Shown: positions 1-64,000 of the stretch, piece by piece | How the letters are laid out: each line of letters starts with the position of its first letter | How positions within the stretch are numbered: position 1 is the stretch's first letter | Assembly: GCF_002160515.1 (NCBI RefSeq) | Contig: NZ_NFKS01000003.1 | Span: 1-64,000 of the forward strand | Reading direction: 5' to 3' | DNA length: 64,000 nt | DNA from: Anaeromassilibacillus sp. An172 | GTDB lineage: Bacteria; Bacillota; Clostridia; Oscillospirales; Acutalibacteraceae | Notes under the pieces: generated by a model | The model's database searches: none | What the model was told of the DNA's origin: nothing | Seen by the model: only the letters and a program-made list of their open reading frames with translations | Translations under genes and position numbers: made by a program

Positions 1-81
1 ACAAAATATGCAAATGTCAGATCGTACCAACGTGACGTGACACGTGGCTGGGAACAAAGGGTTATACCCGTCTATGAAATA

Positions 82-100
82 CCCCCGGCTTTGCCGGGGG
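82..100. terminator. Strong GC-rich hairpin, probable terminator
   Basis: Perfect 8-bp stem CCCCCGGC/GCCGGGGG with a TTT loop. It lies about 40 bases beyond the stop of the minus-strand deaminase gene and downstream of whatever gene enters from the left edge. The following T-runs are weak on both strands, so it probably ends transcripts from both sides by stem strength alone. Confidence 0.6.
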
Positions 101-142
101 ATCATTATTATGCTTTATAAGCTTATATTCTGTTTTATTAAA

Positions 143-631
143 TCAATAACCGAATGCGGCGACAAGTGAATCGTCGTTTTCAATCCAGTCATTTACATCA
201 ACAACAGTGTAATCTGTTTTGTTGTTTCTGATTATAACCTTTGAAATACCTGCGTTTATTATCATGCGCTTGCACATTGCGCAGGAATTAGTGTTTTCTA
301 CATATTCTCCAGTCACTGCGTCTTTTCCAACAAGGTAAAGCTTTCCGCCAAGCATCTGGTCTCTTGCGGCATGGATTATTGCGTTAGCTTCGGCGTGAAC
401 GCTTCTGCACATTTCGTATCTTTCACCACGGGGAATGTTGTGTTTTGTTCTGAAGCAGTAGCCCAAGTCTGAGCAGTTTTTTCTGCCTCTTGGTGCGCCA
501 GTGTATCCGGTTGATACAATCTGGTCATTGTTTACTATTATCGAACCGAAATTTCTTCTGAGGCATGTTCCTCTTTCAAGAACTGTTTCGGCAATGTCGA
601 GATAATAGTTCTCTTTGTCTATTCTTGTCAT
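143..631 (-). CDS. comEB: dCMP deaminase family protein
   Basis: Zinc-dependent cytidine/deoxycytidylate deaminase of about 162 residues, close to the family length. It should deaminate dCMP to dUMP, feeding thymidylate synthesis in the cytosol. The signature is visible: an HAEANAI motif with the zinc-binding His and catalytic Glu, and a SCAMCKRM motif with the two zinc-binding Cys. The reading frame is open to a TTG at 646, but that TTG lies inside the ribosome binding site (GGAGG); the ATG at 631, eight bases downstream of GGAGG, is the better start. It follows the AbrB-like gene by 33 bases on the same strand, so the two are probably co-transcribed. The symbol follows the Bacillus homologue; substrate choice between dCMP and related nucleotides is inferred from family. 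Confidence 0.9.
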   Translation of the reverse strand: MTRIDKENYYLDIAETVLERGTCLRRNFGSIIVNNDQIVSTGYTGAPRGRKNCSDLGYCFRTKHNIPRGERYEMCRSVHAEANAIIHAARDQMLGGKLYLVGKDAVTGEYVENTNSCAMCKRMIINAGISKVIIRNNKTDYTVVDVNDWIENDDSLVAAFGY

Positions 632-664
632 TTTTGTGTCCTCCAAATTTCATTTTCCTGAGAA

Positions 665-913
665 TTATAAATTCTCCAATTCGTTTTTGCAGTTTTCGCA
701 AATTATTTTGCCTTTGTATTCCAAAAGCTGTGGGATTTCTTCGTTTCCGCAGAACAGGCATTTTTTACGGTATTTTCTCATTTCAATGCCGTTTTCGTTG
801 GTAAACAATTCAAGTTCATCGTTTACGTTGAGTCCAAACTCCTGTCTGATAGGCTTTGGAATTACGATTCGTCCCAGTTTATCGATTTTGCATAAAAAAC
901 CGGCTACCTTCAT
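665..913 (-). CDS. AbrB/SpoVT-type regulator with C-terminal zinc ribbon
   Basis: Small DNA-binding protein of 82 residues. Residues 1-47 match the AbrB swapped-hairpin domain (KIDKLGRIVIPKPIR core, then a hydrophobic strand and Leu-Glu-Leu). Residues 52-80 carry CxxC...CxxC (CLFC and CENC), a probable zinc ribbon. AbrB-family proteins are transition-state regulators that bind AT-rich DNA as dimers or tetramers. The start ATG follows AAAGGATG at a normal distance. It is first in a minus-strand operon with the deaminase gene. A palindrome lies between the -35 and -10 of its own promoter, which suggests autoregulation. The regulon is unknown. Confidence 0.85.
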   Translation of the reverse strand: MKVAGFLCKIDKLGRIVIPKPIRQEFGLNVNDELELFTNENGIEMRKYRKKCLFCGNEEIPQLLEYKGKIICENCKNELENL

Positions 914-1037
914 AGTATTTTACATCCTTTCTTTTTAGAATATTGATTTTTCCGAATTTTAATATTTTTCAGTTAAAGAAAATTATTTTAAATTGGATTT
1001 GTAAGATGCTTCTAAAATAAGAAGGTTTATGTATAAA

Positions 1038-1066
1038 ATACTACCAAAGAGTGGTAAAAAAGTCAA
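1038..1066 (-). promoter_or_regulatory. Sigma-A type promoter of the abrB-like gene with internal palindrome
   Basis: On the minus strand the -35 TTGACT (1061-1066) and -10 TAGTAT (1038-1043) are separated by exactly 17 bases. The perfect inverted repeat TACCA-N5-TGGTA (1042-1056) fills the spacer, so a protein bound there would block RNA polymerase. Operator function is inferred. Confidence 0.6.
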
Positions 1067-1144
1067 GTCTTTACAGTATATTTTTCTTTGATGAAATATT
1101 CGACAGGAAGCGACACAGGCGAAAAAGAAAAGGGGGATTTTTGC

Positions 1145-1729
1145 TTGTTAAACTACATTTTTGCAGTTTTTATCGGGGGTTCTGTCCTGTGCTCATTTTT
1201 TCTGGGTACGGCTGAACAGCTGACCTCCGGACTTTTGGAAAGCGCAGAGGTTTCTGTGAGCCTGCTTTTGACTATCGGCGGAGGCCTTTGCTTTTGGTGC
1301 GGGTTTATGGAGATAATGAGGGAATGCGGAGCCACGGCAATTGCCGCTAAAATTTTTTCTCCGGTATTAAAACATCTTTTTCCAAACATAGATGTTAAAA
1401 GCAAGGCTTTTGAAAATATCTCCCTGAATGTGGGCGCCAACTTTTTGGGGTTGGGAAATGCTGCTACTCCTTTCGGCTTGGCGGCTATGAAGGAGATTAA
1501 GCGGCTTGACAGGTGCGATGATACAGCTTCCGACAACATGATAGTTTTTGTTGTGCTGAATACAGCTTCAATTCAGCTTTTGCCAACCATGATTGGAACT
1601 TTAAGGGCAAAATACGGAAGTCAGTCGCCCTTTGATATTATTCCCTGTATTTGGATTGCCTCAAGTATTGCTTTGATTGTGGGAATCACGGCGGTTAAGC
1701 TTTTAAACAAAAGGGGGAGAAAAGCGTGA
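1145..1729 (+). CDS. spmA: Spore maturation protein A
   Basis: Integral membrane protein of 194 residues (Bacillus SpmA is of similar length). With SpmB it is needed for dehydration of the spore core; the family shares a nucleoside-transporter-like Gate domain. Hydrophobic segments run throughout, and the conserved GLGNAATPFGLAAMKE stretch is present. The frame is open upstream to 1088, but AGGGGGA at 1131-1137 sits seven bases before a TTG at 1145, giving an N-terminus (M)LNYIFAVF that matches the family. The stop overlaps the spmB start by four bases, so the two are translationally coupled. Confidence 0.9.
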   Translation: MLNYIFAVFIGGSVLCSFFLGTAEQLTSGLLESAEVSVSLLLTIGGGLCFWCGFMEIMRECGATAIAAKIFSPVLKHLFPNIDVKSKAFENISLNVGANFLGLGNAATPFGLAAMKEIKRLDRCDDTASDNMIVFVVLNTASIQLLPTMIGTLRAKYGSQSPFDIIPCIWIASSIALIVGITAVKLLNKRGRKA

Positions 1730-2235
1730 GCTATATTTTCCCCGTTATACTTTTGTCGGTAATGGCTATGGCGTTGTTCAAAAGAGTTCCGGTGTTTGAA
1801 TGTTTTTTGAGGGGAGCTAAAAGTGGTCTGACCGTATTGCTGGAGATTACTCCGGTTATTGTTGGCTTTGTGGCTATGATTGAGGTTATGAAAGCATCGG
1901 GATTATTTGATGTTTTTTCCTCATTGATTGCGCCGGCGGCGGACTTTCTTGGCTTTCCAAAGGAAATTGTTCCAATGGCTTTACTGCGTCCCGTGTCCGG
2001 CGGCGGGTCTACCGCTTTGCTTTCGGATTTGCTTTCACAGTACGGGCCTGACAGCCTTATCGGAAGAATTACAAGCGTTATGTCCGGTTCCACTGAAACT
2101 ACATTTTATGCAATAGCCGTGTATTACGGCTCGGTGGGAGTTTCAAAAACAAGGCATACTTTGTTCTGCGCTTTGCTTGCGGACTTTACCGCCGCCTGTC
2201 TTGCAGTTGTCACCGTTAAGCTGTTAATGTATTGA
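1726..2235 (+). CDS. spmB: Spore maturation protein B
   Basis: Membrane protein of 169 residues, partner of SpmA in spore core dehydration and cortex-related maturation. It has several membrane segments and the family's RPVSGGGSTALLSD and SGSTETTFYAIAVYYGSVG motifs. It starts with GTG in a GTGA overlap with the spmA stop. A terminator follows at 2256, so spmAB forms a closed two-gene unit separate from the phage-like genes that follow. Confidence 0.92.
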   Translation: MSYIFPVILLSVMAMALFKRVPVFECFLRGAKSGLTVLLEITPVIVGFVAMIEVMKASGLFDVFSSLIAPAADFLGFPKEIVPMALLRPVSGGGSTALLSDLLSQYGPDSLIGRITSVMSGSTETTFYAIAVYYGSVGVSKTRHTLFCALLADFTAACLAVVTVKLLMY

Positions 2236-2255
2236 AATTTTGTACTTTAAACCAT

Positions 2256-2301
2256 AGAGAAAGTAAGATTTTTGAAAAAATTTCTTATTTTCTCTTTTTT
2301 G
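2256..2301 (+). terminator. AT-rich intrinsic terminator after spmAB
   Basis: The inverted repeat AGAGAAAGTAAGA / TCTTATTTTCTCT (2256-2268 and 2283-2295, one mismatch) is followed at once by a T-run. It separates spmAB from the phage-like block. Confidence 0.7.
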
Positions 2302-2356
2302 TTGCACTCAATTATGCAATTTTTGACCTTTTTTTCCTGTTAACGGGAGGTGTAAT

Positions 2357-2383
2357 TTGAAACACGAGGTGAAAAGTCATTGA
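2357..2383 (+). CDS. Possible 8-codon upstream ORF coupled to the terminase gene
   Basis: GGGAGG at 2345-2350 is followed six bases later by a TTG that opens an eight-codon frame (MKHEVKSH). Its TGA overlaps the TTG start of the small terminase gene (TTGA). The second ribosome binding site, GAGGTGA, lies inside it. This could couple translation of the phage-like operon. It may equally be chance, because the duplicated SD is the only support. Confidence 0.25.
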   Translation: MKHEVKSH

Positions 2384-2892
2384 AAAGTAAATTGACAAGG
2401 CAGGAAAGACAATTCTGCTGTAACTACGTAAGCAGCGGAAATTCCACTCAGGCGGCTGTTTTGGCGGGCTGTAAGGAAGATCCGGAAACTTGGGGAGAAA
2501 ATCTTTTATGCAGGGAGGATATTGCGGACGAGATTGCAAGACTTCTTGTTATAAGAAAAAAGACGGTTTCCTCTATGGCGGTTACCGGATATAAAAAACT
2601 GGCTTTCGGAGGCATAGGGGATGCCGTGAGTTTATTATACATGGAAAACCCCGATGTTGAAAAGCTGAAAAATATGGATTTGTACTGCGTATCTGAAATA
2701 CGCAGACCTAAAGAGGGCGCTATGGAAATAAAGTTTTTTGACAGGCTTAAAGCTTTGGAAAAATTGGAGGCAGGTTCATTGGAGGATAACGGGGCGGTTT
2801 CTTTCTTTGAAGCCTTAAACAGAGGAGCGTCTGCCGTGAACAATTCAGGTTCAAGACAGGAGAGAACGGAAATTGAGTATGGCGGAGATTAA
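2380..2892 (+). CDS. Phage terminase small subunit
   Basis: About 170 residues. The N-terminus has the small-terminase helix-turn-helix pattern (LTRQERQFCCNYVSSGNSTQAA, then an Asp/Glu-Ile-Ala-Asp-Glu-Ile helix) known from PBSX-like phages. It recognises phage or packaged DNA and recruits the large subunit. The TTG start follows GAGGTGA. It overlaps the large-subunit gene by 20 bases. It is the first gene of the structural block; its presence means DNA packaging could still be directed. Confidence 0.85.
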   Translation: MKSKLTRQERQFCCNYVSSGNSTQAAVLAGCKEDPETWGENLLCREDIADEIARLLVIRKKTVSSMAVTGYKKLAFGGIGDAVSLLYMENPDVEKLKNMDLYCVSEIRRPKEGAMEIKFFDRLKALEKLEAGSLEDNGAVSFFEALNRGASAVNNSGSRQERTEIEYGGD

Positions 2893-4129
2893 GCCTTTTT
2901 CAAAAAAACAGCTTATGGCCCTTACATGGTGGTGTCCCAGCTCGCCGTGGAGAAATTATGACGCCGTTATATGCGACGGGGCGGTGAGAAGCGGAAAGAC
3001 CTTTTGTATGGTTCTGTCTTTCATTGCCTGGAGTTTTTTGGAGTTTAACGACAGCTCCTTTGCCATGTGCGGCAAGACTATAAAATCCCTCAGGAGAAAT
3101 GTGGTGACGCCGGTTCTGCCCCTTTTGAAAAGTCTGGGTTTTGAAACCGGCGAGAAGCTTTCCGAAAATATCCTTACCATTACCTATAAAGGAAGAAAAA
3201 ACAGGTACTATCTTTTCGGAGGAAGGGATGAATCTTCGGCTTCCCTCATTCAGGGAATGACCCTTGCGGGGGTGTTTTTTGACGAGGTTGCCCTTATGCC
3301 ACGGTCCTTTGTGGAACAGGCTTTGGCGAGATGTTCTGTAGGCGGGTCGAAATTCTGGTTTAACTGCAACCCCGAATACCCTCAGCACTGGTTCTATGTT
3401 GAATGGATTAAAAAGCTGAAAAAGAAAAACGCTCTTTATCTCCATTTTGTTATGGAGGATAATCCTTCACTTTCCCAAAAGACCATTGCAAGATATAAAC
3501 GGCTTTATTCGGGCGCATTTTACGAGCGGTTTATTCTTGGAAAATGGGTGGCTGTTTTCGGGGCTGTGTATCCCTTTATGGACGATGAAAGCAAATATTG
3601 CGAACCTCCCGATGAACCTATGGAGGAATATGCGGTTTCCTGCGATTACGGCACGGTTAATCCCGCTTCCTTTGGACTTTGGGGTCTTAAAAGGGGAGTA
3701 TGGTACAGGATTGAGGAATATTACTATCAATCAAGACAAACGGGTGTACAGAAAACTGACGAAGAACACTACGAAGCACTTAAAAGCCTTGTGGGAAGCA
3801 GAAAAATCAGCGTTGTGGTGGTTGACCCTTCTGCCGCCAGCTTTATTCAGGTAATTCAAAGACACGGGGAGTTTTCCGTTGTTCCGGCGAAAAACAATGT
3901 TACCGACGGTATACGAAAAACATCCACGGCTTTAAAGGAGGGAAAAATAAAAATTTGCAGCACTTGCAAGGACAGCATGAGGGAGTTTTCTCTGTACCGT
4001 TGGGAGAGCAGCGGAAAGTTCGATGTTCCGGTAAAGGAAAACGACCATGCCATGGACGACATAAGATATTTTGTCACCACTGTCCTTGAAAAAAGCACAG
4101 GCTTTGCCGCCTGCGCCGTTGCAAGATAA
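2873..4129 (+). CDS. Phage terminase large subunit (PBSX type)
   Basis: DNA-packaging motor ATPase and nuclease, 418 residues, normal length. Walker A is GAVRSGKT at residues 36-43, and Walker B is VFFDEVAL near residue 135. The C-terminal nuclease domain shows the acidic residues expected (CDYGTVNP, VVVDPSAA and the late HAMDDIRYF). The TTG start is eight bases after AGGAGAG; an ATG two codons later is an alternative. The motor and nuclease motifs are complete, so the gene looks functional and not decayed. Confidence 0.92.
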   Translation: MSMAEIKPFSKKQLMALTWWCPSSPWRNYDAVICDGAVRSGKTFCMVLSFIAWSFLEFNDSSFAMCGKTIKSLRRNVVTPVLPLLKSLGFETGEKLSENILTITYKGRKNRYYLFGGRDESSASLIQGMTLAGVFFDEVALMPRSFVEQALARCSVGGSKFWFNCNPEYPQHWFYVEWIKKLKKKNALYLHFVMEDNPSLSQKTIARYKRLYSGAFYERFILGKWVAVFGAVYPFMDDESKYCEPPDEPMEEYAVSCDYGTVNPASFGLWGLKRGVWYRIEEYYYQSRQTGVQKTDEEHYEALKSLVGSRKISVVVVDPSAASFIQVIQRHGEFSVVPAKNNVTDGIRKTSTALKEGKIKICSTCKDSMREFSLYRWESSGKFDVPVKENDHAMDDIRYFVTTVLEKSTGFAACAVAR

Positions 4130-4139
4130 GGAGGAAAAT

Positions 4140-5306
4140 TTGAAAGGTTTTTGGAAAAGCAAAAAGGATACCTCCCGAAACAGTGAAAGGGGCTGTGTAG
4201 TTCAAACCGCCGTGGGCGAGTACAAACGTCATCCTTTTTCTCTGCTTGACAGCTATTCGCCCCTTAGAAAAAGCGAGATGGAGCTTTATTCCACTTTACG
4301 AGAGGCTATTCCCATTGTGGATGCGGCTATAGGCAAGACCGTGAGATTGCTGGGCTCCTTTAAATTGGAGTGCGAAGAAAAGCGTATGCAGAAAGAGCTT
4401 GAGGATTTTTGCGCTAATGTAAAGGTAAACGGAACTTCAAGGGGACTTGAAACCTTTATTGCCCAGTATTTCGACCAGCTTTTAACCTACGGTACTGCGG
4501 TGGGGGAAATGGTTCTTGATAATGACGGAAATCTTGAGTATCTCTATAATGCGTCACTTAAGGATGTTGAAATACGAAAAGGTCAGTCCCCTTTAGAGGT
4601 GGTTATCTGTGTTGACAACAACTGCACATGGGAGCCTATTAAGCATCCCGAGCTTGTCTGTATGACTCCACTTAATCCCGAGCCGGGAGAGGTTGTGGGA
4701 AACTCTGTTTTAAAGGGTCTGCCCTTTGTAAGCTCCATATTGCTTAAAATCTTTACCGCAATAGGAACTAACTGGGAGAGAATCGGAAACGTGAGATTTG
4801 CCGTGACCTACAACCCTAAAAATGAGGGCTTTAATGCTTCCGCTCAGGCAAAACAGATTGCCGACGAATGGAGCAGAGCCATGAGAAACAAAGGCGAGGT
4901 CTGCGACTTTGTGGCGGTGGGAGATATTTCGGTTAAGGTAATCGGCGCCGACAATCAGGTGCTGGACTGCGATGTGCCTATAAAGCATATTTTGGAGCAG
5001 ATTGTGGCAAAAATGGGAATTCCGCCTTTTATTCTCGGTCTTTCGTGGTCAAGTACCGAGAGAATGAGCCAGCAGCAGGCGGATATTCTCACCAGCGAGC
5101 TTGAATATTACAGGAAAATTTTAGAGCCGGTTATTTTGAAAATCGCTCAGATGTGGTTAAGGCTTAAAGGCAGTTTATCAAAGGTTTCCGTTGTCTGGGA
5201 TAATATCAGTCTTCTTGATGAGGTTGAGCTTGCCAATGCAAGGCTTATAAACGCTCAAGCTATGCAGATTGAGGAAGCTCTCGGAAAAGGCGGTGAAAGT
5301 GAGTAA
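4140..5306 (+). CDS. Phage portal protein
   Basis: About 388 residues. The portal forms the dodecameric ring at the capsid vertex through which DNA passes. The pattern of two alpha/beta blocks and the segment IPPFILGLSWSSTERMS before a long helix (QQADILTSELEYYRKILEP) are typical. The frame extends upstream into the terminase gene, but AAGGAGGAAAAT just before a TTG at 4140 fixes the start 10 bases after the terminase stop. It lies between the terminase and protease genes, as in most tailed phages. Confidence 0.85.
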   Translation: MKGFWKSKKDTSRNSERGCVVQTAVGEYKRHPFSLLDSYSPLRKSEMELYSTLREAIPIVDAAIGKTVRLLGSFKLECEEKRMQKELEDFCANVKVNGTSRGLETFIAQYFDQLLTYGTAVGEMVLDNDGNLEYLYNASLKDVEIRKGQSPLEVVICVDNNCTWEPIKHPELVCMTPLNPEPGEVVGNSVLKGLPFVSSILLKIFTAIGTNWERIGNVRFAVTYNPKNEGFNASAQAKQIADEWSRAMRNKGEVCDFVAVGDISVKVIGADNQVLDCDVPIKHILEQIVAKMGIPPFILGLSWSSTERMSQQQADILTSELEYYRKILEPVILKIAQMWLRLKGSLSKVSVVWDNISLLDEVELANARLINAQAMQIEEALGKGGESE

Positions 5307-5330
5307 TTGAAAAAGGGTGATTTGGAAGGT

Positions 5331-6341
5331 ATGAATTTGGAGAACAGCAAAGGTCTTTTAAAAAGTATCCGTGGCGATATAGGCAATTCTCAGGCGGCTG
5401 ATGTTCCAACAGATGAGGAGCTTGAGCTTATAAACGGATACACAAGAAAAAGATTTTCTAAGGAAGAGGTATATGTATTTACGGTTGTCCTTTGCGACAA
5501 CGATGTGGACAGGGATTTTCAGAGATTCCCTGTGGAAACGCTGACCGCCCTTGAAAAAATGTTTGTGGGAAAAAGCGGTATTTTTGACCACAATCCCAGT
5601 ACAAACAACCAGACTGCACGAATTATTTCATGCAGTACAAAGAGTGTTGACGGTGTTGTGACTGCCACAGGCGACCAGTATTTTCGCCTTGAGGCGAGGG
5701 CTTATATTCCCAGAGGAAGGCAGTTTGACGATGTTATTTATGCAATAGAAAGCGGAATAAAAAAGGAAGTCAGTGTTGGATGCAGCGTAGCTTTTGAAAA
5801 ATGCTCCATATGCGGTGAAAATATGGGAAGCTGCGGACATAAAAGGGGAAATGTATACGGCGGCAAACTCTGTTACGGTGAGCTTATCGACCCCATAGAC
5901 GCTTATGAATGGAGTTTCGTTGCGGTTCCCGCCCAGAGAGAAGCAGGCGTTATCAAAAGCTATCCGGGCGGTATGGAAAGGAGTATTTCAATGGAGGAAA
6001 TATTGAAAAGCATAGGCGCAGGGGAAAGCCTCAGTCTTGACCCCATGCAGACCGAAAAGCTTTGTGGATATATAGAAAAGCTTAAAAAGGCGGCGGCTGA
6101 CGGAGCGGTTTACAGAAACGAGCTTAAAGCCGCAGTTAAAAAGTATTCGGCGATTATTCAGCCGGATATCAGCGAAAATACGATGGAAAAAATCATAAAT
6201 TCTCTCACCGTTAAAGAGCTTTCCGAGCTGAAGGCTTCCTATGAGAAAAAGGCGGCAGGGGTTATAGGAAAATGCAGACCTCAGCTTGCTTCAGTCAAAA
6301 GCGGAAAAGAGAAGAACAGCAATAAAGAATTTAAAATCTGA
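5331..6341 (+). CDS. Prohead protease with C-terminal scaffold-like region
   Basis: Residues up to about 220 resemble HK97-type prohead proteases: a DNDVDRDFQRFP segment, a candidate catalytic His in GIFDHNP, and a Ser in EVSVGCS. The last 120 residues are helical and charged (scaffold-like), ending in a Lys-rich tail. It would assemble with, then cleave, the capsid precursor. An unusual insert, CSICGENMGSCGH, could bind zinc. The start is uncertain: ATG 5331 follows AAGGGTGA by ten bases, while TTG 5307 is also preceded by a purine-rich site. Confidence 0.7.
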   Translation: MNLENSKGLLKSIRGDIGNSQAADVPTDEELELINGYTRKRFSKEEVYVFTVVLCDNDVDRDFQRFPVETLTALEKMFVGKSGIFDHNPSTNNQTARIISCSTKSVDGVVTATGDQYFRLEARAYIPRGRQFDDVIYAIESGIKKEVSVGCSVAFEKCSICGENMGSCGHKRGNVYGGKLCYGELIDPIDAYEWSFVAVPAQREAGVIKSYPGGMERSISMEEILKSIGAGESLSLDPMQTEKLCGYIEKLKKAAADGAVYRNELKAAVKKYSAIIQPDISENTMEKIINSLTVKELSELKASYEKKAAGVIGKCRPQLASVKSGKEKNSNKEFKI

Positions 6342-6356
6342 TTTGGAGGTATATAG

Positions 6357-6692
6357 ATGGAGAATGTTAGTTTTAACGGATACAACGAGAATGTTATAAC
6401 ATTGCCTGCGGCAGACGGAGTGGTAAAGGGAAGTATTGTAAAAGTTTCTGAAAATTACAAGGTTTCCAACTGCGCTGACGGCAATCAGTTTTTGGGCGTT
6501 GTTGTGAATATAAGAGGCGGCTATGCTGCGGTTCAGACAAAGGGCTACTTTAAGCTTAAAAAGGCAGGTTCAATCGGCCTTGGATTTCAGGAGCTTGCCG
6601 CTTCTTCCTCAACTGTTATTAAAGCACTTGGGGGCGGAGTTCAATGTCAGGTAATTGCCGTTGACAGCACATACGTTGAGTTTATTATATGA
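6357..6692 (+). CDS. Probable capsid decoration protein
   Basis: 111 residues, mostly beta strand, with the pattern of small head-decoration proteins: an early Gly-Ser-Ile-Val-Lys-Val strand (VVKGSIVKVSENYKV), then FLGVVVNIRGGYAAVQTKGY. It sits between the protease and major capsid genes, where decoration proteins are usually coded. It has a good GGAGG ribosome binding site. The function rests on position and fold pattern; no catalytic motif is expected. Confidence 0.6.
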   Translation: MENVSFNGYNENVITLPAADGVVKGSIVKVSENYKVSNCADGNQFLGVVVNIRGGYAAVQTKGYFKLKKAGSIGLGFQELAASSSTVIKALGGGVQCQVIAVDSTYVEFII

Positions 6693-6715
6693 TTTAAAAG
6701 GAGAGATTTATAATA

Positions 6716-7729
6716 ATGGAAATGTACGAAAAGATTAAACCGGAAAAGGGTATGTATTCCTACAGAAATAAGAGTTTTTCCGATATTTTGGAGTCTTTGG
6801 ACCCTTCCGAAAATTATATAGGAACAGAGCTTGAGGGTCTTGACGCTTTTTCAAGACAGCTCAAGAGATTTGACATCAAGGTAAGCGGAAAGTCTTCCGA
6901 CAGAATAGAAAAGTTTTTCCAGACCTCCGACAGCGCCGCTTTGTTCCCTGAATACATAAGCAGAGCGGTTCATACAGGTATGGAAAGCGTGAACATCATA
7001 AATCAGATGGTTGCGGTTGTCACAAATATCGACGGACTTGACTACAGAAGCATCGCTTCCATTCCTTATGAGGATGAGAAAAAGCTGAAGAGAGTAAACG
7101 AGGGCGCATTTATTCCTCAGACAACCGTAAAGACACAGGATCACCTGGTTCCTCTTTACAAAAGAGGAAGAATGTTGGTTTCTTCCTATGAGGCTATCAG
7201 ATATCAGCGCCTTGACCTTTTCTCTGTCACTTTAAGACAGATTGGTGCGGCTATTGCTCTTTCTCAGGCTGAGGACGCCATAAACACTATCATTAACGGC
7301 GACGGCAATTCAAATCCCTGCCCAAGCAACGATTCTGCTGATTCTGAAAACATCACTTATGACGACCTCATAAACCTTTGGACAAATCTTTCACCTTACG
7401 AGCTTAACACCATGATTGCTTCAACAGAGGCAATTAAGATGGTATTTAAAATTGACGAGATGAAGGACGCTTCCGCAGGTCTTACATTCCACGGAACAGG
7501 CAAGATGATGACTCCTTTCGGTGCAACACTTATCCATGTTCCAACCTTTGAAGGCAACAAGCTTATCGGTATGGACAAGAACTGCGCTTTGGAAATGGTT
7601 GTTTCCGGCGGTGTGCAGACTGAGTACGACAAGCTTATCGACAGACAGCTTGAAAGAGCCGCTATCACTTGCACAGCAGGCTTTGCAAAAATCTTTACCG
7701 ACGCTGCAAGAGTTATCAGCATAGCCTGA
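6716..7729 (+). CDS. Major capsid protein, HK97-like fold
   Basis: 337 residues, acidic and repeat-free. A long N-terminal region (possible scaffold delta domain) is followed by E-loop-like and P-domain-like segments (AIALSQAEDAINTIINGDGNS; later TPFGATLIHVPTF and DRQLERAAITCTAGFAKIFTDAARVISI). The position directly after the decoration gene and before the connectors is typical. The ATG at 6716 follows GGAGAGATTTATAATA. Codon use is biased to preferred codons compared with neighbouring phage genes, consistent with the most abundant structural protein. Confidence 0.8.
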   Translation: MEMYEKIKPEKGMYSYRNKSFSDILESLDPSENYIGTELEGLDAFSRQLKRFDIKVSGKSSDRIEKFFQTSDSAALFPEYISRAVHTGMESVNIINQMVAVVTNIDGLDYRSIASIPYEDEKKLKRVNEGAFIPQTTVKTQDHLVPLYKRGRMLVSSYEAIRYQRLDLFSVTLRQIGAAIALSQAEDAINTIINGDGNSNPCPSNDSADSENITYDDLINLWTNLSPYELNTMIASTEAIKMVFKIDEMKDASAGLTFHGTGKMMTPFGATLIHVPTFEGNKLIGMDKNCALEMVVSGGVQTEYDKLIDRQLERAAITCTAGFAKIFTDAARVISIA

Positions 7730-7742
7730 CGGGGGGCTTTTT

Positions 7743-8111
7743 ATGAGCTTGAAAAATGTCACGGACAGATTTTTAATGCTTTCAGGCTTAGGGGAAAGTG
7801 ATTTGAAGAGATGGACGCCTCTTTGCCGTGATTCCTTGGAATACATTGAAAGCAGACTGAAAAATAAAGATAATTCAAATGAAAATGTCTGTAGAATAAG
7901 CTCTGCCGCCGCCGCTTTGGCTTATTATTCTTACTGCCTTACCACAGGTACTTCCGGCAATCCTAAAAGATTTAAAGCCGGGGATATCGAAATAGAACAG
8001 GATTATACCCAGCTTACAGAGTCTGCAAAATCTTTGTGGCTTTGTGAAAAGGAGAAAATTTCCGACCTTTTGAAAGAGGAGGGCTTTTACTTCGGGAGGA
8101 TAATCACATGA
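7743..8111 (+). CDS. Probable head-tail connector (adaptor) protein
   Basis: 122 residues, mostly helical, with the helix-rich pattern of adaptor proteins that sit under the portal (for example SPP1 gp15-like). The start ATG follows a GGGGGG purine block, and the stop overlaps the next gene by four bases. The assignment is by size, helix content and position between capsid and stopper genes. Confidence 0.55.
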   Translation: MSLKNVTDRFLMLSGLGESDLKRWTPLCRDSLEYIESRLKNKDNSNENVCRISSAAAALAYYSYCLTTGTSGNPKRFKAGDIEIEQDYTQLTESAKSLWLCEKEKISDLLKEEGFYFGRIIT

Positions 8112-8467
8112 GCTTGGCAGAAAGAATACGCCGCTCTATTTCCCTTTACGGTGATAACGTTGTTGTCACCGTAAAGGGTGAAGCCAAAAGCGGCAAGGCT
8201 TTTATTGAACCCTTGAGATACAAAAACAGAATGTACATAGGCGGCAAAAGAATAGAGCCGGGATTTTACGACGGAGGTTACTATCTTTATATAGGTCAGT
8301 ACGATATTCCTCTTGACGATATTCAGAACACAGTGATTTCAAGGGGAGAGGAAAAGTTTTATATAAAGCGTTCCGAGATGTACAAGTCCGGAAATGAAAA
8401 TCTTTATGTGTGGGCAATAGTTGTTGTAAACACCGAAAAGGAGGATGCTGAGTATGACCAGTATTGA
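8108..8467 (+). CDS. Probable head-closure (stopper) protein
   Basis: 119 residues. The strand-rich segments GKAFIEPLRYKNRMYIGGKRIEPGFYDGGYYLYIGQYDIPL resemble PBSX XkdH-like and SPP1 gp16-like minor structural proteins. These close the capsid and provide the tail attachment site. Its start overlaps the preceding stop (ATGA), and its end overlaps the next gene, so translation is coupled. Confidence 0.55.
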   Translation: MSLAERIRRSISLYGDNVVVTVKGEAKSGKAFIEPLRYKNRMYIGGKRIEPGFYDGGYYLYIGQYDIPLDDIQNTVISRGEEKFYIKRSEMYKSGNENLYVWAIVVVNTEKEDAEYDQY

Positions 8468-9254
8468 CCAGTGGATTGACAACGCTGTACAGGCTTTGAA
8501 GAACAGCGGGAAATTCAATGACATGGTTTTTCTCAAGGAATATCAGACAAGACCTTTTGAAGTTCCTATAAAAAATTTCCTTGTTGTGGTAACGCTGGAC
8601 AGCATGAAGAAAAACGGTGTAAACAGCCTGAATTACGGATATGGTAACAGAAAAGACAGCTCGTCGGCTGGATTTATTGTGTATGCTCCCTGTTCTGTAA
8701 GCGGTTATACGCTGACACAAAGAGCGCTGGAGCTTTTTAATGAAATTTCTGCATTAGGCGACGATGATGAGGACATTCCGCAGATATATTTAGAGCCTAT
8801 AAAATTTGATGAAAAAGCCGACACCCTGTGCAGGGAAATAACGGTTACATTTATTAAATATTCGGAAAATTCATCTTCCGGAGGCGGCGAGGGAGACGAC
8901 TATTTTGAACTGTTGATAAACGATACAAAGATAGAAAATCTTGTTGATGTGGAGTACACCGATAAAAGGGATTATTTTAATGCTGAGAGTTATCTTACAG
9001 ATATTCCATCAAGGAAAGTTCCTTTAAACGGAAGCCATACAATAAATGTGAGAAAGAGGGCGTCTTATGCAGACAGCCTTTTTTATGAACCGGAGTTTTC
9101 CGCAAAGCTTTTGCTGGACGGCAGTACAAAGTGTTTTGAAAAATGTATTGTGACGGTTATTAAGACACATTTGGTTGACGGTTATTTGGTGACTGATATT
9201 GAATTTACCGGTGATATTGCCGAAAGCGGGGACGGTGAAGATGATGGACAATGA
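8454..9254 (+). CDS. Possible fusion of tail-completion and tail-tube-like domains
   Basis: 266 residues in two parts joined by a Ser/Gly-rich linker (SSSGGGEGDD). The first 145 residues resemble tail terminator or completion proteins, including a conserved 'YAPCSVSGYTLTQRALELF' helix region. The last 110 residues alternate strands in the pattern of tail-tube proteins (LLINDTKIENLVDVEYT, PLNGSHTINVRKRASY, FEKCIVTVIKTHL...DIEFTGD). No separate tube gene is present, so this may supply both functions. The start ATG 8454 lies nine bases after AAGGAGG; the ATG at 8445 abuts the SD and is unlikely. The tube assignment is inference. Confidence 0.45.
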   Translation: MTSIDQWIDNAVQALKNSGKFNDMVFLKEYQTRPFEVPIKNFLVVVTLDSMKKNGVNSLNYGYGNRKDSSSAGFIVYAPCSVSGYTLTQRALELFNEISALGDDDEDIPQIYLEPIKFDEKADTLCREITVTFIKYSENSSSGGGEGDDYFELLINDTKIENLVDVEYTDKRDYFNAESYLTDIPSRKVPLNGSHTINVRKRASYADSLFYEPEFSAKLLLDGSTKCFEKCIVTVIKTHLVDGYLVTDIEFTGDIAESGDGEDDGQ

Positions 9255-9375
9255 AAATATTTTTGATTTATCTCAGGGAGAAAAAAGTGTTCAGGAAATC
9301 AGCTTTTTTATGGAAAGAGAAAGTCTGAGATACACAAGAGAATTTACCGAAGAGGAAGAGGTGAAGCTTTTATGA
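9244..9375 (+). CDS. Small protein at the usual tail-chaperone / tape-measure position
   Basis: A 43-codon frame (44 if ATG 9241 is used), rich in Glu and ending REFTEEEEVKLL. It starts after GGTGAAG inside the end of the preceding gene. Its TGA overlaps the ATG of the next gene (ATGA), so it is embedded in a chain of coupled genes and probably translated. In PBSX-like phages this slot holds the tail assembly chaperones and the long tape-measure gene. Here only this short frame exists. The function is unknown. Confidence 0.6.
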   Translation: MDNENIFDLSQGEKSVQEISFFMERESLRYTREFTEEEEVKLL

Positions 9376-9920
9376 CTTTAACATCAATGAGTTTTGACGG
9401 GTATACATGGGAATTTAATTCTAAATATCTTACTTTCAGTCATAATACAAATACAAATATTTCCTATTATCCTTACGGAGGCTCAACTCTTCAGAATTTC
9501 GGAAAACAAAACTGTGTAATAACAGGAAGCGGCTGCTTTGTGGGGGAAAACTGTACTGATATGTACAATAAACTCCGTGATAAATTTAACAGTGGTAAAA
9601 TCGGAGTTTTGACACTTCCGGGTTTTCCGCCCATAAATGCTTTTTTCAGCAGGCTTGTTTTAAAGGGCGAGCCTAAGCCTGATGTTCTGGATTATGAGTT
9701 TGAATTTATTGAGGTTCAGGACGAATACTTGGAAATTGCATCTCTGGATGAGTCGGGTAAATCCGGTGGAAAAAATATACGCAAGGTTATTCCAAACGGG
9801 GAAACTCTTTGGGATTTGTCATACAAATACGGTATAAATGTGGACAATCTTGTATCTTTGAATCCTCAGATAAGGCGTCCTGATATTCCAATAGAGGAAG
9901 GTCAGGTGAGGCTCAGTTGA
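9372..9920 (+). CDS. LysM-domain baseplate/hub protein
   Basis: 182 residues. The last 50 residues form a LysM-like unit (IRKVIPNGETLWDLSYKYGINVDNLVSLNPQIRRPDIPIEEGQVRL). The N-terminal 125 residues are beta-rich. LysM proteins at this position (XkdP of PBSX, gp53-like proteins of contractile systems) link the hub to the baseplate wedges and may touch peptidoglycan. The ribosome binding site GAGGTGA precedes the ATG. It overlaps its upstream neighbour and its downstream neighbour by four bases. Confidence 0.7.
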   Translation: MTLTSMSFDGYTWEFNSKYLTFSHNTNTNISYYPYGGSTLQNFGKQNCVITGSGCFVGENCTDMYNKLRDKFNSGKIGVLTLPGFPPINAFFSRLVLKGEPKPDVLDYEFEFIEVQDEYLEIASLDESGKSGGKNIRKVIPNGETLWDLSYKYGINVDNLVSLNPQIRRPDIPIEEGQVRLS

Positions 9921-10864
9921 AAATAGTGCTTACGGATATAAACGGACAGGAAAAGACTATCAGAAAATTTAAAAAGCTTGTCCTAAAAGAGGAAGAGGGA
10001 GTACCCGCTCATACACTGCTTGTGAGATTTCATTCAGAGGGAGAACCTTTATCAGAAATAGCTTTTATGAGATTTGAAGATGAAGGGAAAATTGTTTTCG
10101 ACGGAATAGTTGACACCATTACAGAATTTTATTCTGAGGGGAATTACTATTTTGAGGTGTTCGGAAGAAATAGAGTGTCGTTGCTTTTGGACAATGAGGT
10201 AATGCCTGCGGTTTACAGCAATCCAACCTCGGAACAGATAAAAGAAATATTTTTAAAGCCCTATGGTTTCAGCGATTATGTGGGCGGTACATCTTCTTAC
10301 AACGGGATTTTTAATGTGGCTAAGGGCAAGTCACCTTGGGACATTATCGAAAGCTTTTGCAAAACCTGTTATGAAACCGTTCCCTATTGCAGTCCTGACA
10401 ATGTTATCTATTTTACCGGATTGCCGACAGGAGAGAAAATAACATTCGGAAAAGGTTTTGATATAGATTTTTCTGAGTACAGGTTTGACATACAAAGACA
10501 CAAGATTATATCTTCGGTAAAAATTAAGAGAAGCGAAGCGGAGGATTATTCAACTGAAATTTTTTCTCAGGAGGCTGATAAAAGGCTTATACAAAGACAG
10601 AGGTATTTAAACGCATCAAACACACAGTTTACACCTGTTTTCTGCGCAGAAAAAATGCTTTTAAACGGAATTAACAACAGCAGAAATATATCTTTAAAGT
10701 GTTCCGGTTTGCTTTCCGATTGTCTTGGTGCTGAGGCTTCCGTCAGTGTTTTTGGAAGGGTTATCGATAATTTGAAAATTTACGGATTACAGATAAATGT
10801 CAGTGAAAACCAGATAAATACCGTGGTGGAATTAAGGGGGAACAGCAGTTATGTGGATACTTGA
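9917..10864 (+). CDS. Phage late control gpD / XkdQ-like tail hub protein
   Basis: 315 residues, close to XkdQ and T4 gp27-like hubs. It has two barrel regions (IVFDGIVDTITEFYSEGNYYFEVFGRNRVSLLLDNEVMPAVYSNPTSEQIKEIFLKP is split across them), a central helix region (GKSPWDIIESFCKTCYETVPYCSPDNVIYF), and a third strand-rich part. The hub forms the central trimer of the baseplate. It starts with TTG after AGGTGAG. The spike gene follows with a 14-base overlap. Confidence 0.75.
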   Translation: MKIVLTDINGQEKTIRKFKKLVLKEEEGVPAHTLLVRFHSEGEPLSEIAFMRFEDEGKIVFDGIVDTITEFYSEGNYYFEVFGRNRVSLLLDNEVMPAVYSNPTSEQIKEIFLKPYGFSDYVGGTSSYNGIFNVAKGKSPWDIIESFCKTCYETVPYCSPDNVIYFTGLPTGEKITFGKGFDIDFSEYRFDIQRHKIISSVKIKRSEAEDYSTEIFSQEADKRLIQRQRYLNASNTQFTPVFCAEKMLLNGINNSRNISLKCSGLLSDCLGAEASVSVFGRVIDNLKIYGLQINVSENQINTVVELRGNSSYVDT

Positions 10865-11180
10865 CAGAATTGTAAAGAACAAAAGCTCAACAGAGGCAAA
10901 AAGCGGAGAAATAACAAATGCTGACGGTAAAAACATCAGCGCCGCAGGAACCGAAGAGTATTCAAGTCTGCCTATGATTTCACCCTATGGGATTGTAAGC
11001 TTCCCTCCCAAAGGTGAAAAGACTGTTGTATTATCCTATGACTTCGGAAAGGTCTGCCTTGGTGTTTTGTCCTATCCCCAGGATTTAGAGGAAGGGGAAA
11101 TCCTTTTGTGCTCTCGTGGCGGCGCTCAGATAAAGCTTTGCAACAACGGCAAGGTGCTTATTAACGGCAAGGAGGTTTGA
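10851..11180 (+). CDS. Short gp45/gpV-like baseplate spike protein
   Basis: 109 residues. An OB-like segment (MISPYGIVSFPPKGEKTVVLSY, then VCLGVLSYPQDLEEGEILLCSRGGAQIKLCNNGKVLING) matches the Mu gp45 / P2 gpV family, where Gly-Gly-Ala-Xaa-Ile turns begin the beta-helix spike. The protein is shorter than most family members (often 180-220 residues), and the first 40 residues are disordered-looking. It would form the piercing tip under the hub. Confidence 0.65.
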   Translation: MWILDRIVKNKSSTEAKSGEITNADGKNISAAGTEEYSSLPMISPYGIVSFPPKGEKTVVLSYDFGKVCLGVLSYPQDLEEGEILLCSRGGAQIKLCNNGKVLINGKEV

Positions 11181-11181
11181 T

Positions 11182-11529
11182 ATGGATATAAAAATTCTTG
11201 ACGGCGACAATGTATTGAGAGGCGACAGGTTTGAAAGCGTCTGTGGATTTGACGAAACCTCTCAGCAGGCTTTAATTGCCATAACAGGGAAAAAAGGATG
11301 TTTTATTTATGACAGGGAGCTTGGAAGTATTTTACAGGAATATATAAAAAGCGGTGAGAAAGTGACTTTAAAACAGGCGGACAGTATTGTAAGGTCTGCG
11401 GTTTCACGTCTTGAAAATGTTTCGGCAAAGGTAAAGAGTTTGGAAGAAAAAGATGGAAAATATGAAATAACGGTGATAATAACGGAAAATGACAGCGGCA
11501 CACAGGAGGAAAGGGTGATTGTTATATGA
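11182..11529 (+). CDS. gp25/gp46-like baseplate wedge protein
   Basis: 115 residues with the lysozyme-like wedge fold pattern of Mu gp46 / DUF2634-type proteins (a short N-terminal strand, Asp-Arg-Glu-Leu-Gly-Ser, long helix KQADSIVRSAVSRLENV, two terminal strands). In contractile systems this protein connects the baseplate wedges to the sheath. A sheath gene is absent here, which makes its retention notable. It overlaps the baseplate J gene by four bases. Confidence 0.65.
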   Translation: MDIKILDGDNVLRGDRFESVCGFDETSQQALIAITGKKGCFIYDRELGSILQEYIKSGEKVTLKQADSIVRSAVSRLENVSAKVKSLEEKDGKYEITVIITENDSGTQEERVIVI

Positions 11530-12590
11530 GTGAAGAATACAGCAAAGTGCTGGAGAGGATGAGAAATGAGTATTACCGACAGACAGGAATGTTTCCAGAT
11601 GAAAATTCTGATATTCAGATAAAAATGAAAATTCTTGCCGGTGAGCTTCACGCTTTGGGCGTAAATATTGACTGGCTGAAAAGACAGCTTAACCCTGAAA
11701 CTGCGGACGGGGAATATCTTAATTATCACGGTTCAAAGCTTGGCCTTACACGAAAACCGCCTGCAAAAGCATCGGGTACAGTTAGGTTCTATACCGGGGG
11801 AGAGCTTTTCTCGGATTATGTAATCAAAGCCGGAACCCTCGTTTCTACATCGGGAAAAAATCCGGTGAGATTTGAAACAACTGAAGCAGTTATTTTAAGT
11901 GCGGGAGCAGATTATGCTGACGCAAAAGTGAGAGCAGTAGAGGGAGGAAGCTCAGGAAACGTGAATACAGGGGAAGTCAGCGTTATGGTTTCACTTTTAC
12001 AGCCTGTTTCAAAGGTTACAAACCTTTCTAAGTTTACAGGGGGAACAGATGAAGAAAGCGACGAGGATTTCAGAAGCAGGATTGTAGCCGCTCAAAGCTT
12101 TCCGGCAACGGGTACAAACGCCGCATATTATGAAAAGCTTGCTTTGTCTGTAACCGGAGTGGGAGCCGCTTATGTATCTCCCAAAAGACGTGGAAAGGGC
12201 ACAGTTGATATTTTTATACTTCCCAATGGTGCAGTTGAAGAAAGTCAGGTTTTGGAAAATCTTGAGGCTCTTGTGCTTCAGGAAAGAGAGCTGGGCGTTG
12301 ATGTTGATGTGTTAAAGGCTACATCTGTACAGGGAAGCGTTACAGTTACGATTTATCCCGATGAGGGTTATACTTTCGATACTGTAAAAACAAACTGCTC
12401 TGAGGCTGTACAGAGAAAGGTAAGCAACCTGACAATCGGAGAGGATTTAAAGCTTTCGGATATAGGCGACGCTTTGTACCATGCTCAGGGAGTTTATGAC
12501 TATAAATTTGACAGTTCCTCATCCAATATCACTGCCGGAGAAAACAGAATAATTACGGGAGTTACCCTTACCATGAAAGAAGGTGTATAA
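11526..12590 (+). CDS. Baseplate J-like protein (Mu gp47 / XkdT family)
   Basis: 354 residues, normal for the family. The core includes AVEGGSSGNVNTGEV and the GGTDEESDEDFRSRIV signature that marks baseplate J proteins. It forms the wedge ring of contractile tails. It follows the gp46-like gene with a four-base overlap and immediately precedes the gp48-like gene (stop at 12588-12590, next start 12591). Intact, with no sign of decay. Confidence 0.85.
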   Translation: MSEEYSKVLERMRNEYYRQTGMFPDENSDIQIKMKILAGELHALGVNIDWLKRQLNPETADGEYLNYHGSKLGLTRKPPAKASGTVRFYTGGELFSDYVIKAGTLVSTSGKNPVRFETTEAVILSAGADYADAKVRAVEGGSSGNVNTGEVSVMVSLLQPVSKVTNLSKFTGGTDEESDEDFRSRIVAAQSFPATGTNAAYYEKLALSVTGVGAAYVSPKRRGKGTVDIFILPNGAVEESQVLENLEALVLQERELGVDVDVLKATSVQGSVTVTIYPDEGYTFDTVKTNCSEAVQRKVSNLTIGEDLKLSDIGDALYHAQGVYDYKFDSSSSNITAGENRIITGVTLTMKEGV

Positions 12591-13160
12591 GTGGCGTATT
12601 TACCCTTTGAATATCTAAAGGAGAAACTGCTTTCCACCGGACTTTATGAGGATAAGGAGGATTCGGCGGCTCTTTTGGAGCTTAGGTGTTATGCCGCAGG
12701 TTTTCAGGCTTTGGGCGATGAGATTGAAAATGTTTTGCAGGAGAGCTTTGCTCAGACGGCGGAGTCTGCTGGTCTTGATTATATTGAAAATAAGTATGAT
12801 TTGGGATTTATTTCGGACAATCAGGATGAAAGAAAAAGGGGAATAATTGCGGCTTCAAAAATTGCAGCCGGTTCCTTTACCCAGAGAAGCATAGAAACGT
12901 TTTTAAGCGAAACGGTTGGTGAGTTTGAAATGGACGCTTCTTATGCAAATTCTACAGTCGGCATAACAATAAAGAACAGGGGATTGTCCTCCTATTTTAT
13001 CGAATGGATAAAGAGAATACTTCCTAAGATTATTACGGCTGAGCTGGAGCTTTCCATAACAATAGACGGTCTGTCTTGGACAAAGATAGATGAAAAAAAT
13101 CTCACTTGGCTTGAAATGGACAACAAAAACTATACCTGGGCAGATATTGAAATAATGTAA
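12591..13160 (+). CDS. Mu gp48 / YmfQ-like tail protein
   Basis: 189 residues. The early segment ELRCYAAGFQALGDEIENVLQESFAQTAESAGLDYIENKYDL matches the DUF2313 family (Mu gp48, YmfQ), which links the baseplate to tail fibres. Its C-terminus ends in a repeated Thr-Trp pattern (LTWLEMDNKNYTWADIEIM). It starts with GTG directly after the stop of the J protein, preceded by GAAGGTG. Confidence 0.75.
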   Translation: MAYLPFEYLKEKLLSTGLYEDKEDSAALLELRCYAAGFQALGDEIENVLQESFAQTAESAGLDYIENKYDLGFISDNQDERKRGIIAASKIAAGSFTQRSIETFLSETVGEFEMDASYANSTVGITIKNRGLSSYFIEWIKRILPKIITAELELSITIDGLSWTKIDEKNLTWLEMDNKNYTWADIEIM

Positions 13161-13179
13161 AGATGAAAGGATGATATAC

Positions 13180-13650
13180 TTGGGTTCAACCAATAAAACG
13201 GAGTATCTCGGACTTAGCGGCTGGGTACACTCTGATACTCCTAAGATGATAGATTTTGCCACAGATAACGAAATAGTGGACAGCGTCTTGGGAGAACATA
13301 TAAACGACAGCAAAATACATTTGTCGGAAGAGGACAGGGCGCTTTTGGGCGGAAGTATCACTTCAATCCTTATGGCGGGAAACGGAAGCACTTCAAGAAC
13401 CGTTACCCTTTCAAGTGCCCCTAAAATGGTTCAGATATTTTTGAAAAATGCTCCTCCTGCTTCCTGGAACTCAGAGAAAAGCTGTATGGTGGTAAACAGC
13501 GCTTTCGTGCTTCAAAAAGGAATGTCAACAGGAGGCGCTTCCCTTACCGATAAAAGTCTTGTGCTTACAAACAGCTCGGCTCCGTCAAACGGGATTATGT
13601 ACAATCTCAACGAGGAGTACGGCCAGTATGTTATAATATGCTATAGTTAA
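13180..13650 (+). CDS. Putative tail fibre protein
   Basis: 156 residues. The N-terminal third (MIDFATDNEIVDSVLGEHINDSKIHLSEEDRALL in outline) resembles phage tail-fibre leaders. The last 90 residues look like a small beta-sandwich, possibly the receptor-binding head. The frame opens at ATG 13171, but AAAGG abuts that ATG; the TTG at 13180 is better spaced. It is the last gene of the block and is followed by a strong terminator. No fibre chaperone, holin or amidase follows. Confidence 0.5.
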   Translation: MGSTNKTEYLGLSGWVHSDTPKMIDFATDNEIVDSVLGEHINDSKIHLSEEDRALLGGSITSILMAGNGSTSRTVTLSSAPKMVQIFLKNAPPASWNSEKSCMVVNSAFVLQKGMSTGGASLTDKSLVLTNSSAPSNGIMYNLNEEYGQYVIICYS

Positions 13651-13697
13651 AATACAGACACGGTTTTTAATGTGGCTTAATTTCGGTTTCCGTTTTT

Positions 13698-13745
13698 AGT
13701 CCCGCTTTTTCTTTAAAAGGAATTGGCGGGACTGTTTTGTTATTT
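13698..13745 (+). terminator. Terminator closing the phage-like block
   Basis: Perfect stem AGTCCCGC/GCGGGACT (13698-13705 and 13726-13733) followed by GTTTTGTTATTT. It isolates the phage-like genes from the polyamine operon. Confidence 0.8.
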
Positions 13746-13821
13746 AATGATTAGGCTCAAAAAATATAGTAATAATAATGAAAGACACACAGTTGTTTTT
13801 CTGTTATAAAATGTTGCTTTT

Positions 13822-13849
13822 TATCTGTTTTATTAGCAAAAAACAGATA
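13822..13849. promoter_or_regulatory. Perfect palindrome upstream of the leader-RNA promoter
   Basis: Arms TATCTGTTTT (13822-13831) and AAAACAGATA (13840-13849) are separated by eight bases. It ends 18 bases before the -35 of the speD leader promoter. No T-run follows, so it looks more like a protein-binding site than a terminator. The binding protein is unknown. Confidence 0.35.
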
Positions 13850-13867
13850 GATTTGTAGAAATGTGCC

Positions 13868-13896
13868 TTGACTTTTACCGATAAAAATAGTATTAT
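13868..13896 (+). promoter_or_regulatory. Sigma-A type promoter of the speD leader RNA
   Basis: -35 TTGACT (13868-13873), a 17-base spacer, and -10 TATTAT (13891-13896). Transcription would begin near 13903, about 440 bases before the speD start codon. Confidence 0.75.
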
Positions 13897-13902
13897 ATAA
13901 TC

Positions 13903-14259
13903 GACATGGGACTTAGCAGATTTTAGCGTCTTCCATGCAAATATTCTTTGACCACCATTTATTGGTTAAGGCCATGCGGACAGCCGGGTCAACTGCCGAG
14001 CGGCAACTTTGGTTGCCTTATTGATTGAGTTAAAAACTTAAAATTTTATAAGTTGGTTACTTTATAACCTGTGCGTTTATCGCATACTAACTTGTGAAAC
14101 GGTCAATAAGAGTAGTAAAAGTGAGAAGTTTGCTATATAGACTCTGAATCTGTTTTTTCCGAAAATATAGACTTGTTCTTTTAGGGATAGTGTCCTTAGA
14201 AATATAAGCGGGGAAGCAGTGCGCAAGTAATGTGATAACACACATTGCCTGCGTTTTTT
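13903..14259 (+). ncRNA. Structured leader RNA (or small RNA) ahead of speD, class not recognised
   Basis: A 357-base stretch with no credible reading frame, a consensus promoter and an intrinsic terminator. Visible helices: CATGG/CCATG extended by GAC/GTC (13905-13937); TTGACCA/TGGTTAA (13948-13969); GGCAAC/GTTGCC (14002-14017); and CTTATTGA/TCAATAAG (14017-14024 with 14103-14110). The last helix encloses three small hairpins (AACTTA/TAAGTT, GGTTA/TAACC, TGCG/CGCA), which makes a four-way junction. It shows no RNase P, tmRNA, SRP, T-box or SAM-I signature that I can see. The terminator position fits either an attenuating riboswitch for the polyamine operon or a free-standing small RNA. Confidence 0.6.
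14222..14259 (+). terminator. Terminator in the speD leader
   Basis: An imperfect stem, CGCAxGTAATGTG with CACATTGCxTGCG, followed by TTTTTT. It lies between the promoter and speD, so read-through must occur (or a second promoter must exist) for the operon to be expressed. Confidence 0.7.
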
Positions 14260-14270
14260 ATTTGCAGAAT

Positions 14271-14323
14271 ACTGACTTATGTTAAATGTTCTCGCCCTTT
14301 GAAAACTTTTAAGATAAGTCAGT
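14271..14323 (+). promoter_or_regulatory. RBS-proximal hairpin upstream of speD
   Basis: Perfect 10-base arms ACTGACTTAT (14271-14280) and ATAAGTCAGT (14314-14323). The hairpin ends nine bases before the AGGAGGG ribosome binding site. It could stabilise the mRNA end or change access to the ribosome binding site. Confidence 0.55.
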
Positions 14324-14345
14324 AATGAAGTCAGGAGGGAATAAG

Positions 14346-15107
14346 ATGGGCCAGAAACTGAAACTTTACGGGTTCAATAATCTGACAAAATCTCTTAGTT
14401 TTAATATTTATGATGTATGTTACGCAAAGACCGCAAGGGAACAGCGTGACTATATCGCTTATATAGATGAACAGTACAATTCGGAAAGACTTACTAAAAT
14501 CCTTACAAATCTTACCGATATGATTGGCGCTACGGTTTTGAATGTGTCAAGTCAGGATTATGAGCCTCAGGGTGCGTCAGTTACCATTCTTATTGCCGAG
14601 GGTTCTATGATTCCGGTGCGTGGCGAAACACAGGTTGCGCATCTTGACAAGAGCCATGTAACCGTTCATACCTATCCTGAATATCATCCCGAAACCTGTC
14701 TTGCCACATTTAGAGTGGATATAGACGTTGCAACCTGCGGAGAAATTACACCTCTTTCAACTCTTGACTATCTTATAGGCTCTTTTGACTCTGATATTAT
14801 CACAATGGATTACAGAGTGAGAGGCTTTACCAGAGATGTAAACGGCAAAAAAGTTTTTGAGGACGGTAAGGTAATTTCAATTCAGGACTACATTGCTGAG
14901 GAAACCTTGAGAAAATATGACGCTGTGGATATAAATGTATATGAAGCAAACCTTTTCCACACAAAAATGATGCTCAAGGATATCAACCTGCAAAACTATC
15001 TTTTTAATACAGATGTTTACGAGCTGCCGCCGAGGGTAAGACTTGAAATAATGGACAGCATAAGACGTGAAATGATTGAAATCTACAGCGGCAGAAACAT
15101 TTATTGA
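14346..15107 (+). CDS. speD: S-adenosylmethionine decarboxylase proenzyme (E. coli type)
   Basis: 253 residues, matching the E. coli class (about 264) and not the short Bacillus class. It decarboxylates AdoMet to give the aminopropyl donor for spermidine synthase. The motif [13 protein letters not shown] holds the serine at which the proenzyme cuts itself to form its pyruvoyl group. The frame is open to 14325, but AGGAGGG lies within that extension and points to ATG 14346. It is the first gene of the polyamine operon and sits behind the structured leader. Confidence 0.95.
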
Positions 15108-15136
15108 TATATCATACAAGACCGGAGAGTGATAAA

Positions 15137-16591
15137 ATGAGAAAGCTTTCACAGGAAAGGGCGCCTATCTATGAAGCCTTGGAAAGGTTTAAGAAAATGA
15201 GGGTAGTTCCTTTTGATGTTCCTGGTCATAAAAGAGGCCGTGGAAACCCTGAGCTTACTGCGCTTTTGGGTGAAAACTGCGTGCAGATGGATGTAAATTC
15301 CATGAAGCCTTTGGACAATCTCTGCCACCCGATTTCCGTTATCAGGGATGCGGAAGTTTTGGCAGCGGAGGCTTTTCATGCTGCTCATGCATTTTTAATG
15401 GTGGGCGGAACAACCTCTGCCGTGCAGAGCATGATTTTGTCCGTAGTAAAAAGAGGCGAAAAGATTATACTCCCACGAAACGTACACAGAAGCGTTATGG
15501 GAGCTCTTGTTTTGTGCGGGGCAATTCCGATTTACGTAAACCCCGCCTGTGATGAAAAATTGGGAATACCATTGGGGATGAGTGTTTCCGATGTAAAAAA
15601 AGCTATTGAAAAGCATCCGGACGCAAAGGCTGTGCTTGTTAACAATCCGACCTATTACGGAATATGCTCAGACCTTCGCTCCATTGTAAAGCTTGCCCAT
15701 GAGCACAACATGCTCTGTCTTGCAGACGAAGCCCACGGAACACATTTTTATTTCGGAGAAAATCTTCCGGTTTCCGCAATGGACGCAGGCGCTGACATGG
15801 CTGCGGTTTCAATGCATAAGTCGGGCGGAAGCCTTACCCAAAGTTCCTTGCTTTTGGCAGGACCTGCAATGACCGAGGGTCATATAAGACAGATAATAAA
15901 CCTTACACAGACCACCAGCGGTTCTTATCTTCTTCTTTCAAGCCTTGATATTTCAAGAAGAAATCTTGCATTGAGAGGAAAGGTGTCCTTTGCAAGGGTT
16001 GTTGACCTTGCAGAATACGCAAGAGCCGAGATAAACGCTATCGGCGGTTATTACGCATATTCAAAGGAGCTTATAAACGGCGACAGCATATTTGACTTTG
16101 ACGTTACAAAGCTTTCTGTCAATACTTTAAATATAGGTTTGGCAGGAATTGAAGTGTACGACCTTCTTCGTGACGAATACGATATACAGATTGAGTTCGG
16201 CGACTTGGGAAATATACTTGCATACATCTCTATCGGCGACAGAATAAGAGAGATTGAAAGGCTTGTAAGCGCACTTTATGAAGTGAGAAGAAGATTTTCA
16301 AAATCAAAGTCAGACCTTATGAGCCATGAATATATTGACCCTCAGGTGGCGGTTTCTCCTCAGGATGCATTTTATGCAGACAAGGAGTCATTGCCGATAC
16401 GTGAAACAGAGGGAAGAGTTTGCAGTGAATTTGTAATGTGCTATCCTCCCGGAATACCTATTCTCGCTCCGGGCGAAAGGATAACCAAAGAAATTCTCGA
16501 TTATATAGAGTACGCCAAAGAAAAGGGCTGCTCGATGACAGGGCCGGAAAATCCCGATATTGAAAGGCTCAATGTTTTGAAAGGAGTTTAA
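15137..16591 (+). CDS. speA: Arginine decarboxylase (PLP fold type I)
   Basis: 484 residues, of the short Orn/Lys/Arg decarboxylase class found in Firmicutes (SpeA/YaaO-like). It should convert arginine to agmatine. The PLP lysine is in VSMHKSGGSLTQSS; the family motifs VPGHKRG, GGTTSAVQ and ADEAHGTHFYF are all present. The C-terminal domain ends normally. The frame extends to 15104, but the start is ATG 15137 after CGGAGAGTG. Arginine rather than lysine or ornithine is inferred from the agmatinase gene in the same operon. Confidence 0.9.
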   Translation: MRKLSQERAPIYEALERFKKMRVVPFDVPGHKRGRGNPELTALLGENCVQMDVNSMKPLDNLCHPISVIRDAEVLAAEAFHAAHAFLMVGGTTSAVQSMILSVVKRGEKIILPRNVHRSVMGALVLCGAIPIYVNPACDEKLGIPLGMSVSDVKKAIEKHPDAKAVLVNNPTYYGICSDLRSIVKLAHEHNMLCLADEAHGTHFYFGENLPVSAMDAGADMAAVSMHKSGGSLTQSSLLLAGPAMTEGHIRQIINLTQTTSGSYLLLSSLDISRRNLALRGKVSFARVVDLAEYARAEINAIGGYYAYSKELINGDSIFDFDVTKLSVNTLNIGLAGIEVYDLLRDEYDIQIEFGDLGNILAYISIGDRIREIERLVSALYEVRRRFSKSKSDLMSHEYIDPQVAVSPQDAFYADKESLPIRETEGRVCSEFVMCYPPGIPILAPGERITKEILDYIEYAKEKGCSMTGPENPDIERLNVLKGV

Positions 16592-16592
16592 T

Positions 16593-17444
16593 ATGGATTT
16601 TTGGTTTTCGGAAAAACATACTCCAAATGTTAAAATATCTATAAGAATTGACCGTCAGCTTTACAGTGGAAAAAGCGAATTTCAGAGAATTGATGTTTTT
16701 GATTCTCCGGAGTTCGGAAGATTTCTCACCCTGGACGGATATATGATGCTCACCGAAAAGGACGAGTTTATCTATCACGAGATGATAACCCATGTTCCTA
16801 TGGCTGTTCATCCAAATGTAAAGAAAGTCCTTGTAATCGGCGCAGGCGACGGCGGCGTTATAAGAGAGCTGACAAAGTACCACGATATTGAACAGATTGA
16901 TATGGTTGAGATTGACCCTCTTGTTGTTGAGGTCTGCAAAAAATATCTGCCTCAGACCGCCTGCCGCTTTGACGATGAAAGACTTAATATCTATTATGAG
17001 GACGGTCTGCGTTTTGTGCGTTTCCATGAAAACGAATACGATTTGATAATCGTTGACTCAACCGACCCGTTCGGACCCGGCGAGGGACTTTTCACAAGGG
17101 AGTTTTACGGCAACTGCTACAACGCCCTTAAAGAGGACGGAATAATGGTAAACCAGCACGAAAGTCCTTTTTATGACGAGGACGCAAACGCCTGCCAGAG
17201 AGCACACAAGAGAATTGTTGAATCTTTCCCGATAAGCCGTGTTTATCAGGCACATATCCCAACATATCCGTCGGGACACTGGCTTTTCGGATTTGCCTCT
17301 AAAAAATATCATCCTTTAAAGGACTTAAACGAGGTAAGATGGAACATGCGTGGACTTTCCTGCAACTACTATACAACAACACTTCACAAGGGAGCATTTT
17401 ATCTCCCTGCATATGTAGAGGAGCTGCTTCAAGATGTTGAATAA
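16593..17444 (+). CDS. speE: Spermidine synthase
   Basis: 283 residues, normal length. It transfers the aminopropyl group from decarboxylated AdoMet to putrescine. The motifs GAGDGGVIREL (AdoMet site), DGYMMLTEKDEFIYHEM and VDSTDPFGPGEGLF (gatekeeping and catalytic Asp) are visible. The ATG follows AAGGAGTTTAAT, two bases after the speA stop. It overlaps speB by 11 bases. Because a second spermidine route is coded in the same operon, its natural acceptor may also be spermidine or another amine; this cannot be told from the sequence. Confidence 0.93.
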   Translation: MDFWFSEKHTPNVKISIRIDRQLYSGKSEFQRIDVFDSPEFGRFLTLDGYMMLTEKDEFIYHEMITHVPMAVHPNVKKVLVIGAGDGGVIRELTKYHDIEQIDMVEIDPLVVEVCKKYLPQTACRFDDERLNIYYEDGLRFVRFHENEYDLIIVDSTDPFGPGEGLFTREFYGNCYNALKEDGIMVNQHESPFYDEDANACQRAHKRIVESFPISRVYQAHIPTYPSGHWLFGFASKKYHPLKDLNEVRWNMRGLSCNYYTTTLHKGAFYLPAYVEELLQDVE

Positions 17445-18288
17445 AAATATAGAAACCTTCATGGCCTGTGACGCAGAGTATGAGGACGCAAAAACCGTGC
17501 TTTTCGGCGCACCTTTTGACTCCACAACCTCTTACCGTCCCGGCACAAGATTCGGAAGCCGCACTATAAGACAGGAGTCTTTCGGTGTGGAAACCTACAG
17601 TCCTTATCAGGATAAAGATATGACCGACTACAGCTTTTTTGACAGCGGAGATTTGGAACTTTGCTTCGGAAGCTCGGAAAAAGCCCTTGAGGACATCGAA
17701 GAGAGAACAAAGACAATCCTTGAGGACGGAAAAAGACCCTTTATGATGGGCGGCGAGCATCTGGTAACTTTGGGTGCAGTGAGAGCTGTCGCTAAAAAAT
17801 ATCCGGACCTGCACATAATCCACTTTGACGCTCATGCGGACCTGAGAGAGGAATATCTGGGCGCACAGCTTTCCCATGCGGCAGTTCTTAAAAGATGCTG
17901 GGAGCTTGTGGGCGACGATAGAATTTTTCAGTTTGGAATAAGGTCAGGGGACAGAGAGGAATTTCTCTGGGGCAAAGACCATGTTTTTACAAATAAATTT
18001 AATTTTAACGGTTTGAAAGAAACTGTAGAGAGCTTAAAGGGAAAGCCGATTTATTTTACGCTTGACCTTGATGTTCTCGACCCAAGCGTCTTCCCTGGAA
18101 CCGGAACACCGGAACCGGGCGGAGTTACTTTCAATGAACTTAGGGACGCAGTTGAACTGGTTTGCTCAAGCCTCAACATTGTGGGCTGTGACGTAAACGA
18201 GTTAAGTCCGCCATATGACCCCAGCGGTATATCAGCTGCTGCGGCATGTAAAATAGTAAGAGAGATGCTATTGGCTCTTGAACAATAA
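17434..18288 (+). CDS. speB: Agmatinase (arginase/ureohydrolase family)
   Basis: 284 residues. It hydrolyses agmatine to putrescine and urea using two manganese ions. The metal-binding motifs GGEH, HFDAHADLR and TLDLDVLDPS are intact, and the late 'VGCDVNELSPPYDPSG' region is typical of SpeB. It overlaps speE by 11 bases, indicating coupled translation. With SpeA it supplies putrescine to both spermidine routes in this operon. Confidence 0.93.
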   Translation: MLNKNIETFMACDAEYEDAKTVLFGAPFDSTTSYRPGTRFGSRTIRQESFGVETYSPYQDKDMTDYSFFDSGDLELCFGSSEKALEDIEERTKTILEDGKRPFMMGGEHLVTLGAVRAVAKKYPDLHIIHFDAHADLREEYLGAQLSHAAVLKRCWELVGDDRIFQFGIRSGDREEFLWGKDHVFTNKFNFNGLKETVESLKGKPIYFTLDLDVLDPSVFPGTGTPEPGGVTFNELRDAVELVCSSLNIVGCDVNELSPPYDPSGISAAAACKIVREMLLALEQ

Positions 18289-18319
18289 CAGGAATTTTTA
18301 ATATCAGGAGGAATTTAAA

Positions 18320-19522
18320 ATGGGTAAAGCTCTAATTATCGGCTGCGGCGGCGTTGCTTCCGTAGCAATTCACAAGTGCTGTCAGAACAGTGAAGTTTTT
18401 GAGGAAATCTGCATTGCCAGCAGAACAAAATCCAAATGCGACGCCCTTAAGAACGAGCTTGAGGGAAAAACAAAGACAAAAATCTCCACTGCACAGGTTG
18501 ACGCAAACAGCGTTGAACAGCTTGTAAATCTTATCAATGATTTCAAACCTGACGTGGTTTTGAACCTTGCCCTTCCTTATCAGGACCTTACAATAATGGA
18601 TGCTTGTCTTGCAACAAAGACACACTATATAGATACAGCAAACTATGAGCCTGAGGACACTGCAAAGTTTGAGTATAAATGGCAGTGGGCTTACAGAGAG
18701 AAATTCAAAGAAGCAGGAATTACAGCTCTGCTTGGAAGCGGTTTTGATCCGGGCGTTACAGGCGTATTCTCAGCTTATGCTTTGAAGCACGAGTTTGACG
18801 AAATCAACTACATTGATATTCTGGACTGCAACGGCGGCGACCACGGCTATCCTTTCGCTACAAACTTCAATCCGGAAATCAACATCCGTGAGGTTTCTGC
18901 TAAAGGTTCCTACTGGGAGGACGGCCATTGGGTTGAAACAGAGCCAATGGAAATTAAAAGAGAATACAACTTTGACGGCGTAGGCATGAAAGATATGTAT
19001 CTGCTCCACCACGAGGAGATAGAGTCCTTGGCTCTCAATATTCCGGGAATTAAGAGAATCCGTTTCTTCATGACTTTCGGTCAGAGCTATCTTACACACC
19101 TCAAGTGTCTTGAAAATGTAGGCATGACTTCAATCGAGCCTATCATGTACGAGGGCAAGGAGATTGTTCCGCTTCAGTTCCTGAAGGCAGTTCTTCCTGA
19201 CCCTGCATCTCTCGGTCCAAGAACAGTTGGTAAGACAAATATCGGCTGTATCTTCCAGGGTAAAAAGGACGGCAAGGATAAGACATATTACCTTTACAAC
19301 ATCTGCGACCATCAGGAGTGCTACAAAGAGGTTGGCTCTCAGGCTATCTCCTACACAACAGGCGTTCCTGCAATGATAGGCGCAATGCTTGTTATGAACG
19401 GCACATGGCAGAAGCCGGGCGTTTACAATATTGAGGAGTTCGATCCGGATCCATTTATGGACGCTCTCAACAAGTGGGGACTTCCTTGGATTGAATCCCA
19501 CAATCCGGTGCTGGTTGACTGA
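18320..19522 (+). CDS. Carboxynorspermidine/carboxyspermidine synthase (saccharopine dehydrogenase family)
   Basis: 400 residues. It joins aspartate semialdehyde to putrescine (or diaminopropane) and reduces the imine with NADPH, giving carboxyspermidine (or carboxynorspermidine). An N-terminal Rossmann motif, IIGCGGVASVAIHKC, and the central GSGFDPGVTGVFSAYA segment match the family. The ATG follows AGGAGGAATTTAAA. Its stop overlaps the start of the decarboxylase that acts next (TGATGG). Good length and all key regions present. Confidence 0.92.
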   Translation: MGKALIIGCGGVASVAIHKCCQNSEVFEEICIASRTKSKCDALKNELEGKTKTKISTAQVDANSVEQLVNLINDFKPDVVLNLALPYQDLTIMDACLATKTHYIDTANYEPEDTAKFEYKWQWAYREKFKEAGITALLGSGFDPGVTGVFSAYALKHEFDEINYIDILDCNGGDHGYPFATNFNPEINIREVSAKGSYWEDGHWVETEPMEIKREYNFDGVGMKDMYLLHHEEIESLALNIPGIKRIRFFMTFGQSYLTHLKCLENVGMTSIEPIMYEGKEIVPLQFLKAVLPDPASLGPRTVGKTNIGCIFQGKKDGKDKTYYLYNICDHQECYKEVGSQAISYTTGVPAMIGAMLVMNGTWQKPGVYNIEEFDPDPFMDALNKWGLPWIESHNPVLVD

Positions 19523-20655
19523 TGGAAAAGTATATAGTACCAGGTTTACCAACCCCGTATTTTGTGGTTGATGAAAGCTTCCTGATAAAAAATTTGGAGA
19601 TACTCAAATCTGTATGCGACAGGGCAGGCTGTAAAATTTTGCTTGCCCAGAAAGCTTTTTCCATGTACAGAACCTATCCGCTGATAAGCCGTTATCTTTA
19701 CGGAACTACCGCCAGCGGACTTCACGAGGCAAGGCTGGGAAAAGAGGAGTTTCCCGGAGAAACCCATGTTTTCTCACCAGCATACAGGGAAGATGAGTTT
19801 GAAGAGCTTTTGACCTATGCTGACCACTTTGTTTTTAACTCTCCACGTCAGGTGGAAAAGTTCGGCATGAGGGCAAAGAAAGCCGGAAAGCAGATAGGAC
19901 TTAGAATAAATCCCCAGTGTTCCACTCAGGAGGGACACGAGATTTACGACCCATGCGCCGACGGTTCAAGACTTGGAACAACACTTGCAAATTTTGACCC
20001 GAAGCAGGTTGAAATCCTTGACGGACTTCATTTCCATACCTTATGCGAGCAGAACTCAGACGACCTTGAAACAACGGTTATAGAGTTTGAAAAGAAGTTC
20101 GGAAAATATCTCCATTCCATGAAATGGTTAAATCTTGGGGGAGGACATCACATCACCCGCAAGGATTACGATATAGAGAAGCTTATAAATATAGTTAAAG
20201 GCTTAAAGAAAAAGTACAATGTTGAGGTTTATCTGGAGCCGGGAGAAGCGGTTGTTTTAAACGCCGGTTTCCTTGTGACATCTGTAATGGAAACCTTTAA
20301 CAATGTTATTGACGTTGCCATTGTGGACACCTCTGCGGCATGTCATATGCCCGACGTTATAGAGATGCCATACCGCCCGCCCCTTTACAACAGCGGCGAA
20401 AGCGGCGAGAAAAAATACACCTATCGTCTTGGAGGACCTACATGTCTTGCCGGCGATGTAATAGGTGACTATTCCTTTGACGAGCCTTTAAAAGAGGGCG
20501 ACAAGCTTATTTTTGAGGATATGGCTCTTTACACAATGGTAAAGACAAACACCTTTAACGGAATGAAGCTGCCCTCAATAGTCTACAGAAAAAAAGACGG
20601 AAGCTTCGAGCTTGTAAGAAGTTTCACCTACGAAGATTTCAAATCCCGCCTATAG
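19522..20655 (+). CDS. nspC: Carboxynorspermidine decarboxylase
   Basis: 377 residues, PLP fold type III (alanine-racemase-like). It decarboxylates carboxy(nor)spermidine to (nor)spermidine. The PLP lysine is in ILLAQKAFSMY. Also present are NLGGGHHITRKDYD and the C-terminal 'LGGPTCLAGDVIGDYSF' with the catalytic Cys of the second subunit. It overlaps the synthase gene by one base. It is the last gene of the polyamine operon and is followed ten bases later by a hairpin repeat. Confidence 0.93.
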   Translation: MEKYIVPGLPTPYFVVDESFLIKNLEILKSVCDRAGCKILLAQKAFSMYRTYPLISRYLYGTTASGLHEARLGKEEFPGETHVFSPAYREDEFEELLTYADHFVFNSPRQVEKFGMRAKKAGKQIGLRINPQCSTQEGHEIYDPCADGSRLGTTLANFDPKQVEILDGLHFHTLCEQNSDDLETTVIEFEKKFGKYLHSMKWLNLGGGHHITRKDYDIEKLINIVKGLKKKYNVEVYLEPGEAVVLNAGFLVTSVMETFNNVIDVAIVDTSAACHMPDVIEMPYRPPLYNSGESGEKKYTYRLGGPTCLAGDVIGDYSFDEPLKEGDKLIFEDMALYTMVKTNTFNGMKLPSIVYRKKDGSFELVRSFTYEDFKSRL

Positions 20656-20664
20656 TTTTTAGCT

Positions 20665-20741
20665 CCGACCTGCAAATGTTTCATCTAATCTTTATGTTCT
20701 GCACAGGTCGGGCGAGACCTTTTCCTAGATCTTTGGAATGG
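20665..20741 (+). repeat. Hairpin repeat, copy 1
   Basis: Stem CCGACCTG...CAGGTCGG, followed by a conserved tail GCGAGACCTTTTCCTAGAT and then CTTTGGAA. The same arrangement occurs at 20985-21062 (minus strand) and 32642-32720 (plus strand). This copy starts ten bases after the nspC stop. Confidence 0.75.
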
Positions 20742-20780
20742 TTCGCACTCGGTTGGGTTTCATTTTTGATCTTATAATTT

Positions 20781-20818
20781 ACAGCTATGGTTATTTAGTT
20801 AGCCATAGCTGTTTTTAT
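20781..20818 (+). terminator. Terminator between the polyamine operon and pdxY
   Basis: Perfect stem ACAGCTATGG/CCATAGCTGT followed by TTTTTATT. It lies inside the region framed by the two facing hairpin repeats. Between here and 20984 the sequence is AT-rich; I see no gene in it. Confidence 0.85.
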
Positions 20819-20984
20819 TATTCGATCTATCGTAGAACGGATTGTATATCTGTACGGTAACATAATAGCAAATGAAAAATAATGATTGTTTACGGAGATG
20901 ATATTAAATTAACACAATATAATATAAGAACAAAGCTTATAGCTTTTATAATTAAATATAATGAAAAACTTTAATGTAAGCGAG

Positions 20985-21062
20985 CTATTCCAAAGAATAA
21001 GCAGGAGGACTCGCCCGACCTGAAACGAAAGTTAATTTCTATATCCGCCCTTTGCAGGTCGG
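20985..21062 (-). repeat. Hairpin repeat, copy 2 (reverse orientation)
   Basis: Read on the minus strand: stem CCGACCTG...CAGGTCGG, then GCGAGTCCTCCTGCTTATTC and TTTGGAATAG. It faces copy 1, so the pair forms the ends of a roughly 400-base non-coding element. Confidence 0.75.
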
Positions 21063-21077
21063 ATATAGAAATTAACT
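21031..21077. repeat. 17-bp perfect inverted repeat overlapping repeat copy 2
   Basis: Arms GTTAATTTCTATATCCG and CGGATATAGAAATTAAC are separated by a 12-base loop. Such a long perfect stem must fold strongly in RNA, but no T-run follows on either strand. It starts inside copy 2 and runs past its outer end toward pdxY. Confidence 0.7.
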
Positions 21078-21162
21078 GTACTGGTTAAAAAGATTAAAAC
21101 TGTATATTTAATTGTGACAGATTTTTTGATAGAATAGCAGCAGATTGAAAACGAGGTGTTTT

Positions 21163-21993
21163 ATGATGAAAAGAATAGTTACAATTCAGGATATTTCATG
21201 CTTGGGCAAATGCTCTTTGACTGTTGCGTTGCCTATAATCTCTGCAATGGGCGTTGAGGCAGCTATAATTCCTACAGCGGTGCTTTCAACTCATACTATG
21301 TTTAAGGGATTTACCTGTAAAGACCTTGACGACCAGATTGTGCCTATTACTGACCACTGGAAAGAGCAGGGAATAAAATTCGACGGAATTTATACAGGTT
21401 ACTTGGCTTCCGAGGCTCAGATTCAGACAGTTATGTCTGTAATTGAAAAGCTCAAGGACAATACTGTTGTTGTAGTTGACCCGGCTATGGCTGATAACGG
21501 TAAAATTTATCCTGCTTTTGATGAGGCTTTTCCAAAGGAAATGGCTAAGCTCTGCGGTGTTGCCGATATAATTCTTCCAAATATAACCGAAGCTTGCTTT
21601 ATGACAGGTACAGAGTATAAGGAAAAATACGACGAGAACTATGTTTTTGAACTTGTTAAGAAGCTTGCCGCTTTGGGATGTAAGAAGATTATCATTAAAG
21701 GCGTGGTTATGCATGGAAACTACGGTGTTTTGGTTTATGACTGTGAGGCAAACACATATAAAACCTATTTCCATGAGAAAATTCCGGTGGGATATCATGG
21801 AACAGGAGATATTTTCTCATCTGCTTTTGTTGGCGCACTTATGGGCGGAAAAAGCCTTGAGGATAGCGTAAAAATTGCCGCTGATTATGTTGTTGAGTGT
21901 ATCAGAATAACAGCCGAGAGAGAAGGCTCTAACTGGTACGGTGTTGATTTTGAAACAGCAATTCCTTTCCTTGTAGATAGAATGAGAAAGTAA
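21163..21993 (+). CDS. pdxY: Pyridoxal/pyridoxamine kinase
   Basis: 276 residues, ribokinase-like fold. It phosphorylates pyridoxal to the PLP cofactor. Signatures: IQDISCLGKCSLTVALPI near the N-terminus, VVDPAMADNGKIY, LPNITEACFMTG, and the anion-hole motif GYHGTGDIFSSAFVGAL with the catalytic Asp. The frame begins at 21145, but GAGGTG at about 21153 supports ATG 21163 (or 21166). It is separated from the polyamine operon by a terminator; a weak extended -10 (TGATAGAAT) lies just upstream. PLP supply would serve SpeA and NspC, though the link is inference. Confidence 0.88.
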   Translation: MMKRIVTIQDISCLGKCSLTVALPIISAMGVEAAIIPTAVLSTHTMFKGFTCKDLDDQIVPITDHWKEQGIKFDGIYTGYLASEAQIQTVMSVIEKLKDNTVVVVDPAMADNGKIYPAFDEAFPKEMAKLCGVADIILPNITEACFMTGTEYKEKYDENYVFELVKKLAALGCKKIIIKGVVMHGNYGVLVYDCEANTYKTYFHEKIPVGYHGTGDIFSSAFVGALMGGKSLEDSVKIAADYVVECIRITAEREGSNWYGVDFETAIPFLVDRMRK

Positions 21994-22004
21994 TTTTTAT
22001 AAAA

Positions 22005-22042
22005 AGATAAGCTCAGAGGTTTAAAGCCCCTGAGCTTTTGTG
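22005..22042. terminator. Bidirectional terminator between pdxY and sigE
   Basis: A stem AAGCTCAG with one mismatch region, closing on CTGAGCTT, is followed by a T-rich run on the plus strand. On the minus strand it is followed by TATCTTTTT. The two genes converge here. Confidence 0.8.
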
Positions 22043-22045
22043 TTT

Positions 22046-22813
22046 TCAGCAGTTTATTGTTCTGTCCAGTTCCTTTTTAAGCCGTCCAATGATTTTCTTT
22101 TCCAGCCTTGATATGTAGCTTTGGGAAATTCCCAGCATGTCTGCAACTTCCTTTTGAGTGTGTTCCTTTTGATTGTTTATGCCGAAGCGAAGTTCCATTA
22201 TTGTTTTTTCTCTGCCTGGGAGATTTTTTATCGCCGCTAAAAGCAGATTTTGTTCAAGCTCCTGTTCGATGTTTCTGTTGATAACATCGCTGTCACTGCC
22301 CAAAACATCGCAGAGCAAAAGCTCGTTTCCGTCCCAGTCAGTATTTAAAGGTTCGTCAATGGAGATTTCGTTTTTTCTGTGTGAGGTCTTTCTCAGAAAC
22401 ATCAAAATTTCATTTTCAATACAGCGTGAGGCATAGGTGGCAAGCTTTATATTTTTTCCGGGAGAAAAGGTGTTCACGGCTTTTATAAGACCGATTGTGC
22501 CGATTGATACCAAGTCCTCAACACAGATACCGGAATTTTCAAATTTCTTTGCAATGTAAACCACAAGACGGAGATTGTGCACAATGAGTGGTTCCCTGGC
22601 TGATTCATCGCCGGCTTCAATCCTTTCCATGATTTTTGCTTCCTCAGTTTTAGAAAGGGGAGGCGGCAGAGTTTCGCTTCCGTTGATATAAAAAACCTGG
22701 CTTTCCGAGCCGGTAAGTCTGCGGAATATGTTCAAAAGCTTTGAAGAATATTTTCTGAATGTCAGAAGTATTTTGTTTTTCACTTTTGCAAAATATAACT
22801 CTATTAGTTCCAT
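22046..22813 (-). CDS. sigE: Sporulation sigma factor SigE precursor (pro-sigma-E)
   Basis: 255 residues. It directs mother-cell transcription early in sporulation after SpoIIGA removes an N-terminal pro-sequence. The hydrophobic N-terminal region (about 30 residues), the signature [18 protein letters not shown], sigma region 2 ([22 protein letters not shown]) and region 4 helix-turn-helix ([22 protein letters not shown]) are all present. The ATG follows GAGAGGATTTTAATT. It lies 13 bases after the spoIIGA stop, the classic spoIIG operon order. Confidence 0.97.
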
Positions 22814-22826
22814 AATTAAAATCCTC

Positions 22827-23678
22827 TCATTCTACAATATCGTGATTTAAAAGTGCCATTGCGCTGTCTTTGTCTTTTATTTTTCCCTCGGAAATCGCTA
22901 TGTAAATTTCCTTTTCTGATTTTTTCCCGTCTATGTAAACTTCATCGGCTTTGAAAGCTTTCAAAAAGCCCTCGCCGGAAAGAGTTTCAAAGGGTATTAC
23001 ACGAAATGCGGGACTGTTTTCTTCGGTTTGACAGTTGTTTGTGTCGCCGCCTATAAAAGCCGAAGCGGTTTGTTTTTTCTGAAAAACCTCAGCGTCGGCT
23101 ATTATAACGGGACTGCCGGAAAAAGGCTCGTAAAGGGAACAGCCTGTGTCGGTTTTTCCGAAAAACTCCCAGAAGCAGCCGGACTTTTTAACCCTTATTT
23201 TGTGGATGATATCGTTTTCCGTTTTGTGTTTTGTGACGATTTGAATAAACCTGAAAACGAAATAACAAATCAGTGTAAGAAAAATAAATACCACCGGCGA
23301 CATGTTTATGTAAATCCAGTCGTTGTTGACAACCGAGATTTTATTTATTGAAATTCCTGAAATCAGCAAAATTATGCCGCAGAAGCCGATATTTGTGAGA
23401 AGAAAGACGGCTATCTGACGGATAAAGCACCGTTTGCCGCTGTAACCGAAAGAAATTAAAACAGTCGCCACGGAGCATAAAACTTTCAGTAAAAAGCTGA
23501 TTACAGGGGAGAGAGGCGGTAAAAAAATTAAAAGGGAGAATAAAGAGGTTATTCCTGCGCAGATAATAAGTCTGGAGTTTTTTGTATTAAGGCTTAGGAA
23601 TTTTTTGACACAAAGCAGTATAAAATAATTTACGAAAAAATTTACACAGATTAAAACGTCAACGTAAATGGTTATCAT
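22827..23678 (-). CDS. spoIIGA: Sigma-E processing peptidase SpoIIGA
   Basis: 283 residues. A membrane-bound aspartic protease that cleaves pro-sigma-E in the mother cell when signalled by SpoIIR. Five membrane segments occupy about residues 1-155. The cytoplasmic protease half has the active-site motif [20 protein letters not shown] with the catalytic Asp. The start ATG follows GAGGTAATAGC. The Bacillus gene is Spo0A-controlled; I could not see a clear 0A box upstream. Confidence 0.93.
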
Positions 23679-23864
23679 GCTATTACCTCGTATATTGAAT
23701 CGGAAAACACCGTGTTTAAATTATTGCATAAAGAAAAGAAAATATATGTCTTAATAGGGCAGTATATATTTCAGTAAATTTGAAAAATAAGAATGTATTA
23801 TGTATAAAATGGTTAAAAATGTTTATAGAATTAAAAATTTTTATTGATTTTTTATAAGTTTGCA

Positions 23865-23893
23865 TTGACTTATGAATGTTAAAAATGTAAAAT
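23865..23893 (+). promoter_or_regulatory. Promoter of the V-ATPase operon
   Basis: -35 TTGACT (23865-23870), a 17-base spacer and -10 TAAAAT (23888-23893), about 65 bases before the first gene. A strong sigma-A match. The rest of 23679-23958 is AT-rich, with no gene seen. Confidence 0.75.
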
Positions 23894-23958
23894 AGATTTG
23901 TACACATGCTTAAAAGGTAATAAGTACATTATAATTTTGATATGGCGGTGATAATACT

Positions 23959-24264
23959 TTGAAACAGACAATCGATAAGCTTAGAGATGCTGAGTCAAGA
24001 GCTGTTAAGGCAGAGCAGGAGGCAAAGCAGAAAGCAAAAAGCATTGTAAGCGAAGCGCAGACAAAAAGCGCAAAAATGCTTAAAGATGCACAGCAGCAGT
24101 ACAAACAAACTTCCGACGGCAAGATTGAGCTTGTCAAAAAGGAATGTGAAAAGGAACTTGCTGAAATTAAGAAAAAAAGTGACAGCGACAGCGCAAAGCT
24201 GATTGCACAGGCTGAAAAGAACTACGAAAAGGTTTTTGAAGCTGTTAAAAATGTAATCGCCTAA
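23959..24264 (+). CDS. ntpF: V-type ATPase peripheral stalk subunit G/H
   Basis: 101 residues, nearly all one Ala/Lys/Glu/Gln-rich coiled coil, as expected of the G/H stalk subunit that pairs with subunit E to hold the ATPase head still against the membrane part. It starts with TTG eight bases after GGCGGTG. First gene of the operon. The identity rests on size, coiled coil and first position. Confidence 0.8.
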   Translation: MKQTIDKLRDAESRAVKAEQEAKQKAKSIVSEAQTKSAKMLKDAQQQYKQTSDGKIELVKKECEKELAEIKKKSDSDSAKLIAQAEKNYEKVFEAVKNVIA

Positions 24265-24312
24265 CCTCTTTTTCTTAAATCATTAAAAATTTATGCAACG
24301 GAGGTGCGTAAA

Positions 24313-26828
<2,516 letters not shown>

Positions 26829-26882
26829 TAAACAGATAAATAATTTTGTTTGCACCTGCAAATTAAGTAATGGAGAATGGAT

Positions 26883-27470
26883 ATGAATGGATTAGATAAA
26901 ATTATCAAAAAAATAGAGTCAGACAGCCAGGAAGCTTGCAGAGCTATGATTTCCGAGGCTGAGCTGAAAGCAAAAGAAATTCTGTCCGCAGGTGAGAAAA
27001 ACTGTGAGGAGATAAAGAAAAGAGAGGAAATCCGCTGTGAAACAGCCTGCGCAGACGTAAGAGCAAGAGCTAAATCAGCGGCTGAACTGGAAATAAGAAA
27101 GGGAAAGCTTTTGGCAAGACAGACCGTTATTTCCGATATGCTTGAAAAGAGCAAAAACTCTCTTAAAAATCTTGACAAAGAGGAATATTTCAGCCTGATT
27201 TTAAAGATGGTTGAAAAATATTCCGAGAAACAGGACGGCGTCATTGTTTTTTCAAAGAAAGACACGGACAGAATGGATAAAAACTTTATATCCAAAATCA
27301 ACAAGGTATCCGCAGGCAAGCTGATCTTGGGAGAGCCTGACAGAAAAATCGACAGCGGTTTTGTGTTGGTTTACGGTGATATAGAGATAAACTGTTCCTT
27401 TGATACAATTTTTACAGTAGAAAAAGAAAAACTTACCGATGTGGTTTCGGCAGTTTTGTTTGATAAATAA
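26883..27470 (+). CDS. ntpE: V-type ATPase subunit E
   Basis: 195 residues. Peripheral stalk subunit: a long N-terminal coiled coil (about residues 1-100, KIIKKIESDSQEACRAMISE onward) and a globular C-terminal domain that binds the A3B3 head. TGGAG sits six bases before ATG 26883; the in-frame ATG two codons earlier overlaps that site. It follows the proteolipid gene by 54 bases, the largest gap in the operon after subunit H-I; I see no terminator there. Confidence 0.88.
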   Translation: MNGLDKIIKKIESDSQEACRAMISEAELKAKEILSAGEKNCEEIKKREEIRCETACADVRARAKSAAELEIRKGKLLARQTVISDMLEKSKNSLKNLDKEEYFSLILKMVEKYSEKQDGVIVFSKKDTDRMDKNFISKINKVSAGKLILGEPDRKIDSGFVLVYGDIEINCSFDTIFTVEKEKLTDVVSAVLFDK

Positions 27471-27484
27471 GGAGGGCTGTGCCG

Positions 27485-28450
27485 ATGGCAACAGATTACA
27501 CATATGCGGTTGCCCGTATACGTTCCAAAGAGCTTTCGCTTCTTTCCGGACACGATATCGACAGCTTGCTTTCCCTTCCGGATTATAAAAGTTGTCTGAG
27601 AGCATTGTCCGACAAGGGCTGGAATTTTCCGGACAACTCCGATATTTCCCATGTGCTTTCAATTCAGACAGAGGAATTATGGGAGCTTATGGACGAGCTT
27701 GTTAAGGACGACAATTCATTTGATATATTCAGAATAAGAAACGATTACCACAACCTGAAAGTTGCGGTGAAAGCTGTAACAAGAAGCGTTTCTCCCGAAA
27801 GTATGCTTTTGAAACATTCCGTATATTCGCCTCAGCAGATTGTAGGAGCTTTGGAAAACAGGGATTATTCCCAGCTTCCTGATATATTGCAGGAGCCTGC
27901 AAAAGAGGCTATGGCTTCACTGCTTCAGACAGCGGACGGTCAGCTTTGCGATATTATAATTGACCGTGCGGCTCTTGAGCATATCTACAGACTTGGAATG
28001 GAAAGCGACAACGACTTTATCCGCCGGTATGCTCAGCTTACAGTGGGATGCGCCGATATAAAAACCGCCGTGAGAAGCGCAAAGACCTCAAAAAGCGGCG
28101 AGTTTATCAAAAAAGCTCTCTGTCATTGTGACTGCCTTAATGTGGACGCTTTGGCGGCGGCTGCGGTAAAGGGAATAGACGAAATTTGCGATTGTCTAAC
28201 AGGCACCATGTTTACATCAGCAGTGCCTTATCTTAAAATAAGTGTTTCAGCCTTTGAAAAGTGGGCTGATAACTATCTTAATTCCCTTATGCAGGAGCAG
28301 AAGTGGGACCCATTTACAATAGGACCTCTTGCGGCATACATTTTGGGAAAAGAAAAGGAAATCACCGCAGTAAGACTTATTCTTTCGGGAAAGCTCAACG
28401 GACTTTCAGACTCCGTAATAAAAGAAAGACTGAGGGATATGTATGTATAG
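27485..28450 (+). CDS. ntpC: V-type ATPase subunit C (central rotor socket, subunit d)
   Basis: 321 residues, helical, usual length. It sits on top of the proteolipid ring and holds the central shaft. Recognisable by the N-terminal TDYTYAVARIRSKELSLLS and the mid-protein FDIFRIRNDYHNLKVAVKA. GGAGGG at 27471-27476 supports ATG 27485. Its stop overlaps the next gene by eight bases. Confidence 0.92.
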   Translation: MATDYTYAVARIRSKELSLLSGHDIDSLLSLPDYKSCLRALSDKGWNFPDNSDISHVLSIQTEELWELMDELVKDDNSFDIFRIRNDYHNLKVAVKAVTRSVSPESMLLKHSVYSPQQIVGALENRDYSQLPDILQEPAKEAMASLLQTADGQLCDIIIDRAALEHIYRLGMESDNDFIRRYAQLTVGCADIKTAVRSAKTSKSGEFIKKALCHCDCLNVDALAAAAVKGIDEICDCLTGTMFTSAVPYLKISVSAFEKWADNYLNSLMQEQKWDPFTIGPLAAYILGKEKEITAVRLILSGKLNGLSDSVIKERLRDMYV

Positions 28451-28760
28451 AATAGCTGTAATAGGCGATAAGGACAGCGTTTACGGATTTGCTGCCCTTG
28501 GGCTTGACGTTGTTTATGTGGGAGAAAACGACGACCCCCACAAGGCTTTTAAAAAGCTCTGCGAAAGCGGCTATGGTATTATTTACATCACCGAAGCTTT
28601 GGCGGAGATTTTGGACGAAGAGATACAAAAGACAAATGATAACCCGATACCCGCAGTTATACTTATTCCTGGAATAAGCGGAAATACGGGCAAGGGAATT
28701 GCAAATGTCAAAAAAGCCGTTGAAAAGGCTGTGGGCAGCGACATTATTTTCAACGATTGA
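28443..28760 (+). CDS. ntpG: V-type ATPase subunit F
   Basis: 105 residues. Small Rossmann-like rotor subunit attached to the D shaft (named NtpG in Enterococcus). The pattern IAVIGDKDSVYGFAALGLDV, then IIYITEALAE and PAVILIPG is characteristic. It overlaps the end of the subunit C gene, and so depends on its translation. Confidence 0.92.
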   Translation: MYRIAVIGDKDSVYGFAALGLDVVYVGENDDPHKAFKKLCESGYGIIYITEALAEILDEEIQKTNDNPIPAVILIPGISGNTGKGIANVKKAVEKAVGSDIIFND

Positions 28761-28794
28761 TTTAATTTTAACCCAGTGAAGGGATTGATATAAT

Positions 28795-30573
28795 TTGAGT
28801 ATAGGAACTATCAAAAAAGTTGCCGGCCCTTTGGTTATCGCCGAAGGCATGAGAGATGCCAACATGTTCGACGTTGTAAGGGTTTCAAAGCATAGACTTA
28901 TAGGTGAAATCATCGAAATGCACGGAGATAAAGCCTCTATTCAGGTTTATGAAGAAACCTCCGGACTTGGTCCGGGAGAGCCGGTAGAGTCAACCGGAGC
29001 ACCTCTTTCAGTTGAATTGGGCCCGGGACTTATAAGAAGCATTTACGACGGAATTCAAAGACCTCTTGACGATATTATGAAGCTCAGCGGAAACAATCTC
29101 CAGAGAGGTGTTGAGGTTCCTTCCCTTAAAAGAGATATAAAGTGGAAGTTTACTCCATGTGTTAAATCGGGAACAAAGGTAACAGGCGGCGACGTAATAG
29201 GAACCGTTCAGGAAACCGATATAGTTCTCCATAAAATTATGGTGCCATGCAAGCTTAAAGGCACAATTAAATCTATAAAAGAGGGCGAGTTTACAGTAAC
29301 TGAAGCAATCGCAGTTCTTGAAAAAGAGGACGGAACCACTCAGGACCTCACCCTTATGCAAAAATGGCCTGTTCGTGTGGGCAGACCCTATAAGAAAAAA
29401 TTGTCACCTGATATGCCTCTTATCACAGGACAGAGAGTTATCGACACATTGTTCCCAATAGCAAAGGGCGGTGTTGCGGCAGTTCCGGGACCTTTCGGTT
29501 CAGGTAAAACAGTTGTTCAGCATCAGCTTGCAAAATGGGCAGAAGCAGATATCGTTGTTTACATCGGCTGCGGCGAGCGTGGCAACGAGATGACAGACGT
29601 TCTTAACGAATTCCCTGAGCTTATCGACCCGAAAACAGGCAAAACACTTATGGAGAGAACAGTGCTTATCGCCAACACCTCCGACATGCCTGTTGCAGCC
29701 CGTGAAGCTTCAATTTATACAGGTATCACAATAGCAGAGTATTTCAGAGATATGGGTTATTCTGTAGCTTTGATGGGCGATTCCACATCACGTTGGGCAG
29801 AGGCTCTCCGTGAAATGTCAGGACGTCTTGAGGAAATGCCCGGTGAAGAGGGATATCCTGCATACCTTGGTTCAAGACTTGCACAGTTCTATGAGCGTGC
29901 AGGCCGTGTAATTACCTTGGGTTCTGATGATACAGAGGGTGCACTTTCTGTAATCGGAGCGGTTTCACCTCCTGGCGGTGATATTTCCGAGCCTGTTTCT
30001 CAGGCAACCCTGAGAATTGTTAAAGTGTTCTGGGGACTTGACGCTTCACTTGCATATAAAAGACACTTCCCGGCTGTAAACTGGCTTACAAGCTACTCAT
30101 TGTATGTTGATACAATGGCAAACTGGTACAAGGAAAACGTAGCTTCTGACTGGATGGACTGCCGTGGAAGAATTATGCACCTGCTTCAGGAAGAGGCTGA
30201 GCTTGAGGAAATCGTAAAGCTTGTTGGTATGGACGCACTTTCAGCTCCTGACAGACTTAAGCTTGAAGCCGCACGTTCTATAAGAGAGGACTTCCTCCAT
30301 CAGAACGCATTCCATGAAACAGACACCTACACATCTCTTGACAAACAGTACAAGATGATGCACCTTGTTTTGGCATACTTCGACTTGTCAACTATGGCTC
30401 TTAAAAACGGCGCAGATATTGAAAAGCTTGTATCTCTGCCGGAAAGAGAGCGTGTAGGAAGATTTAAGTATGTTCAAAACGAGAACGCAGAAAAAGAATA
30501 TGAAGACATCATGCTCAATCTTGAGAAGAGTATAAATAATTTGACAACAAAGGGGGATAATGAAGATGCCTAA
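28795..30573 (+). CDS. ntpA: V-type ATPase catalytic subunit A
   Basis: 592 residues. The catalytic subunit of the A3B3 head. The P-loop GPFGSGKTV, the long non-homologous insert typical of A subunits (about residues 110-185), [19 protein letters not shown] and [36 protein letters not shown] are all intact. It starts with TTG after AAGGGATTGATATAAT. It overlaps the subunit B gene. Confidence 0.97.
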
Positions 30574-31936
30574 GGAGTACAGAACCATAGAAGAAGTTGC
30601 AGGCCCCCTTATGCTTGTAAAAAATGTTGAAAATGTAAACTATAACGACTTGGGTGAAGTCGAGCTTGCCGACGGCGAAGTAAGACGCTGCAAGGTTTTG
30701 GAGATAAACGGCACAGACGCTTTGGTACAGCTTTTCGACTCATCCGCAGGTATCAACCTTTCAAATTCAAAGGTTAGATTCTTGGGAAGAAGCATGGAGC
30801 TGGGCGTATCAGTTGACATGCTGTCCCGTGTTTTCGACGGTATGGGACGTCCTATAGACGGCGGCCCTGAGATTTTGCCGGATAAGAGAATGGACATCAA
30901 CGGTTTGCCTATGAACCCGGCGGCAAGAAACTATCCTCAGGAATTTATTCAGACAGGTGTTTCCGCTATCGACGGACTTAATACACTGGTTAGAGGACAG
31001 AAGCTTCCTATTTTCTCCGCTTCCGGTTTGCCGCACGCAAACCTTGCCGCACAGATTGCAAGACAGGCTAAGGTTAGAGGAACAACAGAGCCTTTCGCCG
31101 TTGTTTTCGCCGCAATGGGTATCACCTTTGAAGAGTCCAACTTCTTTATCGAGAGCTTTAAGGAAACAGGAGCTATCGACAGAACCGTTATGTTTGTAAA
31201 CCTTGCAAACGACCCGGCTATCGAGCGTATTTCAACACCTCGTATGGCTCTTACCGCCGCAGAGTATTTGGCTTTTGATGCAGGTATGCATGTTCTTGTT
31301 ATTATGACCGACATCACAAACTACGCCGACGCTCTCCGTGAGGTTTCCGCCGCAAGAAAGGAAGTTCCGGGACGCCGTGGTTATCCGGGTTACATGTACA
31401 CAGACCTTGCAACACTCTATGAGCGTGCAGGAAGACAAAAGGGCAAGAACGGTTCAATCACATTAATTCCGATTTTGACTATGCCTGAGGACGATAAGAC
31501 TCACCCGATTCCTGACCTTACCGGATATATCACAGAGGGTCAGATTATCCTCAGCCGTGACCTTTACAGAAAAAATATTGCTCCTCCTATAGATGTTCTT
31601 CCGTCACTTTCCCGTCTTAAGGATAAGGGTATAGGCAAGGGCAAAACAAGAGAGGACCACTCCAACACAATGAACCAGCTCTTTGCCGCATATGCCCGTG
31701 GTAAGGACGCAAAGGAACTTATGGTTATTTTGGGCGAGGCGGCTCTCACCGATATTGATAAGCTCTATGCAAAGTTTGCAGACGAGTTTGAAAAACAGTA
31801 CGTATCACAGGGCTATAACACAAACAGAAGCATTGAAGAGACCCTTGACTTGGGCTGGAAGCTTCTCTCAATCCTTCCAAGAAGCGAGCTTAAACGTATC
31901 GACGACAAGTATCTTGATATGTACTATGGCAAGTAA
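30566..31936 (+). CDS. ntpB: V-type ATPase subunit B
   Basis: 456 residues. Non-catalytic partner of subunit A; it forms the interface that completes the catalytic site. The P-loop is degenerate ([12 protein letters not shown]), as expected. Also present are [38 protein letters not shown] and [27 protein letters not shown]. The ATG at 30566 is nine bases after GGGGGAT; the ATG at 30560 is too close. Confidence 0.97.
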
Positions 31937-31947
31937 GGGGTGATTGT

Positions 31948-32595
31948 ATGGCAACAACACAGGTGAACCCCACCAGAATGGAGCTGACAAGGCTTAAAAA
32001 GAAGCTTGTAACAGCCACCAGAGGTCATAAACTCTTAAAGGATAAACGTGACGAGCTTATGCGCCGCTTTTTGGAGCTTGTAAAAGAGAACAAAGAGCTG
32101 AGAATGAAAGTGGAGCAGAAGATAAGCGACGCCAATAAGAATTTCGTTTTGGCATCTGCCGCAATGTCAGACGAGGTTATCTCCGCCGCATTGCTTGCAC
32201 CAAAGCAGGAGGTCTATCTTGATATCGGTGAAAAGAACGTAATGAGCGTTGATATTCCGGTTTATGATATAAAAACCAGAACTCCCGACCCAAACGATAT
32301 TTATTCCTACGGCTATGCTTTTACATCTTCTGAGCTTGACGATGCGGTAAAATCCTTGGCGGATATTCTTCCTGATATGCTGAAGCTTGCTGAAATTGAA
32401 AAATCCTGCCTTATGATGGCTTCGGAAATCGAAAAGACACGTCGAAGAGTTAACGCCCTTGAACACGTTATGATTCCTGACACAAAGGAAAAAATAAGAT
32501 ATATAACCATGAAGCTTGACGAAAACGAAAGAAGCACCCAGACAAGACTTATGAAGGTCAAGGATATGATGCTTAAAGAAGCTCACGGATATTAA
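31948..32595 (+). CDS. ntpD: V-type ATPase subunit D (central shaft)
   Basis: 215 residues. Two long helices at the N- and C-termini form the shaft that turns inside the A3B3 head. The N-terminus VNPTRMELTRLKKKLVTATRGHKLLKDKRDEL is the family signature. Last gene of the operon, followed by a terminator six bases after the stop. Gene order F-I-K-E-C-G-A-B-D equals that of the Enterococcus hirae sodium V-ATPase operon up to D. Confidence 0.95.
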   Translation: MATTQVNPTRMELTRLKKKLVTATRGHKLLKDKRDELMRRFLELVKENKELRMKVEQKISDANKNFVLASAAMSDEVISAALLAPKQEVYLDIGEKNVMSVDIPVYDIKTRTPDPNDIYSYGYAFTSSELDDAVKSLADILPDMLKLAEIEKSCLMMASEIEKTRRRVNALEHVMIPDTKEKIRYITMKLDENERSTQTRLMKVKDMMLKEAHGY

Positions 32596-32600
32596 ATTAC

Positions 32601-32640
32601 AGGAACGAGTTGGATTTCAGCTCGTTCCTTTATTTTTATA
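32601..32640 (+). terminator. Terminator of the V-ATPase operon
   Basis: Perfect stem AGGAACGAG/CTCGTTCCT followed by TTATTTTTAT. Confidence 0.88.
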
Positions 32641-32641
32641 A

Positions 32642-32720
32642 CCGACATGCAAAAGTTAGGCTTGAAAATCAACTTCATTTTATGTCGGGCGAGACCTTTT
32701 GCTTAATTCTTTGAAAAACA
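32642..32720 (+). repeat. Hairpin repeat, copy 3
   Basis: Stem CCGACAT...ATGTCGG, followed by GCGAGACCTTTTGCTTAATT and CTTTGAAAA. Compared with copies 1 and 2, the sixth stem pair has changed from C-G to A-T on both sides, a compensating change. It starts right after the V-ATPase terminator, in the same 3'-of-operon setting as copy 1. Confidence 0.75.
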
Positions 32721-32804
32721 TTGCTTTCATATCTATAAGAATAATAATAAAAGTCTGTACATAGAATTAAAGTAAAAGATACAGTAAAGCAGGTGGGAGA
32801 ATTG

Positions 32805-33893
32805 GTGTACAGACGAAAAAAAGGACAGTCAAAATTTCTGGGAGTTATAGGAGGAATTTTGACTGCGGCGGCGGTTGTAAACTTGTTTTTTAATGCCGAT
32901 TCTATTTTTAAAGCAGGAGGAAGCGCAATAGCTGCGGCGATTATATCGGATAATGATGAGGTTGTTAAGGTTGAGAAAACCGGCGAAAATATGGCGGAAA
33001 ACCCTTTAGCCGAAAATGATACAGATGAAACCACAGAGAACACAGAATCAACCGCAGAAAACAACGGTGAAGAAGAAACCATTGACCCTGCGGAGGAATT
33101 TGCCGGAGAAGCTGTGTACCCTGTTATTGAAACAAACATAGGAGCGTCCGGAACTTTGTATGAAAACATATCCGTTAAGAATACAACAGGATATGATATA
33201 GATATTGGTTCACTGCTGGAAAGGGACTTGGGCTTTACTATGGACGACAGCTCAGAGGTTCAGGTTTTGATTGTACATACTCACGCAACTGAAGGCTACA
33301 TGTCCTATGATAACGGAACATACCATGAAAGCTTTTCATCAAGAAATACCGATAATTCTCAAAATGTCTGTGCAGTTGGCGACGAAATTGCCGCAGAACT
33401 GAGCCGTCAGGGAATAGGCGTTATAAACGATACGACCCAGCACGACAACCCCAGCTACAACGGCTCTTATGACAGAAGCCTGGAAACAATAAACAGCTAT
33501 TTGGAAAAATATCCTAATATTAAAGTTGTCCTTGACATTCACAGAGATTCTATAGGCTACGGCGGGGAACAGGGAAAAACAAAACCGACCTTTACATTTG
33601 ACGGCAAGAAAGCCGCTCAGATTATGATTATGTCCGGATATGACGGAACAGGGGAATACAATTTTCCGTTCTGGGAGGAAAACCTGGTATTCGCTTTAAA
33701 GCTTCAAAAAACCGCCGAGGATATGTTCCCGGGAATGACAAGGCCGTTGTATTTCGGGGATTTTGCCTACAATATGAATGTAAACAACGGCTCTCTGCTT
33801 ATAGAGGTGGGAACCGATATGAACACATTAGAGGAGGCAAAGTATACCGGAGAACTTTTGGGAAAGGTTCTGGCAAAGGTGTTGCAATCATAA
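32805..33893 (+). CDS. spoIIP: Stage II sporulation protein P
   Basis: About 362 residues. A cell-wall amidase/endopeptidase which, with SpoIID and SpoIIM, removes septal peptidoglycan so the mother cell can engulf the forespore. There is one N-terminal membrane anchor (about residues 10-30), an acidic Thr/Glu-rich linker, then the amidase domain with zinc-binding HTHATEGY, DIHRDS and the late LIEVGTDMNTLEEA. The start is uncertain between TTG 32802 and GTG 32805, both after AGGTGGGAGA. The linker is longer than in Bacillus. Confidence 0.92.
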   Translation: MYRRKKGQSKFLGVIGGILTAAAVVNLFFNADSIFKAGGSAIAAAIISDNDEVVKVEKTGENMAENPLAENDTDETTENTESTAENNGEEETIDPAEEFAGEAVYPVIETNIGASGTLYENISVKNTTGYDIDIGSLLERDLGFTMDDSSEVQVLIVHTHATEGYMSYDNGTYHESFSSRNTDNSQNVCAVGDEIAAELSRQGIGVINDTTQHDNPSYNGSYDRSLETINSYLEKYPNIKVVLDIHRDSIGYGGEQGKTKPTFTFDGKKAAQIMIMSGYDGTGEYNFPFWEENLVFALKLQKTAEDMFPGMTRPLYFGDFAYNMNVNNGSLLIEVGTDMNTLEEAKYTGELLGKVLAKVLQS

Positions 33894-33910
33894 CCAAATT
33901 TTGATATAAT
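33882..33910 (+). promoter_or_regulatory. Promoter of the Thr/Glu/Pro-rich protein
   Basis: -35 TTGCAA (33882-33887), a 17-base spacer and -10 TATAAT (33905-33910). The -35 lies within the last codons of spoIIP, so the next gene has its own promoter. Confidence 0.65.
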
Positions 33911-33969
33911 CAATATGCATAGCATTTAAGAGTAAGTTGCTGTGACTTAATGCAGAAATAAGGAATAGT

Positions 33970-34452
33970 ATGAGGAACGATAAAAACAACATTATAAATA
34001 GGAAAAAAGATGTAATTCTGGCTTTATTGTTTGTTTTGATTTTAATGTTTAGCTGTGTAACAAATGTTTTTGCCGTTGACCCTGAAGAAGAGACAACAGA
34101 AATTCAGGTCACAGAGCAGACAGAGCCTCAATCATCTAATGAACCTACTACTGAAGCCACGCAAGCGCCTACAGAACCTACCACTGAACCTACAACAGAA
34201 CCCACAACTGAGGCGACAGAGCCAACAACAGAACCTACAACAGAGGCAACTGAAAGTACAACAGAAGAAATAGTAGAGGTGACAGAGGCAACAACCGAGG
34301 GAAATCCCTGGGATTTTGAAGTTCCGACAGAAGGAACTATCGAAGCGGAACAGACAAAGGCGGACTATTTTACCGGAACTGTTATGTGGTCTGCTGTCGG
34401 CGGAGGCTTGCTCATATTGCTTATTATGTTTATAGGCAAGCGTAAATACTGA
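33970..34452 (+). CDS. Secreted, membrane-anchored Thr/Glu/Pro repeat protein
   Basis: 160 residues, no recognised family. A signal peptide (about residues 1-35, ending VFA-VD) is followed by about 70 residues of Thr/Glu/Pro repeats (TTEPTTEP, TTEATEPT units). A C-terminal membrane helix then ends in GKRKY (about residues 137-160). It is likely to be a surface stalk or spacer exposed outside the membrane, possibly glycosylated on Thr. The ATG follows AAGGAATAGT. It has its own promoter and terminator. The repeat DNA is a degenerate 6- or 12-base unit, prone to length change. Confidence 0.75.
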   Translation: MRNDKNNIINRKKDVILALLFVLILMFSCVTNVFAVDPEEETTEIQVTEQTEPQSSNEPTTEATQAPTEPTTEPTTEPTTEATEPTTEPTTEATESTTEEIVEVTEATTEGNPWDFEVPTEGTIEAEQTKADYFTGTVMWSAVGGGLLILLIMFIGKRKY

Positions 34453-34499
34453 TTTTGTATTTTGCTGTAGTTATTGGTTGAGTACCGTGTTTATAAGAA

Positions 34500-34532
34500 A
34501 CAGGTGATCGATTTACAGGATCACCTGTTTTT
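34500..34532 (+). terminator. Terminator after the Thr/Glu/Pro-rich gene
   Basis: Stem ACAGGTGATC/GATCACCTGT with a nine-base loop, followed by TTTTTATT. Confidence 0.85.
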
Positions 34533-34582
34533 TATTGTATAAATTATCTTTTAAGGTATATGGTTTAGAAAGGAAAATGAAA

Positions 34583-35542
34583 ATGAATGAAGATCTGAAA
34601 AAGGTTTCTGAAAAAACCTCAGAGGAAGAAAATCTTGAAAAAGAAGAGATTCCCGCTGAGAATGAAGGAAACAATGCTACGACTATTCAGGAAAAAATTG
34701 AACAGTTTAAAAAGATTGACAGCTTCAAAACAAACAAGAAATCCTTTGCAACAGGTATCGGATTTTACAAACTGTTTTGGGTGTTCTTTATCGGATGCTT
34801 TGTAGGTGTTGTTATTGAAGTTTTGTTCTGCATTTTTGTTACGGAACACAGATATGAGTCAAGACAGGGCTTAATTTACGGACCTTTCAATCCGGTTTAT
34901 GGCTTCGGAGCTGTTGCCATGACTTTGGTTTTGTATCTGTTCAGAAAGAAAAGCGAAACCTGGACTTTCCTTGTGGGCGCTATTATAGGAGCTATATTTG
35001 AAACACTTTGTTCAGTTTATCAGGAGTATTTCCTTGGTACGGTTTCATGGGATTACACAGGCTCAAAATACAGCCTTATGGGTGGAAGAACAGATTTAGT
35101 GTATGCGGTATTCTGGGGCATACTCGCCGTAGTCTGGATTAAACTCCTGTACCCATTTATGTCGAAATGGATAGAAAAAATTCCGAATAAAGTGGGAGTT
35201 ATTCTCACATGGATTCTTTTTGTGTTTATGGTGTTCGACTGCGTAATAAGCTGTATGGCGGTTGACAGAATGGTAAAACGTCACAACGGAACTGCCGAAA
35301 GCACAGCGGTGGGAAATTTCCTTGACGACCATTACCCGGATGAATTTTTGCTTACTATTTATCCAAATATGATATTTACAGATACCGGAGAAGTTCTCCA
35401 TGAAGTTGCCGGTGATGACAAGGAAACAGAAAATTCTGAAAACACAGAAAACAATACTGAAAATAACATGGAAACTGAAACAGCAGCGTCAGCAAATTCA
35501 GTAAAGGTGGATTTGTTCAGCTTGTATCAGTTTGACAGATAA
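34583..35542 (+). CDS. CmpB-family ('ABC-transporter type IV') membrane protein
   Basis: About 319 residues. The acidic N-terminal 60 residues precede a core of about five membrane helices. The core motifs GLIYGPFNPVYGFGA and ETLCSVYQEYFLGTVSWDYT match the ABC_trans_CmpB family, whose function is not established. The C-terminal 70 residues are hydrophilic, Asn/Glu/Thr-rich. The ATG at 34583 fits AAAGG spacing better than 34577. It is followed after 30 bases by dus. Confidence 0.7.
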   Translation: MNEDLKKVSEKTSEEENLEKEEIPAENEGNNATTIQEKIEQFKKIDSFKTNKKSFATGIGFYKLFWVFFIGCFVGVVIEVLFCIFVTEHRYESRQGLIYGPFNPVYGFGAVAMTLVLYLFRKKSETWTFLVGAIIGAIFETLCSVYQEYFLGTVSWDYTGSKYSLMGGRTDLVYAVFWGILAVVWIKLLYPFMSKWIEKIPNKVGVILTWILFVFMVFDCVISCMAVDRMVKRHNGTAESTAVGNFLDDHYPDEFLLTIYPNMIFTDTGEVLHEVAGDDKETENSENTENNTENNMETETAASANSVKVDLFSLYQFDR

Positions 35543-35572
35543 GTTTTTTGTGAAAAGTTAAGAGGAATTAAA

Positions 35573-36544
35573 ATGAAATTAGGAAATTTGGAAATACAAA
35601 GAAAGGCTTGCCTTGCGCCGATGGCAGGCACTGCGGACAGAGCTTTCAGAGAACTTTGCAGAGGTTACGGAGCGGCGTTCTGTGTTTCTGAAATGGTAAG
35701 CTCAAAGGGCATATCATTCAACAGCAAAAAAAGTGCAGAACTTATGATGATATCACCTGATGAAAGACCATGCGGAGTTCAGATTTTCGGTGACGACCCA
35801 AAGGTGATGGCTGATGCCGCAAAATTTGCAATGCAGTTTGAACCGGAATTTATAGATATAAACATGGGATGCCCTGCCCCTAAAATCAGCGGAAACGGTT
35901 GCGGAAGCGCTCTTATGAAAAATCCTCCACTTTGCGGAGAAATTGTAAACGCAGTTGTAAATGCCGTAGAGATTCCGGTAACTGTAAAAATCAGAAAGGG
36001 CTGGGACGAAAACTCAGTAAACGCCGTTGAAGTTGCAAAAATCTGTGAAGAGGCAGGAGCTTCTGCAATAACCGTCCACGGAAGAACAAGAGAGCAGTTT
36101 TATCAGCCGCCGGCAGACTGGACGATTATAAGACAGGTAAAGCAGGCAGTAAACATTCCGGTTATAGGAAACGGAGACGTTACAAACGCAGAGGAAGCCT
36201 CTAAAATGATGGAGGAAACAGGCTGTGACATGATTATGATAGGCAGGGGAGCTTTGGGCAACCCTTGGATTTTCCGTGAGATAAACGCCTATTTTGACAC
36301 AGACAAGCTTATTTTCCCTCCGGGACCTGCTGAAAAAATCTCTGTAATGCTCAAGCATATTCAAAAGCTTGTTGAATATAAGGGAGAGTACATCGGAATG
36401 AGAGAAGCACGCAAGCATGTTGCTTGGTATATAAAAGGCTTTAAAGGTGCCGCAGAGTTTAGAAACATGGCAGGAAAGCTTACAACCTTCGACGAACTTA
36501 TAGAACTTTCAAAGCTCATATATAAAGCTCAGACAAAGGAATAA
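35573..36544 (+). CDS. dusB: tRNA-dihydrouridine synthase
   Basis: 323 residues. FMN-dependent reduction of uridine in tRNA loops. The TIM-barrel motifs are present: APMAGTADRAFRELCR, the catalytic Cys region INMGCPAPKISGNGCGSALM, the VKIRKGWDE strand, ITVHGRTREQFYQPPADW and GNGDVTNAEEA. The ATG follows AGAGGAATTAAA. Likely in an operon with the upstream membrane protein. DusB rather than another Dus is the usual Firmicute assignment. Confidence 0.93.
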   Translation: MKLGNLEIQRKACLAPMAGTADRAFRELCRGYGAAFCVSEMVSSKGISFNSKKSAELMMISPDERPCGVQIFGDDPKVMADAAKFAMQFEPEFIDINMGCPAPKISGNGCGSALMKNPPLCGEIVNAVVNAVEIPVTVKIRKGWDENSVNAVEVAKICEEAGASAITVHGRTREQFYQPPADWTIIRQVKQAVNIPVIGNGDVTNAEEASKMMEETGCDMIMIGRGALGNPWIFREINAYFDTDKLIFPPGPAEKISVMLKHIQKLVEYKGEYIGMREARKHVAWYIKGFKGAAEFRNMAGKLTTFDELIELSKLIYKAQTKE

Positions 36545-36551
36545 TTCTATT

Positions 36552-36588
36552 AAACAGCGCTGTAATTTACGGCGTTGTTTTTTTATTG
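36552..36588 (+). terminator. Terminator after dusB
   Basis: Stem AACAGCGC/GCGTTGTT (one G-U pair) followed by a run of T. Confidence 0.75.
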
Positions 36589-36601
36589 TCAATTCGACAA
36601 A
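36586..36601. promoter_or_regulatory. Palindrome with a Spo0A-box-like sequence
   Basis: TTGTC-N5-GACAA (36586-36600). The minus strand reads TTTGTCGAAT at 36592-36601, nine of ten matches to the Spo0A box consensus as I recall it (TTTGTCRAAA). It overlaps the dusB terminator T-run and lies about 45 bases upstream of the -35 of the large ATPase gene. Binding by Spo0A is only a possibility. Confidence 0.3.
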
Positions 36602-36644
36602 CTGCATAAAATTTAATGTTTTATAAGAAAAATACTATTTTATA

Positions 36645-36673
36645 TTGCAAAAAACTCTGTTTTGTAATATAAT
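36645..36673 (+). promoter_or_regulatory. Promoter of the LSm-TPR-ATPase / HEPN pair
   Basis: -35 TTGCAA (36645-36650), a 17-base spacer and a perfect -10 TATAAT (36668-36673), about 67 bases before the start codon. Confidence 0.75.
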
Positions 36674-36739
36674 ATTGATACTATTTTTAGAATTGTGTTA
36701 TTTTTAGCACAAAAATATTTTTAGGAAAGGAAATCGGCT

Positions 36740-39700
36740 ATGAACTTAATAGAAAAAAAGATAAAACAGCTGCCAATAGGAAGCGAAATAGAATTGCTTT
36801 TGAGTGACGGCATGAAGGTTACCGGAAAGCTTAACGACCGGGATGACGAATGTATAGAGATAGTAAACGACAGTGAAGAAAATATTATATCGCTTGGTGA
36901 AGTGAAATCTGTCAAGCTGTTTATTTCTTCTGCCGCCTCCACAAAAGCTCCTAAACAGAAGGAGCAAGTTCAGTCTGCACCTGTTCCTAAAATCAGTTTT
37001 ATGACAGAGATTAAAAACATTATGGCGTCAGATGCAAAGCTTACCGGTGTTTTTAAAGAGCTGTCAAAGGAAGAAAAGAAAATAATTAACAGCGGATACA
37101 CAAGCTTTATGTCTGCTGTTAGAAATAACGATATTGACAGGGCGCTTGGTATCGTTAATAACTTAAAAAGAACAATTGAGGATTATTCAGGAAAAACTCC
37201 CTTTGGAGAAAACACATATAAACTGCTTGCGTATATGTATACAAGATGCTATATGTATGACCCTGAGTTGTATATAAAGGGAAAAAGCTACGATTTGGCG
37301 GCCATAGCTTTTTATAAAAACAAAAGCCTGGAGGATGCCGCCGCCTGCGCATCTATAGCTCTTACCGAAAATCACGACAGTGAATATATAGCAACTGTTT
37401 ACACAGTGCTTTATAAAACCATGATTAAGCTCAGTGACACATCGGCTTTAATCAGCGCAATAAACAGAAACCCAATACTCGTAAGCGACAGCTATATGAG
37501 GGAAATTCTGACCGTGCTTTATGAAGAAAACGGAAAGAAATTTTCAAACAGCGTTAATACGGCGGGAATTGTACTTTTCCTTAGAAATCTTATGCCAAAT
37601 AATAAAGTGGCTGAATTTATAGGCAAAAGAAAAGTAAACACAGTTAAGGCAAGTATTCCCGGAGAAAAGCTTTCCGGTAAGATTGTAAGGCTGTCATGGA
37701 GTTCTGAAAAAGGAGAAATACTCAGTGATGACAGGACTTTTAGATTTAAATACAGCGATATAGCCGACAGCAAGCTTCACGAAACAATAAGTCAAATATT
37801 TTCTTCAAACCTTGAAAGTACCGGTCAGACTATACCTGTAGATTTTGAGGTTAAAAACGGTTTTGCCTGTGTAATTAAGGAGAAAAAGCAGTTCAAAGCA
37901 CAGAATAAACCTGATGCAGCTGCTCCTGAAAAGAGCGAGGAAGAAAAGCTCAATTTCCTGCAAATAGGACGAAATATCAACAGCAACAAGGACAACGAGG
38001 ACAGGTTCCATGAATCTCTGACCTTCTTTAAGCGTTCTATTGAAGAGGGAGAACACGTGCCGGAAGCTGTTATAGAAGCTATAAACTGTTGTTTGACAAT
38101 AGCAAACAAAGAGGATAAAAGCGAGTATTTGCAGAAGGCCTTGGAGCTTTATGAAGAGCATAAGGATAAATTTAACGGTATAGGATTGCAGTACAATTCC
38201 ATACTTTATGGACTTTTCACAAAACTCAACCGTCTTGAGGACAGCATGGAGTGTGTAAACAGAATACTCAGCGATACAAATTTACCTAAGCTTACACGAC
38301 TTCACTATATTGATTGCAAAGCCAGTATATACTTCAATATGGGCGAAAAGACCGGCGACCTTAATATGTACGAAAAAGCTAAAAATGAGAGCAGAAGCTG
38401 GGAGCAGGAATACCTCAACAATAAGGAAGCTTTAAGCGACAGTTTTAAGAAATTGTATTATTCCGTTATTCTTTACAGAATAGCCTATTGTCTTTATAAA
38501 ACCGGAGATTTGGGAACAGCGTCTCAGGTTTTGGAAAATATACTGAAACACGACCCGGACAACGAAAACGCAAAGAACCTGAGCGTAATCTTAAATCCGG
38601 AGGATGAAGCAGAGAAAGTACAAGAGGAACCGGAAATTCAGGAAGAGAACAACGAAAATGAAGAGAATAACAGCGATGAAAATACAGCCGAGGAAGAAGC
38701 GCCATTAAAGTATGAATTTGAAGACCTTGAGGAGCTTCAGGATTACGAATATACAGATTGTTCCGGCTGGGAAGCTTTGGAATTGACGGAAAAGGAAGTT
38801 ATAGATTACGCCTTGAACATTAAGGGCGACGGAAAAATACCTGTTTCCCTTACATATTTAAAAGCCGCCTCCTTGCTTAATCCAAAATTGGAGGGAATTT
38901 ACCGTGATATAAGTCTTGCGGTGGATAACCCAATGGAAATACAGAATTATTCCATGACGGATATAATAACAAGATGCGGCGAGAATAGTTCGGAATACAA
39001 AAAGCTCAGAGAAATATGTTTTGCTTCCGCCTTTTTGAGAAGCGCATTTTACGGCAATACGGAGGAAACCCATTTCCGCTGTGCTGATTATTTCGGTGAT
39101 GAAACTTTAAAGCGTTTCCCGTCACTGAAAGAAATTGTGGATATAGTGGACGATTTCAGAATTGCAAACGGTGTTTTGATTGATAAATATGCGGATTATC
39201 AAAACGTCAACATGGACGAGCTGGAGTTAAGACATGACAGCGTTGTAAAAGAAGCCGTAAATTCTTATGACAGATATTTCAAAAGGGTATTCCATGAGGA
39301 CAAAAACCAGCTTAGATTTAAACTGACAAAATCTATGTTGTTTGAGAACAATGGTTTGCCGGAAAGAATGATGTACTTTGTATCCCACGACGACTATGAT
39401 GGATTCTTAAATATAGAAAAAGAATTCAGAGAAACATTCATCAAAAACGGCGATGATATTTCTGTTTCATCAATTCATGGAGAAAAGATAGACGCTTTCA
39501 TTGACCAGGCATGGAAAAGAGCGGGAGAGGACAAAAGCATTTGTGAAAGAAAAACTTCCGACCTTATGGGAAGCTTTAGAAACAACCTTTACTCGCCATT
39601 AAACAACTGCATTAAAATCGTCTGCGAGTGGGTTCAGCTCTATAAAAACGGCTGTGATTTGAAAAATACGGAAAACTATGCGGTTTACCTTGAATACAAA

Positions 39701-42307
39701 AAACAGCTTCTTCCATTGCTTGAAAAACTTATTGCGGAATGTGGCAATGCTCAGGAGATACAGGAAGCTTACGGTTGCGCAGTTTTAAAAGAGCTGGCAC
39801 AGGAGCTTATATGGCGACTGGACGGAACATGGGACTACAGTAAGAAAAAATACTACTTCTCCGACTTTTTGAGAACAGGCAATATTCTACTTGACCAGAA
39901 TTATTTGCCTGAGATAACATCAACCTTCTGCGACCTTCCGGACTTTAACGTGCTTAAGAGAATAAGAGACCACGCAGAAGCACAGGAAGCCACCATAATT
40001 GACCACGGAAAGAAAATTTTCTCAAGGGAAGAGGAGTGTCACGATTTCGGAACTGCCGGCCTGATTGCTGAATATTTGGCACATACCGAGGATAATGCAA
40101 CATGGGAAATTCCCGAAAATGCTTCAATATTTGAAGAACAGGCAAAAAAGCAGATGAGGGCAAAGCTTGAGAAATTTAATTCCGACGTATGCCTTGCTAT
40201 CAGCCGTGGTCAGATAAACAAATACGACCAGTTTTTAAACAGCATTGAAGCTATTACCCATTACTGGTATCAGTATTGTCTTGAAAATAAAAATTACGGA
40301 TTTTTCAGCAGATTTGTAAACAGCTGTATGAAGAAAATACAGCGTGACGCCGTTTCATACGGAGAAAGACTTTTAAAACAGCTTTCCGAACTTGTGGAGT
40401 GCGAAAAACCTCAGCAGCAAATTTTGGATACAATTACCGACTACATTGACAAACAGTTCTTTACAGTGGCAGAGGACTGGATGAGCAGAATTGTAAAGGG
40501 TGACTTCGACAGCGAGTCAAAGCCTCCTCTTGATGCGGAAGAGTGTCTGAAAAGCTTCTGGAATGAGTTTGAGGAAAACTATAAAACAGTTTTTTCCGCA
40601 GGATATACTCTCAGAAGAGCGGTAAGAAAAAATATACATGTCGCCAAGGACAGAAAGGGCGGTGAAGCCCTTATAAACAACTGGCTTGACAACGGAAATA
40701 AAACCAACAGCGAGAGAATTACAACCCTTTTAAATCTTTTGGGCTGGGAAAATATTGAAACCGTTGATGAAAGCACAGACGCAAAAAATGAGATTTATCA
40801 TATAAAATACAATTCCAATTATAAGGGAAAGAATGTTTATTCACATCCTATTCCTTCCTTTGGCTCAGCCTGTAAGGATAACGGATTTTACGTTGTGTGC
40901 ATGTACGGATATTCCGACAGCAAAAGACTTATCGATAAATACACAGAGCTTGACAATATAAGCGGCAATAAAATAATTTTACTGGACTACGCCCTTAACG
41001 CTTCCGAAAGAAGAAGTCTTGCCAAAACGGTAAAACAAACCCCACTTATGTGGACTTATATGCTTATAGACAGAGTTACAATAATGTATATTGCAAACCA
41101 CTATATAAGCGGAGGAAACAACAGAACATTGATGTCCATAACAATGCCGTTTTCCTATTTACAGCCATATGTTTACGAGTCCACATATACAATTCCTCCG
41201 GAAATGTTTATAGGCAGACGTGACGAATTGCTTTCTATTCAGTCGCCCACGGGAGCAAATCTGGTTTACGGCGGAAGACAGCTGGGAAAATCAGCCATGC
41301 TTAAAAAGGCTCAGTACGAAACGGATGACCCGAAAGCCGGACGTGTTGCGCTGTTTGTGGATATAAACGGACTTGATATAAAATCTTCCGCAGAAAAGAT
41401 TTCAAACGAGCTTATGCTCAAGGGAATAGTTTCGGAAATCACCGATGACTGGGTTAATCTTTCAAATCAAATTAAAATGGGAATCACCAATAACTCCATA
41501 AACTATCTGCTTCTTATGATGGACGAGTCGGATAAATTTATTGACGACTGTAAAAACGTGAATTATCAGCCTTTGGTATGTCTTAAAGACATTCAGCAGT
41601 CCTTAAGCGGCAAGTTTAAATTTGTAATGGCAGGACTTCACGATATCGTTAAATTCCACAGAAGTGTGGCTTTGGGCAACAACTCTGTTATTTCTCATTT
41701 CTCATCAATAAACGTAACGCCGTTTAATTATGACTGCGGCAGAGAACTGCTTACAAAACCGTTGAGTTATCTGGGATTTTCATTTAACAACAACGAAACA
41801 GTGATTTCCCATATACTGTCAACTACAAACTATTTCCCTGGTATAATTCAGCTGTTTTGCAGTAAGCTCATCAAGTCAATGAAAAAGTACTACTATGAGT
41901 ACAACGAGTCTGTGACTCCGCCTTACAATATAACAGAATCCCATATAGGCAAAATCCTTACAGACAAAGAGTTCCTTTTTGCAGTTAAAAACTGCTTTGA
42001 AATGACTTTAAGACTTGACGAGGAATATTATATAATAGCACTTATAATCGCTTATATGTCCTTTGTATATGAGGACACAGAGGGAAGCACTGCGGCTGAA
42101 GTCTTTGAAAATTTAAAGGAATTTGAAGTTAAAAAATTTGAAAACCACGACATATATCAGATTGAAACTCTCCTTGAGGAGCTATGCGATTTGAATGTTC
42201 TCAAAAAAGTAAACGACAGATTTTCTTTCAGAACAAAGAGCTTCAGAGATTTACTGGGAACAAAAAAAGAGGTAGAAGACGCAATCTTTGGCATTATAAG
42301 CCTGTAA
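36740..42307 (+). CDS. Giant multidomain ATPase: LSm-like, cold-shock-like, TPR and AAA/STAND regions
   Basis: 1855 residues, no named family recognised. In order: residues 1-62, an LSm/Hfq-like strand pattern (IGSEIELLLSDGMKVTGKLN); about 308-385, a cold-shock/S1-like barrel (GKIVRLSWSSEKGEILSDD); about 400-620, TPR-type helical repeats; about 620-672, a very acidic linker; then about 700 helical residues. At about 1360-1480 there is a restriction-endonuclease-like alpha/beta segment (SERITTLLNLLGWENIE...), which leads into PPEMFIGRRDEL, Walker A GGRQLGKSA (about 1510) and Walker B LLLMMDESDKF (about 1595). A winged-helix-like tail ends the protein. The ATG follows AAAGGAAATCGGCT. The layout is that of a STAND-type sensor: RNA-binding and repeat modules in front of a switch ATPase. 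Confidence 0.75.
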   Translation: MNLIEKKIKQLPIGSEIELLLSDGMKVTGKLNDRDDECIEIVNDSEENIISLGEVKSVKLFISSAASTKAPKQKEQVQSAPVPKISFMTEIKNIMASDAKLTGVFKELSKEEKKIINSGYTSFMSAVRNNDIDRALGIVNNLKRTIEDYSGKTPFGENTYKLLAYMYTRCYMYDPELYIKGKSYDLAAIAFYKNKSLEDAAACASIALTENHDSEYIATVYTVLYKTMIKLSDTSALISAINRNPILVSDSYMREILTVLYEENGKKFSNSVNTAGIVLFLRNLMPNNKVAEFIGKRKVNTVKASIPGEKLSGKIVRLSWSSEKGEILSDDRTFRFKYSDIADSKLHETISQIFSSNLESTGQTIPVDFEVKNGFACVIKEKKQFKAQNKPDAAAPEKSEEEKLNFLQIGRNINSNKDNEDRFHESLTFFKRSIEEGEHVPEAVIEAINCCLTIANKEDKSEYLQKALELYEEHKDKFNGIGLQYNSILYGLFTKLNRLEDSMECVNRILSDTNLPKLTRLHYIDCKASIYFNMGEKTGDLNMYEKAKNESRSWEQEYLNNKEALSDSFKKLYYSVILYRIAYCLYKTGDLGTASQVLENILKHDPDNENAKNLSVILNPEDEAEKVQEEPEIQEENNENEENNSDENTAEEEAPLKYEFEDLEELQDYEYTDCSGWEALELTEKEVIDYALNIKGDGKIPVSLTYLKAASLLNPKLEGIYRDISLAVDNPMEIQNYSMTDIITRCGENSSEYKKLREICFASAFLRSAFYGNTEETHFRCADYFGDETLKRFPSLKEIVDIVDDFRIANGVLIDKYADYQNVNMDELELRHDSVVKEAVNSYDRYFKRVFHEDKNQLRFKLTKSMLFENNGLPERMMYFVSHDDYDGFLNIEKEFRETFIKNGDDISVSSIHGEKIDAFIDQAWKRAGEDKSICERKTSDLMGSFRNNLYSPLNNCIKIVCEWVQLYKNGCDLKNTENYAVYLEYKKQLLPLLEKLIAECGNAQEIQEAYGCAVLKELAQELIWRLDGTWDYSKKKYYFSDFLRTGNILLDQNYLPEITSTFCDLPDFNVLKRIRDHAEAQEATIIDHGKKIFSREEECHDFGTAGLIAEYLAHTEDNATWEIPENASIFEEQAKKQMRAKLEKFNSDVCLAISRGQINKYDQFLNSIEAITHYWYQYCLENKNYGFFSRFVNSCMKKIQRDAVSYGERLLKQLSELVECEKPQQQILDTITDYIDKQFFTVAEDWMSRIVKGDFDSESKPPLDAEECLKSFWNEFEENYKTVFSAGYTLRRAVRKNIHVAKDRKGGEALINNWLDNGNKTNSERITTLLNLLGWENIETVDESTDAKNEIYHIKYNSNYKGKNVYSHPIPSFGSACKDNGFYVVCMYGYSDSKRLIDKYTELDNISGNKIILLDYALNASERRSLAKTVKQTPLMWTYMLIDRVTIMYIANHYISGGNNRTLMSITMPFSYLQPYVYESTYTIPPEMFIGRRDELLSIQSPTGANLVYGGRQLGKSAMLKKAQYETDDPKAGRVALFVDINGLDIKSSAEKISNELMLKGIVSEITDDWVNLSNQIKMGITNNSINYLLLMMDESDKFIDDCKNVNYQPLVCLKDIQQSLSGKFKFVMAGLHDIVKFHRSVALGNNSVISHFSSINVTPFNYDCGRELLTKPLSYLGFSFNNNETVISHILSTTNYFPGIIQLFCSKLIKSMKKYYYEYNESVTPPYNITESHIGKILTDKEFLFAVKNCFEMTLRLDEEYYIIALIIAYMSFVYEDTEGSTAAEVFENLKEFEVKKFENHDIYQIETLLEELCDLNVLKKVNDRFSFRTKSFRDLLGTKKEVEDAIFGIISL

Positions 42308-42331
42308 CAGCGGTTAAGGAGTGATTTTGAT

Positions 42332-43408
42332 ATGTGTTTCGGAGAACTTTGGTGGACTCAGATGTTAAATCCTGTCCGCACCTTTAACCTTTTGAAAAAT
42401 GCTCTTTCCGAAGATAAAAATATTTTTCTGTTCTGCAAAGAGCCGATACCCTGGAAAGAAATATTAGTGGATAAAATAAAAAAACAGCTGGGAGATATCA
42501 CAGCCGTAAGGTCATTTAAGATGATAAAGGCGGATAAAAATTCTCAGCCGGGCTATGTGGTTTTAAACAGCCTTTGTCCCCCTGATGTTCAGGCGGACTA
42601 CTGGCCAGACCAGACCTATGCACAGTATCTTTCGGAGCTTGAAAACATAACGCTGAATTCCTTTTATGTTTGGGTAGAGGGCATCGATTCCGAGGATGAA
42701 GCCAGCAAGTGGCTCGCCTTTGTAAATGAATACAGAAAAAATTCCTATAGTCATGGAAAAGGCAAGGACAGAGCTATATTTATTTTGGAAACAGTTGGCT
42801 CATTCAGTTTTGAAACAAAGTCGGAGTATTTTGTTTCAATTAACATGACTCCCAACGAGTTCGACAGGCATATGTTCTGCATGATGAACACCTTTGATAT
42901 AAACTGTTCCTATGCTTTGAAGCAGTACATAGCGGAACTTGCCTTTAACTTATCCACCGATAATATCGAGCTTTGCGGCTCTCTTGCCAAAAGCGGAGAT
43001 GATTTGCTGAGCAGTCCTCATAAAACCTATAACCTATGCTGTGACAGTATGGGTATAACAGAGGAAAAGGGCAGGAAAGAGAACAGCAGAATAGACAGGG
43101 ATATTATTGTTTCTCAGATGAGAACGGTTTTTCCTATGCTGGAGCAAAGGCGATATATGTTCATTGAAAAATATGTCAATGAAATAAAAAAGGTTTTACC
43201 GGTGAGCAACTCAATAGATGAGCTGGTGACAGAACCTTTCGAGCTTGAGCTAAGCACACTGTTATATATAGTAAATCAAAACCTAATAATTATTTCTGAC
43301 GAGGACAGAAATAATTTGAAAATCTGCCGAGAAATAAGAAATAAGCTTGCCCATAATGAAAGGGTAAGCGGCAGGGAAATAAAAAAATTGTACGGCATGT
43401 ACATTTAA
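42332..43408 (+). CDS. HEPN-motif protein partner of the giant ATPase
   Basis: 358 residues, no named family recognised. The N-terminal 230 residues look like an ATPase-related fold without a Walker A (WWTQMLNPVRTFNLLKNALS, NIFLFCKEPIPWKEILVDKI), similar in style to inactive STAND domains. The C-terminal 90 residues are helical and end in REIRNKLAHNERVSG. R336-N337-x3-H341 fits the HEPN ribonuclease motif. It starts 24 bases after the ATPase gene stop, with AAGGAGTG, and shares its promoter and terminator. The role proposed is the effector: RNA cleavage when the ATPase senses a trigger. HEPN can also be a non-catalytic adaptor. Confidence 0.65.
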   Translation: MCFGELWWTQMLNPVRTFNLLKNALSEDKNIFLFCKEPIPWKEILVDKIKKQLGDITAVRSFKMIKADKNSQPGYVVLNSLCPPDVQADYWPDQTYAQYLSELENITLNSFYVWVEGIDSEDEASKWLAFVNEYRKNSYSHGKGKDRAIFILETVGSFSFETKSEYFVSINMTPNEFDRHMFCMMNTFDINCSYALKQYIAELAFNLSTDNIELCGSLAKSGDDLLSSPHKTYNLCCDSMGITEEKGRKENSRIDRDIIVSQMRTVFPMLEQRRYMFIEKYVNEIKKVLPVSNSIDELVTEPFELELSTLLYIVNQNLIIISDEDRNNLKICREIRNKLAHNERVSGREIKKLYGMYI

Positions 43409-43413
43409 AAGGA

Positions 43414-43457
43414 AAAGTTCCATTGAATGTTACACAACATCTTCAATGGAGCTTTTT
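43414..43457 (+). terminator. Terminator of the ATPase/HEPN unit
   Basis: Stem AAGTTCCATTGAA with TTCAATGGAGCTT (one G-U pair), followed by TTTTATTTC. Between 43460 and 43612 the sequence is AT-rich, and I see no gene in it. Confidence 0.82.
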
Positions 43458-43612
43458 ATTTCTTTCTATATATTGTGATGTTTTGCGCATATAAAAGGAA
43501 AAAGTAAAAATTGGAAAAATTTGACAATTTATAATAGTGCAATCAAAAAAAATAAATTAAGCTTGATTTGATAAAAAATGAATTCTTTGCAAAATAATAA
43601 TATTTTATACAA

Positions 43613-43655
43613 AGAAAAAACAGCCGTTTGGAAATAAATGTCAAAACGGCTGTTT
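43613..43655 (-). terminator. Terminator of the CotH-dockerin gene
   Basis: Perfect 12-base stem AAACAGCCGTTT/AAACGGCTGTTT. On the minus strand a run of T follows. It lies 220 bases beyond the stop codon; 43656-43877 is AT-rich, with no gene seen. Confidence 0.82.
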
Positions 43656-43877
43656 CTCTTTGAAAAACATTAAAAACAATATCTCAAATATCATCAATAC
43701 AATAAGATTTTAACACTAAACTTATAGTTTGTCAATTGAAAAATTTAATTATATAAAGAAATTGTCAAATAAGTTTTGAGGTATCTGTAAGAAACTTTAC
43801 AGATAATAAAATTTGTTTAAGCTTGCATTTTTGTTATATTTAAGAATTGTTTTAGTAATTTTTAGCAGACAGAAATT

Positions 43878-46800
43878 TTATAAGTTAACACTTCCGTCGT
43901 CGTTGCTTGTAATAATTCTTGCTGCCATCATTTGAATAATAGATACGTCATCTATCTGTATTTTTGAGTTGTTATCCAGGTCAGCAAGAGCTGTGTCAAT
44001 TTCTACAGCTGATGAATTTGTAATATAAATCTGTGTTAAGGTTGCATCCATAACTGTAATTTTGCCGCTGTGGTTTACATCGCCGAGATAGTATCTAAGA
44101 CCGTCAACAGCAGATTTGAGGTTTTGATAAGCTGTGTTGATTTCATCCTGTGCAGCTGAACTGTTATCATAAACGCTATTTGCTTCTGCAATAGCTTTTT
44201 CAAGAGCTTCTCTGCTTGTCTTGGTGTAGACAGAAGCGTCTATTGCTTCTGCAGAGTCAAGAAGTGTTCTAAGTTCTTCTTTTGTTATACCTGAAGCAGC
44301 TTCTTCAAGGTTTGCAACTGCTGTGTTCAAAGTAATGCATGCATTGTTTATATCTGTCTGATATGCAGAAGGTGTGGAAAGAATTTCCATAGCCTTTTCA
44401 AGCTCGGCTTTCATTGCGCTGTAGCTTTCTTCTGTGTAACCGTCAGCTTCAATTTTGGAGGCAGTCTGTACTGCGCTGTTCAATGCTGTTGTATCTGTTG
44501 TGAAGAGATTGATTTCAGATGCACTGATAAATCTGTTAGGTGTGTCGCCCAATGTTGCTGTAGCATAAAGACGTATTCTCTTTGCCTCTACAGGTATGGA
44601 GAATATGCAGAGCTTTTCGTCCTTATTGTCTGCCCAGATACCATTTCCGCCCGGTACATCAACAAAGTTTTCACCGTCTGCTTCTGTGCTGTACATAAGC
44701 TTGTACTGTGTAATTACGCCGTTGGTGTTTTTGTCGGTTCTCGGCAAATAGGAGATAGCGGCTACATTTGAAATGCTTTCATCATTCACTGTAATGGTAA
44801 TATAGTTGTCAGTTCCGTTTTCGGAAATAACAGGCATATTGCCGCCGGAATAATTTGAATGCCATATTGTGGTTGTATTTCCATCGATAGCCTTTGAGCC
44901 GTCCTCACCGTTTTGATAGCTTGCGGCTACTGCTGTCAGACTGCTCTGTGGAATCTTTGCCAAATCAAGACAGTTTTCATTATCGGCTGAAATCAAAAGT
45001 GACATAGCCTTATCAAGTCCCTTTTTCGCAGCAAGGATTTCGTCGCTTGTTGAAACTGCTGAATTGTAGATATCTTCAGCATAGCTCAATTCCTGCTGGA
45101 AGTAAGCAACAGAAGTAGCTGTGTACTTATCTGTTTCAATAAGGTTTGCCTTGTCAATGGCTTCTTTGAGGTTCTCTTTGAGTGGGTCATCAGGCTGTTC
45201 TATTTCGTATCCGAACTGCTCGTCCAGATAGTTAATTCTTTCAAGTGTGTAGTTGATTATCTGGTTCGGGTCACTTGTTGAGGATGATGGAATACCTCCG
45301 TAGATTTCCAAATCTCTGTCGAAAGCTTCCTTTGAAATGTCACCGATATAGTCGTTTAATGTTTTAACAAAGTTCTTTTCGCTGAGAACTGTATCTCTCA
45401 ATTCTGCATATCTTGCAGCGATATCGTCGTAGAAGTTATTGTAAACTCTTTCCCACAAAAGAGAATTGGTTCCGTGGTCAGGACCCATGTACTCATGTGT
45501 AAGCATCCAGTCTATTGTGTTGTAATGTCCGCCGTTCCAGTAAATACCGAATGTGGAGTCCATATCATAAACTGACGGGAACCACTGCTGACCGTCGTAG
45601 GTAGCCATAAGCATGTTCTTTTCCCAGTTGTCGGTTCCGCAGATAAACAGCATGTAAACATAGTAGTCTATGCAGGAATCATAATCGAGATAATTGCTGA
45701 AAAGCTCTTTGAACTGCTGGTCATCGCTTAAGCTTACGAAGTTTATAACATTGTTAAAGGAGTTTATAACCCATGTTACATCCTCTTCATCAGGGTCAGG
45801 ATATTCTATTGTCCAGTCGCTTTCATCGTATCTGCCCGGCTGTGTGAAGTTGCAGGAGCCGTCGTGTGATTCACCGGCAAGCAATGCTTCCTTTTCACCG
45901 TCGCCCATAGCGAACTGCCAGTCATCCTTAGGAACATTAAGGGTGTAAAGACCCTCGTATTTGCCGTTGATATAAACCTTTACAGGATAACCGTCAATAG
46001 CACCGCCGTTAGGAGCGTCCAAAAGCTGCTGATATGTGTCTTCACGTGAATGAACTATCTGTCCCCAAAGCTTTGCGCCGAGAACATTTCTTGAATGTGA
46101 ATGGTCCATATAATTGGCTTTAAGAACATATTTGTTTTCCTTGCCCCAGCCGTCCTGAAGTTCAACCTTGTACTTTCTGTCAAAGGCTTCATCCTCATAA
46201 AACTTAACTGTGAAGTTTTTCTTAGGATAAGACATAGAGCTGTTACCCTGTAACTTGAGATTTGCATAAACATCAAAGGAAAGACCTGTTTCTGGGTCTG
46301 TATATGTAGCTGTTGTATTTGCTGTATAATCCTTTGTGTTTCCGAAAATCACGTCACGGATATCAAGGGTAGAATTATCGCTGTCTGTGTAGTTGTTGAA
46401 GTCAGTGAAGTTCAAAACAGGAATATCAAGCTCTTCTTCCGGAAGCTTGCCGCTGTCATCAGGTGCTGCATTGCCCTGACCCAATGAGTTAAATGTTACG
46501 CCGTACTCAGAGCAATAGGTTTCTGCGGCAGTACCGCTGTAGCCGTTAACTGTCATAGAAACTCTTTCATAATTCCAGTTTGATGTGTTTCTTGCATAAC
46601 CGAAAGCATAAGCCCCTACTTTGTCAACGGTTTTGCCTGTTGTCACATTTTTAAGACTTGTACATCCGAGGAAAGCTCTTTCTCCGATTTCTGAAATGCT
46701 GTCGGGAAGTGTTATTTCGGAAATGTACTGACATCCTTCAAAGGCGCTTGTTCCTATAAAGGAAAGTGTGTTACCCTGGAAAGTAACGTCTCTCAACATT

Positions 46801-47123
46801 GTGCAGTGGAAGAAAGCGTAGTCGCCGATACTTTCTACGGATTCAGGCAATGCTATGCTTGTAATGCCGTAGTTCATAAAGAAGGCGAATTCGTCAATTC
46901 CGGTTATTTTATGGCCGTCGATTGTGTCAGGCACAATAACATCTTTTTCAGTTCCGGTGTAGCCGGTGATAACAGCATTATCGCCGTCAAGAGAATAGGT
47001 GAAGTTTGTGCCGGTTGTTTCTGCCTGTACCGATGTGGTTTCCGGCAATGCAATCGTAAATACCGAAACGAGCATTATAGCCGAAAGGAGTACAGACAAA
47101 GCTTTGTTTGTTTTCCTTTTCAT
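43878..47123 (-). CDS. Secreted LRR - CotH - discoidin-like - FIVAR - dockerin protein
   Basis: 1081 residues. Signal peptide 1-34; BspA-type leucine-rich repeats at about 45-210 (YGITSIALPESVESIGDYAF type units); CotH-like kinase domain at about 235-600 (NVLGAKLWGQI, GKYEGLYTLNVPKDDW, CGTDNWEKNMLMA, YDMDSTFGIYW). FIVAR-like helical units follow, with a discoidin/CBM32-like domain at about 705-880 and more FIVAR units to 1010. A C-terminal dockerin at about 1015-1075 has two calcium loops (DVNHSGKITVMD and DLDNNSKIQIDD). The dockerin suggests attachment to a cohesin-bearing scaffold. CotH domains of spore coats are protein kinases; the role in such surface proteins is unclear. SD AAGAGGT. Confidence 0.88.
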   Translation of the reverse strand: MKRKTNKALSVLLSAIMLVSVFTIALPETTSVQAETTGTNFTYSLDGDNAVITGYTGTEKDVIVPDTIDGHKITGIDEFAFFMNYGITSIALPESVESIGDYAFFHCTMLRDVTFQGNTLSFIGTSAFEGCQYISEITLPDSISEIGERAFLGCTSLKNVTTGKTVDKVGAYAFGYARNTSNWNYERVSMTVNGYSGTAAETYCSEYGVTFNSLGQGNAAPDDSGKLPEEELDIPVLNFTDFNNYTDSDNSTLDIRDVIFGNTKDYTANTTATYTDPETGLSFDVYANLKLQGNSSMSYPKKNFTVKFYEDEAFDRKYKVELQDGWGKENKYVLKANYMDHSHSRNVLGAKLWGQIVHSREDTYQQLLDAPNGGAIDGYPVKVYINGKYEGLYTLNVPKDDWQFAMGDGEKEALLAGESHDGSCNFTQPGRYDESDWTIEYPDPDEEDVTWVINSFNNVINFVSLSDDQQFKELFSNYLDYDSCIDYYVYMLFICGTDNWEKNMLMATYDGQQWFPSVYDMDSTFGIYWNGGHYNTIDWMLTHEYMGPDHGTNSLLWERVYNNFYDDIAARYAELRDTVLSEKNFVKTLNDYIGDISKEAFDRDLEIYGGIPSSSTSDPNQIINYTLERINYLDEQFGYEIEQPDDPLKENLKEAIDKANLIETDKYTATSVAYFQQELSYAEDIYNSAVSTSDEILAAKKGLDKAMSLLISADNENCLDLAKIPQSSLTAVAASYQNGEDGSKAIDGNTTTIWHSNYSGGNMPVISENGTDNYITITVNDESISNVAAISYLPRTDKNTNGVITQYKLMYSTEADGENFVDVPGGNGIWADNKDEKLCIFSIPVEAKRIRLYATATLGDTPNRFISASEINLFTTDTTALNSAVQTASKIEADGYTEESYSAMKAELEKAMEILSTPSAYQTDINNACITLNTAVANLEEAASGITKEELRTLLDSAEAIDASVYTKTSREALEKAIAEANSVYDNSSAAQDEINTAYQNLKSAVDGLRYYLGDVNHSGKITVMDATLTQIYITNSSAVEIDTALADLDNNSKIQIDDVSIIQMMAARIITSNDDGSVNL

Positions 47124-47163
47124 AAATTTTTACCTCTTTTCTGTATGGTATTTATTCGATATA

Positions 47164-47192
47164 AATATATCATCTTTATGATTTTTTCGCAA
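47164..47192 (-). promoter_or_regulatory. Promoter of the CotH-dockerin gene
   Basis: On the minus strand: -35 TTGCGA (47187-47192), a 17-base spacer and -10 TATATT (47164-47169), about 40 bases before the start codon. Confidence 0.6.
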
Positions 47193-47290
47193 TTATATTT
47201 TTAACTAATTTATCACATTTTCTTTTGACTATTATCCACAATTTGAATAACAATTACTGAAATAATTAACCAAAATGTACAAATTTACGC

Positions 47291-47331
47291 AAAAAAGAGG
47301 CACGATAGATATAATAAAAACTCTATCGTGC
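47291..47331 (-). terminator. Terminator of hisHF
   Basis: Perfect stem GCACGATAGA/TCTATCGTGC. Read on the minus strand it is followed by CTCTTTTTT. Confidence 0.85.
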
Positions 47332-47359
47332 TGTTAAAATTTATAGGGTATAAATTATT

Positions 47360-48118
47360 TTAAAGTCTTACCGGTATTCCTTTATTTGTAAGATATTCTT
47401 TTAATTGGGGAATAGGTATTTCGCCGAAGTGAAAAAGTGATGCCGCTAAAACCGCATCGGCTTTACCTATTGTAAAAGCGTCATAGAAATGTTCCAATGC
47501 TCCCGCTCCGCCGCTGGCGATAACAGGAATACCAACGCTTTCTGAAACGGCTCTGGTAAGCTCAATGTCGTAGCCTTTCTTCTGACCGTCCTCATCCATA
47601 CTTGTGAGCAGGATTTCTCCGGCTCCTCGCTTTTCACATTCCACAGCCCACTTTACGGCGTCAAGTCCCATTGGTGTTCTTCCTCCGTTTATGTAGACCT
47701 CCCAGCCGCCGTTTTCACGTCTTTTGGCGTCTATTGCCGCAACAACACACTGATTTCCGAATTTATAAGCGGCTTCGTTGATGATATCGGGATTTTTAAC
47801 AGCCGCAGAGTTTACGGAAACCTTGTCCGCTCCGGCTCTGAGAATAGCCTTGAAATCCTCTGTGGTTCTTATTCCGCCGCCTACAGTGAAAGGAATAAAA
47901 ATAGAATCGGCAACACGGGAAACTATATCAACCATTATATTTCTGGCATCTGATGAAGCGGTTATATCGAGAAGAACCAGCTCGTCTGCGCCTTGCTTAT
48001 CGTACTGAATTGCACTTTCTACAGGGTCGCCTGCGTCCACAAGATTTACAAAACTCATACCCTTTACGACACGTCCGTTTTTAACGTCAAGGCAGGGGAT
48101 TATTCTTTTTGCATACAT
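47360..48118 (-). CDS. hisF: Imidazole glycerol phosphate synthase, cyclase subunit
   Basis: 252 residues, a TIM barrel of normal length. It uses ammonia from HisH to make imidazole glycerol phosphate and AICAR in histidine synthesis. Catalytic Asp residues are in [14 protein letters not shown] and AAIDAKR; the phosphate-binding segments FTVGGGIRT and IASGGAG are intact. It follows hisH by 28 bases with AGGAGTT before the ATG. Other his genes are not in the window. Confidence 0.96.
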
Positions 48119-48146
48119 ATTAAAACTCCTATCTATTTATATTCCG

Positions 48147-48758
48147 TCACAGCGTCATGTCTGCAAAGTTTCTGAGAATTTTAAGGCCTACATCGCCGCT
48201 TTTCTCAGGGTGAAACTGGGTTGCGTGAATATTTTTGTATTGTACCGCAGCGTGGATTTCAGTGGAATAGAATGTATCAGCGCTGACGATGTCCTTGTCC
48301 TCGGCGGTGAGATAGTAGGAATGTACGAAATACACATAGGGATTTCCTTCTATTCCTTTAAAAAGACCGTCGTTCTTTCTTATATTAAGGCTGTTCCAGC
48401 CCATGTGAGGAACCTTAATTCCCTCCTGCTTTGGAATTTTGGTTATTGTTCCCTTTAAAAGACCAAGTCCGGATGCATTTGGACTTTCCTCGCTTTCGGG
48501 GAAGAGAAGCTGGAGTCCCAGGCATATTCCCATAAAGGGTTTTCCGGAATTTGCATAGTTTTTGATAACTTCGGTAAGATTTGATTTCTCGATGTTGTCC
48601 ATGCAATCGCCGAAAGAACCTACACCGGGGAGAATAGCGCCGCTTGCGCTGTTTATAATTTCCGGACTGTTTGTTAAAACGCAGTCGCAGCCTATGTGTC
48701 TTAAAGCTTTCATAACGCTCTGAATATTGCCTGCGCCGTAATCTATTACCGCTATCAT
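48147..48758 (-). CDS. hisH: Imidazole glycerol phosphate synthase, glutamine amidotransferase subunit
   Basis: 203 residues. It releases ammonia from glutamine for HisF. The class I amidotransferase triad is visible: Cys in GICLGLQLLF, and His and Glu in ATQFHPEKSG. The frame begins at TTG 48770, but that codon lies in the ribosome binding site (GGAGG); the ATG at 48758, after GGAGGTCACT, is the start and gives the family N-terminus MIAVIDYGAGN. Confidence 0.96.
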   Translation of the reverse strand: MIAVIDYGAGNIQSVMKALRHIGCDCVLTNSPEIINSASGAILPGVGSFGDCMDNIEKSNLTEVIKNYANSGKPFMGICLGLQLLFPESEESPNASGLGLLKGTITKIPKQEGIKVPHMGWNSLNIRKNDGLFKGIEGNPYVYFVHSYYLTAEDKDIVSADTFYSTEIHAAVQYKNIHATQFHPEKSGDVGLKILRNFADMTL

Positions 48759-48795
48759 AGTGACCTCCAAGGTTTACGTATTTGAATTGTTTAAT

Positions 48796-48824
48796 ATATT
48801 AGCATATTAAAGCGAAAAAAGCAA
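48796..48824 (-). promoter_or_regulatory. Probable promoter of hisHF
   Basis: On the minus strand: -35 TTGCTT (48819-48824), a 17-base spacer and -10 TAATAT (48796-48801), about 40 bases before hisH. A moderate match. Confidence 0.45.
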
Positions 48825-48951
48825 TAGAATTTGTGTATATTCTTAAAAAACTGTAAAATTTATCTGCAAACTTAAAATTTATCAAGAAATAAAAGAGAAT
48901 TTTAAAGAAATAAATCACAAAAGGTCAAGAAATATTTACTATAAAATTTTG

Positions 48952-48980
48952 TTGAAAAAAAGTTGAGATTATGGTAAAAT
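48952..48980 (+). promoter_or_regulatory. Promoter of the RpiR-type regulator gene
   Basis: -35 TTGAAA (48952-48957), a 17-base spacer and -10 TAAAAT (48975-48980). Confidence 0.65.
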
Positions 48981-49083
48981 ACTTCTATGTATAGTTTAAA
49001 GATATGATGATAAGTATACGGTTTTTACTTTGTCCGTTGATAACAACCGATATTTAATCAAAAAAAGAGGTTTGTAAACAATT

Positions 49084-49995
49084 ATGGATAAACATTTGTT
49101 GTCGAGAATAAAATCAAAATATCAGCACCTTTCAAAGGGTCAAAAGCTTATTGCTGATTTTATCGGAGAGCATTATGACGAAGCAGCTTTTATGACCGCT
49201 TCTAAGCTTGGTGAAACCGTCGGGGTAAGTGAAAGCACAGTTGTGCGCTTTGCCTGCGAGCTGGGTTACGGCGGATATCCGAAGCTTCAGAAAGCCATGC
49301 AGGAGATGATAAGGGATAAGCTTACATCTGTACAGAGAATAGACGTTACCTGCGAAAGAATAGGCGGAGGAGATGTTCTTGACAGCGTATTGAATCAGGA
49401 TATTGAAAAAATCCGAAGAACCATTGAAGAAACCTCAAGAGAGGATTTCAACAATGCGGTCAAGGCAATAGTAAACGCCGAAAATATTTATATCTATGCG
49501 GTTCGCTCAACTTCACCTTTGGCAAACTTTTTGGGATATTATTTCGAGCTGATTTTCGGAAATGTAAGGGTAATCAGCACATCAAGCAAATCTGCCGCTT
49601 ATGAACAGCTTTTCAGAATTACAGAAAAGGATGTTATGATAGGAATAAGCTTTCCACGCTACAGTACTATGGCGGTGGATGTAATGCATTTTGCCAGAGA
49701 GAGGGGAGCAGACGTTATCGCCCTTACTGACAGCATGATTTCACCTTTGGTTTCTCAGGCTGACCATCTTCTTATTGCAAGAAGCGACATGGCGTCTGTG
49801 GTTGATTCTTTGGTAGCGCCTTTAAGCGTGATAAACGCCCTTATAGTTGCCACTGTTATAGCGAAGAAAGAGGATGTTAAGAAAACCTTTATGGCTTTGG
49901 AGCAGGTTTGGAACGAGCAGGGAATTTACGCCAACAGTGAAACGGTAAAAAAGGATAATACATCTGAAAACGGAGAGAAACAGGATGCAAGGTGA
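49084..49995 (+). CDS. MurR/RpiR family transcriptional regulator
   Basis: 303 residues. An N-terminal helix-turn-helix (TASKLGETVGVSESTVVRFACELGYGGYPKLQK) is joined to a C-terminal SIS sugar-phosphate-binding domain (about 110-270, NIYIYAVRSTSPLANFLGYY, ISFPRYSTMAVDVM). Such regulators sense phosphosugars; the ligand here is unknown. It overlaps the next gene (a flavoprotein) by 11 bases, so the regulator is not next to an obvious sugar pathway. Confidence 0.9.
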   Translation: MDKHLLSRIKSKYQHLSKGQKLIADFIGEHYDEAAFMTASKLGETVGVSESTVVRFACELGYGGYPKLQKAMQEMIRDKLTSVQRIDVTCERIGGGDVLDSVLNQDIEKIRRTIEETSREDFNNAVKAIVNAENIYIYAVRSTSPLANFLGYYFELIFGNVRVISTSSKSAAYEQLFRITEKDVMIGISFPRYSTMAVDVMHFARERGADVIALTDSMISPLVSQADHLLIARSDMASVVDSLVAPLSVINALIVATVIAKKEDVKKTFMALEQVWNEQGIYANSETVKKDNTSENGEKQDAR

Positions 49996-51220
49996 AAAAA
50001 TCGCAGTAATAGGAGCAGGCGCCGCAGGCATGATGGCGGCTTACAGGGCGGCGTCCTTGGGCGGAGATGTCACTGTATTTGAAAAAAATAACATGTTCGG
50101 TAAGAAAATAAGAATTACCGGAAAGGGCAGGTGCAATATTACAAACGCCTGCGACAACGATGAATTTATAAGAAATATCCCCACCAACGGAAGATTTATG
50201 TACAGCTCTTTAAACGGCTTTACACCTTGGGATACAATAGATTTTTTTGAAAGTCACGGACTTAAAACAAAGATTGAAAGAGGAAACAGAGTTTTTCCCG
50301 TTTCCGATAAGGCAGCTGACGTTGCTGTGACCCTTCATAAGGCGTCAGCAGAGGCAGGAGCGGTTTTCTCAGGACATAAAGTAGCCGATGTTTTGGCTGA
50401 AAACGGAGAAATAAAAGGCTTGGTTTTGGAAAACGGTGAAAAAAGAAGCTTTCAAAAGGTGATAATAGCCACCGGAGGAAAGAGTTATCCTCTTACCGGC
50501 TCCACAGGCGACGGCTATGCTTTTGCGCAAAAGCTGGGACATACAATAATCCCTTTGAAGCCATCCCTTGTTCCAATTGAAAGTCCGGATAAATTCTGCC
50601 GTGATATGCAGGGACTTTCCCTTAAAAACACAGGCATGACCGTTGTAAACGCAGACAGCGGAAAAGAGGTTTACAGGGATTTCGGCGAAATGCTTTTCAC
50701 TCATTTCGGAATAAGCGGCCCCATGGTTTTAAGCGCAGGAGCAAATATTAAAAATCCTGATAAAACAAAATATGTGATTTATCTCGATTTAAAGCCCGCT
50801 TTAAGCGAAGAAAAGCTTGACCAGAGAATACTCAGAGATTTTGAGAAAAATATAAATAAAGCGGTTTCCAATTCATTGGGAGAACTGCTTCCCAGAAAGA
50901 TGATACCTGTAGTTTTAAACCGCTGGGGTATTTCTTTCGATACAAAATGCAACAGCGTCACAAGGGAGCAGAGAACATTGCTCGTTAAGCTTTTGAAAAG
51001 CTTTTCAATAAATGTAAAAGGATTTAGACCTATAGAAGAAGCCATAGTAACCTCCGGAGGCGTCTGCACAAAGGAGATAAACCCGTCAACTATGGAAAGC
51101 AGAATTGTAAAAGGTCTTTATTTTGCCGGTGAGGTTATAGACGTTGACGGATATACCGGCGGATTTAATCTCCAGATTGCCTTTTCCACAGGATGGGCGG
51201 CAGGAGAAAGCTGTCTGTAA
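49985..51220 (+). CDS. BaiN/HI0933-family FAD-dependent oxidoreductase
   Basis: 411 residues. An N-terminal FAD-binding Rossmann motif, IGAGAAGMMAAYRAASLG, is followed by KIRITGKGRCNITNA, a family hallmark, then IIATGGKSYPLTGSTGDG and the C-terminal FAGEVIDVDGYTGGFNLQIAFSTGWAAG. Members include YhiN/HI0933-like enzymes and the bile-acid-associated BaiN; most have no known substrate. The start ATG lies within the end of the RpiR gene, after GGAGAGAAACAGG. Confidence 0.9.
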   Translation: MQGEKIAVIGAGAAGMMAAYRAASLGGDVTVFEKNNMFGKKIRITGKGRCNITNACDNDEFIRNIPTNGRFMYSSLNGFTPWDTIDFFESHGLKTKIERGNRVFPVSDKAADVAVTLHKASAEAGAVFSGHKVADVLAENGEIKGLVLENGEKRSFQKVIIATGGKSYPLTGSTGDGYAFAQKLGHTIIPLKPSLVPIESPDKFCRDMQGLSLKNTGMTVVNADSGKEVYRDFGEMLFTHFGISGPMVLSAGANIKNPDKTKYVIYLDLKPALSEEKLDQRILRDFEKNINKAVSNSLGELLPRKMIPVVLNRWGISFDTKCNSVTREQRTLLVKLLKSFSINVKGFRPIEEAIVTSGGVCTKEINPSTMESRIVKGLYFAGEVIDVDGYTGGFNLQIAFSTGWAAGESCL

Positions 51221-51304
51221 TTTATTTAAGTTTATAAGTTAAATTTAGCATATATATTTGTAATTATGGAATCTACATTTTGAAAATATGAAAGGGATGA
51301 TAGT

Positions 51305-51976
51305 ATGTGCATAGCTGTGGCAATTGACGGTCCGGCAGGGGCAGGAAAGTCCTCCGTTGCAAAGGCTGTAGGAAAACAGCTGGGACTGCTTTATGTGGAT
51401 ACAGGTGCTTTGTACAGAACAGTGGGGCTTGCAGCCCTTAGAAAGGGCGTTGACCCTTCTTCAAAAGCGGAGGTTGAAGCTCTGCTGAAAGAAATTTCCG
51501 TGGAAATGGATTTTTCGGAAACAAGCGGTCAGGCTGTGCTTTTGAACGGAGAGGATGTAACAGGTCTTATCAGAACACCGGAGGTAAGCATGACTGCCTC
51601 TGATATTTCCGCTCTTCCTATTGTGAGAGAATATCTTTTGGGTTTGCAGAGAAACATCGCAAAAACAAAGAATGTAATCATGGACGGAAGAGATATCGGA
51701 ACAGTGGTTTTGCCTGATGCGCAGGTTAAAATTTTTCTCACTGCTTCTCCTGAATCGAGAGCAGAGAGAAGATACAAAGAGCTTGTGGAAAAAGGCGAGA
51801 AAACAACAGTTAAAGATGTTTTAAGAGATGTAATCAAACGTGATTATAACGATACCAACCGAAAAGCTGCTCCTTTGCGGCCGGCGGAAGACAGTGTCCT
51901 TGTGGATACAACCAATCTTGACTTTGATGGTTCCGTTGAGGCGGTTGCAAAAATAATAAGGGAGAGAATTTCGTAA
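51305..51976 (+). CDS. cmk: Cytidylate kinase
   Basis: 223 residues. It phosphorylates CMP and dCMP. The P-loop is IDGPAGAGKSSVAK; the CMP-binding insert and the GRDIGTVVLPDA and RAERRYKEL motifs are present. ATG 51305 follows AAGGGATGATAGT. Its stop overlaps plsC by one base (TAATG), and plsC overlaps ispH-rpsA: a cmk-plsC-ispH/rpsA order common in Clostridia. Confidence 0.96.
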   Translation: MCIAVAIDGPAGAGKSSVAKAVGKQLGLLYVDTGALYRTVGLAALRKGVDPSSKAEVEALLKEISVEMDFSETSGQAVLLNGEDVTGLIRTPEVSMTASDISALPIVREYLLGLQRNIAKTKNVIMDGRDIGTVVLPDAQVKIFLTASPESRAERRYKELVEKGEKTTVKDVLRDVIKRDYNDTNRKAAPLRPAEDSVLVDTTNLDFDGSVEAVAKIIRERIS

Positions 51977-52596
51977 TGCCAAAGGCAAAGCCGCTTTATA
52001 TATTCGGACGAATAGTATTGACTCCGATTTTTAAAGTAATTTATAGAACAAAATATCATAATAAAAACAACATACCTGCCGAGGGTAAATATATACTTGC
52101 CTGCAACCATATAACCTATTCCGACCCTGTGGTTTTAGGTCTTGGACAGAAAAGACAGCTGTACTTTATGGCAAAGGCTGAGCTTTTTAAGAATAAGGCT
52201 TTCGGTGCCCTTATAAAAGCCTTGGGAGCTTTTCCGGTTTACAGAGGCGAGGGCGATAAAGATGCAATAAACCACGGAGAAGAGCTTTTGAAAAACGGAA
52301 ACGTAATGGCTATTTTTATCGAGGGAACACGTTCCAGAACAGGCGAGCTTTTAAGACCCAGAAGCGGAGCGGCAATGATAGCATATGCCACGCAAACTCC
52401 GGTAATCCCTGCATGTATCACCATTAAGGGCGGCGGAAGAAAACGCTTCGGCAAGAGAATTGTCAGATTCGGCGAGCCTATGACTGTGGAGGAGCTTGGA
52501 CTTCTTACAGGTTCTTCAAAGGAGTTCAGGGACGCTTCCAGAAAAATAATGGAAAAAATAACCGAAATGAGAGAGCATGACTTATGGCAACAATAA
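51976..52596 (+). CDS. plsC: 1-acyl-sn-glycerol-3-phosphate acyltransferase
   Basis: 206 residues. It adds the second acyl chain in phosphatidic acid synthesis at the membrane. The catalytic HX4D-type motif is NHITYSDP, and the substrate-binding segment is FIEGTRSRTGELLRPRSGAAMIA. It overlaps cmk by one base and the next gene by 13 bases. Confidence 0.93.
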   Translation: MPKAKPLYIFGRIVLTPIFKVIYRTKYHNKNNIPAEGKYILACNHITYSDPVVLGLGQKRQLYFMAKAELFKNKAFGALIKALGAFPVYRGEGDKDAINHGEELLKNGNVMAIFIEGTRSRTGELLRPRSGAAMIAYATQTPVIPACITIKGGGRKRFGKRIVRFGEPMTVEELGLLTGSSKEFRDASRKIMEKITEMREHDLWQQ

Positions 52597-54569
52597 AGCT
52601 TGCAAAGACTGCCGGTTTTTGCTACGGCGTAAACCGAGCTGTTGATATGATTTACGGTCTTTTGGATGAAAAGAAAAAAGCCGTAACCTTAGGTCCTATA
52701 ATACACAATATGGAGATGGTCAGAGAGCTTAAAGAAAAGGGTATCAGACCTTTAGACTCAATAGAGGAAGCCGACCTCTCCGAAATAATTGTGATAAGGT
52801 CCCACGGTGTGCCAAAGCAGGTAATAGATGATATTAACCAAAAGGGAAATCCCTTGCTTGACGCAACCTGTCCTTTTGTGGCAAAGATACACAGAATTGT
52901 CAGAAAGGCGGGACTTGAAAATAAATTTGTCCTTATTGCCGGAGACTCGGGACATCCTGAAGTCCAGGGCATAATGGGACACTGTACCGGCGAATGTATG
53001 ACCTTTAAGAACCGTGAGGAATTAAGTGAAATAATGGGAAAAATTCCTCAGGAGAAACAAAATTCCCTGATTTTGGTGGCTCAAACAACTTTTGATACAC
53101 AAGAATGGAAAAAATGTTTAAAAATTCTCAAAAAGGTATATACAAATGCCGAAATTTTTGATACAATATGTAATGCTACGTCGGAACGTCAAAAAGAGGC
53201 AGATGAATTATCGAGTAAATCCGATTATATGGTCGTAATCGGAGACAGACACAGTTCAAATACAAAAAAGCTGTTTGACATATGTTTGCGCAACTGTGAA
53301 AAAACAGTTCTTATAGAGACAGCGGCTGAATTGAACCGAGATATGTTCTCAAAGGCGGAACACATCGGCGTTACAGCGGGTGCATCGACACCAGACAGGA
53401 TAATAAAGGAGGTACTGGATATAATGAGCGACATTATTAACAAATCCGGTGAAACAATGGAAACTGAAGAAAATTTTGAGGCGATGCTTGAGGAGTCCCT
53501 CAAAAACTTAAATACAAATGAGAGGGTAATGGGTACTGTTATTCGCATAACTCCCAGCGAGGTTTATGTGGATGTAGGCAGAAAACAGGCAGGTTACATT
53601 CCTGTTGACGAGCTTTCTAACGACCCAACAAAGAAGCCAGAAGACGTTGTAAAGGTTGGCGACGAAGTAGAGCTTCTTATCATGAAGACAAACGACCAGG
53701 AAGGCACAATCATGCTTTCAAAGCGCAGAGTAGACGCACAGAAGGGCTGGGAAGAGCTTGAAGGCCTTGTTGAGTCTAAGGAAGTTTTGAAGGGTGTTGT
53801 ATCTGAGGTTGTAAACGGCGGCGTTATCGTTGTATACAACGGTGTTAGAATTTTCATCCCTGCATCACAGGCAACTGCAAGCAGAGACGAGAGCCTTGAC
53901 GACCTTCTCAAGAAGGAAGTTGAGTTCAGACTCATCGAGGTTTCCCAGAAGGGCAGAAGAAGAAGAGCAGTAGGTTCTATCCGTTCCGTTCTCAGAGATA
54001 AGAGAGCAGAGCAGAAAGAAGCATTCTGGAAAGAAGCAGAGGTTGGTAAGACATACACAGGCGTTGTTAAGTCCCTTACAAACTACGGCGCATTTGTTGA
54101 CCTTGGCGGCGTATTCGGAATGATTCACATTTCTGAGCTTTCTTGGAACCGCATTAAGCATCCAAGCGAGGTTGTAAACGTAGGCGACACAGTTGAAGTT
54201 TACATCAAGGACATCAACACAGAGACAAACAAGATTTCTCTCGGCTTTAAAAAGGCAGAGGACAATCCTTGGGAAATCCTCAAGAACAATTATCCTGTTG
54301 GAACAGTTGTTGACGCTAAGATTGTCGGCATGACATCTTTCGGCGCTTTTGCTAATATCATTGATGGAATTGACGGTCTTATCCATATTTCTCAGATCGC
54401 TAATAAGAGAATTGAGAAGCCACAGGATGAGCTTAAAATCGGCGAAGTTGTAAAGGCTAAAATCACAGCTATCGACTTCGACAAGAAGAGAGTAAGCTTG
54501 TCAATCAAAGAATTGCTTCCGGATGCCCCTGTAATTTCAGAGGAGGAAGCACCTGCTGACGCAGAGTAA
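52584..54569 (+). CDS. ispH-rpsA: Fusion of IspH (HMBPP reductase) and ribosomal protein S1
   Basis: 661 residues. Residues 1-285 are IspH, the last enzyme of the MEP isoprenoid pathway. The three iron-sulfur Cys regions are AGFCYGVNRAVD, DATCPFVAKIHR and CNATSERQKE; SHGVPKQ is also present. Residues 310-645 hold four S1 RNA-binding domains (starting NERVMGTVIRI, LKGVVSEV, YTGVVKSLTNYGAFVDLGG, VVDAKIVGMTSFGAFANI). The fusion is known in Clostridia. The S1 half uses markedly more optimal codons than the IspH half, as expected for a ribosomal protein. Confidence 0.95.
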   Translation: MATIKLAKTAGFCYGVNRAVDMIYGLLDEKKKAVTLGPIIHNMEMVRELKEKGIRPLDSIEEADLSEIIVIRSHGVPKQVIDDINQKGNPLLDATCPFVAKIHRIVRKAGLENKFVLIAGDSGHPEVQGIMGHCTGECMTFKNREELSEIMGKIPQEKQNSLILVAQTTFDTQEWKKCLKILKKVYTNAEIFDTICNATSERQKEADELSSKSDYMVVIGDRHSSNTKKLFDICLRNCEKTVLIETAAELNRDMFSKAEHIGVTAGASTPDRIIKEVLDIMSDIINKSGETMETEENFEAMLEESLKNLNTNERVMGTVIRITPSEVYVDVGRKQAGYIPVDELSNDPTKKPEDVVKVGDEVELLIMKTNDQEGTIMLSKRRVDAQKGWEELEGLVESKEVLKGVVSEVVNGGVIVVYNGVRIFIPASQATASRDESLDDLLKKEVEFRLIEVSQKGRRRRAVGSIRSVLRDKRAEQKEAFWKEAEVGKTYTGVVKSLTNYGAFVDLGGVFGMIHISELSWNRIKHPSEVVNVGDTVEVYIKDINTETNKISLGFKKAEDNPWEILKNNYPVGTVVDAKIVGMTSFGAFANIIDGIDGLIHISQIANKRIEKPQDELKIGEVVKAKITAIDFDKKRVSLSIKELLPDAPVISEEEAPADAE

Positions 54570-54582
54570 TTCTGAAACTTAC

Positions 54583-54614
54583 GGCGGACATCCTGTTGGG
54601 TGTCCGCTTTTTGT
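54583..54614 (+). terminator. Terminator after ispH-rpsA
   Basis: Stem GCGGACA/TGTCCGC with a ten-base loop, followed by TTTTTG. Confidence 0.85.
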
Positions 54615-54665
54615 CTTATAATAAATATCAGCTTTTTTCAAAGAAAAGAATAAGGGGTGAGCGTT

Positions 54666-55244
54666 GTGGAAAATATAAATTATGAAAAAATTACACAGGA
54701 CGCTTTGAAATTGTTTTCAGAGCTTGTGGAGAAATCAAACCTTAAAAAAGGCGATTTGCTTGTGCTTGGCTGTTCTACCAGCGAGATTGTAGGCGGACAT
54801 ATAGGACATGATTCCAGCTTTGAAGCGGCTAAGGCATTGTATAAAGGTTTTTATCCCATGCTTAAAGAAAAGGGAATATATTTAGCCGCACAATGCTGCG
54901 AGCATTTAAACCGTGCTTTGGTTGTGGAAAAAGAGTATGCCTTGAGTCATAATCTCGAGGAGGTTTCCGTTGTGCCTCAGCCAAAAGCGGGAGGAAGTAG
55001 CGCAACCGTTGCCTATTCTGTTTTTGAAAATCCCTGTATGGTTGAGCATGTAAAAGCTCAGGCGGGAATTGATATAGGCGGAACTTTGATAGGTATGCAC
55101 CTGAAAGAAACCGCAGTGCCTTTAAGACTTTCCGAAAATAAACTTGGAAACGCAATGATAATATGCGCCTACACAAGACCGAAATATGTGGGCGGAACCC
55201 GTGCGGTTTACGAATTTGACGAAAAATACAGAGTTAAACTGTGA
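54666..55244 (+). CDS. UPF0340 (YwlG/TIGR01440) family protein
   Basis: About 192 residues. The conserved segments LVLGCSTSEIVGGHIGH, AAQCCEHLNRALVVE and VPQPKAGGSSATVAYS identify the UPF0340 family, whose function is unknown. GTG 54666 is better spaced from AAGGGGTGA than the earlier GTG at 54657. It is followed by an HD hydrolase gene 15 bases later. Confidence 0.88.
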   Translation: MENINYEKITQDALKLFSELVEKSNLKKGDLLVLGCSTSEIVGGHIGHDSSFEAAKALYKGFYPMLKEKGIYLAAQCCEHLNRALVVEKEYALSHNLEEVSVVPQPKAGGSSATVAYSVFENPCMVEHVKAQAGIDIGGTLIGMHLKETAVPLRLSENKLGNAMIICAYTRPKYVGGTRAVYEFDEKYRVKL

Positions 55245-55259
55245 TTTCCGGAGGTACAC

Positions 55260-55838
55260 ATGACCCACAAAGAAGAATTTATAAGTATCTATAACAAATA
55301 CATAAGCAGAGCCGGCTCCAAGGAGCTTTTGGACTGGATGCAGAAAACAGACTTTTTCACAGCTCCTGCAAGCACAAAATATCATTGCGCCTGTGAATGT
55401 GGTCTTGTGATGCACTCCGTAAGTGTTTTTAACACCCTTATGGAAAAGCATTTCGACGAGGAAAAGGACAATGCGGAGAGCTTTGCCATTGCCGCTCTGC
55501 TCCATGATTTGTGCAAGGCTCAGTTTTATAAGGTGAGCACCAGAAACGTGAAAAACGAGCAGACAGGCCAATGGGAAAAACAGCCGTTTTATGCAGTGGA
55601 GGACAGCTTTCCTTATGGTCACGGAGAAAAATCAGTTTTTCTCATAGAAAGATTTATGCGTCTTAAAATCGAAGAGGCTATGGCAATCCGCTGGCATATG
55701 GGAGGATTTGAGGACAGCAACGGCTTTACCGTAAGCCTTGCCTATGAAAAATATCCTCTGGCTGTAAAGCTTCATTTGGCGGATTTGGAGTCCACCTATC
55801 TCAGAGAAAAAGGAACTTCTGCAGTGAATAAACGATAA
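55260..55838 (+). CDS. HD-domain phosphohydrolase
   Basis: 192 residues. The HD metal-binding residues are in ECGLVMHSVSVFNTLM (first His), AALLHDLCK (His-Asp) and the late HLADLEST (Asp). Such proteins hydrolyse nucleotides or nucleic acid; this one resembles small HD proteins of unknown substrate. The ATG follows GGAGGTACAC. Confidence 0.8.
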   Translation: MTHKEEFISIYNKYISRAGSKELLDWMQKTDFFTAPASTKYHCACECGLVMHSVSVFNTLMEKHFDEEKDNAESFAIAALLHDLCKAQFYKVSTRNVKNEQTGQWEKQPFYAVEDSFPYGHGEKSVFLIERFMRLKIEEAMAIRWHMGGFEDSNGFTVSLAYEKYPLAVKLHLADLESTYLREKGTSAVNKR

Positions 55839-55865
55839 GTAAATGTTTAAGGAAGAGGAAAATGT

Positions 55866-56810
55866 ATGGAAACTGAGCTGTCGGTTATAATACCAATGAA
55901 AAATTTAGGAGAAAGCATAAAAGAGGTTTTGAAAACCGTAAACAACTGTGTGCAGGGAATAAATGTTGAATATATTTTGCTTGATATAAACTCCAAAGAC
56001 AATACTATGATATGTGCTTTGGACAGCGTAAAGCTCTATGGTTTAAACGGAAGAGTTATTCAATGCGGAAAAAGTCTTTACGGCGCCGTGCTTAATTCCG
56101 GTCTGAGAAATGCCCAGGGACTTTATTCAACCTTTGTGTTTCCAAGACATATGTACAAATGCTTTATCCCCGAATATCTCCAGGCGGCGAAGGAAAACCT
56201 TGCAGATGTGGTTTTCGGAAAACTGCCTGACAGTGAAAAGGGTAAAAGCCTGAACTTTTCCTCTGTAAAAATAACCGGTCAGGAAATGTTTAAAGCCATC
56301 ATAAGCGGATATACAAGTCTTGACTTGGGGGCAATGATGTTTAAAACCTTTTATATAAACAGCAGAAAGGTTTATTTTGACGACGAAAGCTCAGTGGGCT
56401 ATGCTGAGGAGTATATTTATAAGTCATTGCTTTTGGCGGATAAAATTCATCAGTGCGACTGCGTTATGGAAAGGGACGAGTCTGTAGAAGTCCCAAAAAC
56501 AGCTTCTGCCTCCGATGATTTTGCCTGCTTTGGCAGAATTGAAAGTATGATGAGAATAAGCGAACTTTTGGAATACTGCTCGGCTGATGATGACCTGAAA
56601 GAAAAGTTTGAAAAAGAAAAAATTCCTGATACGGTTTTAAACTGCGTGGATTCACTGATAAATCACGGATACGAAATAAAAACAATAAAAAAAGCGTTAA
56701 AAATTAAGGGATACGATAAGCTTTTGACCGTATCCCAGAAAACAAATAAAAGCATAAAAAGGGCTGTGTTTAATTTTAACTATATGCCCTGGATGTACAA
56801 ACCGAGGTAA
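55866..56810 (+). CDS. Glycosyltransferase family 2-like protein, DxD motif not seen
   Basis: 314 residues. The N-terminal half has the GT-A pattern (ELSVIIPMKNLGESIKEVLKTV, VEYILLDINSKDNT, GAVLNSGLRNAQGLYSTFVFP). Where a DxD metal site normally follows, the sequence is FPRHMYKC. It may be a degenerate or metal-independent enzyme. There is no membrane segment. It precedes ligA by three bases and is probably co-transcribed, though no functional link is known. Confidence 0.65.
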   Translation: METELSVIIPMKNLGESIKEVLKTVNNCVQGINVEYILLDINSKDNTMICALDSVKLYGLNGRVIQCGKSLYGAVLNSGLRNAQGLYSTFVFPRHMYKCFIPEYLQAAKENLADVVFGKLPDSEKGKSLNFSSVKITGQEMFKAIISGYTSLDLGAMMFKTFYINSRKVYFDDESSVGYAEEYIYKSLLLADKIHQCDCVMERDESVEVPKTASASDDFACFGRIESMMRISELLEYCSADDDLKEKFEKEKIPDTVLNCVDSLINHGYEIKTIKKALKIKGYDKLLTVSQKTNKSIKRAVFNFNYMPWMYKPR

Positions 56811-58796
<1,986 letters not shown>

Positions 58797-58818
58797 ATTT
58801 TACCTTAAAAAATTATTA

Positions 58819-58847
58819 TTGAAATATATCTTGTTATATAATATAAT
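58819..58847 (+). promoter_or_regulatory. Promoter of the zinc-ribbon membrane protein gene
   Basis: -35 TTGAAA (58819-58824), a 17-base spacer and -10 TATAAT (58842-58847). Confidence 0.65.
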
Positions 58848-58895
58848 ATATAATAAGATTAAAACTTAATTTTACAAAGAAAAGAGGTCGGGAGT

Positions 58896-59963
58896 ATGTA
58901 TTGTACACAATGCGGATTTAAACTTGAAGACGATATGAAAATGTGTCCTATTTGCGGCGCTGAAGTGGAAAAATCAGCACCGTCTGTTGATGAGGGTAGA
59001 ACAACAGAACAGCAGATTCAGCAGGAACCTGTAATTCAGGCACAGGAAAAACCTGAAACCCAGGAACCGCAGTCTGTCGGTTATGGAAATACACCGAACA
59101 ATTACGGAACCCAGCAAAACGGCGGTTATTCTCAGTACGGAAATAATTACAGCAATTATAATATGAATGGAAATGCTCCTACAGGTCAGTATAACGGAGG
59201 ATATTATAACCAGCCGCAGCAGACACCGCCTAAAAAGAAAAGCTCAGGAAAGGCGGCAGTGATAGTTTTATGCTGTATAGTCCTTGTAGCGGCTATAGGA
59301 ATCGGCGCATTCTTCATATTTGGAAGCAGCTCCAAAACTTCCGTTGAAGAGGACTTCGAGCCGATTACAAATTCCAAAGACGAAACAGACGAGGACGTTT
59401 ATCAGGATTACGGCGACAGTCCTTTTTATGATAATCCTTTCGATGAGGAAACAACAGAGTCTTCAGAGGATGTTTCCATGTACAAGGGTTCAACAGTGGA
59501 CGGCGTGTATAAAAATGACTTTTTTGGAATTACCTATAACATCCCGAATACATATTATAGCCTCACCGAAGAGGAAATCATAAGCTATTACGGAGATAAC
59601 AACGACGATATGTCTGTAGGCGTTGTAGGACTTGATTTAATAGGTGAAAACTACAGTGAGATGTTAATTTATGCTCAGAAATTAGGAAGCTTTTCCAAGG
59701 AGTTTTATCTCAATAGCTTTGTAGTAAATACTCTTTCAGGTGTTGACGAGGCTGACTATGAAGTGTCAGATGTTGAAACTGTTTCCATATGCGGAGTTGA
59801 ATTTGCAAAGAAAGACGTAGAATTTGTAAATTACAACCCTGATACTGACTACAGATATAATTCTTTCTATGTAACAGAGAAAGACGGAGTATTTTTGGTA
59901 GTTTATATGTTCTATGACGACGTACAGGACAGCGAAAATCTCATGAATAATTTTGTTATATAA
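58896..59963 (+). CDS. Zinc-ribbon, single-pass membrane protein
   Basis: 355 residues. An N-terminal zinc ribbon (CTQCGFKLEDDMKMCPICG), a low-complexity Gln/Asn/Tyr/Gly linker (about 30-115), one membrane helix (AAVIVLCCIVLVAAIGIGAFFIF), an acidic stretch, and an extracellular domain of about 150 residues with no recognised family. This architecture is common in Firmicutes, with unknown function. Own promoter and own terminator. Confidence 0.8.
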   Translation: MYCTQCGFKLEDDMKMCPICGAEVEKSAPSVDEGRTTEQQIQQEPVIQAQEKPETQEPQSVGYGNTPNNYGTQQNGGYSQYGNNYSNYNMNGNAPTGQYNGGYYNQPQQTPPKKKSSGKAAVIVLCCIVLVAAIGIGAFFIFGSSSKTSVEEDFEPITNSKDETDEDVYQDYGDSPFYDNPFDEETTESSEDVSMYKGSTVDGVYKNDFFGITYNIPNTYYSLTEEEIISYYGDNNDDMSVGVVGLDLIGENYSEMLIYAQKLGSFSKEFYLNSFVVNTLSGVDEADYEVSDVETVSICGVEFAKKDVEFVNYNPDTDYRYNSFYVTEKDGVFLVVYMFYDDVQDSENLMNNFVI

Positions 59964-59971
59964 ACAATTTT

Positions 59972-60000
59972 GCCCGGATGAAATACTCCGGGCTTTTTAT
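59972..60000 (+). terminator. Terminator after the zinc-ribbon gene
   Basis: Stem GCCCGGA/TCCGGGC followed by TTTTTAT. Confidence 0.87.
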
Positions 60001-60015
60001 ATGCTTCTGAAACAC

Positions 60016-60044
60016 TTGAAAAAGCCTGTTGTTTTATGTATAAT
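60016..60044 (+). promoter_or_regulatory. Promoter of the LUD-domain gene
   Basis: -35 TTGAAA (60016-60021), a 17-base spacer and a perfect -10 TATAAT (60039-60044), 40 bases before the start codon. Confidence 0.72.
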
Positions 60045-60084
60045 AACTTTTATAAATTTTAATGATTATAAAGGGGTTGACACA

Positions 60085-60762
60085 ATGAATTGGTGCAAAC
60101 AGGAAATAATTGATAAAAAGATTGAAAAAACTATTGCAAACCTTAAAGCCAATAATATGGAGGCTTATTTTTGCCGCACTAAGGAGGACGCCAAGGCTTT
60201 GGCAGAAACTCTCATTGTTCCGGGAGATACAATAGCCAGCGGCGGTTCCGTTTCTCTTGTGGAAACCGGAATTATAGACCTTGTTAAAAAGAGCAGATAT
60301 AACTATCTGGACCGTTCAAGAGAGGGAATAACACCTGAAGAAATTGACAAGGTTTACAGAGACGCTTTCAGCGCAGATGTGTATTTCACAAGTACAAACG
60401 CAGTGACCGAAAACGGCGAGCTTTACAATGTTGACGGAAACGGAAACAGAGTTGCAGCCATTGTATACGGCCCTAAAAGCGTTGTGGTTGTGTGCGGATA
60501 CAATAAGATTGTAAGAGATTTGAAAGAAGCCGAAATGCGTGTTAAGGAGATTGCAGCCCCTGCAAACACTATAAGACTTAACAAGGACACATATTGCAGT
60601 AAATGCGGAGTTTGTGTTTCTGCAAAAGACGGCGAAAGCACAGGACTTGCAAAGGGATGCAAAAGTGAAGACAGAATCTGTTGCAGTTATCTTGTAAGCG
60701 GATATCAGCGTCAGAAAAACAGAATTAAGGTCATTATTGTGGGCGAGGAGCTCGGATTTTAA
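60085..60762 (+). CDS. LUD-domain (LutC/YkgG-like) protein
   Basis: 225 residues. The pattern IASGGSVSLVETGI, YNYLDRSREG, YFTSTNAVTENGELYNVDGNGNRVAAIVYGPKSVVVVCGYNKIV, and the C-terminal Cys cluster (CSKCGVC...GCKSEDRICC) are typical. Some relatives take part in lactate oxidation with LutA and LutB, but those partners are absent, so the role is unknown. The frame extends upstream to 59953 across the terminator and promoter of this gene; the ATG at 60085 after AAGGGG is the start. Confidence 0.88.
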   Translation: MNWCKQEIIDKKIEKTIANLKANNMEAYFCRTKEDAKALAETLIVPGDTIASGGSVSLVETGIIDLVKKSRYNYLDRSREGITPEEIDKVYRDAFSADVYFTSTNAVTENGELYNVDGNGNRVAAIVYGPKSVVVVCGYNKIVRDLKEAEMRVKEIAAPANTIRLNKDTYCSKCGVCVSAKDGESTGLAKGCKSEDRICCSYLVSGYQRQKNRIKVIIVGEELGF

Positions 60763-60785
60763 GATTTTAATTTCATATGTAAAAT

Positions 60786-60832
60786 CAGCATCCGTCGGGT
60801 AAAAGAAAAAATTATCCGACGGATGCTGTAAA
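60786..60832. terminator. Long stem-loop after the LUD gene
   Basis: Perfect 13-base arms CAGCATCCGTCGG/CCGACGGATGCTG with a 17-base loop. No T-run follows on either strand, so its use as a terminator or 3'-end stabiliser is a guess. 60833-60897 holds nothing else I can name. Confidence 0.5.
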
Positions 60833-60897
60833 TACACGGTTTTCGTGATTTAGGTTAAACTGTGCATATAAAATGATGGAAATGGGGAAGATATAAT

Positions 60898-61092
60898 TTA
60901 ACGGCAGTTGCTCTCGTTTTTGTTCTGAGCGCTGCGCTTCTGATTATTTTTGCTTCTCTTTACAGAGGACTGGCTGTATGACTCGTAAACATCGTTCATT
61001 GAATCTACAGGATAATTGTTATCTGCGTGGTTCATGGACTGGTTGTTCTGGTTCTGTCTGTTCTGATAATTTCTTTTGTTTTGTCTGCTCAA
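60898..61092 (-). CDS. Small Asn/Gln-rich basic protein
   Basis: 64 residues, unrecognised. It is rich in Asn, Gln, Ser, Lys and Arg (for example SRQNKRNYQNRQNQNNQS at the start and SKNNQKRSAQNKN near the end). It has no hydrophobic core. GGAGGTG lies six bases before a TTG at 61092, a very strong ribosome binding site, so it is probably made in quantity. Composition recalls small spore proteins of clostridia, but the known SASP motifs are absent. It diverges from the methyltransferase gene. Confidence 0.6.
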   Translation of the reverse strand: MSRQNKRNYQNRQNQNNQSMNHADNNYPVDSMNDVYESYSQSSVKRSKNNQKRSAQNKNESNCR

Positions 61093-61144
61093 GTTTAGCA
61101 CCTCCTTTGATATTATTATAAACTAAGAGCGTGGATATATTCTT

Positions 61145-62554
61145 ATGATACAATTATTACCTGATTTTTTAAATGAGATAAAACCTGTCTTAAAAGAGAA
61201 TTTCCAAAAATTTCTTGATAATTATGACAGCGAGCCTTTCCGTGGTTTAAGGGCAAACACTTTGAAAATCTCTGCCCAAAAGCTGAAAACCCTTTTGGAC
61301 TTTCCCTGGGAACAAGTGCCATTTGCCCAGGAGGGAACCTATATACCCGCCAGTGCGTCCTCTCTTGGCAACAGCCCCTTGCATCACTGCGGCGCATACT
61401 ATGTTCAGGAACCATCTGCAATGAGCGCAGTGACCCTTTTAAACCCTCAGGAAGGTGACTGTGTTCTTGATTTATGCGCAGCTCCCGGAGGAAAATCCAC
61501 ACAGATAGCCGCAAGGCTTAAAGGAAGCGGACTTTTGTGGTCAAACGAGATTGTAAGGTCAAGAGCTTCAATTCTCCTTTCAAATATAGAGAGGATGGGC
61601 GTGAGAAACGCAGTTGTTTCCAGCGAAAGTCCGGAGGAGCTCTGCAAAAGACTTGCAGGATGTTTTGATAAAATTCTTGTGGATGCGCCCTGCAGCGGAG
61701 AGGGAATGTTCAGAAAAGAGCCTCAGGCGCTGGAGCATTGGAGCAGAGAGCATGTGGAGGCTTGCGCAGTAAGACAGCTGAATATTTTGGAAAGCGCAAA
61801 GCTTGCTTTAAAGCCAGGCGGTGTTATTGTTTATTCAACCTGTACCTTTTCACCTGAGGAAAACGAAGGTGTTATTGAAAAGTTTCTTAATAATAATCCT
61901 GATTTTGAAATTGTAGATGAAAATGAAAGCTTCGGAATGAAAACAATGGGCGGAGCGGTTAGAATCTTTCCTTTCCATGGAGGAGAGGGACATTTTGCCG
62001 TTAAGCTCAGACATAAAGGAATGTCCATAGAAAGCGGTTCTTATTTCTATGATAGCTTTGGTGCTTCAACAGAAAGAAAAGGCTCTAAAAAGCAGGGTAA
62101 AAATCAGAGGGGAAAGGCTCAGTCCAATGAAATAACAAGTGAAGAAATTCTTGATTTTTATGACAGCTTGTTTGCAAACAGACCCTTTGGAGAAAATATT
62201 TCACAGATTAACGGAAAGATAATTTTACTTCCGGAAGCCCTGAAAAAATTCCCGTCAATAGAAAAATGCGGAGTCCTCAGAGCCGGAGTTTTGCTGGGAG
62301 AGGGCAAAAAAGGAAGAATAGAACCTGTTCACAGTGCGTTTATGGCGGCAGAAAAAGACGAATGTGTAAACACCGTCGATTTATCACTCGGTGATGAAAA
62401 TATTATAAAGTACCTGAAAGGTGAGGAAATAGAGATTTCTTCCAGTATAAAAGGATATACAGCGGTTTGCTGTGAGGGAATGACCGCAGGCTTTGGAAAA
62501 GCCGTTGACGGAACACTTAAAAACAAATACCCGAAAGGATTGAGATTGTTATAA
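61145..62554 (+). CDS. RsmF/NOP2-type rRNA cytosine methyltransferase
   Basis: 469 residues. AdoMet-dependent m5C methyltransferase of the RsmB/RsmF class. Motifs: YVQEPSAMSAV, DLCAAPGGKSTQIAARL (AdoMet site), VDAPCSGEGMFRKEP (catalytic Cys), VYSTCTFSPEENEGVI (second Cys). The C-terminal 150 residues form a PUA-like domain as in RsmF. It abuts rsmA. The ribosome binding site is weak. Confidence 0.92.
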   Translation: MIQLLPDFLNEIKPVLKENFQKFLDNYDSEPFRGLRANTLKISAQKLKTLLDFPWEQVPFAQEGTYIPASASSLGNSPLHHCGAYYVQEPSAMSAVTLLNPQEGDCVLDLCAAPGGKSTQIAARLKGSGLLWSNEIVRSRASILLSNIERMGVRNAVVSSESPEELCKRLAGCFDKILVDAPCSGEGMFRKEPQALEHWSREHVEACAVRQLNILESAKLALKPGGVIVYSTCTFSPEENEGVIEKFLNNNPDFEIVDENESFGMKTMGGAVRIFPFHGGEGHFAVKLRHKGMSIESGSYFYDSFGASTERKGSKKQGKNQRGKAQSNEITSEEILDFYDSLFANRPFGENISQINGKIILLPEALKKFPSIEKCGVLRAGVLLGEGKKGRIEPVHSAFMAAEKDECVNTVDLSLGDENIIKYLKGEEIEISSSIKGYTAVCCEGMTAGFGKAVDGTLKNKYPKGLRLL

Positions 62555-63418
62555 ATGGAAAAACTTTCTAATATAAATACGGTAAAAGAAATCCTACATA
62601 AGCACGGCTTTACATTTTCAAAAGCACTGGGTCAGAATTTTCTTATAAATCCCTCGGTGTGCCCCAGGATGGCAATGGAGTGCGGTGTGGATGAAAACAG
62701 CGGAGTTATTGAAGTTGGCCCGGGAATCGGAGTTTTGACAAACGAGCTTGCAAAGCGTGCAAAAAAAGTTATTGCAGTTGAATTGGACAAAAGACTTTTG
62801 CCTGTTCTTGAGGAAACATTGGAAGAGTACGACAATGTAAAGGTTATTAACGAGGATGTAATGAAGCTTGACCTTAACAAGCTTATAGAGGAAGAGTTTG
62901 AGGGAATGAATGTATGCGTGTGCGCAAACCTTCCATATTACATCACATCACCTATTGTTATGCGATTGCTGGAAGAAAAACTGAATGTTTCATCTATAAC
63001 CGTAATGGTTCAGAAAGAGGCTGCCCAGAGAATATGCGCAAATGTGGGCACAAGACAGTGCGGAGCGGTAACAGCGGCTGTATGGTATTACAGTGAGCCT
63101 GAACTTCTCTTTAATGTTTCATCGGGTTCTTTTATGCCTGCGCCTAAGGTTGACTCAGCGGTTATAAGACTTAACATAAGAAAAGAACCTCCCGTTTCAG
63201 TGAAGAGCGAGGAAGTGTTCTTTAAGACAATTAAGGCGGCTTTTTCACAGAGAAGAAAAAACATAGCCAATTCCCTGAGCGCCGGACTTTCTGTCGGCAA
63301 ACAGGAGATAATTTCTGTACTTGAGGACTGCGGTATACCTGCTTCAAAAAGAGCTGAGGAGCTTACACTGGAAAACCTTGGAAAAATTGCCGACAGACTT
63401 TGTGATATAATAATTTAA
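62555..63418 (+). CDS. rsmA: 16S rRNA dimethyladenosine transferase
   Basis: 287 residues. It dimethylates two adjacent adenines near the 3' end of 16S rRNA. Motifs: KALGQNFLINPSVCPRM, VIEVGPGIGVLTNELA, VIAVELDKRL, and the catalytic NLPYYITSPIV. The ATG immediately follows the stop of the upstream methyltransferase gene, so translation is probably coupled. The 425 bases after it are AT-rich; I see only a TTGACA -35-like site at 63625-63630 with a poorly placed -10. Confidence 0.96.
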   Translation: MEKLSNINTVKEILHKHGFTFSKALGQNFLINPSVCPRMAMECGVDENSGVIEVGPGIGVLTNELAKRAKKVIAVELDKRLLPVLEETLEEYDNVKVINEDVMKLDLNKLIEEEFEGMNVCVCANLPYYITSPIVMRLLEEKLNVSSITVMVQKEAAQRICANVGTRQCGAVTAAVWYYSEPELLFNVSSGSFMPAPKVDSAVIRLNIRKEPPVSVKSEEVFFKTIKAAFSQRRKNIANSLSAGLSVGKQEIISVLEDCGIPASKRAEELTLENLGKIADRLCDIII

Positions 63419-63844
63419 CTTAAAAAGGAATAAAAGAACTAATTACAAAAAACAGAAAGTAGTTACAGCTTTAATTTCCGATTTTCATAATAAAAAAGTG
63501 ACGAAATGTGTGTTTAAATATTTTTGTATTTATAAATTTTTAAAATGCTAAAAAGAAATATTGGTAAGAAAACTATTATTCTGATATTGAATTTTCAGAA
63601 AAAAGCTTTAAATCGGGCGTTTTTTTGACAATAATTATATAATTTTAGAATAGATTTCTATTTTGTTAAAATTAACAAAAAAATATAGGGGAATTCTGTA
63701 AGAAGGAGAAAAAATAGTTGCAAATCTGTAATTGTTAGTGGTAAAATAATGACAAAGCTGTTAACAACTTGTTACCGCGGTTAAAACGATGTGTATTTCA
63801 TGTGTTATGGCTTGAATAAAAATTGAATTATGCGAGGTGTTCAA

Positions 63845-64000
63845 GTGACCAGGAAAAAACGCATTGCGTCGTTAATAGCGGCACTTATCATAGCAATAAT
63901 GTCAACTATGGTATTTATCAGTGCAAACGCTGCTTCAGATACATATGTACCAAGATTGACTGCTCCTTCAAGTGATAATGGATACTATTTTAGTAATAAA
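63845..64000 (+). CDS. Secreted protein, N-terminal part only (cut by window edge)
   Basis: 52 codons, open to the end of the window. It starts with GTG after GAGGTG. A signal peptide is clear: a Lys/Arg start (TRKKRIA), a hydrophobic core (SLIAALIIAIMSTMVFI) and an Ala-rich cleavage site (SANAASD). The next residues, YVPRLTAPSSDNGYYFSNK, resemble the start of secreted CHAP-type cell-wall hydrolases of ruminococci, but too little is present to be sure. Confidence 0.7.
   Translation, partial: MTRKKRIASLIAALIIAIMSTMVFISANAASDTYVPRLTAPSSDNGYYFSNK

What the first reader, a model, noticed from the sequence alone, without database searches (positions are those of the whole stretch)
2380..13650. 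Phage capsid and baseplate block without sheath, tape measure, integrase, replication or lysis genes
Every frame from terminase to tail fibre is intact and densely packed with coupled starts, yet the genes that set tail length, contract, integrate, replicate or lyse are missing. The ends are marked by host-style terminators, and flanks are sporulation and polyamine genes. Decaying prophages usually show broken frames; here selection seems to keep a reduced particle. Possibilities are a gene-transfer-agent-like particle, a domesticated capsid, or a short-tailed device.
Basis: partly seen in the sequence, partly recalled or inferred. Interest (0 to 1): 0.75.

Follow-up and report, generated by a model that had tools for sequence, protein, structure and literature searches.

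The report
Ancient gut-bacterial DNA-packaging capsid, tail shrunken
This 11-kb gene block is a phage particle that many members of an order of gut bacteria seem to have inherited from parent to offspring and kept in working order while cutting its tail down step by step, so it is most likely a virus-like device for packaging and passing on the bacterium's own DNA.

Summary
Window 2380-13650 is one run of 17 intact genes: terminase, portal, capsid protease, capsid, neck, tail terminator fused to tail tube, baseplate, fibre. No sheath, tape-measure, integrase, replication or lysis gene was found in it, and no sheath in the whole genome. It is not a decaying prophage. The portal occurs in 175 of 300 same-family genomes, one match each, with relatives in other families of the order. 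The element tree shares 14 of 27 splits with the host RpoB tree (permuted mean 0.25). In the closest pair dN/dS is below 0.25 in all 15 genes. Terminase catalytic residues are invariant in 17 elements. Some relatives keep a sheath and small genes at the tape-measure place; the window lineage lost them, and others lost the baseplate too. Best reading: a vertically inherited gene-transfer-agent-like particle. It resembles FpGTA of Faecalibacterium (PMC12946183), whose sequence I could not compare. New points: order-wide inheritance, repeated tail reduction, a terminator-tube fusion suggesting a one-ring tail, and a conserved dyad before the operon. DNA packaging and transfer are inferred, not shown.

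The parts
2254..2300 (+). terminator-like hairpin and T-run after spmB
   Evidence: RNA fold -16.6 kcal/mol, z -3.9
2302..2319 (+). conserved dyad TTGCA-N8-TGCAA, operator or attenuator
   Evidence: only copy in the 64-kb window; same spacing upstream of terS in 50 of 139 distinct elements
2380..2892 (+). terminase small subunit
   Evidence: Terminase_2 PF03592, 56 bits
2873..4129 (+). terminase large subunit, ATPase and nuclease residues intact
   Evidence: Terminase_6N PF03237, 58 bits; Walker and nuclease residues invariant in 17 (motif names recalled)
4071..5306 (+). portal protein
   Evidence: phrog_30703 E 2.5e-124
5307..6341 (+). capsid maturation protease with C-terminal helical part, perhaps scaffold
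   Evidence: model pLDDT 84; T4 gp21 protease 5jbl_B Z 10.0; H95 and S156 invariant in 38
6357..6692 (+). capsid decoration-like protein
   Evidence: phrog_4588 virion structural protein E 6.5e-16
6716..7729 (+). major capsid protein
   Evidence: phrog_3922 E 5.9e-90; Phage_capsid_4 PF25209 48 bits
7743..8111 (+). head-tail connector 1 (by position)
   Evidence: conserved cluster; no significant family match
8108..8467 (+). head-tail connector 2 (by position)
   Evidence: conserved cluster; no significant family match
8445..9254 (+). tail terminator (about residues 1-147) fused to tail tube (about 149-264)
   Evidence: model pLDDT 74; terminators Z about 11, tubes Z about 10
9199..9375 (+). 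small conserved protein before the LysM gene
   Evidence: 66% identical in G001; true start probably further downstream
9372..9920 (+). tube-baseplate junction protein with LysM
   Evidence: LysM PF01476 33 bits; weak DNA_circ_N match below cut-off
9917..10864 (+). baseplate hub
   Evidence: phrog_177 baseplate hub E 1e-8
10851..11180 (+). spike-like protein (Mu gp45-like, weak)
   Evidence: phrog_25991 unknown function E 5e-7; Mu Gp45 E 0.012, below cut-off
11182..11529 (+). baseplate wedge protein, gp25/W-like
   Evidence: phrog_2669 E 4e-9
11526..12590 (+). baseplate J protein
   Evidence: PF04865 167 bits
12591..13160 (+). baseplate protein, Mu gp48-like
   Evidence: phrog_521 tail protein E 6e-13; Mu Gp48 E 5e-4, below cut-off
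13171..13650 (+). tail fibre-like protein
   Evidence: phrog_33092 E 1.6e-4, unknown function; conserved cluster; name by position
13690..13745 (+). terminator-like hairpin after the operon
   Evidence: RNA fold -21.2 kcal/mol, z -4.7

Best explanation
The block is a domesticated, vertically inherited phage particle of the gene-transfer-agent kind, probably older than the split of several families of one order of gut Clostridia. Likely working: the operon is expressed under host control; portal, capsid and protease build a small head; the terminase cuts and packs chromosomal DNA; two connectors close the neck; the terminator-tube fusion forms one short ring; and the LysM protein, hub, spike, wedge and fibre form a miniature non-contractile baseplate that binds another cell and lets DNA out. 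Shown by computation: gene content, agreement with the host tree, purifying selection in the close pair, intact motor residues, absence of a sheath. Inferred: particle formation, packaging of host DNA, delivery, and release by lysis functions encoded elsewhere.
For: Portal, one match per genome, in 175 of 300 family genomes, 80 of 135 genera; MCP in 58 of 345 order genomes and 67 of 148 genomes of family f26. Agreement with the RpoB tree: 14 of 27 splits shared against a permuted mean of 0.25 and maximum of 3; Mantel rho 0.72 for 30 genomes and 0.79 for the 24 of the family, 0 of 4999 permutations each. dN/dS in pair L257/L258 (dS 0.17-0.44) 0.005-0.246 in all 15 genes compared. TerL Walker and nuclease residues invariant in 17 elements, head-only ones (L033, L230) included. 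Intact frames. GC3 like the host. Fifteen of 186 distinct elements kept the head and lost the baseplate, though elements were collected by head genes. An experimental precedent exists in what I infer to be the same order: FpGTA and GTA-like packaging in Ruminococcaceae and Oscillospiraceae (PMC12946183).
Against: No particle or packaged DNA was seen for this element. No lysis gene was found in the block, and lysis genes were not searched genome-wide. 125 of 300 family genomes lack the portal match, so it is dispensable (some of those genomes are incomplete). Position in the chromosome changes. The virome contigs that carry the element may be contamination: two contigs of the same record series carry rpoB. 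One strong conflict with the RpoB tree remains (G544), and only 6 of the 30 genomes in that tree lie outside the family, so the between-family part rests on few. Some pairs show higher dN/dS, up to 0.87 in a neck gene (L255/L256) and 0.25-0.59 throughout in L223/L224. Loci were collected by portal or MCP, so baseplates without heads would have been missed.
Confidence: 0.75

Rival explanations
1. A decaying or recently deleted prophage that happens to look intact.
For: Phage-derived genes; IMG/VR holds at least 327 stretches with this capsid, many on contigs of 10-14 kb filed as viral; a tailed-phage-like region with a distant capsid relative exists outside the order (G743, locus L233).
Against: One match per genome through a family, host-tree agreement, low dN/dS in the close pair, intact frames, no exact word of 10 bases or more shared by the borders, same site in the nearest relative.
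Confidence: 0.05
2. An antibacterial device (tailocin or PBSX-like killer) whose target is a rival cell, the DNA being irrelevant.
For: Baseplate genes are kept in most elements (112 baseplate without sheath and 32 with sheath, of 186). PBSX of Bacillus acts as a tailocin without injecting DNA (stated in PMC12946183).
Against: No sheath in the window genome. In the close pair capsid, protease, portal and TerL have the lowest ratios but one (mcp 0.005, prot 0.047, portal 0.055, LysM 0.077, terL 0.083, against J 0.091, hub 0.156, fibre 0.187, gp48 0.226); the neck gene hc2 is the highest at 0.246. Fifteen distinct elements keep the head and have lost the baseplate; of 13 genomes whose element lacks J in the stretch held, 11 have no J match anywhere and two only weak ones (G004, G311).
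Confidence: 0.12
3. A domesticated capsid with an inside-the-cell or export role (DNA storage, nanocompartment), not gene transfer.
For: Elements without recognised fibre or baseplate exist (e.g. L045, where a host-type gene follows the neck genes).
Against: 144 of 186 distinct elements keep baseplate genes (20 others are cut by contig ends), and some elements without baseplate keep a fibre-like part in the terminator-place gene (L034, L036, L041, L048).
Confidence: 0.08

Closest known systems
FpGTA of Faecalibacterium (Borodovich et al. 2026, PMC12946183; abstract, sections 9, 10, 26 and search passages read)
   Same: Same bacterial order as far as I can infer; TerS, TerL, portal, a scaffold-like gene and capsid named in that order; no replication genes; short or no tail; [quoted passage not shown]
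   Different: FpGTA has ten genes in operon I and, in several strains, a second 5.5-kb operon with baseplate, fibre and lysis genes. Here head and baseplate form one operon and no lysis genes were seen. Sequence homology could not be tested.
RcGTA of Rhodobacter and related alphaproteobacterial GTAs
   Same: Vertically inherited head-tail cluster with terminase (recalled). Tail terminator and tube domains of the model match RcGTA chains (6tba_4A Z 10.4; 6toa_G Z 9.7), but many phages match equally well.
   Different: RcGTA has a siphovirus-like tail with tape measure (recalled); here Mu-like baseplate genes and no tape measure in the block.
PBSX of Bacillus subtilis
   Same: Myovirus-derived cluster with head and baseplate genes, kept in the chromosome (recalled).
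   Different: PBSX has sheath, tape measure and lysis genes (recalled); the window element has none in its block.
Phage Mu-type tail module
   Same: Gene order terminator, (sheath), tube, (chaperone, tape measure), LysM/gp43 place, hub, gp45, W, J, gp48 (order and names recalled; matches).
   Different: Sheath and the chaperone and tape-measure places are gone in the window lineage, and terminator is fused to tube.

Membership tests
Gene transfer agents (general) | phage-like cluster with terminase, portal, capsid | tested here: met
Gene transfer agents (general) | no integrase or replication genes in the cluster | tested here: met
   none among the 17 window genes nor among the conserved clusters of 111 loci
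Gene transfer agents (general) | inherited vertically with the host and under purifying selection | tested here: met
   one strong tree conflict (G544)
Gene transfer agents (general) | packages pieces of host DNA smaller than needed to carry its own cluster | not testable with these tools
   needs particles; virome contigs are inconclusive because
Gene transfer agents (general) | delivers DNA to recipient cells | not testable with these tools
   no experiment
FpGTA | portal, one scaffold-like gene, capsid adjacent | tested here: inconclusive
   window has two genes between portal and capsid; f26 elements such as L229 have one; the FpGTA spacing is my inference from its accession numbers
FpGTA | sequence homology to RCH50849.1 and RCH50851.1 | not testable with these tools
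   sequences not held; the genome carrying the Faecalibacterium probe (G902) had no capsid or TerL match, but its genus is not established
FpGTA | separate operon with baseplate and lysis genes (not detected in seven of twelve strains by its authors) | tested here: not met
   in the window the baseplate is in the same operon and J has one match in the genome; no lysis gene in the block
PBSX / contractile tailocins | contractile sheath | tested here: not met
   no match in the window genome; the same searches rang in 3 of 14 control genomes and in 5 of 28 genomes
Temperate prophage | integrase, att repeats, mobility between lineages | tested here: not met
   no integrase in the block, no exact word of 10 bases or more shared by the borders, host-like tree

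The most novel reading that the evidence does not exclude
An order-wide, ancient gene transfer agent of gut Clostridia whose tail has been dismantled in parallel in several lineages, from a mini contractile tail, through a baseplate on a single terminator-tube ring (the fusion itself being the tail-length ruler), to DNA-filled heads with at most a fibre on the neck. It would account for some of the orphan packaging of short random chromosome pieces reported in Ruminococcaceae and Oscillospiraceae, and it would be switched through a shared TTGCA-N8-TGCAA control site.
Probability: 0.5. Interest if true: 0.87.

Novelty: new variant of a known kind. Interest (0 to 1): 0.76.

Why it matters
Few gene transfer agents are known, and the authors of PMC12946183 call FpGTA the first found in the human gut microbiome. 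It also offers a natural series of losses, from contractile tail to near-bare head, that shows which phage parts such a particle can do without. Because IMG/VR files these pieces as viruses, it also matters for viral counts in the gut.

Tried and rejected
Recent prophage: rejected. Hidden sheath elsewhere in the genome: none. Split element with the baseplate elsewhere: the J profile was run on 20 genomes. Thirteen of them have an element without J in the stretch held (G004, G005, G016, G019, G033, G161, G246, G311, G223, G335, G329, G604, G486); 11 had no J match and G004 and G311 weak ones (4.4e-28, 4.7e-19), probably other phages. Six more f26 genomes were included whose elements I did not examine; of these G991 and G1004 had weak matches. 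The twentieth, G000, has its one J.

Evidence from viromes for packaged host DNA: five fecal 'Bacteriophage sp.' records carry the element, and MT835508 is a 46.7-kb chromosome piece with ribosomal-protein genes (named by eye). The likely source study used filtered, chloroform- and DNase-treated particles (PMC8361208, passages read; the accession series is not named there, so the link is inference). But two other records of the series carry rpoB, so contamination explains it equally well. I do not count it.

FpGTA link: the Faecalibacterium 16S probe (recalled; its presence in print confirmed by a search listing) matched only G902 of 148. G902 shows no capsid or TerL match, but its 16S does not settle its genus, so the link stays open.

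First RpoB trees were wrong and are discarded. In one search many rows were read on the wrong strand (rho -0.01, 2 shared splits). In one search five rows without the RpoB motif were antisense frames (rho 0.62, 7 shared splits). One search uses all 30 genomes with corrected frames; the motif is seen in all 30. The promoter-type patterns (consensus words recalled) matched in 1 of 141 loci at most and are not used. One search had wrong slices at locus edges and was redone. A first dyad search of the window used the wrong spacing; one search has the right one.

Operator or attenuator: the dyad folds as a hairpin before a T-run in two relatives but weakly in the window; undecided.
Full report
WHAT IS THERE. 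Window 2380-13650 holds 17 genes on one strand, overlapping or separated by 0-23 nt. Family searches give terminase small and large subunits, portal, a decoration-like protein, major capsid protein, a LysM/DNA_circ-like protein, hub, wedge, baseplate J and a gp48-like protein. Names of the two connectors, the spike and the fibre rest on position and weak matches. Terminator-like hairpins close both ends. GC3 of the block equals that of four flanking host genes (0.431 and 0.427), and the two borders share no exact word of 10 bases or more.

GENES WITHOUT A NAME. Gene 5307-6341 was modelled (pLDDT 84). Its best structural match stands clear of the others: T4 capsid protease gp21, Z 10.0, rmsd 3.4, 135 residues, with herpesvirus capsid proteases next at Z 6.6 and below. 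A histidine and a serine in that part (H95, S156) are invariant in 38 elements, as are C166, C169, C176 and H178. Gene 8445-9254 was modelled with pLDDT 74 and pTM 0.49. Residues 1-147 match tail terminators (lambda tail cap 8iyd_K Z 11.3, lambda gpU 3fz2_D Z 11.2), and 149-264 match tail tubes (Z about 10) of many phages, RcGTA among them. So terminator and tube are one chain here. If both domains assemble one to one, the tube cannot grow beyond one ring; this is inference, but it would explain the absence of a tape measure.

NOT A DECAYING PROPHAGE. The portal was found in 25 of 37 family members in a first sample (26 of 60 genomes in all) and in 175 of 300 in a second (150 of 230 good-quality genomes; 80 of 135 genera), one match in each genome with a match. 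The capsid was found in 58 of 345 genomes of the order, 28 of them of the window's family, and in 67 of 148 of family f26. In the class sample it was found in 6 of 291, one of them outside the order and distant. A phylum sample with the portal gave 5 of 398: three inside the order and two at the noise level. One order genome (G239) had two capsid matches, and three of f26 had two partial ones. A tree of TerL, portal, capsid and protease shares 14 of 27 splits with the RpoB tree of the same 30 genomes (24 of the family, 6 of three other families), against a mean of 0.25 and maximum of 3 in 999 relabellings. Distances correlate at rho 0.72 (0.79 within the family), with 0 of 4999 permutations as high. 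One strong conflict remains, G544. Two earlier versions of this comparison were faulty and are told under Tried and rejected.

SELECTION. Between the close pair L257/L258 (dS 0.17-0.44) dN/dS is 0.005 for capsid, 0.047 protease, 0.055 portal, 0.083 TerL, 0.091 J, and up to 0.246 (hc2) in the others; all 15 genes compared are below 0.25. Window against G001 gives 0.03-0.18 in 16 genes, but dS there is 0.9-2.7 and partly saturated. Other pairs are higher: 0.19-0.47 with one gene (hc1) at 0.873 in L255/L256, 0.25-0.59 in L223/L224, and 0.748 for hc2 in L220/L222; dS is not saturated in all of these (0.47 and 0.26 for the two extreme values), so some neck genes evolve under weak constraint in some lineages (all). 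Frames are intact (80% or more of median length) in 163 of 164 (TerL), 186 of 186 (portal), 184 of 186 (protease), 184 of 185 (capsid), 130 of 130 (J) and 140 of 140 (hub) distinct loci. TerL keeps its Walker A, Walker B and nuclease acidic residues in all 17 elements aligned, head-only L033 and L230 included (motif names recalled).

HOW THE TAIL SHRANK. Of 186 distinct elements (203 loci with four genes, reduced at 98% identity), 112 have a baseplate and no sheath, 32 sheath and baseplate, 4 sheath with the rest cut off, 15 head only, 3 hub only, and 20 are cut by contig ends. The sheath is real: phrog_279 E 2e-36, PF04984 49 bits in L249. It lies between terminator and tube in families f14 and f26 and in a few members of the window's family. 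Sheath-bearing elements have a median of 1150 bp between tube and LysM gene (32 loci); in the three read in full (L220, L226, L249) this holds small genes at the chaperone and tape-measure places, which themselves have no significant family match. Sheath-less ones have a median of 121 bp (89 loci). L031 is an intermediate, with sheath but a gap of only 194 bp. In 22 of 112 sheath-less elements the tube domain lies in an ORF of 200 aa or more, as in the window; 20 of these also match the terminator profile. None with sheath does so. Tube proteins of sheath-bearing elements are 44-60% identical to that of L249; the separate tubes of sheath-less ones are 14-26%. On the RpoB tree the presence or absence of sheath needs 4 changes, or 6 losses if it was ancestral. 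On the element tree it needs 7, against at least 28 in 200 shuffles. An element-specific sheath profile found nothing in 23 of 28 genomes, the window's included, and hit five whose element holds it. Several elements without baseplate carry a fibre-like match in the gene at the terminator place (L036, L041, L048 with both profiles, L034 with the fibre profile only). The head was kept throughout, but loci were collected by portal or capsid, so the reverse loss could not be seen.

CONTROL SITE. A dyad TTGCA-N8-TGCAA lies upstream of terS in 50 of 139 distinct elements with that region held (25 others skipped for lack of upstream sequence and 22 without a terS match). Allowing spacings of 5-12 gives 51, against a shuffled mean of 0.28 and maximum of 2; there are 0 of 186 in capsid genes. 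It occurs once in the 64-kb window, at 2302. In 3.08 Mb of loci, 53 copies lie near terS and 10 elsewhere, two of those 10 also not far upstream of terS (L225, L117). It was seen in f1, in one f26 locus (L230) and one f14 locus (L225), and not in 14 other f14, f15 and f26 loci checked. Upstream of terS, 143 of 161 ungapped positions are identical between window and G001, while synonymous sites in the genes are near saturation. Whether it is an operator or an attenuator hairpin is open.

WHAT IT DOES. Most likely a gene-transfer-agent-like particle: the packaging motor and capsid are among the best-kept parts, the delivery end is reduced but mostly kept, and nothing seen in the block could spread as a phage. 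An antibacterial device is less likely, since the sheath was lost repeatedly and heads without baseplates persist. Packaging, release and transfer are inferred.

KNOWN WORK. Borodovich et al. 2026 (PMC12946183; abstract, sections 9, 10, 26 and search passages read) describe FpGTA in Faecalibacterium: about 40-nm heads with no visible tail, DNA of about 9 kb from particles and 8.4-8.9 kb in viromes, a 10.5-kb head operon and a 5.5-kb operon with baseplate, fibre and lysis genes. They also report similar packaging in other Ruminococcaceae, Oscillospiraceae and Christensenellaceae, for which the sections I read name no gene cluster. The present element is a natural candidate for some of those, but its relation to FpGTA was not testable. 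Other literature searches (listings only) showed no report on this element in the held library. Named relatives include uncultured Ruminococcus, Anaeromassilibacillus and Clostridia MAGs; the contig of G020 has the same length and match as CAMFTQ010000010.

Noticed in passing
window 13949-13999: Rfam RF02440 (SpF59/ldcC RNA, described from Streptococcus), 64.4 bits against a cut-off of 37.2, about 330 nt upstream of speD; probably belongs to the polyamine operon and not to the element.
   Followed up: no
window 2302-2319; 50 of 139 related elements: Conserved dyad TTGCA-N8-TGCAA upstream of terS, seen in loci of three families; binding factor unknown.
   Followed up: partly
L229, L230, L236 (family f26): A diverged subtype without decoration gene and with only terminator- or hub-like genes after the head.
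   Followed up: partly
L056 (MT835508.1), 1-46673: A record filed as a bacteriophage is a bacterial chromosome piece with ribosomal-protein, adenylate kinase and Rnf-like genes around a head-only element (genes named by eye).
   Followed up: partly
L233 (G743): A tailed-phage-like region outside the order with a distant capsid relative (E 1.5e-55), a hint at the phage stock the element came from.
   Followed up: no
element flanks in L226, L059 and others: A spore-germination GerA-like gene (named by eye) lies near the element in 25 of 111 loci, and spmAB in 23 of the 122 distinct elements whose flank could be judged; whether the sporulation neighbours mean anything is open.
   Followed up: partly
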